From Bacilli bacterium (lineage in GTDB: Bacteria; Bacillota_I; Bacilli_A; RF39; UBA660): a stretch of DNA of 46,522 bases. This document shows positions 1 to 46,522 of the stretch, piece after piece. Every line of letters starts with the position of its first letter. The first letter of the stretch is position 1. Where the stretch lies: contig JAAWGF010000011.1 of the NCBI GenBank assembly GCA_022795155.1, positions 1 to 46,522 of the forward strand. Direction: 5' to 3'. The position numbers were made by a program, and so were the translations under genes. A model generated the notes under the pieces. The model was not told where the DNA came from and ran no database searches. It saw nothing but the letters and a program-made list of their open reading frames with translations.

Positions 1-376
<376 letters not shown>

Positions 377-440
377 CATAAAATTTGAAGAGATTACACA
401 TTATCATGTTTTGAGAGAATTATTTCTCAAGTATATTAAA

Positions 441-542
441 TTGGTAACGATAGCAAAGTGGATACACCTGTTCCCATACCGAACACAGAAGTTAAGCACT
501 TTAACGCCGACAATAGTGTAAGCGAAGATAGGTAGTTGCCAA
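441..542 (+). rRNA. 5S ribosomal RNA
   Basis: The 5S core ACCTGTTCCCATACCGAACA is present, followed by GAAGTTAAG. The ends TTGGTAAC and GTTGCCAA pair to form the terminal helix, which fixes both boundaries. The gene lies 64 bases after the 23S end, the usual rrn order. A run of seven T follows directly and probably ends the transcript. At about 102 bases it is slightly short for a 5S gene. Confidence 0.95.
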
Positions 543-607
543 TTTTTTTGTGTCCTTTTTTATTTTTTGGTGTATACTATTATTAGAAGCTTAATAATGG
601 AGGGCAT

Positions 608-1858
608 ATGAAGAGAATAATTATTTGTACACTATTTATACTTATTGTTATACTATCGTTTTTGTTATTAAATAAAAATCAACCAAGCGAAAAAACAAAA
701 AAAATGATTGATTTATCTAATTATACTATTGATGAGCTAAAGCAATTTGCTAGTGATAATTCTTTAAATTTAAAAATAAATGAAATTTATTCAAATGATT
801 TCCCTATAAATTCTATTATGAATCAAAGTATAATGGAAGGAGAAGAATACACCGATAATTATGATTTAACTGTTGATTTAGTTATAGGAACATTAGAAGA
901 TAAGATAAATCAACAAATAAAAGCATATGTTGATAATAATGTCAATGAATTAGGTAGGGTTCCAATTATGATGTACCATGGTATTCATCATAAAAGCAAT
1001 AGTGATACAGACTATATTGGTGGCAATATTGATAAAGATGGTTATCAAAGGACTAGTGAGGCTTTCAGAAATGATTTAGAGTTCTATTACCAAAATAATT
1101 ATCGAATGATTAGACTTACAGATTATGTTGATGGTATAATAGATGTTGAACTAGGAAAAAGCCCTATTATATTAACTTTTGACGATGGTCTTCAAAATAA
1201 TATCAATGTTATAGGTGTAGATGAAAATGGAGAAATAATTATTGATCCAAATTGTGCTGTTGGTATCTTGGAGGAATTTAAAAAGAAATATCCCGACTAT
1301 AATGTTACTGCAACTTTCTTTGTAAATTATGAATTATTTAATCAGCCAGAATATAATGAGAAAATATTGAAGTGGCTAGTAGAAAATGACTATGATATTG
1401 GCAATCATACAGCAACTCATGCAGATTTTACCAAAATCGATATTAACAAAACAAATTATCAGATTGGTAGCGTATATGAATTATTAGGTAATATAATTCC
1501 TAATCAATATGTCAATATTGTAGCGTTACCTTATGGCTCCCCATATAAGAAAAGTCATGCGAATTTTCAAAATATTTTAAATTCTAACTATAATGGTAAT
1601 AATTATAATACTAAATCAGCATTAAGAGTAGGGTGGGAAAGCGACTATTCACCTTTTAGTATAAATTTTGATCCAACTTTTCTTAAGCGAATTAGAGCTT
1701 ATGATAACAATGGGGAAGAGTTCGACATAGAAATGAATTTTAAAATGTTAGAAAAAAACCGTTACATATCAGATGGTGATAAAAATAAAATAGTTGTAAA
1801 GGAAAGTGATTTATCTTCGATAAATAATACATTTAATTTAGAGATAATTACTTATTAG
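608..1858 (+). CDS. Membrane-anchored polysaccharide deacetylase with PASTA-like segment
   Basis: The protein has 416 residues. Residues 1-22 form an N-terminal membrane anchor or uncleaved signal. Residues 34-95 resemble a PASTA domain, a cell-wall-binding fold (IDLSNYTIDELKQFA... ending in DLVIG). The NodB-type deacetylase domain follows, with motif 1 LTFDDG near residue 194, the metal-binding NHTATH motif near residue 265, and the preceding VPIMMYHGI typical of this group. It probably removes N-acetyl groups from peptidoglycan or a surface glycan outside the cell. The start is set by GGAGGG at 599-604. It is transcribed alone, with a terminator directly after it. Confidence 0.85.
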   Translation: MKRIIICTLFILIVILSFLLLNKNQPSEKTKKMIDLSNYTIDELKQFASDNSLNLKINEIYSNDFPINSIMNQSIMEGEEYTDNYDLTVDLVIGTLEDKINQQIKAYVDNNVNELGRVPIMMYHGIHHKSNSDTDYIGGNIDKDGYQRTSEAFRNDLEFYYQNNYRMIRLTDYVDGIIDVELGKSPIILTFDDGLQNNINVIGVDENGEIIIDPNCAVGILEEFKKKYPDYNVTATFFVNYELFNQPEYNEKILKWLVENDYDIGNHTATHADFTKIDINKTNYQIGSVYELLGNIIPNQYVNIVALPYGSPYKKSHANFQNILNSNYNGNNYNTKSALRVGWESDYSPFSINFDPTFLKRIRAYDNNGEEFDIEMNFKMLEKNRYISDGDKNKIVVKESDLSSINNTFNLEIITY

Positions 1859-1873
1859 AAAAGATTAATAAAT

Positions 1874-1900
1874 AAGTATTGAAATAATACTTTTTTTTTT
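1874..1900 (+). terminator. Rho-independent terminator after the deacetylase gene
   Basis: AAGTATT (1874-1880) pairs with AATACTT (1886-1892) across a 5-base loop. A run of ten T follows at 1891-1900. Confidence 0.8.
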
Positions 1901-1908
1901 GCTATAAT
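1900..1908 (+). promoter_or_regulatory. Extended -10 promoter of the tsaE operon
   Basis: TGC-TATAAT is a perfect extended -10 element. A -35-like TTGAAA lies at 1879-1884, inside the preceding terminator stem. Transcription should start near 1915, only about 7 bases before the first tsaE ATG, so the leader would be little more than the ribosome-binding site GGTGAT. Confidence 0.6.
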
Positions 1909-1921
1909 AATTGTGGTGATA

Positions 1922-2374
1922 ATGATGGAATATAAGATAACAACACGAAATGAGATGGAAACAATCGAGATAGCTCAAAATTTTGAGTCAGAGAAATTTC
2001 CTAACATGATTATTTGCTTAAACGGAGAATTAGGCAGTGGAAAAACTATTTTTACTAAAGGAATAGCGCAAGCTTTAGGTATAAATGAGACAATTACTTC
2101 GCCTACATTTACTATTATAAAAGAATATGCTGGCGAATTACCTTTATACCATATGGATGTTTATCGATTAAACGGAAATATAGATGGCATGGGTATTGAG
2201 GAATATTTCACAAAAGGCGGAGTTGTAATTATTGAATGGGCTGATACAATCAAAGATATATTGCCATCTGAAAGATTGGATATAAAGTTTAAAATCGTCG
2301 ATGAAAATAAGCGAATTTTAGTTTTAGTTCCACATGGAAAAATTTATGAAGATTTATGTGAGGCAGTTTTATGA
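1922..2374 (+). CDS. tsaE: tRNA threonylcarbamoyladenosine biosynthesis ATPase TsaE
   Basis: TsaE is the small P-loop ATPase of the TsaBDE complex, which makes t6A at position 37 of ANN-decoding tRNAs. The Walker A motif GELGSGKT lies near residue 36. The family motifs SPTFTI and HMDVYRL follow, and IIEWAD sits near residue 105. The length of about 150 residues is usual. The start is ATG 1922 or ATG 1925, both served by GGTGAT at 1915-1920; the frame also has GTG codons further up. It overlaps tsaB by 4 bases (ATGA), which indicates coupled translation in a four-gene operon. Confidence 0.95.
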   Translation: MMEYKITTRNEMETIEIAQNFESEKFPNMIICLNGELGSGKTIFTKGIAQALGINETITSPTFTIIKEYAGELPLYHMDVYRLNGNIDGMGIEEYFTKGGVVIIEWADTIKDILPSERLDIKFKIVDENKRILVLVPHGKIYEDLCEAVL

Positions 2375-3003
2375 CAAGCTTATTTATCGATACCTCGACA
2401 AAGTTTATAACCTTATCTATTATAAAGGATAATAAACAATGTTATTTTTTTCATGAAAAGGTATTCGAAGAATTATCAGTTAAAATTTTACCATTAATAT
2501 CTGATGCACTAAAACAATGTAATCTTAAAGCTCATGATATTAATAAAATATATATAGTTACAGGTCCTGGTAGTTTTACAGGAATTAGAATTGGTTTGAC
2601 AATATTTAAAGTAATAGCATGGACATTGAAAATTGATATAGTTCCAATTTCTAGTTTAGAATTAATAGCTTCAACTAAGACGGATACAGATTATATTGTA
2701 CCTTGTATTGATGCTAGACGTGGTAATTGTTATATTGCTATATATAATGAGAATTTAGATATGATAGTATCGGATAGATTCACAAGCTTTCAATCATTTA
2801 TAGATGACATTCTGTTAGATAAAACCTTTCAAATAGTGACTTACGATGATATTGATAATGGAAATAAAATTGTACCTCAAATAGATATAATTAAAGTAAT
2901 TAATAAGCATAAAAATGACTTACCTATTAATCCACATATGATTAATCCTAATTATTTGAAAAAGACAGAGGCAGAAGAAAATTTTGAACGAAAAAATAAT
3001 TAG
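2371..3003 (+). CDS. tsaB: tRNA t6A biosynthesis protein TsaB
   Basis: TsaB is the inactive paralogue of TsaD that scaffolds the t6A synthase. The protein begins MTSLFIDTSTKFITLSI, matching the family's LAIDTS start, and has the signature TGPGSFTGIRIGLTI near residue 65. Its length of 210 residues is typical. It overlaps tsaE by 4 bases and the next acetyltransferase gene by 20 bases. Confidence 0.94.
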   Translation: MTSLFIDTSTKFITLSIIKDNKQCYFFHEKVFEELSVKILPLISDALKQCNLKAHDINKIYIVTGPGSFTGIRIGLTIFKVIAWTLKIDIVPISSLELIASTKTDTDYIVPCIDARRGNCYIAIYNENLDMIVSDRFTSFQSFIDDILLDKTFQIVTYDDIDNGNKIVPQIDIIKVINKHKNDLPINPHMINPNYLKKTEAEENFERKNN

Positions 3004-3415
3004 GAAAATAGACTTAAGTCAAATAAATGAGTTACAAAAACTAGTTGCGAATTTTAATATTAAATTAAGAATAGAAGATTTAGAAAATAAAAATTCCTAT
3101 TATATAGGTTGTATAATTAATAATAGCTTAGTAGCTTTTTTAAATTATTGCGTTTATTATGAACGTGCGGAGGTTAATTATATTTTTGTAATGTCAGAAT
3201 ATCGTAGAAATAATATAGCTACAGAAATGTTACAATATATGCTGGTAAATATTAATAATCTAGATAATGTTACCTTAGAGGTGCGACAAAATAATTTCGC
3301 AGCTATTGAATTATATAAAAAGATAGGTTTTAAGGAATGTGCGATTAGAAAAAATTATTATGGCAAAGAGGACGCTATACTAATGTTAAAGGAACTTGGT
3401 GATAGTTATGAATGA
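2984..3415 (+). CDS. rimI: RimI-like GNAT N-acetyltransferase
   Basis: This is a 143-residue GNAT-fold acetyltransferase. The acetyl-CoA binding region is visible as YRRNNIATEMLQYML near residue 74, and the C-terminal NFAAIELYKKIGF is the typical GNAT motif B. RimI homologues commonly sit between tsaB and tsaD and may acetylate ribosomal protein S18 or other N-termini. The start is a TTG inside the tsaB 3' end, because no ATG lies near the beginning of the domain. The gene overlaps tsaD by 8 bases. RimI identity rests on position as much as on sequence. Confidence 0.85.
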   Translation: MNEKIIRKIDLSQINELQKLVANFNIKLRIEDLENKNSYYIGCIINNSLVAFLNYCVYYERAEVNYIFVMSEYRRNNIATEMLQYMLVNINNLDNVTLEVRQNNFAAIELYKKIGFKECAIRKNYYGKEDAILMLKELGDSYE

Positions 3416-4412
3416 TAAATATATTTTAGCAATAGAATCGAGTTGTGATGAAACAAGTGCTTCCATTATTAAAAATGGTCATGAAGAGATTGCAACTGTG
3501 GTTTTATCACAAATGGATACCCATGCGAATTATGGCGGAGTTGTGCCAGAGATAGCTAGTCGCATGCATATTGAGAATATTACTATGGTTTTGGAAGAAA
3601 CGCTTATGAAATCAAATATGACGATGGATAATATGGACGCAATTGCTGTAACTTATGGTCCAGGTCTAATTGGTTCGTTATTGATAGGCGTAGAAGCTGC
3701 CAAAACACTAGCATATATTTATAATAAACCACTAGTGCCTATTCATCATATAGCTGGGCATATTTATGCTAATAATTTAGAAAAAGAAATGGAGTTTCCT
3801 TTAATTGCTCTTGTTATTAGTGGTGGTCATACAGAATTAATTTATATGAAAGAAAATTACAATTTTAAGCGTATTGGCGGTACGCTAGATGATGCGGTTG
3901 GTGAGGCTTATGATAAGGTCGCTAGAGTTTTAAATTTGCCATATCCAGGTGGCCCATTAGTAGATAAATTAGCCTTTGAAGGTGAAGATACTTATGACTT
4001 ACCAATACCATTAGATGATAATTCATACAATTTTAGTTTCAGTGGTATTAAAAGCGCTGTAATCAATTTACGTCATAATGAAGAACAAAGAGGAAATGAA
4101 ATAAACTTAGAAAATTTAGCTTGCTCATTTCAAAATAGAGTGATTAAAATTTTAACTAAAAAAACGATGAGAGCTTTAAAAGAATATAATGTTAAAAATC
4201 TGATTATTGCAGGTGGTGTAGCTGCTAATAAAGGCATAAGAAATGAATTTGTTAAATTATGTGAAGAAAATACAATTAATTTGACAATCCCACCTATTAA
4301 TCGTTGTACTGATAATGCGGCTATGATTGGTGCTGCTGGTTATTATGCTTACAAATTAAATCATTTTGGGGATTTAAATTTAAATGCTAAAGCCACTGAT
4401 GAATTGCATTAA
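3408..4412 (+). CDS. tsaD: tRNA N6-threonylcarbamoyltransferase TsaD
   Basis: TsaD transfers the threonylcarbamoyl group to A37 of tRNA. The protein begins MNDKYILAIESSCDETSAS, the family's start signature. The metal-binding HHIAGH motif lies near residue 113, VISGGHTE near residue 134, and the C-terminal TDNAAMIGAAG is conserved. A start at ATG 3408 fits the family and gives 8-base spacing from the GG of GGTGAT; a TTG 12 bases upstream is less likely. It is the last gene of the tsaE-tsaB-rimI-tsaD operon. Confidence 0.97.
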   Translation: MNDKYILAIESSCDETSASIIKNGHEEIATVVLSQMDTHANYGGVVPEIASRMHIENITMVLEETLMKSNMTMDNMDAIAVTYGPGLIGSLLIGVEAAKTLAYIYNKPLVPIHHIAGHIYANNLEKEMEFPLIALVISGGHTELIYMKENYNFKRIGGTLDDAVGEAYDKVARVLNLPYPGGPLVDKLAFEGEDTYDLPIPLDDNSYNFSFSGIKSAVINLRHNEEQRGNEINLENLACSFQNRVIKILTKKTMRALKEYNVKNLIIAGGVAANKGIRNEFVKLCEENTINLTIPPINRCTDNAAMIGAAGYYAYKLNHFGDLNLNAKATDELH

Positions 4413-4474
4413 TAACATTAGGTATAAAAACAAAAATATAGACAAAAGTAATAAGGAATAAATGGGGTGATAAT

Positions 4475-6127
4475 GTGCTTAATGAGGAAGAAAAAAAATA
4501 TTTATCTAGCACGCGATTATCAGTAAAAATTAATTATGTTGAATTAGAAGACAATTATGAAGATGACAGTGTTTTTTATTATTATGGAAAAGGAATTGTA
4601 ATTTCGACGATTAATAGTGAAACATATATTGATAGAAATTATTATAAGGAAGAAATGCTAATTAAATTATTAGGGGATATTTTTAATTGTCTAGATACTA
4701 CAGAATTAATTTTACCAGAGGAATTTTTAACATTTAATATAATTAGTCAAACATTTAAAAAATTAACCTGTAAAGTTATTATCATAGATGGTACAAACAA
4801 AATAAATTTAGATCAATTAATCGCTATTGACAACAATTCAAGTATTAAAGAATTAAAAGTACCAGATATAGAAAAGGACATAGGTACTAACAATTTTAGT
4901 TTTAAAATAATACCTGATATTAACAATAAATTTACAAGCGATAAATTTAATAAATTTATAATTGCTGATATTTTACGCTTAAAAGCTTTAGATGTTGAAT
5001 TGCCCCTAAAAGACGACTATGTAGATTCTAGTAATAAAGAAATTAGTGAAACAAAAGATTTGGATAAGATTATTGATGTATTGGTTGATATTGATGCTTT
5101 ATCATTAACAATTCTTGATGATGGCAGTGAATCGATTCCTCAAGCATTTAAAATAATCGAGAAAATTGAACAGTCAATCGGGAGTAAAATAGAAAATATT
5201 TATTTTATTACTGGTAATCGAGATATTGAAAATATCAATAAATTAAAAATTCTTGATTCTGATCATCGCTTATCCATCATGTATGACAAGGAAATTATCT
5301 GTTCAGTTGATGACTTTATTAATATGCGAAATTATATTAACAAAATAATTGAACCAATAAAAAAATGTAGTTTATCACCATTAGAAGAAGCTTTATTTAC
5401 TTATGATATAATAAAAGATTTTTATATTGTTAATCATAAATATATGAAAGAGAAAAAGGTTTCAAGACTAATACATAGAATTTTCAAGGCTAACGATTTG
5501 AATTGTCAAGCATATTCAACTTTATATGCACAAATATTAACGGAGTTAAAAATCCAAGCATCAGATTATTCGTTATATTCACCATTAGTTGAAGAAGTTT
5601 TTTTAACAAAAGAAAACCATTCAAGAATAATGATTCATTTAATTGATAAAAAATATGCGATTGATGGACTATTTAGCACAGATGTTATTTGGGACGCTAT
5701 TAAAAAGATGAAAAAAAATTACCATTATGAATTTTTTTTAACAAAAGTCCAAAATTTGCCTAAACAATTTGTTACAGATAAATTTCCTAATGAAATTGAA
5801 TTTCTTTTAAGTAATAAAGCAGTTACTGAATTATCTAGTAAGGATGAGCAATTTTTTGAGAGATTGCTTAATAAAGAAAAAATTACTGATAGGGACATTG
5901 ATAAATTAAGGAAGATTATGACAAATAATATATCTCTTAAAGTCTTTTTATGCGCGCTATCTACGGTAAGAGTAGCACAAGGACGAGATAAACAAATCAT
6001 TAAGGATGAACTAGTAGCTATTGTCAATAGAAATAGTAAAAAAGAAAAATATACTGACATTTTTTCAGATGATAATAAAAGTTTAGATTATTTAGATATT
6101 AATATAGCAAAAAAAGATTCAAATTAA
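4475..6127 (+). CDS. Transglutaminase-like protein of unknown function
   Basis: I do not recognise this 550-residue protein as a named family. Residues 300-410 look like a transglutaminase-core domain. Cys344 lies in NCQAYSTLYAQIL, the 'C-x-x-x-a-x-l' helix of the fold. His382 lies in HSRIMIHL, and Asp397 in YAIDGLF. The Cys-His spacing of 38 and His-Asp spacing of 15 match that family's triad. No signal peptide or membrane segment is visible, so it should be cytoplasmic. The first 300 residues show no motif I can name. The GTG start at 4475 follows GGGGTGA at 4464-4470. An ATG two bases earlier opens only a short frame. Confidence 0.7.
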   Translation: MLNEEEKKYLSSTRLSVKINYVELEDNYEDDSVFYYYGKGIVISTINSETYIDRNYYKEEMLIKLLGDIFNCLDTTELILPEEFLTFNIISQTFKKLTCKVIIIDGTNKINLDQLIAIDNNSSIKELKVPDIEKDIGTNNFSFKIIPDINNKFTSDKFNKFIIADILRLKALDVELPLKDDYVDSSNKEISETKDLDKIIDVLVDIDALSLTILDDGSESIPQAFKIIEKIEQSIGSKIENIYFITGNRDIENINKLKILDSDHRLSIMYDKEIICSVDDFINMRNYINKIIEPIKKCSLSPLEEALFTYDIIKDFYIVNHKYMKEKKVSRLIHRIFKANDLNCQAYSTLYAQILTELKIQASDYSLYSPLVEEVFLTKENHSRIMIHLIDKKYAIDGLFSTDVIWDAIKKMKKNYHYEFFLTKVQNLPKQFVTDKFPNEIEFLLSNKAVTELSSKDEQFFERLLNKEKITDRDIDKLRKIMTNNISLKVFLCALSTVRVAQGRDKQIIKDELVAIVNRNSKKEKYTDIFSDDNKSLDYLDINIAKKDSN

Positions 6128-6139
6128 TGAATCCTTTTT
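6110..6139. terminator. Bidirectional terminator between convergent genes
   Basis: GATTCA (6116-6121) pairs with TGAATC (6128-6133) and is flanked by A6 and T5 runs. It can terminate the plus-strand transglutaminase-like gene and the minus-strand nucleotidyltransferase gene. Confidence 0.75.
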
Positions 6140-7055
6140 AATTCCATAAATTTTCTGGATACTCTCCATCTTTTATTAACTTTTGGATATTTTCGACAAC
6201 CTCATCCTTATCTTCTCGATAAGTTATACCATACCAAACTGCTGTTGTTGATAAAACTTCAACGCTAACTTTCTTTTCTAAAATCATTTGATAAACAGCA
6301 TCAGGTATTAAATGTTCACAAGTATCTAATTTATCTATATTTTTCATTAGATATTCTTTGAAAGAGACCTCTAAATAATCAAATAACACTGGTGTAAATG
6401 TTAACATGTTCATTGATACTAAATCATTAGGTTGTAAGTTAAATGTTTCACTACCGTCTAATGGTTCAGCAATAATTTTATTTTCAACAACGGCGACTTT
6501 ACTTTCAATCAATTTTTCTAGTTTATTATTGATTGTTTTACATACACCACGTTTAACAGCACCATTTTTTGATAAAACATTCTTTATCATGTATCCAGTA
6601 ACAAGGAATGATGTTGAATTTGTATTATTATCAATAAATTTTGAAGACACTAAATAAGCATCTTTACCATAAAAATCATCGGCATTTATAATAGTAAATT
6701 GTTCATGAATTAAATCTTTAGCAGCAAGGATAGCATGGACAGTTCCCCAAGGTTTTGTCCTACCATTTGGTATACTAAATCCTTCAGGCAAATCTTCTAA
6801 TCTTTGAAAAGCATATTCTACTTTAATTTTATTTTCAAGCCTTTTACCGATTGTTTCTCTAAATATGTCATAATTTTCTTCTTTAATAATAATGACAACT
6901 TTATTATAACCAGCCATGATTGCGTCATAAATTGAATAATCAATTATAAATTCACCATTTGGACCTATTGGGTCAATTTGTTTTAAGCCACCATATCTAG
7001 CCCCCATACCAGCTGCCATAATGAGTAAAGTTTTATCTACTTTTCTATCATTCAT
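6138..7055 (-). CDS. Sugar-phosphate nucleotidyltransferase family protein
   Basis: This is a cytoplasmic NTP-transferase of 305 residues. The nucleotide-binding signature AAGMGARYGGLKQ lies at residues 14-26, followed by DPIGPNGE. The metal-binding INADDFYG lies near residue 123. The family transfers a nucleotidyl group to a sugar phosphate for surface-glycan precursors. The exact sugar and nucleotide cannot be read from the sequence. The gene appears to have its own promoter and stands alone between convergent and tandem neighbours. Confidence 0.8.
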   Translation of the reverse strand: MNDRKVDKTLLIMAAGMGARYGGLKQIDPIGPNGEFIIDYSIYDAIMAGYNKVVIIIKEENYDIFRETIGKRLENKIKVEYAFQRLEDLPEGFSIPNGRTKPWGTVHAILAAKDLIHEQFTIINADDFYGKDAYLVSSKFIDNNTNSTSFLVTGYMIKNVLSKNGAVKRGVCKTINNKLEKLIESKVAVVENKIIAEPLDGSETFNLQPNDLVSMNMLTFTPVLFDYLEVSFKEYLMKNIDKLDTCEHLIPDAVYQMILEKKVSVEVLSTTAVWYGITYREDKDEVVENIQKLIKDGEYPENLWN

Positions 7056-7121
7056 TTTTTTACCTCTATTTCTATATTAAAATTGTAACATTATCTAGAT
7101 AATTAGTCAAATTGATAGAAT

Positions 7122-7151
7122 AAAAAAAGAGTTTTAACGTTTAAATCTCTT
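7122..7151 (-). terminator. Terminator overlapping the permease stop codon
   Basis: On the minus strand AAGAGATTTAA pairs with TTAAAACTCTT (one mismatch) across a 3-base loop and runs into seven T. The stop codon of the permease gene (7134-7136) lies in the downstream arm. Confidence 0.75.
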
Positions 7152-7919
7152 TTCTATATAAAGAATTAAATAATACATGATTGCAGCGATAATACAAAGG
7201 AGCACAATCCCAGCAATTACTAAATTTAAATTAAACACTTGTGAGCCATACATAATTAAATAACCTAATCCTGATTTAGATACTAAAAATTCACCCATTA
7301 TAACGCCGATTAAAGACATACTAATATTAATTTTAAGTGTACTAATGATATTATTATAATTTGCAGGTAAAATTAACTTAGTGTAAATCTGTTTTTTACT
7401 CGCTTTCAAAGATTTCATTAATTTAATTTTATTAACCTCAGTATCAGAAAAACCTTGGTATACATTTATAATTGTTATAATCGTTGAAATCAATAAGGCC
7501 ATGAGCACAATTGATTTAATTCCAGCTCCTGACCAAATGATTATAATAGGACCTAAAGCTACTTTAGGTAAACTATTTAAAACTGTTAAATAAGGATCAA
7601 TGACTTTAGCAATAAATTTATTCCACCACATGATTGTCGCAATAACAATACCAATTCCCGTTCCTAATAAAAAACTAATTAAAGTTTCATAAACAGTAAT
7701 CCATATATGCTGATATAAATTATTTGCTTGATGAAGTCCTATAATTGTATCAACAACTTTTTTAGGACTCGAGAATATAAAAGTGTTTATCAAATTTTTA
7801 TTAGCAAGCACCTGCCATATAGCAATAAATAAAATTATGATAATAAATTGCGATAAACGGACTAATAAATTTTTTCGTTTTATACCTTTTAAATATAACT
7901 TATGCTCATTACTAAACAT
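7134..7919 (-). CDS. ABC transporter permease, SsuC/TauC/ThiX type
   Basis: This inner-membrane permease has about 261 residues and around six hydrophobic segments. The cytoplasmic EAA-type coupling loop is visible near residues 165-190 (MKSLKASKKQIYTKLILP). The family imports organic anions such as sulfonates, taurine and nitrate, or thiamine pyrimidine precursors. I choose ATG 7919, which overlaps the ATPase stop by 8 bases and implies coupled translation. Its cognate substrate-binding protein is probably the interrupted gene at 10742-11311 and 24379-24813, so the transporter is likely inactive while the element is present. Confidence 0.88.
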   Translation of the reverse strand: MFSNEHKLYLKGIKRKNLLVRLSQFIIIILFIAIWQVLANKNLINTFIFSSPKKVVDTIIGLHQANNLYQHIWITVYETLISFLLGTGIGIVIATIMWWNKFIAKVIDPYLTVLNSLPKVALGPIIIIWSGAGIKSIVLMALLISTIITIINVYQGFSDTEVNKIKLMKSLKASKKQIYTKLILPANYNNIISTLKINISMSLIGVIMGEFLVSKSGLGYLIMYGSQVFNLNLVIAGIVLLCIIAAIMYYLILYIEKRFKR

Positions 7920-8664
7920 GAAAATCAATTTCCTTCCATATTAAATCATAATAATAAGAAAATTCCTTAGCTTTGCGATTATGGATTGGATTTGCTTTAT
8001 CGGTTAAACTTATATCAATAATCTTTTTAATTTTAGTAGGCCTATTTGATAAAACAATAACTTTATCGGCCATACTTATTGCTTCTGATATATCGTGAGT
8101 AACCATAATAACAGCCTTTTTTTCTTTTTTAATAATATTGTATACATCATCAGAAACAGCAAGACGTGTTTGGTAATCTAATGCCGAAAAAGGTTCATCC
8201 ATTAATAAAATATCCGGTTTAGTAGCTAAAGTTCTAATTAAAGAAGCTCGTTGACGCATTCCCCCAGATAGATTACTAGGATAAGCATTTGTGAATTCTT
8301 TTAGACCATACGTTTCTAATAAATCCAAAACGTATTGCTTATTTTCCTCATTTAATTCTCCATTTATCTCAAGACCTAATAAACAATTTTCTAAAATTGT
8401 CCGCCATTCAAATAAATTATCACTTTGTAGCATATAACCTATACTACTATTTTTTTTATTTTCAATAATTCCACTAGATAAATTCTCAATACCACTTAAA
8501 ATTGATAATATTGTTGATTTACCACATCCACTTGGACCTACAATCGCAATAAATTCCCCATCTAATAGGTCGAGTGAAAAATCATCGATTGCTAAAATCT
8601 CGTTCTTAGGAGTATGATATGTTTTTTTCATATTTTTAATTTTTAATATAATATTTTTCACCAT
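7912..8664 (-). CDS. ABC transporter ATP-binding protein, SsuB/TauB/ThiZ type
   Basis: The 250-residue ATPase energises the permease encoded next to it. The motifs are complete: Walker A GPSGCGKST, Q-loop MLQSDNLFEW, signature LSGGMRQR, Walker B ILLMDEPFSALD and switch histidine VTHDI. I start at ATG 8664 (MVKNIILK), preceded by AGGGTGG; an upstream frame extension has no ribosome-binding site. It is translationally coupled to the permease. Confidence 0.92.
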   Translation of the reverse strand: MVKNIILKIKNMKKTYHTPKNEILAIDDFSLDLLDGEFIAIVGPSGCGKSTILSILSGIENLSSGIIENKKNSSIGYMLQSDNLFEWRTILENCLLGLEINGELNEENKQYVLDLLETYGLKEFTNAYPSNLSGGMRQRASLIRTLATKPDILLMDEPFSALDYQTRLAVSDDVYNIIKKEKKAVIMVTHDISEAISMADKVIVLSNRPTKIKKIIDISLTDKANPIHNRKAKEFSYYYDLIWKEIDFHV

Positions 8665-8784
8665 ATAATTCCACCCTAATCTATAGTATGCATATGTTAA
8701 TAAATTGGGCATGACATTTGTTATACAATAGTGATTTTAAATATTAATATTTTTTAAAAAGTTTATTAAAAAGAATTATTTTGT

Positions 8785-8805
8785 TGTATAATATATAAAG
8801 GTGAT
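8785..8805 (+). promoter_or_regulatory. -10 element and ribosome-binding site before the Nudix-hydrolase gene
   Basis: TATAAT lies at 8787-8792 and the ribosome-binding site GGTGAT at 8800-8805. The start codon at 8810 is only 17 bases past the -10, so the leader should be about 10 bases. No convincing -35 is visible. Confidence 0.5.
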
Positions 8806-8809
8806 ATAT

Positions 8810-10252
8810 ATGAATTTAGTCCATTATGAATCGTATCAAGAAAAAGATAAAATGTTGCTAAAAGTTTTAGATGAAAACGGAAATATTACTGATATAGAAG
8901 CAACCAAAAAAGAAGTTCATGAAAGGCATTTATGGCATCAGGAAGTTGCTATATTTATAATTAATGAAGATGGTAAAATACTATTACAAAAACGTAGTAA
9001 CAGTGTACATTATAATAATGGTAAATGGGGAATGATAGCTAACCATGTCGGAATTAATCAAACACTAATAGATGCTCTATTACAGAAGGCTATAGAGGAA
9101 ATTGGGTATGAGATTAATCCAAATGATATTAGATATTTAACAATGCTTAAAAGAAACGAAGAACGCGAACAAAGATTTACTTACTTTTATTATATAAAGA
9201 CGCCTATAAAAGATGAAGATATAAAATTAAATACTTATTTAGCAACCGATAAAAAATGGTTCGATTTTTATGAATTGCAGGAATTAATGTTAACAAATAG
9301 CGACGAAGTGGTTTTCAAAAATACTCCAGAATATATAAATATATTTGGTGAATTATCTAAAATTATAATGAGTTCTAATACAGATAAGGTATATAGAAAA
9401 AAAGAATTTATAATTTTAAACACTTCTGATGGATGTTTTTTACCAGGGTTAATTCAGCGCTGTGATAAGCCAACAAAGTCTATTATCATTTTTATACATG
9501 GAAGTGGTGGTAATTTTTTTAAAGCTAATTATTATGAAGATATGTTTGAGGATTTTAATTACCATGGCTATGATTTTATGATTTCTAATAATAGAGGATC
9601 AGAGCAATATTTTAGACTTCATAGAAAAAATAGAGGCATTACAGAAACATTAAAAGCTGGAAATATATATGAAAATTTTGATGATTCTATTTACGATGTT
9701 GCAGCAGCTGTTAATTATGCTAAAGATATGGGATATAATGATATAATTTTAGTTGGTCAAAGTTTAGGGACTTTAAAGGTTCAATACTATTGTGAACAAA
9801 TCGGCGATATTAGAAAGCAGATTTTGCTTAGCCCCGTAGATATGGTAAGTAGATTTAGGTATAGAGTAGGTGAAAGTTATGATGTGCTTATTGATAAAAG
9901 TAAAAAATTAGTATCAGAGAATAAACCATATGAGATGGTTACCAATGAATTCTCAGCCCTAAAAGTTTCATCAACAATGGCTATAGGTAGTAAAGCGGAT
10001 TTATTTAAATTAGAAGAAAATCGTGATATCTCAAGACCACTAAATTATAAAGGATTTATTTCAATAATTGCGGGTAGTAACGAGCATGTTTATAAGGGAT
10101 GGAATATGGAATATGTTGAGGATAGATTAAAAAAGAGATTTAGAAATGCTAAATTTCAATTTCATATAATACCTAATTCAACTCACGACTACCATAATCA
10201 TGAAAAACAAATGTCAAAATTAATTATTGATAGCATAAATGCTATGAAATAA
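8810..10252 (+). CDS. Nudix domain fused to alpha/beta hydrolase
   Basis: The 480-residue protein has two domains. Residues 1-180 are Nudix-like (HLWHQEVAIFIINEDGKILLQKRS, of the isopentenyl-diphosphate isomerase-like type). The Nudix box is degenerate: the usual GE is GINQ, and REUXEE has become QKAIEE, so the Nudix active site may be weakened or changed. Residues 190-480 are an alpha/beta hydrolase, with the oxyanion segment IHGSGGN, nucleophile elbow GQSLG (Ser) and a C-terminal STHDYHNHE that may supply the catalytic His. The protein is cytoplasmic. It is divergent from the transporter ATPase gene, which may share its regulation. Its substrate is unknown. Confidence 0.75.
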   Translation: MNLVHYESYQEKDKMLLKVLDENGNITDIEATKKEVHERHLWHQEVAIFIINEDGKILLQKRSNSVHYNNGKWGMIANHVGINQTLIDALLQKAIEEIGYEINPNDIRYLTMLKRNEEREQRFTYFYYIKTPIKDEDIKLNTYLATDKKWFDFYELQELMLTNSDEVVFKNTPEYINIFGELSKIIMSSNTDKVYRKKEFIILNTSDGCFLPGLIQRCDKPTKSIIIFIHGSGGNFFKANYYEDMFEDFNYHGYDFMISNNRGSEQYFRLHRKNRGITETLKAGNIYENFDDSIYDVAAAVNYAKDMGYNDIILVGQSLGTLKVQYYCEQIGDIRKQILLSPVDMVSRFRYRVGESYDVLIDKSKKLVSENKPYEMVTNEFSALKVSSTMAIGSKADLFKLEENRDISRPLNYKGFISIIAGSNEHVYKGWNMEYVEDRLKKRFRNAKFQFHIIPNSTHDYHNHEKQMSKLIIDSINAMK

Positions 10253-10363
10253 AGATTTAATATTTATCAAGAATTAATCGATATTACAGTAATTATTGTC
10301 CAATTATAACTAGTAAAATGTCTTACTATTTGAATTTTCTAATTTTTATTTAAGTGTATAAAA

Positions 10364-10400
10364 AAGAATAATCCATTATTTTTAGAATTATTCTTTATTT
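10364..10400 (+). terminator. Terminator downstream of the Nudix-hydrolase gene
   Basis: AAGAATAAT (10364-10372) pairs with ATTATTCTT (10387-10395) and is followed by a T-rich tail. It lies about 110 bases after the stop codon, inside a gene-free stretch at 10253-10741. Confidence 0.6.
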
Positions 10401-10430
10401 TTGCAGCATAAAACCATAAAAAAGAAAAAA

Positions 10431-10510
10431 GTGCTTAATTTACTTTCAGTAGATTAAGTGCAAAATCCATTAAGTTGGCATATACTCAACATTGGAATGT
10501 TAAGTATGCC
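10431..10510. repeat. Two adjacent hairpins in a gene-free stretch
   Basis: Hairpin 1 has a 10-base stem: CTTAATTTAC at 10434-10443 pairs with GTAGATTAAG at 10449-10458, with one G-U pair. Hairpin 2 spans 10477-10510 (GGCATA...TATGCC arms, with AACATT/AATGTT next to a 2-base loop). Neither has a clean T-run, so they are not typical terminators. I see no gene in 10253-10741 beyond these hairpins and two terminators. Confidence 0.5.
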
Positions 10511-10654
10511 CATTTTTATTTTATGAAAGACATCTCATTACAGCATAATAGTGCATATTTATAATTCATGCAAATGATTTAAGGATATTATTTTTATAAA
10601 AGAAACTAATTAATCCTTTGTTATAATTAATAAAATGGTATATTATTTAAAATA

Positions 10655-10696
10655 AAAAAGGGCAACATAAAATACTAACTTTATGTAACCTTTTTT
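10655..10696 (-). terminator. Terminator after the substrate-binding protein gene
   Basis: On the minus strand an A-rich arm with GG and ACATAAA pairs with TTTATGT and CC and ends in a T-run. It lies about 45 bases beyond the stop codon of the interrupted binding-protein gene. The symmetric A and T tracts may also allow use on the plus strand. Confidence 0.7.
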
Positions 10697-10741
10697 ATTA
10701 TATAAAATTTTGCTTATCCCTATTTTTAAGTGCTTTCAAAC

Positions 10742-11311
10742 TTACTTATTATTAATTTTATCAGAAAAACTAGTGTCGACTAATTTATTATATGGAACCT
10801 TTTCAGTTAATTCTCCAGCCGCTTCCATAATTTCCTCAATATGATTAAAGTCATCTTCATTTATATAAGTAGTATTAAACCAAGAGTCGTTTTGTTTATA
10901 TCTTTCAACAATTTTAGTTAGATCATTTAATGATATATCAGGAAAATGATTTAAAATATTTTTGGCAATATCTTCAGAAGAATGGTCATGAACATAGTCT
11001 AATCCTTTTTGGATAGCTCTTGTGAATTTTTCTATTACTTCTGGATTATTTTCAATATAACTCTTTTTAGCGCTATATGCTGTATATGGGACAACACCGC
11101 CTAGTTCTCCTAAAGATGCTACAACATATCCATAACCTTGTTGCTCAATTTGCAGTGCTTGAGGCTCAAATAGATTAACAAAGTCTCCAGTACCACCAAT
11201 GAATGCTCCAGACATCGCACCAAATGCAACGCTTGTATCAATAGTCAAGTCACTGTTTGGGTTAATACCATTTTCACGTAGTGCCCATTCAAATGTCATT
11301 TCAGGCATACC
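10742..11311 (-). pseudogene. ABC transporter substrate-binding protein, C-terminal part, split by the mobile element
   Basis: This is the C-terminal 189 codons of an NMT1/THI5-like periplasmic-binding-fold protein. Visible segments include GGMPEMTFEWALRENG, GAFIGGTGDFVNLFEP and PYTAYSAKKSYIENNPEVI. The frame continues into the element as far as 11374, but that extension encodes element sequence and has no ribosome-binding site. Joined to 24813-24379 it gives one continuous frame across RKG|GMPEM of about 334 residues, the normal family length. The product would bind the substrate of the 7134-8664 transporter. Confidence 0.9.
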
Positions 11312-11339
11312 ACCCCATCGGATACAAAACTTATAATGT
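11304..11339. other. attL of the serine-recombinase element
   Basis: The host half is GGCATACCACC, ending at 11314. The inner arm CATCGGATACAAAACTTATA begins at 11316. The reverse complement of the attR inner arm (24378 down to 24355) matches 18 of 24 positions of this arm. The presumed crossover dinucleotide CC (GG on the minus strand) is at 11313-11314. Confidence 0.85.
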
Positions 11340-11407
11340 AAAAAATGCTTATAAAATAAGGGAAGGTAAAACACATTAACAATAGTTTTTGTAAAAATGG
11401 TGAAAAA

Positions 11408-12208
11408 ATGGCAAAAAGTAAGTTAGGTATGTCTAGTTTTGATATAGACATCAAGTTTAAGAATAAAGAGGAAGCACGAAGATATGCGAAAAGAGTACTA
11501 GAAAAAATAAGGTATATATGTAAGAAAAAGAACTGGTCGGCAACAGCAATGGTATGTATTAGTAATACAAAAGGTAATAGCACCTATGTACATTATGAAC
11601 ATAATGGAAAAGTTGGTCGCCCTAGAAAGGTAAAAGAGGTACACCCGCATAAAAGTAATATAGAGGTAGATTGGCACTTACATATTATTATGGCATCAAA
11701 ACCTTGCCATTCATTTAGAGAAGAATTGAAAGCATATTTTGATAAAAATTGGCTAGGCTGGAAGAAGAACGCAAATATTGATATTTCTAAATTATATGGT
11801 AAAGGGACTTATAAAAAGAATACCAATATTAAGAAAGCAGAGTATTTTATGAACCAAGAAGATGAGTCATTATTTTGTACTTACAATAGTAAGGATGAGG
11901 TGGTTATTCCAGAAGGTTATACATTGAAAGATTTATATAATGCTTATATCAATAGTAAAACAGCATTAAGATATGCAAGGAGTACAGGCAACGAGAAAAG
12001 ATTAGCATTAGAAGATAAGTATAATGATATAGTAAACTTTTATTGGACCATAACAAAGGAACAAGATAAAAAAATGGTTGATAAGTTTATGAAACAAGCA
12101 CAGTTAATTAAGATACAAGATAACTACGATTTGATGGAGAAAAATAATAAAGTACAGGAAAATATGAGTTTACACCGAAGAATTGTAGCAGAAGATAGCT
12201 TATTTTAA
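11408..12208 (+). CDS. Putative HUH-type replication or mobilisation protein
   Basis: The 266-residue protein is basic. It contains His90-Leu-His92 within VDWHLHIIM, resembling the metal-binding HUH motif of rolling-circle Rep proteins and relaxases. Tyr146 lies in KKAEYFMNQ, about 55 residues downstream, where a nucleophilic tyrosine is expected in single-Tyr Rep proteins. It is the first gene inside attL, a usual place for an element's replication initiator. The start ATG 11408 follows GGTGA. I cannot assign it to a named Rep family. A DNA-binding role is inferred from the two motifs only. Confidence 0.5.
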   Translation: MAKSKLGMSSFDIDIKFKNKEEARRYAKRVLEKIRYICKKKNWSATAMVCISNTKGNSTYVHYEHNGKVGRPRKVKEVHPHKSNIEVDWHLHIIMASKPCHSFREELKAYFDKNWLGWKKNANIDISKLYGKGTYKKNTNIKKAEYFMNQEDESLFCTYNSKDEVVIPEGYTLKDLYNAYINSKTALRYARSTGNEKRLALEDKYNDIVNFYWTITKEQDKKMVDKFMKQAQLIKIQDNYDLMEKNNKVQENMSLHRRIVAEDSLF

Positions 12209-12450
12209 AAGGAATTAAGTAAAAAAGTATTAGTAATTATTACTCTCATATAATATACACATATATAATACTATTTTGATATTAGAATGATATATATAAT
12301 AGGACTAGATTAAGAAGATATAAAGTAATATGAGGAGTATATATTGATATTAGATTTAGGGGTAATGATAGTATTGTTAGAAATGAAAAGCAGTATAGTT
12401 CAAAGTGAAATAAAATGCTATACATTTAAATCATATATAGCATTACAAGT
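12209..12450. other. AT-rich gene-free stretch with a direct repeat
   Basis: No gene is visible. TTGATATTAGA occurs twice in the same orientation (12276-12286 and 12344-12354, 68 bases apart). The stretch lies directly after the Rep-like gene, so an origin function is conceivable but unsupported. The right end holds the terminator of the XRE gene. Confidence 0.35.
12406..12444 (-). terminator. Terminator of the XRE regulator gene
   Basis: AATGCTATA (12414-12422) and TATAGCATT (12436-12444) form a perfect 9-base stem. On the minus strand a T-rich tail follows it. It lies 7 bases beyond the stop codon of the regulator gene. Confidence 0.7.
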
Positions 12451-12780
12451 TTAAATTTCCTTTAAACCATCAATATAGCCCTCTACTTTTGCTTTATTAG
12501 TAGTAGATAGTGAATTGATTTTATTTAATAGGATAAAATCAGTATCGGAAATATTATTAGGTTTTACATCATCAATAGGTATATTGTATTTAGTTCTACA
12601 AAGTAAATAATCAATAGAAGTATTGTAGTAGTCAGCAAGTTTAATAAGCATATCGGAACTTGGGAACACTCTACCAGTTTCATAAGAAGATATAGTTTCT
12701 TGGGTAATATTTAAATCCATAGCAACTTTTGTTTGTAGTAAGTTTTTAGAGTTTCGTATTTGCTTTAAATTATTTTCCAT
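12451..12780 (-). CDS. XRE-family helix-turn-helix regulator
   Basis: The 109-residue protein starts with a Cro/C1-type helix-turn-helix at residues 4-60. Recognition-helix residues lie in TQETISSYETGR, followed by PSSDMLIKLADYYNTSIDYLL. The C-terminal 45 residues may mediate dimerisation. The start is preceded by GAGGAGGGCGAT on the minus strand. It is transcribed divergently from the DUF4268-type nuclease gene, so the 122-base gap probably holds shared operators. It is likely the element's maintenance or lysogeny-like repressor. Confidence 0.9.
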   Translation of the reverse strand: MENNLKQIRNSKNLLQTKVAMDLNITQETISSYETGRVFPSSDMLIKLADYYNTSIDYLLCRTKYNIPIDDVKPNNISDTDFILLNKINSLSTTNKAKVEGYIDGLKEI

Positions 12781-12874
12781 ATATATCGCCCTCCTCTATA
12801 TATAATTGTAAAGATATTAAAAATTAGTGATAGTAATATTAGTTATATTTATATGCCTGAAATTATATAAAATG

Positions 12875-12895
12875 TGTTATAATGATATTGGTGAT
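12875..12895 (+). promoter_or_regulatory. Extended -10 and ribosome-binding site before the DUF4268-type gene
   Basis: TGT-TATAAT occupies 12875-12883 and GGTGAT occupies 12890-12895. The start codon follows at 12903. Transcription should start close to the ribosome-binding site. Confidence 0.55.
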
Positions 12896-12902
12896 TTTAT
12901 AT

Positions 12903-13805
12903 ATGGAACTTGGAAAATTAGAAAAAATAGAATTAAGAGAAGTTTGGAGGCATGAAGCATTGGATTTTACAAGGTGGTTAGCTAGAAAAGAAAATATTGC
13001 TTTGCTAAGTAAGGAGGTAGGCATTGATATTAAGGTTATAGAAACAGAAATGAGTGTTGGAAGGTATAATGTTGATATTTATGCAAGAGATACAGAAAGT
13101 AATAAAAGAATAGTTATTGAAAACCAATTAGAAAATACTAACCACGACCATTTAGGGAAATTGTTAGTATATGCTGCTGGTTTAGATGCCGATATTGCTA
13201 TATGGGTAGTAAAAGATGTGAATGAAGAACATAGACAAGCAGTTGAATGGTTAAACGATAATAGTTTTGAAAAGATAAATATATTTTTAGTAAAAGTGGA
13301 ATTGTGGCAAATAGATAATTCTCCTATTGCTCCTAAGTTTCAAGTAATATGTGAACCCAATAATTGGGCGAAAGTATTAAAACAGCAATCAAAAGATAAT
13401 ATAAGCGATTTAGAATTAAAGCAAATGGAATATTGGCAAGGGTTTGTTGATTATGCTAAAAGTAAAGATAAAATATATATTAGTCAACGACCATCAATTT
13501 ATAATTGGTATGTTATTCGCATTGGCTCAAGCGATTATAAAATTAAATTAGTTCATAGTGTTAATAGTGATATGATAAGGTGTCAATTAGAAATGTTTAA
13601 TGATGATATTTATAAAAAATTGGAACAATACAAAAATGAAATTGATAATAAGATAAATGGCTTAGAGTGGGAATATTTAGAAGATAGAAAAGTTAATAGA
13701 ATTAGTTGTAGTAATAATAGTAAAGATAATGATAGTTCCTATGTATGGTTATTAGATATGGTTGATAAATTTAAAGAGGTATTCCTAGAATATTTGTATA
13801 AGTAA
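12903..13805 (+). CDS. DUF4268-type protein with PD-(D/E)XK-like nuclease domain
   Basis: The protein has 300 residues. The N-terminal half carries the conserved set REVWRHEALDFTRWLA, Asp58 in NVDIYARD and Glu73-x-Gln75 in IVIENQLE, followed by NHDHLGKLLVYAAGLDADI. This is the D...ExQ variant of the PD-(D/E)XK nuclease core, as I recall it from DUF4268 proteins. The C-terminal half would be the DUF4268 part itself. Relatives often lie in restriction or defence neighbourhoods. Start ATG 12903 has GGTGAT upstream; a frame extension to ATG 12882 lacks one. The protein should be cytoplasmic. Confidence 0.75.
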   Translation: MELGKLEKIELREVWRHEALDFTRWLARKENIALLSKEVGIDIKVIETEMSVGRYNVDIYARDTESNKRIVIENQLENTNHDHLGKLLVYAAGLDADIAIWVVKDVNEEHRQAVEWLNDNSFEKINIFLVKVELWQIDNSPIAPKFQVICEPNNWAKVLKQQSKDNISDLELKQMEYWQGFVDYAKSKDKIYISQRPSIYNWYVIRIGSSDYKIKLVHSVNSDMIRCQLEMFNDDIYKKLEQYKNEIDNKINGLEWEYLEDRKVNRISCSNNSKDNDSSYVWLLDMVDKFKEVFLEYLYK

Positions 13806-13881
13806 GTTTAACGGCGATATTAGGTAAGTTTGTCAGAGACAATATAAATATATTGAGTTAATGAAAAAAAAGTAATAATGC

Positions 13882-13890
13882 TGGGATAAT
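13882..13890 (+). promoter_or_regulatory. Possible extended -10 promoter of the macro-kinase-PHP operon
   Basis: TGG-GATAAT lies in the 155-base gap before the macro-domain gene. A weak -35 candidate (TTGAGT, 13853-13858) is spaced too far away to be convincing. No terminator is obvious after 13805, so readthrough from the DUF4268-type gene is also possible. Confidence 0.3.
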
Positions 13891-13960
13891 CGGCGAAATA
13901 AAGAGGAATAAGTAGATGTTTTATAGAAATTTAATATATAACTAAGTTAGGCGGTATGTT

Positions 13961-14470
13961 ATGGGTAGATTAAATATAGTAAGTGGAAACATATTAGAGC
14001 ATTTAAAAGATAAAGATTTAATAGTAAATAGTGCTAATCAGTATATGATTTGTGGTAGTGGTGTTTGTGGCGCTATATATAAGAAAGCGAATAAAAAATT
14101 GTTAGAAGATTATTGTAAAAAACATTTTAAAGATAATATGAGAGTTAATGAGGTAAGATTTACACCTGGTTTTGATTTAGGAATAGATATGTTACACATT
14201 TATTGCCCTAAGTATTATGAAAGTAAATATCCTTTACAAGATTTATTAGAAAGTTATAATAACATATTCCTTTCGGCAAAGAAAAAAGGTTATAAAAGTA
14301 TTGTATCAGTTAGTTTAGGTACTGGGATACACGGTTATAAACATAATGGTATAGCAAAAGATATAGTTGTTAGGTTAAATGAATTAGTAAAAGAATATGA
14401 TATTGATTTTACATTGGTATTGCCAAGTGAAAAAACAACGGAAATATATAGTAGTTTTCTAGAAGAATAA
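13961..14470 (+). CDS. Macro-domain protein (ADP-ribose binding or hydrolysis)
   Basis: This is a 169-residue, single-domain macro protein. The adenosine and ribose binding loops are visible: DLIVNSANQ (residues 19-27), the glycine-rich CGSGVCGAIYKKA (31-43) and SLGTGIHGYKH (118-128), which matches the second phosphate loop. Macro domains bind or remove ADP-ribose from proteins, nucleic acids or small molecules; the substrate here is unknown. The ATG follows AGGCGG. The gene is 35 bases upstream of the kinase gene and probably forms one operon with it and the PHP-ATPase gene. Confidence 0.85.
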   Translation: MGRLNIVSGNILEHLKDKDLIVNSANQYMICGSGVCGAIYKKANKKLLEDYCKKHFKDNMRVNEVRFTPGFDLGIDMLHIYCPKYYESKYPLQDLLESYNNIFLSAKKKGYKSIVSVSLGTGIHGYKHNGIAKDIVVRLNELVKEYDIDFTLVLPSEKTTEIYSSFLEE

Positions 14471-14505
14471 AGGTTTTTATAGTATAATATTTATTGGTGG
14501 TACTT

Positions 14506-15996
14506 ATGGTAGAAAGCATAGATATAGCATTAGCAAATATTTTATATGATGAAATAAATAATTATAATTTTTCAAAGTTATATACAGATATATATAGTAA
14601 TTATGATGAGAGATTAAAATACATTTTTTCTTATTTACACCAAAATCTTAATGAACTTATAAACTTTATGAATGATAAGAGTAAATCGAATAGTCATTAT
14701 AATGCGAATGAAAGTCGAGAATTATTATTTATTATAGAAACTATTCGAGAATTACAAGCAATGCTTAAAAATACTAATCTAGATTTTAGTCTGAATGGTG
14801 ATTATGAAAGGTTTTTAGAATATTCCGAGACATTTCTATCATCATCGGGTGGTAGTGAAATTCCAAATGATTATAAAAGATTTACAATAATTAAATATGA
14901 ACCTATTTTTAAAATGAATAATGATGTAATTATAACGAACAATATAAGCATTACTAACTTTAAAACTAAATTAATTGGTAATGGAGCTTATGCTAATGTT
15001 CTTTTATATACTGATGAATTTTATAATGAAAAATTTGCTATAAAGAGATTAACAAGCAATGTTAGCGATAAAGAAAAAGCAAGATTTAAAAATGAATTTG
15101 AAATAATGAGTAAAATAAAACATCCTTATATATTAAAAGTTTATACTTACAACGAAAAAGATAATAGTTATATAATGGAATATTGTGATTTTACATTAAG
15201 AAAATATATTGAAATAAATAATAATAAATCGGACTTTGATATTAAAAAGCGAAAAAAAATAGCAATACAATTTTTGGCGGCACTAAATTATTTGCATTCT
15301 AAAAAAATTTTACATAGGGATATTAGTTATAATAATGTTTTGATAAAATTATACGATAATAATATTTTGATACTGAAATTGTCAGATTTCGGTTTAGTTA
15401 AAGACTTGGATTTAGAATTAACAAGAACCGAATCTGAGATTAGAGGAACTTTAATTGATGATACATTGACTAGTTTTAAAGATTATAATGTAAAAAATGA
15501 AATATATAGTGTTGGTATGATTCTTTACTTTATTTTTACGGGAAGAACGCATCTAAAAGCTGATGATAGTAATATTTATAATATAGTTTCTAAATGTATA
15601 GATAGAGATTTACAAAAAAGATATAATAATATAAGTGAAATTATAATAGATGTACAAAAAATTGGAAATATTGAAAGTAATACAAATGAGATTAGTACTG
15701 ATTTTATAAGTGAAAAAGCAAAAAAAATATTATTTAGTTGTATTGATAAAGATGGCTTTATGTACACAGAAAATTCAAAGTATAAACAAGAATTTATTTG
15801 TGGCACATTGAAATTAAATTTTGGTGAAATATCTATAAGAGAAAAAGCCGAATGGATTAGTGCCATAGAAGAATTAGAGAAAAAAGGTTATATAGTTGGT
15901 CATAAAGAAAATTCTAGTTTTTATGATGATGATTTTGATAATACTTATGAAGTTATGAAAAAAGGATTTGATTATTATGATAAACATAATAATTAA
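14506..15996 (+). CDS. Ser/Thr protein kinase with extra N- and C-terminal domains
   Basis: The 496-residue protein contains a complete Hanks-type kinase core. The Gly-rich loop is GNGAYANV (158-165), the catalytic Lys is in FAIKR (about 182), the catalytic loop is [10 protein letters not shown] (about 270) and DFG is near 294. The APE region is poorly kept. About 150 residues before the core are mainly helical and unassigned. The last 110 residues ([11 protein letters not shown]... to [13 protein letters not shown]) look like a winged-helix domain often attached to defence or signalling proteins. There is no membrane segment, unlike the housekeeping PrkC/PASTA kinases. Start ATG 14506 follows GGTGG. 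TATAAT at 14483-14488 could give a second promoter. Confidence 0.88.
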
Positions 15997-16019
15997 TAAA
16001 TAGATATGCGAGGTATAAG

Positions 16020-18545
16020 ATGGGATATATTAAAGCAAATTATGAATTAGCAACAATGTATAAACAAATAATTGAAGAAAAAAAGAAGTTTGGTAAATAT
16101 CATAAAACTATATTTCATTTACATACTCCTGCTTCTCACGATTTTAGATTATTAAATCATCCTGAATATACAAATTATTATAAAGAGTGTAGCGATGATG
16201 AAATATATAGTTATGCTAAAAATGAATTGCCAATGTTAGAAAGATTTAGTTTTAATTTTGAAAAGAATGATGATATAAAAATTTTTAATTCAAAGAAAGA
16301 ATTTTTGGCATATTTATTAATTGCAAAGAAATTGGCTGATAACAATATTGAAATAGTTTTAGTAACAGATCATAATAATATTAATGGTTATCAAAAACTG
16401 CTACAAGCAATTAAAATTTTGAACAATACAATAAAGCAAAATACATATACAGAACTTATTATGGGTATAGAAATTAGTTGTGCTGATAAAAATCATGTTG
16501 TTGGTATTTTTAATGATAAGAATATTAATGTAAATAAAAAAATTAATCAATGGTTAAAAGAATATATAATGAATGAAGAAGAAGGGACATATTTAACTAG
16601 TTTGGAGGTTATTAAACAAATTGATGAATGGAAAGGAATACCCTACATCGCCCACTTTGATAATTCAGATTTCTTTAAGGATTCTAAATTTTTAAATATT
16701 GCTTATAAGAAAAAGTTATTTAGTTTAGAAAATTTATGCGTTATTGGTCTTGCTACCAAAGAACATTTAGTAAAAATTTCAAATAGAATAAAAGATTATT
16801 CTGATAAAGACTTTTGCTATGTTATAGATGAAGATTCACATTCATTAGAAGAGATAGGAAAAAATATTTTTTGGTTAAAAGGAAACAATAGAAACTATAA
16901 TATGATTGCAAGTGCTTTAAGAGATTATAATATTTGTATAGAACATAATGTTCCACATGTTCCCCAAAAATATATTAAAGGACTAGTTATTAGAAATAAT
17001 GGAAAAGGTTTTTTGAAAGGAAAAAATAATAAAGATTTTTGTATATCATTTTCAGAATATTTAAATTGTTTTATCGGTGGAAGAGGCACAGGGAAAAGTA
17101 CTATTATTAATATTATTGAATACACTATCCAGCAGTCGGTAAAAAATGAAAAAATGTTAGATTTAATTTGTAAGCATAGTTCTATTTGGCTACTTTTTGA
17201 AATAAATAATCGAGAGTATATGATACAATTATATAATCCACAAAAGGAATATGAAGATGACAATATTTTAAAATATTTTAGTCCATATAGCCCAAAATAT
17301 AATTATAAATATAAGTTTTATAATGAACAAATAAAACAATTTTTATTAGAGAGATGTATAACAGTTTATGAAATTAAAGAAAGGAAAGGAATTTTATACA
17401 GTAAACCAGTCAATAATAAAAGAAAGTATTTAGATGATGTATTTAGCACAGCATATTCTATAAATGAATTAGTTGAAACTTCAAATGGTAATGAAATAAA
17501 TGATTATATTTATAATACCTTATTTAAAAATAAAACATTATCATCTGTAAAAAATACTATACGCATTAAATCTATTAATGGATTAAAGAAAAAATTACAA
17601 GAAGTTTCTAGCATTAAGGATTTAAGAAAAAAAGAAGTAGAAGAGGTTGTAACTAAATTTAATGATAGCCAAAAAGGAATACTACGAATTATTTATAGAC
17701 AAGAAGAGAATAATTTAAATATTTTGAATATAAGGGAATTAATTTCAAGAAAATATCCTATAAAGGATAATTATTATTATAAAAAGAAAAACATTTCTAC
17801 TTTAAGCATAGTAGATTATTTAGAAGGACTTAATGATAAACTTGGATTAGAGAAAATGTTATTATTATTTATTAACAATAGTTATGAAGAATTAGAAGGG
17901 ACTATGTCTATAAAAAAAATTTTAGAAGAAAAAAGTCAAAAATTAATTGATAAACAAATTGAATTTATCAAAGATGATGAAATATTAAAGGTTGTAGAAT
18001 CAATTGCTAAAGATATTATAAATAATGATAATATTCCTACAATAGTTGATAGTTTAAGAAAATATATAAAAGAAATTGAAAGTTTTGATTTAGAATTCAA
18101 TATAAATAATAAAGAGCAAAAAGAACAAAAAATAATATATAAGAGTGTTAGAGACCTTTCTCTAGGGCAAAAGGTTGTTGCCATGTTGTCATTTGTTTTA
18201 GGATTTAGTGACTTTTCTGGTGATTATAGCCCTTTAGTTATAGACCAGCCAGAAGATAATTTAGATAATCAATATATTTATAAAAATTTGGTGCAAAAAT
18301 TAAAGGAAATAAAATCAAAAAGACAAATAATTATTGCAACCCATAATGCTACTATTGTTACAAATGCTAAAGCCGAGCAAGTAATCATAATGGAATCTGA
18401 TAATATTAATGGTTGGATAAAAACAACGGGATATCCAAATGAAAAAAATATTAAAACACATATTATTAACTATCTTGAAGGTGGAATAGAATCTTTCAAA
18501 CATAAGTATTTTATATATAAAGAAGTAATAGATTCTGAAAAATAA
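16020..18545 (+). CDS. PHP-domain phosphoesterase fused to SMC/ABC-type ATPase (Ppl/TrlF-like)
   Basis: The protein has 841 residues. The N-terminal PHP metallo-phosphoesterase domain keeps all metal ligands: H33-x-H35, D117-H118, E151, H212 and D272-x-H274. The ATPase part has Walker [10 protein letters not shown] (353-361), then a long helical stretch, signature RDLSLGQKV near 712, Walker [12 protein letters not shown] near 740 and the switch histidine ATHN. The architecture matches, from memory, the stand-alone anti-phage Ppl proteins and the NCBI-named TrlF family. It may cleave nucleic acid or nucleotides once its ATPase senses a target; this is inference. Start ATG 16020 follows GCGAGG, 23 bases after the kinase stop. 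Confidence 0.85.
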
Positions 18546-18573
18546 ACTTGTATTAAAAAAGTGTAGGTTTATA

Positions 18574-18608
18574 AAGATTTAATTTGATTATGAATTAAGT
18601 CTTTTTTT
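18574..18608 (+). terminator. Terminator of the macro-kinase-PHP operon
   Basis: AAGATTTAATT (18574-18584) pairs with AATTAAGTCTT (18593-18603), with one G-U pair, and T7 follows. It lies 29 bases after the PHP-ATPase stop and marks the operon end. Confidence 0.8.
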
Positions 18609-18736
18609 GTATTGTTAAAGGTTGTTTATTGATTTTTTAAATATTTGGGAATTTTTACGACATTTTTAAAGAAAACGGCTCGTATCTTTTGTAAAAGTCA
18701 TATATTATATATTTTATGGTAAGGAGGTGTCATAAA

Positions 18737-18967
18737 ATGCAAGAGGAAATATTAAAAAAGTTAATAACCTTAATAAGTGAAGATTATATTGAAACATTAT
18801 TGACTGGTATTAAAGAATACGAAAAGGATTTTCCTTATACTATTGCTTGTGCTAACTTTATAAGTGAATTAAAAAGTAAAAATATAGTAGTTAATTTTTA
18901 TAATACATTTGATATTAGCATTATAGATATGATTTATAGGGAAACAAGTAATTATTTGGCGAGGTAG
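18737..18967 (+). CDS. Small protein of unknown function upstream of the resolvase
   Basis: I do not recognise this 76-residue, helical, acidic-to-neutral protein (MQEEILKKLITLISEDY...). The start at ATG 18737 is fixed by AAGGAGGTG at 18721-18729; an in-frame ATG at 18716 lies before that site. It ends 9 bases before the resolvase gene, so the two are probably co-transcribed and it may be an accessory factor. No membrane segment or known motif is visible. Confidence 0.6.
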   Translation: MQEEILKKLITLISEDYIETLLTGIKEYEKDFPYTIACANFISELKSKNIVVNFYNTFDISIIDMIYRETSNYLAR

Positions 18968-18976
18968 GTTTAAGGT

Positions 18977-19582
18977 ATGGAGAGTAAAACATTTGGCTAT
19001 GGTAGAGTTAGTAGCAAAGAACAAAACGAAGAAAGACAATTAGTAGCATTTAGAGAATATGGAATTGATGAAAGAGATATTTATATTGATAAGCAAAGTG
19101 GTAAAGATTTTAACAGAGAAAACTACATTACATTAAAGCATATATTAAGAGAAAGCGATTTATTAATTATTAAGAGCATAGATAGACTAGGAAGAAATTA
19201 CTCACAGATTATTGAGGAGTGGCAAGATATAACTAAAAATATTAAAGCAGATATATTTGTTATTGATATGCCATTACTAGATACTAGGAAGAATAAAGAT
19301 TTACTTGGTACATTTATTAGTGATTTAGTATTACAAATATTAAGTTATGTCGCTGAACAAGAAAGAACCTTTATAAAACAAAGACAAAGCGAGGGCATAG
19401 ATATAGCATTAAAAAATGGTACTAAAAGTGGTAAACCTTTTGGAAGACCTAGAATAGAAAAACCACAAGATTTTGACATTGTGGTTAGTCGTTGGAAAAA
19501 TAAAGAGATTAAAAGTAAAGAGGCAATGGAATTATTAGGGTTAAAACCTAATACTTTTTATAATATGGTTCATTTGTCATAA
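18977..19582 (+). CDS. Small serine recombinase of the resolvase/invertase family
   Basis: The 201-residue protein has the catalytic Ser12 in YGRVSSKEQNEERQ. Conserved downstream segments are KSIDRLGRNY near residue 68 and the E-helix ending in EQERTFIKQRQSEGI. A Hin-type helix-turn-helix lies at the C terminus (KSKEAMELLGLKPNTFYNM). It would catalyse resolution or inversion at local sites rather than integration. It is separate from the large recombinase at 21704-23266. Its 3' end overlaps the convergent 19570-20460 gene by 13 bases. Confidence 0.9.
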   Translation: MESKTFGYGRVSSKEQNEERQLVAFREYGIDERDIYIDKQSGKDFNRENYITLKHILRESDLLIIKSIDRLGRNYSQIIEEWQDITKNIKADIFVIDMPLLDTRKNKDLLGTFISDLVLQILSYVAEQERTFIKQRQSEGIDIALKNGTKSGKPFGRPRIEKPQDFDIVVSRWKNKEIKSKEAMELLGLKPNTFYNMVHLS

Positions 19583-20460
19583 TCAGGAAATGGATGAATA
19601 CTTTCATAGTTATTGATAAAATCAATTAGTATGTTTAAATCACCAGTTTTTAAATACTTAATTTTCTCTAAATCTCTTTCTTTTTTATATCTATTTTTGT
19701 AATTTTCTTTTTTAGTTCCATCTGGCATATCGTTTATTTTTTTCAAAAACTCTCTATTTATACTTTCAACTTTTGATTTATAATTATAGTTTTTTTGCAT
19801 TTTAGCGGCAATTTCACTACAAGTAAGTTCTTTATTATCATAAATTTTTACCCTTCCACAATAATGAGTATCCGACTTGTCGGCTACATAGTATTTATCG
19901 CATAAATCACATTTTTTGATATAAAATTTTCGCCTTGTAGAAAATAAACAATTCATAAAAGATAATAATAATTCTATTTCAGTATTAAAATATACTGTTT
20001 TTTTATTTACTATATAAAAATTTTCTTGTAAGTGGAGTAATGATTTTACCTTATCCTTTTTATTTATAGGAAATAAAGGTTTGTCTTTGCTTTTCGTGAT
20101 TTGATTATCTAAAAATTCATCTTTATATAAATTTAAGTTGATACCTTTCCCATTACGACCAACTTTTATATGTATATCATCATAATTATCATTTGTAATA
20201 AATTGCTCTTTTATTGGTGGTAAAACTATTTTGGAAGTCGTTAGATAATATAACCAAACTCGATTATCAATAAAACCAGAATTAAAGTTTTTTGCATATT
20301 CATATATGTTGTCTAATAAATCTTTTGTTTCGTTTGATAATGCTTTAAATATATCTTCAAAACCAATAGTATATGTAAGACCGTGAGCAACTATAGAGAT
20401 AGTACCTTTATTATTTATCGCCTCATAAAAATTAAAATAATTAGAATAATTAAAGTTCAT
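19570..20460 (-). CDS. Zinc-finger-containing protein, possibly DUF6076-like
   Basis: The 296-residue protein has a treble-clef-like cysteine cluster near residues 184-215 (CDLCDKYYVA, HYCGR, TCSEIAAKM), followed by a charged helical region. This pattern recalls DUF6076 proteins carried by integrative elements, but I cannot confirm the family. The start is supported by a GGGAGGA-type site on the minus strand just upstream. It is the only minus-strand gene between the resolvase and the recombinase cluster. Its function is unknown; a nucleic-acid-binding role is an inference from the cluster. Confidence 0.65.
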   Translation of the reverse strand: MNFNYSNYFNFYEAINNKGTISIVAHGLTYTIGFEDIFKALSNETKDLLDNIYEYAKNFNSGFIDNRVWLYYLTTSKIVLPPIKEQFITNDNYDDIHIKVGRNGKGINLNLYKDEFLDNQITKSKDKPLFPINKKDKVKSLLHLQENFYIVNKKTVYFNTEIELLLSFMNCLFSTRRKFYIKKCDLCDKYYVADKSDTHYCGRVKIYDNKELTCSEIAAKMQKNYNYKSKVESINREFLKKINDMPDGTKKENYKNRYKKERDLEKIKYLKTGDLNILIDFINNYESIHPFPDYDK

Positions 20461-20620
20461 ATTTCCTCCCTGAGTTAATATCGAAATGTTATTTTAAAAT
20501 CATTTCTTTTTCTTTTGATGTATCTTATCATAATATTTGCTACAATGCAATCAGTCAAGGGGAAATTGTAATATTAAATGTCTGCAGCAGTTAACTTGAC
20601 AAAATAGGGAGGAATTAAAA

Positions 20621-21031
20621 ATGACAAAAAAATTAAAAAAAGAAAAAGTTTTAATTTATGCATTATATGATGAACAAATATATGATATAGATTATAACGA
20701 ATTGATGAATTTAAGTAGTGATAGGGAGGAAGAATTAAAAAGTTATTGTGAAACTGCAAATTATGAAATTATTAACATAACCAGAGAACTAAAAAGCAGT
20801 TTATTAACATATAACTTTGAACGTTTTTTAGAAAGTTTATATAACTATTCCACAAAGTATGCTTTTGGTTATGATTATCCAAAGATAAATAGGGTTATAC
20901 TTTATGATATATTTGATTTGTGTAGAAACAAAAATCAAATAAAAGCATTGCGTGAAATTCTTGATGATGAAGGAATTGTATTAGAAACTATAAAACAAGA
21001 AAGTTTGGAGATGTTTGAGTATGAGCAGTAA
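20621..21031 (+). CDS. Degenerate resolvase-fold protein, first of a pair
   Basis: The 136-residue protein follows the course of a serine-recombinase catalytic domain: a first strand (KVLIYALYDE), then the helix REEELKSYCETANYEIINI, a region matching the 'RPxFxxLLxdi' part (FERFLESLYNY), and strands VILYDIFDL and GIVLETI. The R-x-S catalytic signature is absent (ALYDEQ in its place), and there is no DNA-binding domain. It may therefore act as an accessory or directionality subunit for the large recombinase; this is inference. The start follows GGGAGGA. It overlaps the next gene by 11 bases. Confidence 0.6.
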   Translation: MTKKLKKEKVLIYALYDEQIYDIDYNELMNLSSDREEELKSYCETANYEIINITRELKSSLLTYNFERFLESLYNYSTKYAFGYDYPKINRVILYDIFDLCRNKNQIKALREILDDEGIVLETIKQESLEMFEYEQ

Positions 21032-21497
21032 TAGACAAGAAGCAAAACAAAAAAAGAAAGCAGCCTTATATATTAAATATGAAGAAACTGATTATGATGA
21101 ATTAAAGAAAAAGGAAGAAATATTAATCAAATATTGCGAAGAAAACAACTTTACTATTGTAAAAAAATATTTTGATAGCGAGGGTTGTTGTGCACCATAT
21201 TTTTCAAACACTATGAGAGATTTTTTAAGAAACATAGGGAATAGAGAATATGATTATTTAATCACTTGTGATATCAATGATTTAACAGAATATCTTTGTC
21301 AATTAGTAGCAATCAATGCAATACTTGATGATGAAGATACAGAGATAATAACGATAAACCAAGGTATTTTGGGAAAAGATATGCTACTTGATGGTACTTA
21401 TTTTGAAAATGTAATGAACAAAAAGGAATTACAAGAACCAAGGGTACAATATGATGAAAGTGGCAAAGTTATTGATATAAAAGAATTACCATTTTAG
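21021..21497 (+). CDS. Degenerate resolvase-fold protein, second of a pair
   Basis: This protein of 158 residues also resembles only the catalytic domain of a serine recombinase. It has AALYIKYEETD where active enzymes have ALYIRLSREDG, so the serine is lost. The helix with KYCEENNFTIVKKYFDSEG matches the usual 'EY..DGYTGSN' turn, and YDYLITCDINDLTEY takes the place of 'ittkdlsRmgR'. The C-terminal tail shows no DNA-binding domain. I start at ATG 21021, inside the end of the previous gene, with GGAG at 21007-21010. The pair is transcribed toward the active recombinase. Confidence 0.65.
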   Translation: MSSNRQEAKQKKKAALYIKYEETDYDELKKKEEILIKYCEENNFTIVKKYFDSEGCCAPYFSNTMRDFLRNIGNREYDYLITCDINDLTEYLCQLVAINAILDDEDTEIITINQGILGKDMLLDGTYFENVMNKKELQEPRVQYDESGKVIDIKELPF

Positions 21498-21550
21498 GTC
21501 TATAAGTATTATAGATTTAATAAAATCATACATTTAATTAGGTGATATGA

Positions 21551-21655
21551 ATGAAAATAGTTAATGTTTTCAATAATAATGGGAAAACACTACAAGAGAT
21601 TATAGAGCAGTTTCTTATTGATTACTGTTTGGAGATTGGTTCTTTTAAGAAATAA
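21551..21655 (+). CDS. 34-residue ORF directly upstream of the large recombinase
   Basis: The short frame encodes MKIVNVFNNNGKTLQEIIEQ and 14 further residues ending in SFKK. It has a clear site, AGGTGAT, 5-10 bases upstream. From memory, similar 'VNVFNNNGKTLQE' peptides precede recombinase genes in other Firmicute elements, which would support a real gene. Its role is unknown; an excisionase-like or regulatory role is a guess. Confidence 0.55.
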   Translation: MKIVNVFNNNGKTLQEIIEQFLIDYCLEIGSFKK

Positions 21656-21703
21656 TACTATAATATAATTGTTAATGTGTTTTACCAAGAAAGGAGTGAA
21701 AAT

Positions 21704-23266
21704 TTGAAAGGTAAGACATATAAAACCGCTTTGTATATTAGGTTATCGAGAGAAGATGGCGACAATATGGAAAGTGAAAGCATTAAAAATCAAAGAGATT
21801 TATTGCAAATGTTCTTAGAACAAACAGAGGAAAAACTTCTTTTTGTAGAGGAATATGTTGATGATGGCTATACTGGTTCTAATTTTAACAGACCTGCTTG
21901 GCAAAAACTATTAACAGATATTGATAGTGGAAAGATAAATACAATTATTACGAAAGATTTATCTCGTATGGGTAGAGATTATATCTCAATGGGGGAATAT
22001 ATTGAAAGAATATTCCCCGAACGAGGTATAAGATATATTGCTTTAAATGATGATATAGATACATTATACGAAACACCAGGATTAGAATTTTTACAATTTA
22101 AGTTAATGTTTAACGATTACTATTTAAAAGACACATCAAAAAAGATAAGAAAAATAGTAAAAGCAAAAAAAGAAAAAGGACAATTTCTAGGGTGGAAAGC
22201 AGTATATGGCTATAAAAAAGATCCTAACGATAAACATAAAATAATTGTAGATGAGGAAGTTAGACCTATTATTGAAAGAATGTTTAACCTAGTAATAGAT
22301 GGTAAAAGTCCAAGACAAATAGCAAATACATTTTCCGATGAGCATATTCCAACACCTAGCGTTTATGCTAATCTAAATAGAGGTATGAAATCCACAGCAT
22401 ATGAATTATGGTGTCCTAGAACTATTGAAGAAATGCTTACAAATGAAACATATATAGGAAATCTTACACAAGGAAGAAGAAGAAAATTAAACTATAAATC
22501 TAAGAAAGAAATTAGAACACCTAAAGAAGAATGGATAATAACTGAAAATACCCACGAGGCGATTATTGATAAAAAGGTATTTAATACAGTCCAAGACTTA
22601 TTAAAAAAGAATAAGAATAAACCAACTGGCAATAATATTCAATTACTTTCTGGCTTTATGGTATGCAAAGAATGTGGACACGCAATAGGAATAAATAAAA
22701 GTAGCGATGGCAAAAGAAAATATTGTTGTTGTACTTATTATATTTCACATAGTAAATATGGCTTATGTACCCCACATAGTTGTAATTATGATAAGTTGGA
22801 AAATGCTATATTAGAAGAAATTAAAAAAATGTGTACTGAATATCTAGATAGTAGCACATTTAAAGATAAAGTAGATGAAGCAAAAAAGAAGAATGACATT
22901 AAGGTTAAATTACAAAAGGAAATAAACATGTTAGATAGAAAGGTTAGTAGTCGTCTATCTTACATTGATAAAATATATGAAGATAAGTTAAAGGGCGACA
23001 TTGATATAGAAATGTTTAATCGTTTAACTATCAAATATAAAGAAGAAATAGAACAATGGAAAAGCAAGAAATCGGAAGTAGAATTAGAACTGAATAATAT
23101 TGATAAAGAAGATACTAATAAAGAAAAAGAAGAAACACTAAAAAAGATAAACGAATATTTATCTTTTGAAAAACCAAGTAGAAATCTATTAGTAAATTTA
23201 ATTGATAAGATACTTATTAGTGAAGATAAGACAGTAGAAATACATTATAAGTTTAAACTAGCATAG
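21704..23266 (+). CDS. Large serine recombinase, integrase of the element
   Basis: The protein has about 520 residues. The catalytic domain holds Ser15 in TALYIRLSREDG and the segment KDLSRMGRDY near residue 88. The Recombinase domain follows (KGQFLGWKAVYGYKKD... RQIANTFSDEHIPTPS). Next is a zinc ribbon (CKECGHAIG, with paired cysteines at KYCCCTYY and LCTPHSC), then a coiled coil (about 400-490). It should cut at a central dinucleotide and join attP to attB, here within the binding-protein gene. I start at TTG 21704 because AGGAG lies at 21692-21696; a GTG 27 bases earlier precedes that site. Confidence 0.95.
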   Translation: MKGKTYKTALYIRLSREDGDNMESESIKNQRDLLQMFLEQTEEKLLFVEEYVDDGYTGSNFNRPAWQKLLTDIDSGKINTIITKDLSRMGRDYISMGEYIERIFPERGIRYIALNDDIDTLYETPGLEFLQFKLMFNDYYLKDTSKKIRKIVKAKKEKGQFLGWKAVYGYKKDPNDKHKIIVDEEVRPIIERMFNLVIDGKSPRQIANTFSDEHIPTPSVYANLNRGMKSTAYELWCPRTIEEMLTNETYIGNLTQGRRRKLNYKSKKEIRTPKEEWIITENTHEAIIDKKVFNTVQDLLKKNKNKPTGNNIQLLSGFMVCKECGHAIGINKSSDGKRKYCCCTYYISHSKYGLCTPHSCNYDKLENAILEEIKKMCTEYLDSSTFKDKVDEAKKKNDIKVKLQKEINMLDRKVSSRLSYIDKIYEDKLKGDIDIEMFNRLTIKYKEEIEQWKSKKSEVELELNNIDKEDTNKEKEETLKKINEYLSFEKPSRNLLVNLIDKILISEDKTVEIHYKFKLA

Positions 23267-23286
23267 TATATTAAAATATTAATATA

Positions 23287-23295
23287 TGATATAAT
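23287..23295 (+). promoter_or_regulatory. Extended -10 promoter before the dual-nuclease gene
   Basis: TGA-TATAAT lies 16 bases before the ATG at 23312, with AGGTGG between them. The gene can thus be expressed independently of the recombinase. Confidence 0.5.
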
Positions 23296-23311
23296 ATCAC
23301 TAGGTGGTATT

Positions 23312-24352
23312 ATGGAAACAATAGAATTATCAAAGGAAAATCAAAGTTATATTAAACCTGTAGCATTTGAACATTTTTTAATGGCATTATTTAAACAATT
23401 AGGTTATGAAGTAGAATATCGAAAAAGAGTTAAAGATAGTTATATTGATATGGAACTGACATATAAAAAATCCCATAAAAAAGAAAAATATATATGTGAA
23501 ATAAAATTTTATTCAAAACTTTATTTTTCACCTAGTTCTATAGTTTATAGTATTATGGAATTATCAAATGTTATAAAAGTAGGTGAAACAGGATTACTAA
23601 TAACAAATGCAATATGCACACCGCAATGTAAACAAGAAGCATTAGACAAGGGAATAATTATCTTAGATATAGCAAATTTACTATATTTAATACAACCAAA
23701 TAATGATTTATATCAGAAATTTTTGGAATTATTAGATTTTTCGGTTGCTAAAATTTCTCCAAAATCTCCCTCAATACCTTTTGATTTTGCAGGAAAGATT
23801 TTTGAAGATGAGAATACTAAAATTAATTGGGCTCAAAAATTTGAAGATATTAAACCTGGAAAAAGCCAATTTGCAAAATATGAAAAAGTTTGCGTGGAAG
23901 CATTAAAACTATTATTTTCAGATTATTTAAGTGTCTGGGAGGAACAACAAAAATCAAATGATGATTTATATCGTTTTGATTTGATTTGCAAAATTAAAAA
24001 TGATGTAAATGATGATTTTTTTAGTACATTAAATAATTACTTTAATACTAGATATATTATCTTTGATTTTAAAAATTACAAAGAGCAGATTACTCAAAAA
24101 GAAATATATACAACAGAAAAATACCTTTATGATAAGGCATTAAGAAAAGTTGCTATTATTATTTCTAGGAATGGTATAAATAAAAATGCATTAAAAGCAA
24201 TCAAAGGAAGTCTAAGAGAACAAGGGAAGGTTATTTTAACTTTAACAGATTATGATATTTTAGCGATGATAAATATGTATTATAAAGGTGATAATCCAAC
24301 AGATTACTTATCAATGAAATTAGATAAATTACTAATAGAATTAGAAAAATAA
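23312..24352 (+). CDS. Protein with two PD-(D/E)XK-like domains (Mrr-type N terminus)
   Basis: The 346-residue protein begins with an Mrr-like restriction-endonuclease domain: FEHFLMALFKQLGYEVEYRKR, Asp46 in SYIDMEL and Glu63-x-Lys65 in CEIKFYSK, then GLLITNAICTPQCKQEALDKGIIILD. Residues 185-320 seem to repeat the fold, with Asp223 in RFDLICKIK and Asp252-Phe-Lys254 in FDFKNY. Its stop codon lies 2 bases before the attR inner arm, so it is cargo at the very edge of the element. A role in defence against foreign DNA is plausible but not shown. Confidence 0.65.
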   Translation: METIELSKENQSYIKPVAFEHFLMALFKQLGYEVEYRKRVKDSYIDMELTYKKSHKKEKYICEIKFYSKLYFSPSSIVYSIMELSNVIKVGETGLLITNAICTPQCKQEALDKGIIILDIANLLYLIQPNNDLYQKFLELLDFSVAKISPKSPSIPFDFAGKIFEDENTKINWAQKFEDIKPGKSQFAKYEKVCVEALKLLFSDYLSVWEEQQKSNDDLYRFDLICKIKNDVNDDFFSTLNNYFNTRYIIFDFKNYKEQITQKEIYTTEKYLYDKALRKVAIIISRNGINKNALKAIKGSLREQGKVILTLTDYDILAMINMYYKGDNPTDYLSMKLDKLLIELEK

Positions 24353-24354
24353 AT

Positions 24355-24393
24355 TTATCATAAGTTTAATACCCGATGACCTTTTCTGCCCCC
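24355..24393. other. attR of the serine-recombinase element
   Basis: The inner arm occupies 24355-24378; read on the minus strand it begins CATCGGGTATTAAACTTAT and mirrors the attL arm. The shared ACC lies at 24379-24381. The host half TTTTCTGCCCCC follows. In the reconstructed attP the two arms flank ACCC, whose centre is CC. Confidence 0.85.
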
Positions 24394-24813
24394 AATAACA
24401 GTTTTACCAATCATATCATTTAAAGTAAAATTATCGTATTTTTCTCTTGAAACAATAAAACTTCCATCTCTTTTAGTAAGCGCCGAGAAATTAACTAAAT
24501 AGTCGCTTTCTCCTTGATTATAGACATAAATAGTCGCTTCACTTCCAGCAAAACCGATTTGAACATCTCCAGATAATACTGCAGCTGTTACTTTATCAGC
24601 ACCTGAAGTTAAAATAATTTCAACATCTAATCCTTCTTCTTCAAAATATCCTAAAGAATCAGCGATATACTGTGGTGCATAAAAAATACTATGAGCTACC
24701 TCTGCAACGCTTACTTGGGTTAATTTATCATCTTTTTTAAATATACTAGGAATAAAAATAATACCAAGAATAATTAAAATACCAACTAGAGAAAAAATTA
24801 TCTTTTTCATCAT
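24379..24813 (-). pseudogene. ABC transporter substrate-binding protein, N-terminal part, split by the mobile element
   Basis: These 145 host codons start with a hydrophobic N-terminal anchor (residues 5-24). No lipobox cysteine is present, so the protein would be held by an uncleaved membrane segment. The binding-fold segments AHSIFYAPQYIADSLGYFEEEGLDVEI (read in two parts), SGDVQIGFAGSEA and GKTVIGGRKG follow. The frame continues seven codons into the element and stops at 24358. GGGAGGAG precedes the ATG. TATAAT is visible further upstream on the minus strand. I looked for a TPP riboswitch upstream and saw none, so thiamine-precursor specificity is unproven. Confidence 0.9.
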
Positions 24814-24953
24814 TTATCTCCTCCCTTTCTTATCAGTTTATTATATTCTAAATTTATTATTAAGTGATTTTTTTAGTAAAAAAAGGAATATTAACTTTTT
24901 TATTGTATGTTATATATGAAGAATGATAGGGGATAATAGAGGGAGGAATTATT

Positions 24954-27900
24954 ATTCAGAAAAAAACAATATTTTTAATTATTATGTTGGTATCATTATT
25001 TTGGATACCTAAAATCAAGGCTCTTAGTAAATATAATTTAGTCAAAGATAATTACGAGAATGTTTATTATGTTCAAAATGGTATGCCTGAACATTATGGT
25101 TCAGATATTCAATTTAAATTTACATTAAATGGTAAAACCGCATTTTGTATGGACCCAATCGCACCTATTACAAAATATGAGTATAATGGGATACCACTTA
25201 TTGAATCAATATATAATAAGCAAACACAAGATTATCTTAATAAAGTTATTTATTATGGCTATGATTACCCAGGACACCAAACCGAACGCTATTATATGGC
25301 GACACAAGCATTAATATGGGAACATATTAGTAATTATGTAATTGAATTTTATACAGAAAGATATGGATATGGTGAATATATAGATGTCTCTTCTGAGAAA
25401 AATGAAATTATAAATTTAATAAATAGTAACAATAATTTACCAAGTTTTGCTAATAATCACTATAGCTATAATCCTACTAGTTATTTAGAATTTGAAGATA
25501 GTAATTTAAGTGATTATGAAATCATTGAAAGCAATTGGCAAAATGTTATAATTGAAAATAATAAGTTAAAAATTCAGAACCTACAAAATTTTATAGGTAA
25601 AATTGATATTAAGTTAAAAAAGAAAGAATATCGAAATGATATTCCTATGTATTATTATGAGGATGGTAGTCAATCAATGATTTCGGGAGGAAAAATAGAA
25701 AGTATAGAAGCTAACCTATCTATTAATATCGTCGGAGCTAAAATACAAATAAATAAATTGGATAAAAATTCAAATTTACCAATAAAAGATAAAAATATTA
25801 AATTTAACATAATTAATATGCAAACTAATGAATATGTTCGTATTAATGGCAATAAAGATTTATCTATTAATAGTGATGGATATTTAGTTACAGGTCCTAT
25901 ACCTTATGGAGAATATAAAATTACTGAAATGGAAAGTGGCTTTGAATATGAATTAAATCAAAATGAAGCCAAAATTCTAGTTAATGAAGAGACAATAAAT
26001 GAAAATAATATTTATGAATTGAACTTTTATAATACTTTAAAAAGGGGACAAATAACTATAACTAAGATTGATAAGGAATCTAAAAAGTCTCTTGCTGGAA
26101 TTGAGTTCGGTTTATATGCAACAGTTGATATTACTACTAGTGATGGGAAAGTTCATTATGTGAAAGGTGAGTTAGTACAAACTGGCGTAACCGATGATAA
26201 AGGGTTATTAACATTTAAGGATTTAGTTTATGGGCATTATTATATTAAAGAAGAAAAGCAGTTAAATGGATATATTAAAGATAATGAAAATTATACAGTA
26301 GATTTAAATAGGCAAGAATATAATCTTTTAATTACAAATGAATTAGAAAAGGGAAGTATTACAATTCAAAAATACGGTGAAATATTTAATACTGAAACGT
26401 TTAATTATAGTCTAAAGGAGCTAGAAAATGTTGAATTTAAACTTATAGCAAATGAGGATATTGTAGCCCCTGAGGGAACAATCTATTACAAAAAGGGAGA
26501 TATTGTTGCTATAAAAACAACAGATAAAACTGGGAGATTAGATTTTGAAAATTTGATTTTAGGAGATTATTGCTTTATTGAAACTAGGACATTAAATGGA
26601 TACGAAATTGATAATAATCCTAATTGTTACAATTTAAAAAATCTTTATGGTGTATATGTCGAAAAAATTAATTATGCGAAAAGAGGACACTTAAAATTAA
26701 ACAAACTTGATAAAGTTTCGGAGATACCTATTAAAAACCCAAATACTAAATTTCAAATAAAAAATTTAGATACAAGCCAATATATATTAATTGATGGAAG
26801 CAATATTTTAGAGATAAACAGCGATGGATACTTAATTATTAATAACTTATTATATGGAACATATGAAATAAAAGAGATTTCAACAAGCCCAATTTATGAG
26901 TTAAATACAGAACCATTAATTATTGAAATTAACGATAAAACAATTAATGAGGATAATATAGTGGAAGTAAACTTTTATAATACACTAAAAAAAGGTAATA
27001 TTAATATTATCAAAAATGGTGAGAAATTTAATTTCAAAACAGGCAACTATGAATTTATAAGCTTATCAGGAATAGAATTTTCACTATATGCAAATGAAGA
27101 CATTTTTTCACCAAATTTAGGGATTACTTATTCTAAAGGCGATATTATAGATATACAAACTACTAATAAAAAAGGTCAAATAAAATTTGATAACTTAATT
27201 TTAGGATCATATTGTATTAGAGAAACTAGGACTAATGATAATTATATTTTAGATAATAATGATTATTGTTTTAATCTATTAGATAATAAAAATGAGAATT
27301 TAGAACTTACTAATTATTTAAAAAAAGGTAATATAATATTAACGAAATTAGATAAAGATTCAAAACTACCTATTAAAAATTCTGGTATCCAATTTCAAAT
27401 AAAGAATTTAGAATCTAATCGCTATATTTATATTAATGGAAATAAAAATTTAACTATTAGTGATGAAGGTTATTTAATCATTAATAACCTGCCATATGGG
27501 ACATATGAAATAAAAGAGGCATTAACTAGTAATGAGTATTTACTTAATAAAGAACCTAAAATTATTGAATTAAACAATTTAACAATAGAAAATAATACTC
27601 TAAAAATAGATTTCTTTAACGAGAAAAAGCATGGACAAATTATAGTTAATAAAAAAGGGGAATCATATAATTATAAAACGAAGAAATATAGTTATAAGCT
27701 CCTAGATAATATTGAATTTTCCTTGATTGCTCATGATGATATAATAACTAAAGATGGCGTTAAACATTATAATAAAAACGACATTGTTATAAATGATGTA
27801 ACAGATGTAAATGGGCAACTAATATTTGATAATTTGATTTTGGGAAAATATTGTTTGATGGAAACAAAGACAAAAGATGGATATCTGATAGATAAAGAGG

Positions 27901-28334
27901 TTTATTGCTTTGATTTACTAAGTAAAAAAAGTCAAGAAATAACTTTAACAAACCATTTGAAAAAAGGAAATCTTAAAATTGTAAAAATTGATAGTAGTAC
28001 TAAAGAACCAATAAAAAATGTTACTTTTGAAATTTATCATGATAATAATTATATTGGCAAATATAAAACTAATGAAGATGGAGTTATTGAATTAAAAGAT
28101 ATTCCTGCTATTAATTATCAGATTAAAGAAACTAAAGTACCAAATAATTATATATTGAATGATAAATTATACACAGTTGATTTAACGCAAAAAAATGAAA
28201 TAATAATCGAAAATGATAAAAAGATTATTTTACCTAATACTAAATTAAATGATTATACACCTTTTATATCAGCATTTATTATAATGATTGGTTTAGTATT
28301 ATATAAATATGATTCAAAAAAGAAAAAAATTTAG
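24954..28334 (+). CDS. Thioester-domain surface adhesin with SpaA-type repeats, probable ATT start
   Basis: The sortase-anchored surface protein has about 1126 residues. An N-terminal signal peptide (QKKTIFLIIMLVSLFWIPKIKA) precedes a thioester domain, with the Cys in FCMDPIAP and the Gln in ATQALIWEH, which can bond covalently to host ligands. Alternating SpaA/Cna-B-like domains follow from about residue 260, then sorting signal LPNTK, a hydrophobic helix and KKKK. ATG 24984 would leave the signal peptide without its basic part and has no ribosome-binding site. GGGAGGA at 24941-24947 points to ATT 24954 (or 24951); the frame has no ATG, GTG or TTG between its upstream stop and 24984. It overlaps its sortase gene by 26 bases. 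Confidence 0.85.
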   Translation: MQKKTIFLIIMLVSLFWIPKIKALSKYNLVKDNYENVYYVQNGMPEHYGSDIQFKFTLNGKTAFCMDPIAPITKYEYNGIPLIESIYNKQTQDYLNKVIYYGYDYPGHQTERYYMATQALIWEHISNYVIEFYTERYGYGEYIDVSSEKNEIINLINSNNNLPSFANNHYSYNPTSYLEFEDSNLSDYEIIESNWQNVIIENNKLKIQNLQNFIGKIDIKLKKKEYRNDIPMYYYEDGSQSMISGGKIESIEANLSINIVGAKIQINKLDKNSNLPIKDKNIKFNIINMQTNEYVRINGNKDLSINSDGYLVTGPIPYGEYKITEMESGFEYELNQNEAKILVNEETINENNIYELNFYNTLKRGQITITKIDKESKKSLAGIEFGLYATVDITTSDGKVHYVKGELVQTGVTDDKGLLTFKDLVYGHYYIKEEKQLNGYIKDNENYTVDLNRQEYNLLITNELEKGSITIQKYGEIFNTETFNYSLKELENVEFKLIANEDIVAPEGTIYYKKGDIVAIKTTDKTGRLDFENLILGDYCFIETRTLNGYEIDNNPNCYNLKNLYGVYVEKINYAKRGHLKLNKLDKVSEIPIKNPNTKFQIKNLDTSQYILIDGSNILEINSDGYLIINNLLYGTYEIKEISTSPIYELNTEPLIIEINDKTINEDNIVEVNFYNTLKKGNINIIKNGEKFNFKTGNYEFISLSGIEFSLYANEDIFSPNLGITYSKGDIIDIQTTNKKGQIKFDNLILGSYCIRETRTNDNYILDNNDYCFNLLDNKNENLELTNYLKKGNIILTKLDKDSKLPIKNSGIQFQIKNLESNRYIYINGNKNLTISDEGYLIINNLPYGTYEIKEALTSNEYLLNKEPKIIELNNLTIENNTLKIDFFNEKKHGQIIVNKKGESYNYKTKKYSYKLLDNIEFSLIAHDDIITKDGVKHYNKNDIVINDVTDVNGQLIFDNLILGKYCLMETKTKDGYLIDKEVYCFDLLSKKSQEITLTNHLKKGNLKIVKIDSSTKEPIKNVTFEIYHDNNYIGKYKTNEDGVIELKDIPAINYQIKETKVPNNYILNDKLYTVDLTQKNEIIIENDKKIILPNTKLNDYTPFISAFIIMIGLVLYKYDSKKKKI
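25735..28225 (+). repeat. Alternating SpaA-type protein repeats encoded in tandem
   Basis: Two repeat types alternate within the adhesin. Type A carries KLDK...IKN, FQIKNL, GYLIINN, YGTYEIKE and NFYNTLKKG (near 25740, 26690 and 27325). Type B carries IEFSLYANEDI, KGDI, FDNLILG, YC..ETRT and YCFNL (near 26350, 26995 and 27640, with a divergent copy near 26041). The last unit (27970-28225) is a shorter Cna-B-like domain. Type B copies share a conserved pair of cysteines that type A copies lack. The DNA similarity reflects duplicated coding units. Confidence 0.8.
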
Positions 28335-28869
28335 ATTAATTGGGCTAATATTAATACTAATTGGTTCAATATATCTAAGTTATAAATTTTTCATATATGT
28401 TAAAATTAAAAAATTAAATGAGGAAAATATAATAACATATTTTAAACAATATAATAATTTAGGTAACCAATTAGAAGTTAAATCAGAATATTTAATGGTT
28501 TTAGAAATACCTAAACTCAATTTAAAACAAGGAATATACAATAAGAATGATATAAGAAATACAATTGAACAAAATGTTAGCATTCTAAATGAATCAATTA
28601 AAATTGACAATCAAAACAGTTTATTGATATTGGCAGCACATTCTGGAAATAGTATTTATTCATATTTTAGAAATTTAAGCAAGTTAAGTTTAAATGATAT
28701 GCTTATTATCTATTATGAAGGGAAGAGATATATTTATAAAATTAATAACATTTATCAAATGAAAAAAACTATTGATTTAAAATTACTAGATATAAAAAAT
28801 AATAAAATAGTTTTAGTTACTTGTTTAGATGATGATACTTATTTAATAATTGAAGCGATGAATACATGA
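28309..28869 (+). CDS. Sortase (membrane transpeptidase)
   Basis: The 186-residue sortase has an N-terminal membrane anchor (about 10-30). The catalytic His lies in LILAAHSGNS (near residue 110) and the Cys in LVTCLDDD (near residue 172). After the Cys the strand reads TYLIIEAM, so the usual catalytic Arg is not at its expected place. The start ATG lies 26 bases inside the adhesin gene, so the two are co-translated. This dedicated sortase probably anchors that adhesin through its LPNTK motif. Confidence 0.88.
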   Translation: MIQKRKKFRLIGLILILIGSIYLSYKFFIYVKIKKLNEENIITYFKQYNNLGNQLEVKSEYLMVLEIPKLNLKQGIYNKNDIRNTIEQNVSILNESIKIDNQNSLLILAAHSGNSIYSYFRNLSKLSLNDMLIIYYEGKRYIYKINNIYQMKKTIDLKLLDIKNNKIVLVTCLDDDTYLIIEAMNT

Positions 28870-28891
28870 ATAAAATATTTATGTATTTTTC
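28861..28891 (+). terminator. Terminator at the end of the adhesin-sortase operon
   Basis: AATACAT (28861-28867) pairs with ATGTATT (28881-28887), and inner AAT/ATT can extend the stem. A T-rich tail follows. The sortase stop codon lies at the foot of the stem. Confidence 0.65.
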
Positions 28892-28947
28892 ATTTTATTA
28901 TCTATTAATTTTCAAAAATTTATGGTATTATTATTATGGTGAAGCTT

Positions 28948-31041
28948 ATGGTGGACATAGAAACATTAAATCCTAATCAACAAGAAGCAGTTCAAACAAC
29001 CGATGGACCAATTTTAGTATTAGCAGGAGCTGGGAGTGGAAAGACAAAAGTTCTAACAACTAAAATTGCGTATTTAATTAATAATAAAAATGTTTTACCA
29101 TCATCAATTTTGGCGATAACATTTACAAACAAAGCAGCTAAGGAGATGAAAAATCGTGTTGCTTCCTTATTAGGACCAATTGCTAATCGTATTCAAATTT
29201 CAACATTTCACTCATTTGGCCTTCTAGTTATTAAGGAACATTATGATAAACTACAATTTAAATCCAACTTCACTATTTTAGATAGTGATGATTCTTTAAC
29301 AATTGTAAAAAAAATTATGCGTGAAATGGGATATGATATTAGTCGATACAATCCTAAAGTTATACGTAATCGCATTAGCGGAGCTAAAAACGAGCTAATG
29401 ACACCCGATGATTATGAAAAATATGCATCAGCCGAATTTGAACAAATAGTTGTTTCTATTTATCGAAAATATCAAGAGAAACTTCTTGTTACTAATTCAT
29501 TGGATTTTGACGATTTATTGATGTTACCAATTAAGCTTTTTAAAGAGAGCCCTAATGTTTTAAAAGAATACCAAGAACGCTTCCAGTACATTTTAATTGA
29601 TGAATATCAAGATACTAATGAGGCACAATATAGTCTAGTTAAAATGATTAGTGCTAAATATAAAAATATTTGTGTTGTTGGTGATAACGATCAATCTATT
29701 TATAGTTTTAGGGGATCGAACTATCGAAATATCCTAAATTTTGAAAATGACTATGAAAATCCTAAAGTAATTATTCTAGAAGAAAATTACCGTTCAACTA
29801 AAAACATTTTAAATGCAGCTAATTCGGTTATAAAAAATAATAAGCAACGAAAAGAAAAAAATTTGTGGACAGATAACGCTACAGGTGATAAGATTAAATA
29901 TTATCGTGCGATGGACGAAAAAGATGAGGCATATTATATTGTTAAAGAAATAAAGAAACTAATCGATCAAGGCAATAATAGAGATGATATAGCCATTTTG
30001 TATCGGACCAACGCTCAATCACGAAATATTGAGGATGCACTTTTACGGGAGACAATTCCTTATAAGGTTGTTGGAAGTTTAAATTTCTATAATCGCAAAG
30101 AGATTAAGGACTTAACGGCATACCTAAGGCTTATTTACAATCAATATGATGATGTCAGTCTAACACGTATAATAAATGTTCCAAGAAGAGGCATTGGTGT
30201 TAAAACAATTGACAAATTAGTTGAAAAAGCCACTACAGAAAAAAAATCAATTTATGAAGTAATTGAGAGTGGTAAAGAACTAATTTTCAAAAATCAAATT
30301 GAAACTTTAAGACAAATTTCAGAAAGTTGCTCATTAACAGAATTAGTCGATAAAGTTTTAGAATTAACAGGGTTAAAAGCATCGTTAGTAGCTGAAAATA
30401 CTATTGAAGCTGATGTTAGATTAGAGAACTTAGAAGAATTTAAGTCAATTACAAAAACATTTGAAGAAAGAAATGGGCTAGTCTCTTTAGAAGACTTTTT
30501 AATGGAAATAAGCTTAGTTACCGATGTCGAAGAACAAAAACAAACTAGTGATTTAGTAACGCTTATGACTGTTCATAGTGCCAAAGGTTTAGAGTTTGAT
30601 AATGTTTTTATAGTTGGGTTAGAGGAAGGAATTTTTCCACATAGTAATTCTTTTGATTCTCAAGAGGGTTTAGAAGAAGAACGACGATTATGCTATGTTG
30701 CTATTACTCGAGCAAGAAAAAGACTATGGATTGTTAATGCTAAAAGAAGAATTTTGTATGGCTTAGATAGTTGTAATCCACCAAGTCGATTTGTAAGTGA
30801 GATAGCTGATGAATATATTGAAAGTGAAAATATTGACTTAAAAGAAATGCATACAATACTAAATAAAGAAGATAATATTGATAGTACAATTGAATATAAA
30901 ATTGGTGACAAAATTATTCATGAAGATTTTGGTGAAGGGATAGTTGTAGGTGTGGACAAACAAATTATAACAGTTGCTTTTTCGTATCCTGCCGAAATAA
31001 AAAAATTAATTAAAGGTCATAAAAGCATAAGGAAGGTGTAA
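28948..31041 (+). CDS. pcrA: ATP-dependent DNA helicase PcrA (UvrD family)
   Basis: This SF1A 3'-5' helicase of about 697 residues acts in DNA repair and plasmid replication. It begins LNPNQQEAVQTTDGPILVLA, with Walker A GAGSGKT near residue 29. Other motifs are FTNKAAKEM, DEYQDTN, GDNDQSIYSFRG, TVHSAKGLEFD and VAITRARKRL. The C-terminal segment IGDKIIHEDFGEGIVVGV is the Tudor-like domain typical of PcrA. ATG 28948 is chosen because GGTGA lies at 28938-28942; an in-frame ATG at 28936 overlaps that site. A small gene and ligA follow downstream, a common Firmicute grouping. Confidence 0.96.
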   Translation: MVDIETLNPNQQEAVQTTDGPILVLAGAGSGKTKVLTTKIAYLINNKNVLPSSILAITFTNKAAKEMKNRVASLLGPIANRIQISTFHSFGLLVIKEHYDKLQFKSNFTILDSDDSLTIVKKIMREMGYDISRYNPKVIRNRISGAKNELMTPDDYEKYASAEFEQIVVSIYRKYQEKLLVTNSLDFDDLLMLPIKLFKESPNVLKEYQERFQYILIDEYQDTNEAQYSLVKMISAKYKNICVVGDNDQSIYSFRGSNYRNILNFENDYENPKVIILEENYRSTKNILNAANSVIKNNKQRKEKNLWTDNATGDKIKYYRAMDEKDEAYYIVKEIKKLIDQGNNRDDIAILYRTNAQSRNIEDALLRETIPYKVVGSLNFYNRKEIKDLTAYLRLIYNQYDDVSLTRIINVPRRGIGVKTIDKLVEKATTEKKSIYEVIESGKELIFKNQIETLRQISESCSLTELVDKVLELTGLKASLVAENTIEADVRLENLEEFKSITKTFEERNGLVSLEDFLMEISLVTDVEEQKQTSDLVTLMTVHSAKGLEFDNVFIVGLEEGIFPHSNSFDSQEGLEEERRLCYVAITRARKRLWIVNAKRRILYGLDSCNPPSRFVSEIADEYIESENIDLKEMHTILNKEDNIDSTIEYKIGDKIIHEDFGEGIVVGVDKQIITVAFSYPAEIKKLIKGHKSIRKV

Positions 31042-31045
31042 TGAA

Positions 31046-31201
31046 ATGAAAAATATAATTGAAACTTTAGGAAAATGGATGGAACCAGTAAAAGAATTTA
31101 TGGTAAGACATCAAAGTAATCCTATCCTATGGCTAGCGTTATTTGGATTAGGAATATTTGTTTTTGTAACTGTTTATAGAGCATTACAAAAAGAAAAATA
31201 A
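31046..31201 (+). CDS. Small single-span membrane protein after pcrA
   Basis: The 51-residue protein has one hydrophobic helix (residues 27-44) and a positive C-terminal tail ALQKEK. An amphipathic N-terminal part precedes the helix. GGAAGGTG at 31031-31038 serves the ATG. It starts 4 bases after the pcrA stop and is probably in that operon. I do not recognise the family. Confidence 0.7.
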   Translation: MKNIIETLGKWMEPVKEFMVRHQSNPILWLALFGLGIFVFVTVYRALQKEK

Positions 31202-31229
31202 AATAAGAAATGTAAGAGGGTGTAGCTAG

Positions 31230-32690
31230 ATGGAGAAATTAATAGTAAAAGAATTTGATTTTATTTTAGAACCAACTTATACCAAAATAAATAAGACGGT
31301 AAATAATATAGTAAAAGAATTGGTGAATATTGTTGGTAAAAAATACAGTGATATTATAACTGACCGAATTTATCGAACTAACTTTGTCTTTTTTAATAAA
31401 ATGTCTGACTTAAAGAAATATTGTGAAATGCATTCAACGGAATTAAGAACTTTAGAAGATAAAAAGATTGTGACTAAATATGAAAGTATTAAAAAAGGTA
31501 TTAATAATTACGAGACTAAAATTAATAAATTTGGTCAAAAACTACGCAATGAATTTATTTTAGAAATTCAGCACGAATTATCAGAATATGATCAAAACTA
31601 TCTTGCTGGTCATAAAAAAATAGATTTTACAAAACTTAATTGTTACAACCTTTTCTTTGAAGATAACAATAATGGTAATTTATTAGATGGCTTATTTATG
31701 TCCTTTTCAATTGCTAATGAAAAAAAATTGCATGACCGTACCACATCTATAAAAGAGATGGAGGAAATATTTAATGACCGCGAACGCTGTTTAAAATTAC
31801 TTGGTATTAAAAAAGTAAATATTAGGACATTTGATAGAGATAAATTTAATTATATTTTTGATTTGATTGATAAATATAATCGAGAATATAAAGAAGAAGT
31901 AGGCAATTCCAATTTAAATAAAGAAAAAATTATTGATAACTTTCTTTTAGGTGAAAAAGTATTAAACAATGAGAAAAATGCTAAAGTATCAAAATATTTC
32001 TTAGAACTTCTTAGAAAGAATAAAAAAGAAATTAATCGCCTTAATGATAATATTATTAATAAAATTATTACAATTGAAGAACCAGAAATCATTTGGGCCT
32101 CAGATAATTATTCGGATGATAATAATATGCGTTTTCTATTATTTTCTCCAACAATGGATTTTGAAAACAATGACTATTTATTTGTTAGGGAGATTTGCCG
32201 TTTAGCTTTTGCTTCCGAATATTATAATAACAATTCTGTTGTTCAAGAAAATTCCATTATTGGTAAAGAAAAATATTTAATGTTTAGTGCATTAACAATT
32301 GATTTGATAGCATATCAAGTTACTAAAAGTTTAATAGACAGTGAGACTAATATTATTAATAGTATTCATCAAAAACATATTGTTAATTTTGATGATGGAT
32401 TATTTCTTGTTGACCAATTTTACAAAAATTATGGAATATATATTAACGAATCGCTTATAAATAATGATAATAGTTATATTTTTGATCAAATTGGGAAAGC
32501 TAACTTTGAAAATTACGTTAACATAATTAATAAATATTTTTATGATAGTCGTGGTAATTTATTACCAATTACCGAAAGAAGAAAAGCAGTATTTACAACA
32601 ACCATAAAAAACATTTTACATATATCTTTAGAAAATATGAGACAATATAAAAAAATATTAATTAATAAAGATAAATATTCTGGTGAATAG
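31230..32690 (+). CDS. Protein of unknown function between pcrA and ligA
   Basis: I do not recognise this 486-residue protein. It looks cytoplasmic, with no signal peptide. It is rich in Asn, Lys and Ile, and largely helical with charged stretches at 60-120 and 215-280. The segment YLFVREICRLAFASEYY near residue 330 looks more conserved than the rest. AAGAGGGTG precedes the ATG. Its place in the pcrA-ligA cluster suggests co-expression with DNA metabolism genes, but there is no motif supporting a DNA role. Confidence 0.6.
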   Translation: MEKLIVKEFDFILEPTYTKINKTVNNIVKELVNIVGKKYSDIITDRIYRTNFVFFNKMSDLKKYCEMHSTELRTLEDKKIVTKYESIKKGINNYETKINKFGQKLRNEFILEIQHELSEYDQNYLAGHKKIDFTKLNCYNLFFEDNNNGNLLDGLFMSFSIANEKKLHDRTTSIKEMEEIFNDRERCLKLLGIKKVNIRTFDRDKFNYIFDLIDKYNREYKEEVGNSNLNKEKIIDNFLLGEKVLNNEKNAKVSKYFLELLRKNKKEINRLNDNIINKIITIEEPEIIWASDNYSDDNNMRFLLFSPTMDFENNDYLFVREICRLAFASEYYNNNSVVQENSIIGKEKYLMFSALTIDLIAYQVTKSLIDSETNIINSIHQKHIVNFDDGLFLVDQFYKNYGIYINESLINNDNSYIFDQIGKANFENYVNIINKYFYDSRGNLLPITERRKAVFTTTIKNILHISLENMRQYKKILINKDKYSGE

Positions 32691-32697
32691 CTATTAA

Positions 32698-34729
<2,032 letters not shown>

Positions 34730-34795
34730 CGTATATCAATAATTAAAATATTTGTGTAAATAATCGAACTTTCCCATTAATTTCATAAATATTCA

Positions 34796-34804
34796 TGTTA
34801 TAAT
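34796..34804 (+). promoter_or_regulatory. Extended -10 promoter of pflBA
   Basis: TGT-TATAAT precedes the pflB ATG by 27 bases. GAGGATAAG lies between them as the ribosome-binding site. No clear -35 or redox-regulator site was recognised. Confidence 0.5.
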
Positions 34805-34831
34805 TAGATATGTTGGAAAAGAGGATAAGAT

Positions 34832-37057
34832 ATGCATATATGGAATAAATTTAAAGGCGAAAAATGGAAAAATGAAGTAAATGTTAGAGACTTCATTCAA
34901 AGTAATTACAAATTTTATGATGGTGATGAAACATTTTTAGTTGGAACTACCAAAAAAACTGATAAGGTTTGGTCTAAGTGTAGTGAACTTTTAAAAGAAG
35001 AATTAAAAAAAGGTGTTTTAGATATTGATGTTAATCATATAGCTGGTATTAATGCTTATGAAGCTGGTTATATCGACAAAGAAAATGAGGCTATAGTTGG
35101 GCTACAAACTGATGCCCCACTTAAAAGAATTGTTAATCCATATGGTGGAACAAGAATGGTGTATAGTTCTTTAAATGCCTATAACGCTAAATTAAATCCT
35201 GAGATAGAAAAAATTTTCCCCTATATTAGGACTCATAATCAAGGTGTATTTGATGCTTATACAGAAGAGATTAGAAAAGCTAGACATGTAGGGTTATTAA
35301 CAGGGTTACCAGATGCTTATGGGCGTGGCAGAATTATTGGCGACTATCGAAGAGTTGCACTTTATGGAATTGACTATTTAATGGAACAAAAAAAACAAGA
35401 ATGGGATAATCCTGTTACTTGTGATATGAGTGAGGATATTATTCGTCGTCGCGAAGAATCAACAAAGCAATACAATGCTTTAAAAGAAATTAAAGATATG
35501 GCAGCAACGTATGGCTTTGATATTTCAGGACCTGCTCAAAATTCAAAGGAAGCAGTTCAATGGCTATATTTTGGTTATTTAGCAGCCGTTAAGGAAAATA
35601 ATGGGGCAGCTACTGGTATTGGTCGTGTTGATACTTTCCTTGATATTTATTTTGAACAAGATTTAGCGGAAGGAAATATAACCGAAGCTGAAGTACAAGA
35701 ATTAATTGATCAATTTATCATTAAATTGCGTTTAGTTCGCCATTTAAGAACACCAGACTATGATGAATTATTTTCTGGTGACCCTACTTGGGTAACGTGT
35801 GCGATTGCTGGTGTTGGCGAAAATGGTGTGCCATTAATTACAAAGTCATCATATCGGATTCTTCATACATTGAAAAATCTTGATCCAGCCCCAGAGCCAA
35901 ATATGACCGTTTTATGGAGTCAAGCTTTGACAGAGAATTTTAAAAAATTTTGTAGTCAAACATCGATTGAGTCGGATGCCGTTCAATATGAAAATGATGA
36001 TTTGATGCGACCAATTTATGGTGATGATTATGCTATTGCTTGTTGTGTATCAGCAATGCGCGTTGGTAAAGATATGCAATTTTTTGGAGCACGTTGTAAT
36101 TTAGCTAAGGCACTTTTATATTCTTTAAATGGTGGAATTGATGAAGTTAAAGGTGGAAAAATCATTAATGGTTTTGAAAAAAATACTGATGAGATTCTTG
36201 ATTATGAAACTGTTAAAAGTGAATACTTTAGAATGCTTGAAGAAGTTGCCAGAATATATGCTAGTTCGATGAACATAATTCACTATATGCATGATAAATA
36301 TGCTTATGAGGCAAGCCAAATGGCCTTACATGATACTGATATTCATCGTTATATGGCTTATGGTGTAGCTGGTTTGTCAGTAGCAACTGATTCTCTATCG
36401 GCTATTAAATACGCGAAAGTAAAACCTATTCGCAATGAAGAAGAAATTGCTATTGATTTTGAAATTGAAGGAGATTATCCTAAATATGGGAACGATGATG
36501 ATAGGGTAGATGATATTGCCAAAGAAATATTATCAAAATTATATTCAGAACTTGCAAAACATAAAACTTATCGTGAAGCTGAACCAACTATGTCCGTTTT
36601 AACGATTACATCAAATGTCGTATATGGATCTAAAACAGGTTCAACCCCAGATGGTAGAAAAGCTGGCATTGCTTTTGCTCCAGGAGCTAATCCAATGCAT
36701 GGAAGAGATAATAGTGGGGCAATTGCTTCATTAAATTCTGTAGCAAAACTTGATTATAAGAATTGTTGTAAGGATGGTATTTCTAATACATTCACGATTA
36801 TTCCAAGTGCATTAGGACATAGTCTAGAAGAACAAAAGACTAATTTAGTTAGTCTATTAGATGGTTATTTTATTCAAAATGCTCATCATTTAAATGTTAA
36901 TGTCTTAAATCGTGAAATGCTTGAGGATGCTATGGAAAATCCTGAAAAATATCCTCTTTTAACTATTCGTGTATCTGGTTATTCCGTTAGATTCAATCGT
37001 TTAACTAGAAAGCAACAAGAGGAAGTTATATCAAGAACTTTCCATGAAAAATTTTAA
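34832..37057 (+). CDS. pflB: Formate C-acetyltransferase (pyruvate formate-lyase)
   Basis: The 741-residue glycyl-radical enzyme converts pyruvate and CoA to acetyl-CoA and formate in anaerobic fermentation. The active-site cysteine pair is in [12 protein letters not shown] near residue 398, and the glycyl-radical loop RVSGYSVRF is near the C terminus. Other signatures are [19 protein letters not shown] and [10 protein letters not shown]. It implies an anaerobic or microaerobic host. Its stop overlaps the pflA start (TAATG). Confidence 0.97.
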
Positions 37058-37773
37058 TGGTTAAAGGTAGCATAGCGCAAATAGAGTCCATGGGATTAGT
37101 TGATGGGCCAGGCATCCGCACAGTTGTATTTCTTAATGGATGCAAATTACGTTGCATGTTTTGTCACAATCCTGAAATGTTTAAACTAGGAGAATTAAAT
37201 TATACACCGGGGGAATTATTTAATAAAATACTACGAAATAAACCCTATTTTAAAAATAACGGTGGTGTAACTTTTTCCGGGGGAGAACCATTATTACAAT
37301 ATGATTTTTTAGTTGAAACCTGTAAGCTTTTAAAAAAAGAAAATATTAATATTGCCTTAGATACAGCCGGGGTAGGAAATGGTAATTATGATGAAATTTT
37401 AAAATTAGTGGACCTAGTTATATTTGATATTAAGGCTATTGATGATAATAGTTATAAAGAAATTACTGCTAATAATATAAATGAATCATTAAAATTTTTA
37501 AAAAGATGCCAAGAATTAAATAAAAAAATGTGGTTAAGACAAGTTATTATTCCAGGTATTAATGATAATGAAGAATATATAAATAGGTTAGTTGAATTTA
37601 TTAAACCATTAAAAAATATTGAAAAAATTGAATTACTTCCATATCATACTATGGCAAAGGAAAAATACAATAAATTGAACTTGCCATATAAATTAAAGAA
37701 TACTATTGACATGAATATTGATAGGTGTAAAGAATTAGAAAAACTGATAAGAGAAAAAACGCATATTTATTAG
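37057..37773 (+). CDS. pflA: Pyruvate formate-lyase activating enzyme
   Basis: This 238-residue radical SAM enzyme generates the glycyl radical on PflB. The iron-sulfur motif CKLRCMFCHNPE lies near residue 30, GGVTFSGGEPLLQ near residue 68 and LDTAG near residue 105. It begins in the last base of the pflB stop codon, so the pair is translationally coupled. Confidence 0.96.
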   Translation: MVKGSIAQIESMGLVDGPGIRTVVFLNGCKLRCMFCHNPEMFKLGELNYTPGELFNKILRNKPYFKNNGGVTFSGGEPLLQYDFLVETCKLLKKENINIALDTAGVGNGNYDEILKLVDLVIFDIKAIDDNSYKEITANNINESLKFLKRCQELNKKMWLRQVIIPGINDNEEYINRLVEFIKPLKNIEKIELLPYHTMAKEKYNKLNLPYKLKNTIDMNIDRCKELEKLIREKTHIY

Positions 37774-37783
37774 ATTATATATG

Positions 37784-37800
37784 AAAAAGTAACGCTTTTT
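37784..37800 (+). terminator. Short terminator after pflA
   Basis: AAAAAG (37784-37789) pairs with CTTTTT (37795-37800) across a 5-base loop. It ends one base before the -35 of the tRNA promoter, so termination and the next promoter are packed together. Confidence 0.5.
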
Positions 37801-37801
37801 A

Positions 37802-37830
37802 TTGACAATATTACGTATATAAGGTAAAAT
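37802..37830 (+). promoter_or_regulatory. SigA promoter of tRNA-Ser
   Basis: TTGACA (37802-37807) and TAAAAT (37825-37830) are separated by 17 bases, close to ideal. The tRNA begins 29 bases after the -10. Confidence 0.8.
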
Positions 37831-37859
37831 TATATTCGTAGTATTAAATGAAGCGTTTT

Positions 37860-37950
37860 GGAGTAGTACTCAAGAGGCTGAAGAGGCGCCCCTGCTAAGG
37901 GTGTAGGTCGGGCAACTGGCGCGCGAGTTCAAATCTCGCCTACTCCGCCA
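37860..37950 (+). tRNA. tRNA-Ser (anticodon GCT)
   Basis: The acceptor arms GGAGTAG and CTACTCC pair, with an encoded CCA at 37948-37950. The anticodon stem-loop CCCTGCTAAGGG gives anticodon GCT, which reads AGC and AGU. A long variable arm marks a class II tRNA. The T-arm is GCGAGTTCAAATCTCGC. It is not an integration site for the element described here. Confidence 0.96.
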
Positions 37951-37960
37951 TTATAAAAAT

Positions 37961-37990
37961 AACATTGATTTTTCAATGTTTTTTATTTTT
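37961..37990 (+). terminator. Terminator after tRNA-Ser
   Basis: AACATTGA (37961-37968) and TCAATGTT (37973-37980) form a perfect 8-base stem with a TTTT loop and a T-rich tail. Confidence 0.85.
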
Positions 37991-38110
37991 TAGGTACTAT
38001 AAATTTATAAATTACTTAATATAGCTATTTAATATTTATTTGTCTAATATTAGTAAAGACTTAGGAAATTATTAAAAAACAATGATGAAACATTTTTGTA
38101 TGTTAAAAAT

Positions 38111-38139
38111 TTGACAATTTTATTAAAAGATGCTAGAAT
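38111..38139 (+). promoter_or_regulatory. SigA promoter with extended -10
   Basis: TTGACA (38111-38116), a 17-base spacer and TAGAAT (38134-38139) preceded by TGC make a strong promoter for the gene at 38173. Confidence 0.8.
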
Positions 38140-38172
38140 ACTAACCAATTCTTAAAAAAAGGAGGAAATTTT

Positions 38173-38976
38173 ATGGTTAAGAATCTTGAAAATACTAAAA
38201 TAGAAAAATTACCTACATCACAACTTGTTTTTTATATGTCAAGTCCAGAATTAGGTAATGGAATTCTTGCATCAAGAATTGAAGCAACTGTTTTTAGTAG
38301 ATTAACAAAGGAATATAAACTATATCCTAATGTTGCTAGAAAATTTATTGAAAGGGAACAGGAGATAATAAATGTTAGAGGATACAATATAGAAAATTAT
38401 ACTTTCGGCAAAGAAATGTCTTATAATGAACTTTTTAGGATTTTCTACGAGAGTGTTGAATTAATCTCGAGAGTAGTTGAAGTTAAAGCTAATTTTAACA
38501 CTTTAACGATGAGTGAGATATCAGAATTTTATTATTGGTTTAGTATTTATAAAAATAGCTTTACAAAAAGACAAAAAATGCTTCAAAAAAGTCTTAAAAG
38601 CAATGATAAACAGCAAAAGAAAATATTAAAGAGTAATATTCCTTTTCATTCAAAAGAACAAAAGATTAATGAATTGGAAAGACTCCAAAAAATAATGCAA
38701 ACTCAATGCAGTAATGAGCATTCATTAATTGGATATAACGAAATGTTATTTAATTGTATGTTAAATAAACTAAAAGAAGTAATGAGATATGATGCAAACA
38801 AAGATTTAAGAGTATTTTGGACAGCTCTTAAAGAAGCTTTATTAACGCAAAAATCATCCATTCAACATCAAGAAAAAGAACAATTCGGTGATATTAATTT
38901 TGATGCATATACATATTATACTACTCTTCCAAGTGAATATAATGTTCGTGGTTATCCATTTTCTAAAAAGAGATAA
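38173..38976 (+). CDS. Protein of unknown function after tRNA-Ser
   Basis: I do not recognise this 267-residue cytoplasmic protein. It is largely helical, with a lysine-rich stretch at about 135-160 (KRQKMLQKSLKSNDKQQKK) that could bind nucleic acid or form a coiled coil. A strong promoter and the site AAAGGAGG suggest high expression. It forms a single-gene unit between two terminators. Confidence 0.65.
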   Translation: MVKNLENTKIEKLPTSQLVFYMSSPELGNGILASRIEATVFSRLTKEYKLYPNVARKFIEREQEIINVRGYNIENYTFGKEMSYNELFRIFYESVELISRVVEVKANFNTLTMSEISEFYYWFSIYKNSFTKRQKMLQKSLKSNDKQQKKILKSNIPFHSKEQKINELERLQKIMQTQCSNEHSLIGYNEMLFNCMLNKLKEVMRYDANKDLRVFWTALKEALLTQKSSIQHQEKEQFGDINFDAYTYYTTLPSEYNVRGYPFSKKR

Positions 38977-38981
38977 TATTT

Positions 38982-39034
38982 AAAAAAAGGGACTGTTACA
39001 AAATTAAATAATTAATTTGTAACAGCCTCTTTTA
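38982..39034. terminator. Bidirectional terminator between convergent genes
   Basis: CTGTTACAAA (38993-39002) and TTTGTAACAG (39016-39025) form a 10-base stem. An A7 run lies on its left and a TCTTTT tract on its right, so it can serve the plus-strand 38173 gene and, more strongly, the minus-strand amidase gene. Confidence 0.8.
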
Positions 39035-39046
39035 TTATATTAATCT

Positions 39047-40255
39047 TTATGCTGTTGGAATTTTTAAAACTTGCCCAATTGAAAGAAGATTACTAGTTAA
39101 ATTATTAAGTTGTTTTATAGAATTTACATTAGTGTTATATCTATTAGCAATACTCCACAAGCTATCGCCACTTTGAACAGTATAAGTAAGACTTGGTAAA
39201 CTACCCGTTACATTGGGAATTTTTAAAACTTGCCCGATATTTAATATATCACTAGTCAAATTATTAATTCTTTTAATTTCATTGATATTGGTATCAAATT
39301 TATTAGCGATATTCCATAAAGTATCACCACTTTTAACTATATATGTGCCAACTTCAGGAATACTACCATTATTTTCAACATTAGGAATAGTTAAAATTTG
39401 TCCAATCGATAATGTATTACTAGTTAAATTATTTAATCTCTTAAGTTCATCTACTGTCGTATTATACCTATTAGCAATACTCCATAAACTATCGCCACTT
39501 TTTACAGTATAAGTATTACTAGTACCTTGTTGCGGAATTAATATTACTTGACCAACTGATAGATTATCAGAACTTAAATTATTTAATCTTTTGATACTAT
39601 CAACAGTAGTATTAAAATCTCTAGCAATTTTGTATAAACTATCGCCACTTTTTACGACATAGGTATTTGAATTTGTTGGTGGAATGAAACCACCCATTTT
39701 AGTTGCAATAACGGCATCTACTACTGCATCAACATATTGTCGATAGTTATTTTTTATTCTGTTTAAATCTTGAGCATTATTAATGAAACCATATTCAACA
39801 AGTAATGGTTCGGTTTGACCTGTATTTCGGTGAATAAAGTAATAATCTTTTGAACTATCACTTGGTAATCTTCTCTGATAAATCATTCTCTTTTTTTGAC
39901 CAGCATCACCAAGTGCATTTAAGACATTTTGAGCTAAAGTTGCCTCATTTCTAAGTGCATAAACGACTTCGGCTCCTTCAGCTGTTCCCGTTGTATTAGA
40001 ATTAAGATGATTTGAAATAACGATGACATTTTTTTTATTTCCAAAAGCATCAAGAATACGTTTTACACGTTCAGTTGGACTAACTGTTTCATCAGTATTT
40101 CTAGTAATTGCAACAGGTACTCCTAATTCCTTAAACCGTTCATACATATAGTTTGCTATTTGTAGCGTTAAATCTTTTTCACGATTATTCCCCGAAACAG
40201 CTCCAGGATCGCTTCCTCCATGACCGGCATCAACTACGACTGCGAAATCATACAT
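39047..40255 (-). CDS. N-acetylmuramoyl-L-alanine amidase with four LysM repeats
   Basis: The 402-residue cell-wall hydrolase has an Amidase_3 domain (1-190): DAGHGG with His12, Glu26 in NNREKDL, a zinc His in SNHLNS near 83 and the catalytic Glu in VEYGFINN near 153. Four LysM peptidoglycan-binding repeats follow (about 198-242, 247-292, 303-348 and 356-401), each with SGDSLW/SGDTLW-type starts. No signal peptide precedes the catalytic domain. The ATG, read on the minus strand, follows GGGGGAG. It may remodel the wall or lyse the mother cell; how it leaves the cytoplasm is unclear. Confidence 0.9.
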   Translation of the reverse strand: MYDFAVVVDAGHGGSDPGAVSGNNREKDLTLQIANYMYERFKELGVPVAITRNTDETVSPTERVKRILDAFGNKKNVIVISNHLNSNTTGTAEGAEVVYALRNEATLAQNVLNALGDAGQKKRMIYQRRLPSDSSKDYYFIHRNTGQTEPLLVEYGFINNAQDLNRIKNNYRQYVDAVVDAVIATKMGGFIPPTNSNTYVVKSGDSLYKIARDFNTTVDSIKRLNNLSSDNLSVGQVILIPQQGTSNTYTVKSGDSLWSIANRYNTTVDELKRLNNLTSNTLSIGQILTIPNVENNGSIPEVGTYIVKSGDTLWNIANKFDTNINEIKRINNLTSDILNIGQVLKIPNVTGSLPSLTYTVQSGDSLWSIANRYNTNVNSIKQLNNLTSNLLSIGQVLKIPTA

Positions 40256-40347
40256 ATTTACTCCCCCTCTTAAAATATTTTATGGATAATCGTCAAAATG
40301 GTTATTATTATTTATAAAATTATGAATATTTTCTTATCAGCTTGAAT

Positions 40348-41418
40348 TTATTCAATATTTTTAACTAAATCAAAAGTATATCCTTGCTCTTTCATCTGTT
40401 TAATAAAATCATCCAATGCTAAATAGTTTCCTTTACTATTGGGATGAAGTAGGTATATCGCACCATTATGGACATGACTAATCATTTCTTGAAGCGCTTG
40501 TTCTTTTGTTAACTTATCATCCCAATCTTGATAGGCTGCACTCCAGAAATAGGTTCGATAACCTAAATCCTTTATGATACTTAAACTTCGTAAGCTGTAT
40601 TCCCCTCTAGGTTCACGGTAAATTCGGTCCATAGGTTCCCCAGTAATAGCTTTAAAAGTCTCTTCTGTTAATGATAGCTCTTTTAAATATTTTTCAAAAT
40701 TTGAAGAATTAGCCAATGTGGGCATAGATATATGGTTAGCTGTATGATTGCCAATTGAGTGGCCTTTTTCTACCATCTCTTTCATTAATTCTGGATTATT
40801 CTTTATAAAGCCGCGACATAAAAAGAAAGTTGCTTTAACATCATTTTGATTTAAAATGTTGACAATTTCTGGCAAGTAAGATTCTAAATTTCCTTCATCA
40901 AACGTAAGATATATAATTTTTTCATCATTTCCCATTGCATAGGCATTATACTTTTTTAATTCCTCATTTGACATATCTGTATTAGGTCTCTTACCGTTCC
41001 TTTTATTATTAGTTCCCCAACCATGAACTGCATTATCAATTTTATCATAAGATTCTTTATACTCAATCTTATTTGTTTTTTTAATAGTTATAAATCTTTT
41101 TGCTTCTACACTATTACCCTTAGAGTTAGTAACATTATATAAAATTTCATAAGTGCCTGGGGTACTATAATCAATACCATTTTTTACAGTGACCTTATTA
41201 GTTATATCACCATCTGTTTCATCATATGCTGAATATCCGGGTTCAACAAAGTCTTGTGGCAAATCGATATCCATAATATTTTTTCCATCAAGATTAATAA
41301 TTGGATAATCATTAACTGGTTTATTTTTTTTATTATTAAATTTATAAAATAAAAAAATACTAATGCCTAATATAATTATACAAATAAATAAAATAATATA
41401 TAATTTTTTCTTTTTCAT
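40348..41418 (-). CDS. PdaA-like polysaccharide deacetylase with Ig-like domain
   Basis: The 356-residue protein has an N-terminal membrane anchor (6-26) and a bacterial Ig-like (DUF5011-type) domain (about 38-113, DETDGDITNKV and STPGTYEILYNV). A deacetylase domain follows, with GWGTNN, IYLTFDEGN near 170, FFLCRGF, GNHTANH near 220 and YREPRGEYS. These features match PdaA, which makes muramic delta-lactam in spore cortex, although motif 1 reads TFDEG. The ATG follows GGTGAG. A sporulation role is an inference. Confidence 0.82.
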   Translation of the reverse strand: MKKKKLYIILFICIIILGISIFLFYKFNNKKNKPVNDYPIINLDGKNIMDIDLPQDFVEPGYSAYDETDGDITNKVTVKNGIDYSTPGTYEILYNVTNSKGNSVEAKRFITIKKTNKIEYKESYDKIDNAVHGWGTNNKRNGKRPNTDMSNEELKKYNAYAMGNDEKIIYLTFDEGNLESYLPEIVNILNQNDVKATFFLCRGFIKNNPELMKEMVEKGHSIGNHTANHISMPTLANSSNFEKYLKELSLTEETFKAITGEPMDRIYREPRGEYSLRSLSIIKDLGYRTYFWSAAYQDWDDKLTKEQALQEMISHVHNGAIYLLHPNSKGNYLALDDFIKQMKEQGYTFDLVKNIE

Positions 41419-41490
41419 TATATAGTCTCACCTATCTTAATTATTTTAGTTTTAAAACTAAGTTATCAATAAATTATATTTAATTTAGAC

Positions 41491-41530
41491 AAAAAAAGAC
41501 ACAGTAATTTACATTATTATTTATACTGTG
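41491..41530 (-). terminator. Terminator of the 41664-42032 gene
   Basis: CACAGTA (41500-41506) and TACTGTG (41524-41530) pair. On the minus strand the stem is followed by TC and seven T. It lies 134 bases beyond the gene's stop codon. No gene is visible in 41419-41663. Confidence 0.65.
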
Positions 41531-41663
41531 CTGATATGTAAAGAAAATCGTTTATTATTAAACTGAATTATACTAAGAAAATGTAAAGTACTATTAGTTA
41601 ATAATATCACTATAAAAAGTAATATATTCGAGGAATAATTAAACACATGTAAATATATATTTG

Positions 41664-42032
41664 TTATAATAACATATTTTCTATTTTTAAGATTTCGACA
41701 TTAAATAATTTACTATATTCTTTATATCTATTTTTACAATATTTTAATTCATCTAATAATGATTTCAAAAATTCGATTCGTTCTTTATTGCAATTAATAT
41801 TAAATAATTTCATGTTAATTGTATTTTTAATTACAGCTATTTTATAATTTTGATATTGCTTAATATTCATGCTACAAATATTATTTTGCTTCATGATATC
41901 ATAAATTGTATCTAATTCTTCCAATAATTTTAAACATTCTAAAATTTCATTAGTTTTTAGATTATCTAAATTTCTTTTTATTGCGTTAAATTTATAATTT
42001 AAGTATTCTTCATCATCTAAAAGTTTATTCAT
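41664..42032 (-). CDS. Small helical protein of unknown function
   Basis: This 122-residue protein (MNKLLDDEEYLNYKFNAIKRNL...) is predicted to be almost fully helical, with no membrane segment. I start at ATG 42032, preceded on the minus strand by AAGGTGG; a frame extension upstream has no ribosome-binding site. It is divergent from the TPR gene and shares a regulatory gap containing two Spo0A-like boxes. Confidence 0.6.
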   Translation of the reverse strand: MNKLLDDEEYLNYKFNAIKRNLDNLKTNEILECLKLLEELDTIYDIMKQNNICSMNIKQYQNYKIAVIKNTINMKLFNINCNKERIEFLKSLLDELKYCKNRYKEYSKLFNVEILKIENMLL

Positions 42033-42162
42033 TATAATATTCCACCTTACTAAAATTTCAAAATATTGCTGTAATAATAATAACAAATTTTTTTATTTAA
42101 TCATTGTTATCTCTAACAAATTGTCTATATTAATACGCGAAATGATAAAAATATTTTATTTC

Positions 42163-42179
42163 TGTCGAAAAATGTCGAA
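42163..42179 (+). promoter_or_regulatory. Tandem Spo0A-like boxes
   Basis: TGTCGAA occurs at 42163-42169 and 42173-42179, in direct repeat with start-to-start spacing of 10 bases. TGTCGAA is the core 0A box of Bacillus Spo0A, and this head-to-tail spacing is the arrangement bound by a Spo0A dimer. The boxes lie 18 bases before the -35 of the TPR gene, in the gap between divergent genes. Confidence 0.6.
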
Positions 42180-42197
42180 TTACGTTATTGTTGCTAG

Positions 42198-42226
42198 TTG
42201 ACTTTTAATGCTATTATTGATATTAT
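42198..42226 (+). promoter_or_regulatory. SigA-like promoter of the TPR gene
   Basis: TTGACT (42198-42203), a 17-base spacer and TATTAT (42221-42226) precede the ATG at 42253. Confidence 0.65.
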
Positions 42227-42252
42227 AACGTTAAAAAAGTTAGGTGAGGGAA

Positions 42253-43830
42253 ATGAGAGTAAACAATGGGAAATATCATGCCAATAAAAATAACGAATTA
42301 AAACAAAAGCTTAATAAAATTAGACAATATACAGATGGCAATCAATTTTCAATCGCATTACAGTTATTAAATGAATTAAATGAAGAATTTTCAAATAATC
42401 CTTATTATATATTTGAGATGGGTATTTATTATTATAGATTACGCGATTATGATAAAGCCTTAGAATATTTTGAAAGTTTAGAAAATAGTAAAAATAAATA
42501 TCATGCTATTTATTATATAGGAGTTATTAAATTGCAAAAAAAAGATTCTGATGGTGCTATAGAAGAATTTACAAAAATAATAGAATCTGATCATCCAAAC
42601 AAAGAATATGCCCAAATTGAAATAGCAGAAGTTTATAGACACAAAAGAGAACATGATAGGGCACTTGAATCATTGTCGGAGGTTATTGAACGGGCAATTG
42701 CAAATGATAATCAGCGAATATATATTACTGCCATAATAAATAAAGCTGGCGTATTAATGGATAAAAAAGAGTATGATATGGCTAGAGATTTAGTTAATAG
42801 CGTGTTAGGCCAAATTAAAAGAAGGGATTTACTCAATAAAGCTATATATGCCTTAGCTAATATCGAGTATGAGAACGAGGAATTTGATAATTGTCAAAAA
42901 TATTTAAATAAAATTAGTGATGACTATATACCCAAAAAGATGCTAGAAGCGAAACTTTTATATATGCAAAATAATTATGTTAAAAGTAAAAGTATTTGTC
43001 AATCATTATATGATGATCCATATTTTTATTTAGATGCTTATGCATTAAATGCTAAAAATAATATTGGATTAAAATTATATGACGAGGCTAAGCAAGAATT
43101 AGAAAAAGTCATTCACAAAGATAAAATTAACAGTATTTTATATTATGATTTAGGATTGTTACATTTTCAAAGACAGGATTTTGAAAAATCACTTGAATAT
43201 TTTGAATATATAATTGAAAATATTTCTTATATGAAGAATTCAGCCATTCAAAAAAGTATCTATGCTAACATAAAATTAAAGCGAATACAAGCTGCTTATG
43301 ATCTATATATAAAGTTTGTTGAAAATGATATTTTTAAGGATGATCCTAAAAAAGAAATTCAATTAAGAGCTTACTTTAGTAAATATATTCCCGAATGTCA
43401 ACCCTGTGTAAGTAATTTCTATAGTTATAAACAAATAAGTGATTATAATGAAGAGGAAGCACTTAGTCATATACGTAAGCACCACTATGATATTAACCAA
43501 GCTGATAAAGAAAGACATACTTTATTTTCAAACGAGATTAATATAAGACAATTATTTAATTCCGTTAAAAACAATATTTCTCAAGAAAATTTTTATGACA
43601 ATAATTTTTTTGATGAATATGTAATCAAATATAGTGATTGCACACTAGATATTGACAATTCAATGAAAGAATTGAAAGTTATCACCATTCCAAATACTAA
43701 TGATATTATAACAATGTATCCTTGTAGAGTTTATGAAACGGCTATTGGAAATAAAGAAGAATTTGTTGGCAAACCATATGTCAAAGTATCGCAAGTCGAT
43801 AAATTTAAAAAGAGATATGGAATGAAATAA
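42253..43830 (+). CDS. Tetratricopeptide-repeat protein
   Basis: The 525-residue protein contains about eight to ten TPR-like helical pairs from residue 15 to 350. Examples are YYIFEMGIYYYRLRDYDKAL, AIYYIGVIKLQKKDSDGAI and LYYDLGLLHFQRQDFEKSL. The last 150 residues form a distinct C-terminal region with ELKVITIPNTNDIITMYPCR that I cannot assign. The protein is cytoplasmic with no signal peptide. The start follows AGGTGAGGG; a GTG nine bases earlier is possible. TPR proteins are scaffolds or, as in Rap/PlcR types, signalling receptors; the function here is unknown. Confidence 0.8.
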   Translation: MRVNNGKYHANKNNELKQKLNKIRQYTDGNQFSIALQLLNELNEEFSNNPYYIFEMGIYYYRLRDYDKALEYFESLENSKNKYHAIYYIGVIKLQKKDSDGAIEEFTKIIESDHPNKEYAQIEIAEVYRHKREHDRALESLSEVIERAIANDNQRIYITAIINKAGVLMDKKEYDMARDLVNSVLGQIKRRDLLNKAIYALANIEYENEEFDNCQKYLNKISDDYIPKKMLEAKLLYMQNNYVKSKSICQSLYDDPYFYLDAYALNAKNNIGLKLYDEAKQELEKVIHKDKINSILYYDLGLLHFQRQDFEKSLEYFEYIIENISYMKNSAIQKSIYANIKLKRIQAAYDLYIKFVENDIFKDDPKKEIQLRAYFSKYIPECQPCVSNFYSYKQISDYNEEEALSHIRKHHYDINQADKERHTLFSNEINIRQLFNSVKNNISQENFYDNNFFDEYVIKYSDCTLDIDNSMKELKVITIPNTNDIITMYPCRVYETAIGNKEEFVGKPYVKVSQVDKFKKRYGMK

Positions 43831-43869
43831 AGAATTATATGTATAATAATATTGACTAATTCTTTTTTT
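43829..43869 (+). terminator. Terminator of the TPR gene, overlapping the next promoter
   Basis: AAAGAATTA (43829-43837) pairs with TAATTCTTT (43857-43865), followed by a T-run. The -35 of the arsR promoter (43852-43857) lies in the hairpin loop and stem foot. Confidence 0.65.
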
Positions 43870-43907
43870 ATCGATATAATATGAATATATGAACACATAA
43901 ACATATA
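43852..43907 (+). promoter_or_regulatory. Promoter and probable operator of the metal-resistance operon
   Basis: TTGACT (43852-43857), a 17-base spacer and TATAAT (43875-43880) form the promoter. Directly after it TATATG (43886-43891) and CATATA (43902-43907) form an interrupted palindrome around GAACACATAAA, resembling SmtB/CzrA-type operators. A repressor bound there would cover the transcription start. Confidence 0.65.
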
Positions 43908-43919
43908 TAAGGAGGGAAT

Positions 43920-44231
43920 ATGAAACTACATAGCAAAGACTTATTAGTAGGGTTAAGTGAATTTTTTAAAATTTTTGGCGATGCGACGCGACTTAGAATT
44001 TTAGATGTTTTATTAAATGGTGAAAAATGTGTTAATGAAATATCCGAAACGTTAAATGTTAGTCAATCAGCTATTTCGCATCAACTTAAGAATCTTCGGA
44101 CTTCTAACTTAGTAAAAACAAAAAAACTAGGTAAAATAGTTAAATATTCAATCGCCGATAATCATATTAAGATTATTTTAGAATATGGACTAGAACATAT
44201 TATGGAAGAGGTAAAAAATGAAAAAATTTAA
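43920..44231 (+). CDS. ArsR/SmtB-family metal-sensing repressor (CzrA-like)
   Basis: The 103-residue winged-helix repressor has FGDATRLRILDVL near residue 20, recognition helix NVSQSAISHQLKNLR near 48 and the wing near 70. Its C-terminal helix reads D-x-H-(x10)-H-x2-E (DNHIKIILEYGLEHIMEE), the alpha-5 zinc site of CzrA/SmtB sensors. The alpha-3 CxCxxC site of CadC is absent, with only one Cys, in EKCVNE. It should repress its own operon until zinc, cobalt or cadmium binds. GGAGGG precedes the ATG. It overlaps the ATPase gene by 14 bases. Confidence 0.92.
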   Translation: MKLHSKDLLVGLSEFFKIFGDATRLRILDVLLNGEKCVNEISETLNVSQSAISHQLKNLRTSNLVKTKKLGKIVKYSIADNHIKIILEYGLEHIMEEVKNEKI

Positions 44232-46047
44232 TTTTGAATTTTTTAAGATTATGATTAGTACCATAATTTTTATTATAGCGGTATTTTTAAAGAATAATAA
44301 TATATTATTTATATCATTATTAGTTATTAGTTATGTTATTGTATCAAATGAAATGTATATTAAGGCTTTAAAAAATATTTTAGTAGGTGAAATTTTTGAT
44401 GAAAATTTTCTTATGATTATTGCTACATTAGGTGCCTTTTACATTGGAGAATATGAAGAGGCTTTAATGGTAATGTTACTATTTAATTTAGGTGAATATT
44501 TATCTGATAAAGCGGTTGATAATTCTAAAGAATCAATTACTAAATTAATGGATTTAAGAAGTGATACAATTAATTTAAAAATTGGTGATGATATTAAGAA
44601 TATAAATATTAAAGATGCGAAATTAAATGATCTTTTTATTGTCAAACCTGGCGAAAAGATTGGTTTAGATGGGATTATTATTGATGGGGTTAGTAATGTT
44701 GATACATCTAGTTTAACAGGTGAGTCTATTCCTAGGAATGTTAAAAAAGATATGTGTGTTTTAAGTGGAACAACTAATTTAGATGCCGTTTTAACTATTA
44801 AAGCTACTTCAACTTACAAAACAAGTACAGCTACGAAAATAATTGAGTTAATTGAATCATCCGATGCTAAAAAAGCCAAGACCGAAAAATTTATTACAAA
44901 ATTTTGTAAAATATATACACCAATCGTTGTTATTAGTGCTGTTCTTTTAACTTTGATTCCTTTTATGCTAGGTGGATCTTTAAATGATTGGCTATATAAA
45001 TCTTTAGTTTTTTTGGTTACATCTTGTCCATGTGCTCTTGTTATTTCTGTTCCATTAGGTTATTTTGCCGGAATTGGTAGAGCTAGCAAAGAGGGTATTT
45101 TAGTAAAAGGTGGCAATGAACTTGAAAACCTTTCTAAAATTAAAACAATCGTGTTTGATAAGACAGGGACAATTACTAAAGGAAATTTTGATGTAACAAA
45201 AATTCATAGTATTGATATAAATGAAGATGCTTTGTTAGAGATTGCTGCATATGCTGAATTTTATTCTAATCACCCAATCGCCAAATCGATTTTAAAAAGA
45301 TATTCTAAAGAAATAAATAAAAATAAAATAAACGATTTTAAAGAAATAAGTGGTAAGGGTATATCCGTTAAAATTGATGATGATAGTTTATTAGTTGGCA
45401 ATTATAACCTATTAATTTCTAATAATATTGATGTGTCCAAAATAGACGAAATTGGAACGATTGTATATATTGCTAAAGATAAAAAATATTTAGGTTATAT
45501 TGTTATTACTGATGAGATAAAAGAAGAAGCTAATAATTTAGTTAAATCTTTAAAAAAAGAAGGAATAATCAAAATTATTATGCTTTCAGGTGATAATAAA
45601 GAAACCGTCGAAAAAGTTAGTTCTAAATTAGGATTTAGTGAATGTTACTATGAAATGTTACCAATTGATAAAGTGAATAAAGTTACTAATTTTAAAAAAG
45701 AAAATTTTACTGCCTTTGTTGGCGATGGCATTAATGATGCGCCCGTTATGAAAATAGCTGATTTAGGTATTTCAATGGGTGGAGTTGGAAGTGATGCAGC
45801 GATAGAGGCGTCAAGTATTGTTTTAATGACCGATAATTTAGATAAGATAAGTGATTCGATAAAAATATCTAAAAAAACGAATAAGATTGTTCATTTTAAT
45901 ATTGTTTTTGCCCTTATTGTTAAGTTTATATTTCTTCTTTTAGGGACATTAGGGTATTCAAAAATTTGGTATGCGGTTATTGCTGATGTTGGTGTTACCT
46001 TATTACTTGTTTTAAATTCCCTAAGATTAATTATTAAAAGCAAATAA
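44218..46047 (+). CDS. Zinc/cadmium-exporting P1B-type ATPase
   Basis: The 609-residue heavy-metal pump exports Zn(II), Cd(II) or similar ions. Its motifs are TGES near residue 163, membrane metal site SCPCALV near 265, phosphorylation site DKTGT near 315, the SNHP nucleotide-domain motif near 355 and GDGINDAP near 503. The final membrane helix has ADVGVTLLLVLNSLR, whose Asp is typical of P1B-2 zinc pumps such as ZntA/CadA. The N-terminal metal-binding HMA domain is missing, as in shorter members. It is coupled to the upstream repressor gene. Confidence 0.94.
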   Translation: MKKFNFEFFKIMISTIIFIIAVFLKNNNILFISLLVISYVIVSNEMYIKALKNILVGEIFDENFLMIIATLGAFYIGEYEEALMVMLLFNLGEYLSDKAVDNSKESITKLMDLRSDTINLKIGDDIKNINIKDAKLNDLFIVKPGEKIGLDGIIIDGVSNVDTSSLTGESIPRNVKKDMCVLSGTTNLDAVLTIKATSTYKTSTATKIIELIESSDAKKAKTEKFITKFCKIYTPIVVISAVLLTLIPFMLGGSLNDWLYKSLVFLVTSCPCALVISVPLGYFAGIGRASKEGILVKGGNELENLSKIKTIVFDKTGTITKGNFDVTKIHSIDINEDALLEIAAYAEFYSNHPIAKSILKRYSKEINKNKINDFKEISGKGISVKIDDDSLLVGNYNLLISNNIDVSKIDEIGTIVYIAKDKKYLGYIVITDEIKEEANNLVKSLKKEGIIKIIMLSGDNKETVEKVSSKLGFSECYYEMLPIDKVNKVTNFKKENFTAFVGDGINDAPVMKIADLGISMGGVGSDAAIEASSIVLMTDNLDKISDSIKISKKTNKIVHFNIVFALIVKFIFLLLGTLGYSKIWYAVIADVGVTLLLVLNSLRLIIKSK

Positions 46048-46077
46048 GTTAAGTTAATTCTTAATTTGTTTTTTTTG
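46046..46077 (+). terminator. Terminator of the metal-resistance operon
   Basis: AAGTTAAG (46046-46053) pairs with CTTAATTT (46060-46067), with one G-U pair, followed by eight T. Confidence 0.6.
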
Positions 46078-46088
46078 TAAAAAATTTA

Positions 46089-46117
46089 TTGACAGCGAAC
46101 CTACTTTCTCATAATAG
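46089..46117 (+). promoter_or_regulatory. Promoter before the RhuM-family pseudogene
   Basis: TTGACA (46089-46094), a 17-base spacer and TAATAG (46112-46117) match a SigA promoter. GAAGGGGAG before ATG 46178 is a good ribosome-binding site, so the gene start is intact although the frame is broken. Confidence 0.5.
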
Positions 46118-46177
46118 TTGTTAACAGATAAATAATAATACGCTTGTGACTTAATTTATAAGAAGGGGAGATATGAA

Positions 46178-46515
46178 ATGAAAAATGAAATAATATTATT
46201 TGAAAATCAAAATGTTAAATTAGAAGTTAATATGAAAGATGAAACGGTTTGGTTAAATACGAGCAAATGGCTTTATTATTTAATAGAGACTACAAAACTA
46301 TTAGGAAACATATTAACTCAGCCTTAAAAGAGGAATTGGATAACTCAACTATCGCAAAATTTGCGACACTTCAAAAAGAAGGAAATCGTGATGTAAATTG
46401 TGAGATTGAATATTATAATCTTGTTATAAAATATGTACGAAAGTGCCAAAATTATATAAATTATTACAAGACTAAAAGAGGTCGAATGAATGAAATTTTT
46501 TCCACCCTTAGGTAG
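46178..46515 (+). pseudogene. RhuM-family protein, frameshifted and degenerate
   Basis: Frame 1 from ATG 46178 reads MKNEIILFENQ ... DETVWLN, the usual N terminus of virulence RhuM-type proteins. The family sequence then continues in another frame as YEQMALLFNRDYKTIRKHI, ELDNSTIAKFATLQKEG and IEYYNL. The shift of one base lies near 46239-46249, in TTAAATA. After IEYYNL the expected VGYRVKSKRG region is scrambled, and a stop comes at 46513-46515. The full-length family is much longer, about 300 residues. It is either a decayed gene or carries a sequencing error at the homopolymer. Confidence 0.7.
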
Positions 46516-46522
46516 GAATATT

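Follow-up and report, generated by a model that had tools for sequence, protein, structure and literature searches.

An active large serine recombinase (LSR) of an RF39 bacterium is preceded by two overlapping genes for proteins that lack the catalytic residues of serine recombinases (dead proteins) and are predicted to adopt the fold of their catalytic domain. Together with a divergently oriented gene for a DUF6076-like protein these genes form a cassette which, as comparison of related loci indicates, is real, is exchangeable as a block between near-identical elements and evolves under purifying selection, with the dead genes kept as proteins. The initial annotation had proposed that the dead proteins act as a recombination directionality factor (RDF) that joins the synaptic tetramer; this claim is disfavoured by the present analysis and the dead proteins are probably not the direction switch of the neighbouring LSR. 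By analogy, a control module that regulates the element is a possible, if tentative, role of the cassette.

The carrier element and its genes

The window, i.e. the whole stretch of 46,522 nucleotides of contig JAAWGF010000011.1 that was analysed, contains the following features:

10742..11308, minus strand: C-terminal half of an interrupted NMT1/THI5-like substrate-binding protein gene
11315..24375, no strand: LSR element carrying the cassette, approximate extent, ~13 kb, flanked by the two halves of the host gene
18977..19582, plus strand: small active serine resolvase, 201 aa, PF00239 80.3 bits, left border of the cassette
19570..20460, minus strand: DUF6076-like protein, 296 aa, C-x2-C...C zinc-ribbon-like motif, PF19553 29.1 bits (cut-off 23.5), divergent neighbour in the cassette
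19574..21470, no strand: exchangeable block, replaced between the window and locus L155
20621..21031, plus strand: ORF1 (P1, P0001), dead serine recombinase-fold protein 1, 136 aa, ribosome-binding-like AGGGAGG upstream
21021..21497, plus strand: ORF2 (P2, P0002), dead serine recombinase-fold protein 2, 158 aa, C-terminal -ELPF
21551..21655, plus strand: mini-ORF, 34 aa, MKIVNVFNNNGKTLQEIIEQFLIDYCLEIGSFKK, conserved upstream of the neighbour LSR's family with or without dead genes
21677..23266, plus strand: P0003, active TndX-like LSR, true start perhaps TTG 21704 with AGGAG before it
24379..24813, minus strand: N-terminal half of the interrupted NMT1/THI5-like gene

The ends of the element bear short inverted arms of the AAACTTAT type. 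Its gene order is a rep-like gene (our own label for a gene without family match), an XRE regulator, DUF4268/PDC-S11, macro domain, kinase, PHP-ATPase, an 83-aa gene, the small resolvase, the DUF6076-like gene on the minus strand, P1, P2, the mini-ORF, the LSR and an Mrr-like nuclease. PDC-S11, kinase, PHP-ATPase and Mrr-like nuclease constitute defence-like cargo within the ~13-kb element. The NMT1/THI5-like gene is the place of insertion in many relatives too. P0003 shows 33.8% identity over 97% to records annotated as TndX.

Two tandem ORFs overlapping by 11 bases had been described and are found as such, the P1 stop codon (21029-21031) lying downstream of the P2 ATG at 21021, within the last codons of ORF1; ALYDEQ and LYIKYEETD occur in the ORFs as stated. 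The dead genes are read in the same direction as the mini-ORF and the integrase, which makes co-expression plausible, and a terminator-like site was not found between the dead genes and the LSR.

Serine recombinase domains without an active site

The relation of P1 and P2 to resolvases is beyond chance as judged from their mutual similarity, a search of 395 genomes, a profile of active domains and the predicted structures. The two proteins are paralogues (31% identity, E 3e-7). Among the 395 genomes searched, 16 besides the own genome encode longer serine recombinases whose N-terminal part is matched by P0002 (best E 1.8e-6). P2 is also recovered at E 1.9e-10 by a profile built from 39 active domains, which does not reach P1 at a limit of 1e-4. 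Against PF00239, P0002 scores 16.6 bits (E 0.0087), below the curated cut-off of 23.3, as do the dead proteins of locus L069 and L076b, likewise with 16.6 bits; the Pfam scan gave no match to this family for P0001. The profile of the dead family matches the sequence of 3bvp weakly (E 0.0063). No match of P0002 was found in the plasmids or phages searched, and no confirmed relative of P0001 and P0002 in the viral contigs searched.

AlphaFold2 models of P1 (pLDDT 78.8, pTM 0.74) and P2 (pLDDT 77.8, pTM 0.75) were built from nine sequences, all of the dead family and none of an active enzyme. Foldseek ranked serine recombinases at the top for both models (P1, E 1.2e-4; P2, E 6.9e-7), and in VIA the P1 model reached Z 13.2 to 3guv (3.1 A, 116 residues) and the P2 model Z 14.2 to 6dgc_A (1.9 A, 107 residues) and 3bvp_A (2.5 A, 117 residues). 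The catalytic-domain plan assumed by the initial annotation is therefore what the models return for P1 and P2, each taken alone.

The proposed loss of the catalytic serine is borne out by the alignment with 39 active domains, in which none of the eight dead sequences has a serine in the nucleophile column (D,E,D,K,N,D,N,D). Arginine is absent from the Arg-8 column in all eight, the Arg-96 column holds Asp or Glu in 8/8, and in the Arg-99 column a single sequence, namely P1, retains arginine. We take the latter two columns to be R68 and R71 in gamma-delta numbering, the active-site arginines presumably being R8, R68 and R71. As the 39 active domains had been selected by their S and R motifs, their 39/39 at these positions is circular and only columns outside the motifs are independent; further columns that are almost invariant in active enzymes are mostly lost in the dead proteins too.

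In active serine recombinases a long helix after the core builds dimer and tetramer. After the last core strand, the P1 model has one helix of 7 residues and the P2 model no helix of at least 4 residues; as the tails of both models are of low pLDDT, the missing long helix is suggestive only. Nor was a DNA-binding domain detected in P1 or P2 by Pfam, and 136 and 158 aa leave scant space for one after the core, in agreement with what had been claimed. By comparison, P1 and P2 are thus shown to be serine recombinase catalytic domains that lack the catalytic residues and a DNA-binding domain and, as modelled, the long dimer helix.

With respect to the origin of the dead domains, their profile was scored against the six PF00239 matches listed for their own genome. 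Four LSR genes on other contigs, one of them cut to 220 aa, obtained 53.6, 34.6, 21.6 and 14.1 bits, the small resolvase -0.2 bits and the neighbour LSR -11.8 bits. In BLAST, all eight dead proteins matched one of those four other LSRs best, at 21-30% identity, with weak matches for L076a (E 0.13) and L076b (E 0.09). Since the scores favour the other LSRs over the neighbour, the dead domains do not look like copies of the neighbour LSR.

Occurrence beside the integrase

The LSR, used to scan genome contigs, yielded 80 loci, of which 31 with an LSR identity of at least 55% were read on their upstream side (L093, where the start of the LSR is missing, was left out). Intact dead genes were located upstream of the LSR in seven of these (L068, L069, L073, L074, L076, L085 and L086), on the same strand in 7/7. 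As L068 is identical to the window, being its own record or a copy, six further loci remain. At 23 of the 31 loci no dead gene was found. The remaining locus, L072, holds a relic (172-813): a natural deletion has joined the element's first gene, the rep-like one, to the terminal part of a dead gene; the LSR of this locus is intact. Two dead genes are present in the window and L076 and one in the remaining cassettes, so the pair is not universal. As the dead family occurs upstream of an active LSR in six further loci, the initial annotation passes the test of linkage to recombinases elsewhere that it had set itself. A third ORF of 96 aa (L076:5529-5819), unrelated-looking and also ending in -PF, follows the two dead genes of L076.

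In L091, L092 and L094 the cassette slot is empty, the small resolvase directly preceding the LSR region. In 16/31 loci, the LSR is preceded at a distance of 158-302 bases by the C-terminal half of the host gene; those with both halves within reach are small elements of ~3 to 6.4 kb.

Among 1096 ORFs of 80-320 aa in 81 sources (the window and the 80 loci), 23 matched the catalytic domain. The serine pattern is absent in 14 of these, comprising 12 of the dead family, a number that counts both the window and L068 and includes L072, and one each in L098 and L099. The latter two (L098:1205-1813; L099:5797-6405) encode a 202-aa protein upstream of a TndX-like LSR in Clostridia, in which a DUF6075 piece is fused to a recombinase domain with serine absent from the usual place and two arginines kept.

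A profile of four dead proteins recovered the dead family in 5/386 host-family genomes, each time beside the LSR and once as the relic, and profile searches of 386 and 295 genomes, partly the same, showed the dead family only beside the neighbour LSR's family. The serine motif, whole or in part, is present in all 17 regions with short-frame hits that were examined except L166; in L170 the pattern is missing only because the ORF begins within the motif. The weaker profile hits examined were active or truncated LSRs, again with the exception of L166. L166 (genome G073) encodes a 126-aa dead resolvase-like protein (3008-3388, minus strand) in an ICE-like region, next to SSB-like and sortase-like genes as labelled by eye, and no LSR was seen in the 7 kb read. 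With DUF6076 as the anchor, matches occurred in 4/296 genomes, the own genome included, and no LSR was recognised by eye in the 10-12 kb around the other three. An open-access literature search found no paper on such a cassette, which proves no absence.

Block exchange and selection

The element of the window and that of L155 consist of pieces 93.4-94.5% identical along their length except for positions 19574-21470, which cover the DUF6076-like and dead genes; L155 lacks the Mrr-like gene as well. In steps of 200 bases, identity amounts to 84-98% outside versus 54-63% inside the block, and a single step at its left edge stands at 74%. L073 and L074 are 98-100% identical on both sides of the block and 83-94% inside. 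LSRs that are 97% identical (dN 0.014) face dead proteins that are only 28-32% identical and differ in number. A DUF6076-like homologue accompanies the dead gene in 6/6 cassettes compared, and this homology indicates that the two kinds of gene move together. Distances among DUF6076-like and among dead proteins do not covary significantly (Spearman 0.27, p 0.34, 15 pairs), which does not favour tight pairing.

The eight intact dead ORFs share 23-42% identity (77% for one pair), and the dead genes of L073 and L074 show a dN/dS of 0.33 (NG86) or 0.16 (YN00). In the LSR tree, a clade of 23 (support 94/93) unites three cassette lineages and a 16-member clade without intact cassette, to which the relic-bearing L072 belongs; the outgroup is without cassette. 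One gain with later loss and exchange inside the clade would be the simplest reading of this history. The tree of the dead proteins separates, with some uncertainty (91/92; short rows, long branches), P2, L076b and L069 from P1, L076a, L086, L073 and L074, so a duplicated dead pair may have been kept in the window and L076. Had the small resolvase exchanged the cassette site-specifically, flanking repeats might be expected; a search for them gave only weak AT-rich matches.

Most cassettes close with a gene whose product ends in -PF (KELPF, KGLPF, EDTPF, EAPF; PY in L086), and the relic L072 has the same -PF codons. Classic SSB tips end in -PF as well. Mimicry of an SSB tail was considered and rejected, since the host SSB ends in DDNFLD (L185:1501-1974) instead of the usual -PF tip, and since the homology of the window and L155 resumes inside the last codons, so that the ending may be a junction effect.

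A mini-ORF as steadier companion of the LSR

An ORF of 31-41 aa, MKIVNVFNENGKTLQQI-like, ends shortly before the LSR. Its pattern is found at 29/86 LSR genes, all 29 within the 37 with at least 55% identity, counts that are partly double as the window equals L068 and L152-L155 repeat genome-contig loci; in L086 the mini-ORF is present with a changed residue and was missed by the pattern. Found in cassette-bearing and cassette-less loci and with a dN/dS of 0.155 over 16 loci, this tiny conserved protein appears to be the steadier companion of the LSR family and a better candidate partner than the dead genes, testable in a simple excision assay.

What the cassette may do

As an RDF, the dead proteins would contact the LSR, within the tetramer or outside it, and turn it towards excision; this is an unlikely reading. 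It would fit that RDFs are encoded by the element near the integrase, as are the dead genes on the same strand upstream of the LSR in all seven intact cassettes, that known RDFs are diverse, and, hypothetically, that elements without dead genes might excise poorly. Against this stand the contrast between 97%-identical LSRs and 28-32%-identical dead proteins and the missing dead gene at 23/31 LSR loci: as the neighbour LSR stays unchanged while the cassette is swapped, the dead proteins are probably not its direction switch. In addition, the dead profile scores 14-54 bits with the four other LSR genes and -11.8 with the neighbour, the models show no long helix (in low-confidence tails), and the mini-ORF is the steadier companion. 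That an RDF is kept with its cognate integrase is our own expectation and no formal definition; the cassette is not kept in this way. In the excerpted text of a review, the related Tn4451 enzyme is reported to integrate and to excise without need for an RDF, and for serine-integrase IMEs none was known at the time of that review (PMC5704250).

The better fit of the dead profile to the four other LSRs of the same genome than to the neighbour, the block exchange with high divergence of the dead proteins and the defence-like neighbouring cargo would be expected if the dead domains stemmed from the integrase lineage used by rival elements or phages and served as decoys, contacting those integrases and poisoning integration or excision of the competitors, the swapping reflecting a race with changing targets. 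This we regard as improbable, as the similarity to other LSRs is weak (21-30%) and may reflect ancestry only, a missing long helix would hamper pairing with rival integrases as well, and dN/dS indicates constraint and not positive selection. It is similarly doubtful that decoy recombinase subunits and the DUF6076-like protein constitute an exchangeable immunity- or exclusion-like cassette against competitors or a second copy, whose specificity would shift as the block is exchanged. Alternatively, the dead genes could form an accessory two-gene system with the DUF6076-like protein, a toxin-antitoxin or defence system simply parked beside the integrase, in line with an element rich in defence-like genes and the empty slot in L091, L092 and L094. 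This, too, we regard as improbable: PADLOC matched the DUF6076-like protein and P0001 weakly (E 0.004-0.005) and P0002 not at all, and in 386 and 295 genomes the dead family occurs only beside the neighbour LSR's family, with one distant dead protein in the ICE-like region. Decaying LSR remnants are very unlikely: catalytic residues are lost and L072 is a real deletion relic, but eight ORFs are intact at 23-42% identity (77% for one pair), dN/dS is 0.16-0.33, the fold is conserved and the dead pair is kept in two elements.

Of these readings, we tentatively prefer the exchangeable control module, in which the dead proteins and the DUF6076-like protein would regulate the element. Persisting dead enzyme domains are often regulators, and those considered here may act by protein-protein contact and not by recombination. 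The divergent pair beside the integrase would regulate the expression or the activity of the element's recombinases, and the module might differ between elements so that co-resident copies avoid cross-talk, being exchanged as a block from its place between small resolvase and integrase. The dead proteins are not obligatory for the integrase, because a whole integrase clade lives without them. We know of no DNA-binding role of DUF6076, and no paper naming it was found in the open-access literature searched. Given the defence-like genes on the same element, the cassette might itself be cargo and not a control module. In either case, a swapped unit beside an almost unchanged integrase provides natural variants for testing control, exclusion or rivalry by dead recombinase domains.

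Comparison with known systems

The core fold of the dead proteins is like that of solved serine recombinases of PF00239 (TP901-1 integrase, 3bvp; IS607-type TnpA, 6dgc; 3guv), from which they differ by the absence of the catalytic serine, the replacement of the active-site arginines with acidic residues at one position, the absence of a DNA-binding domain and a long helix that is not predicted. A predicted inactive serine recombinase is also known in vaccinia virus F16, as listed in an excerpt of PMC11980589 (reference Senkevich 2011); likened here by description and not by sequence, F16 differs as an animal-virus protein targeted to nucleoli with no known tie to an integrase.

In temperate phages, immunity regions are swapped. 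Similarly, a divergent gene pair is exchanged here as a block near the integrase, and the immunity-like reading is drawn from this exchange together with the divergent arrangement and the position next to the integrase. Unlike phage immunity regions, the cassette block contains no Cro/CI-like regulators, and regulation is proposed by analogy.

The active neighbour P0003 is TndX-like and thus resembles the TnpX/TndX-type LSRs of Tn4451 and Tn5397, for which the excerpted review mentions no dead companion (PMC5704250). Like the RDFs of the phiC31 family, which act on the integrase, the dead proteins are small and element-encoded. According to the excerpt of PMC11530663, however, phiC31-family RDFs are 61-85% identical and their integrases 24-43%; the cassette shows the reverse, with integrases far more alike than the dead proteins beside them.
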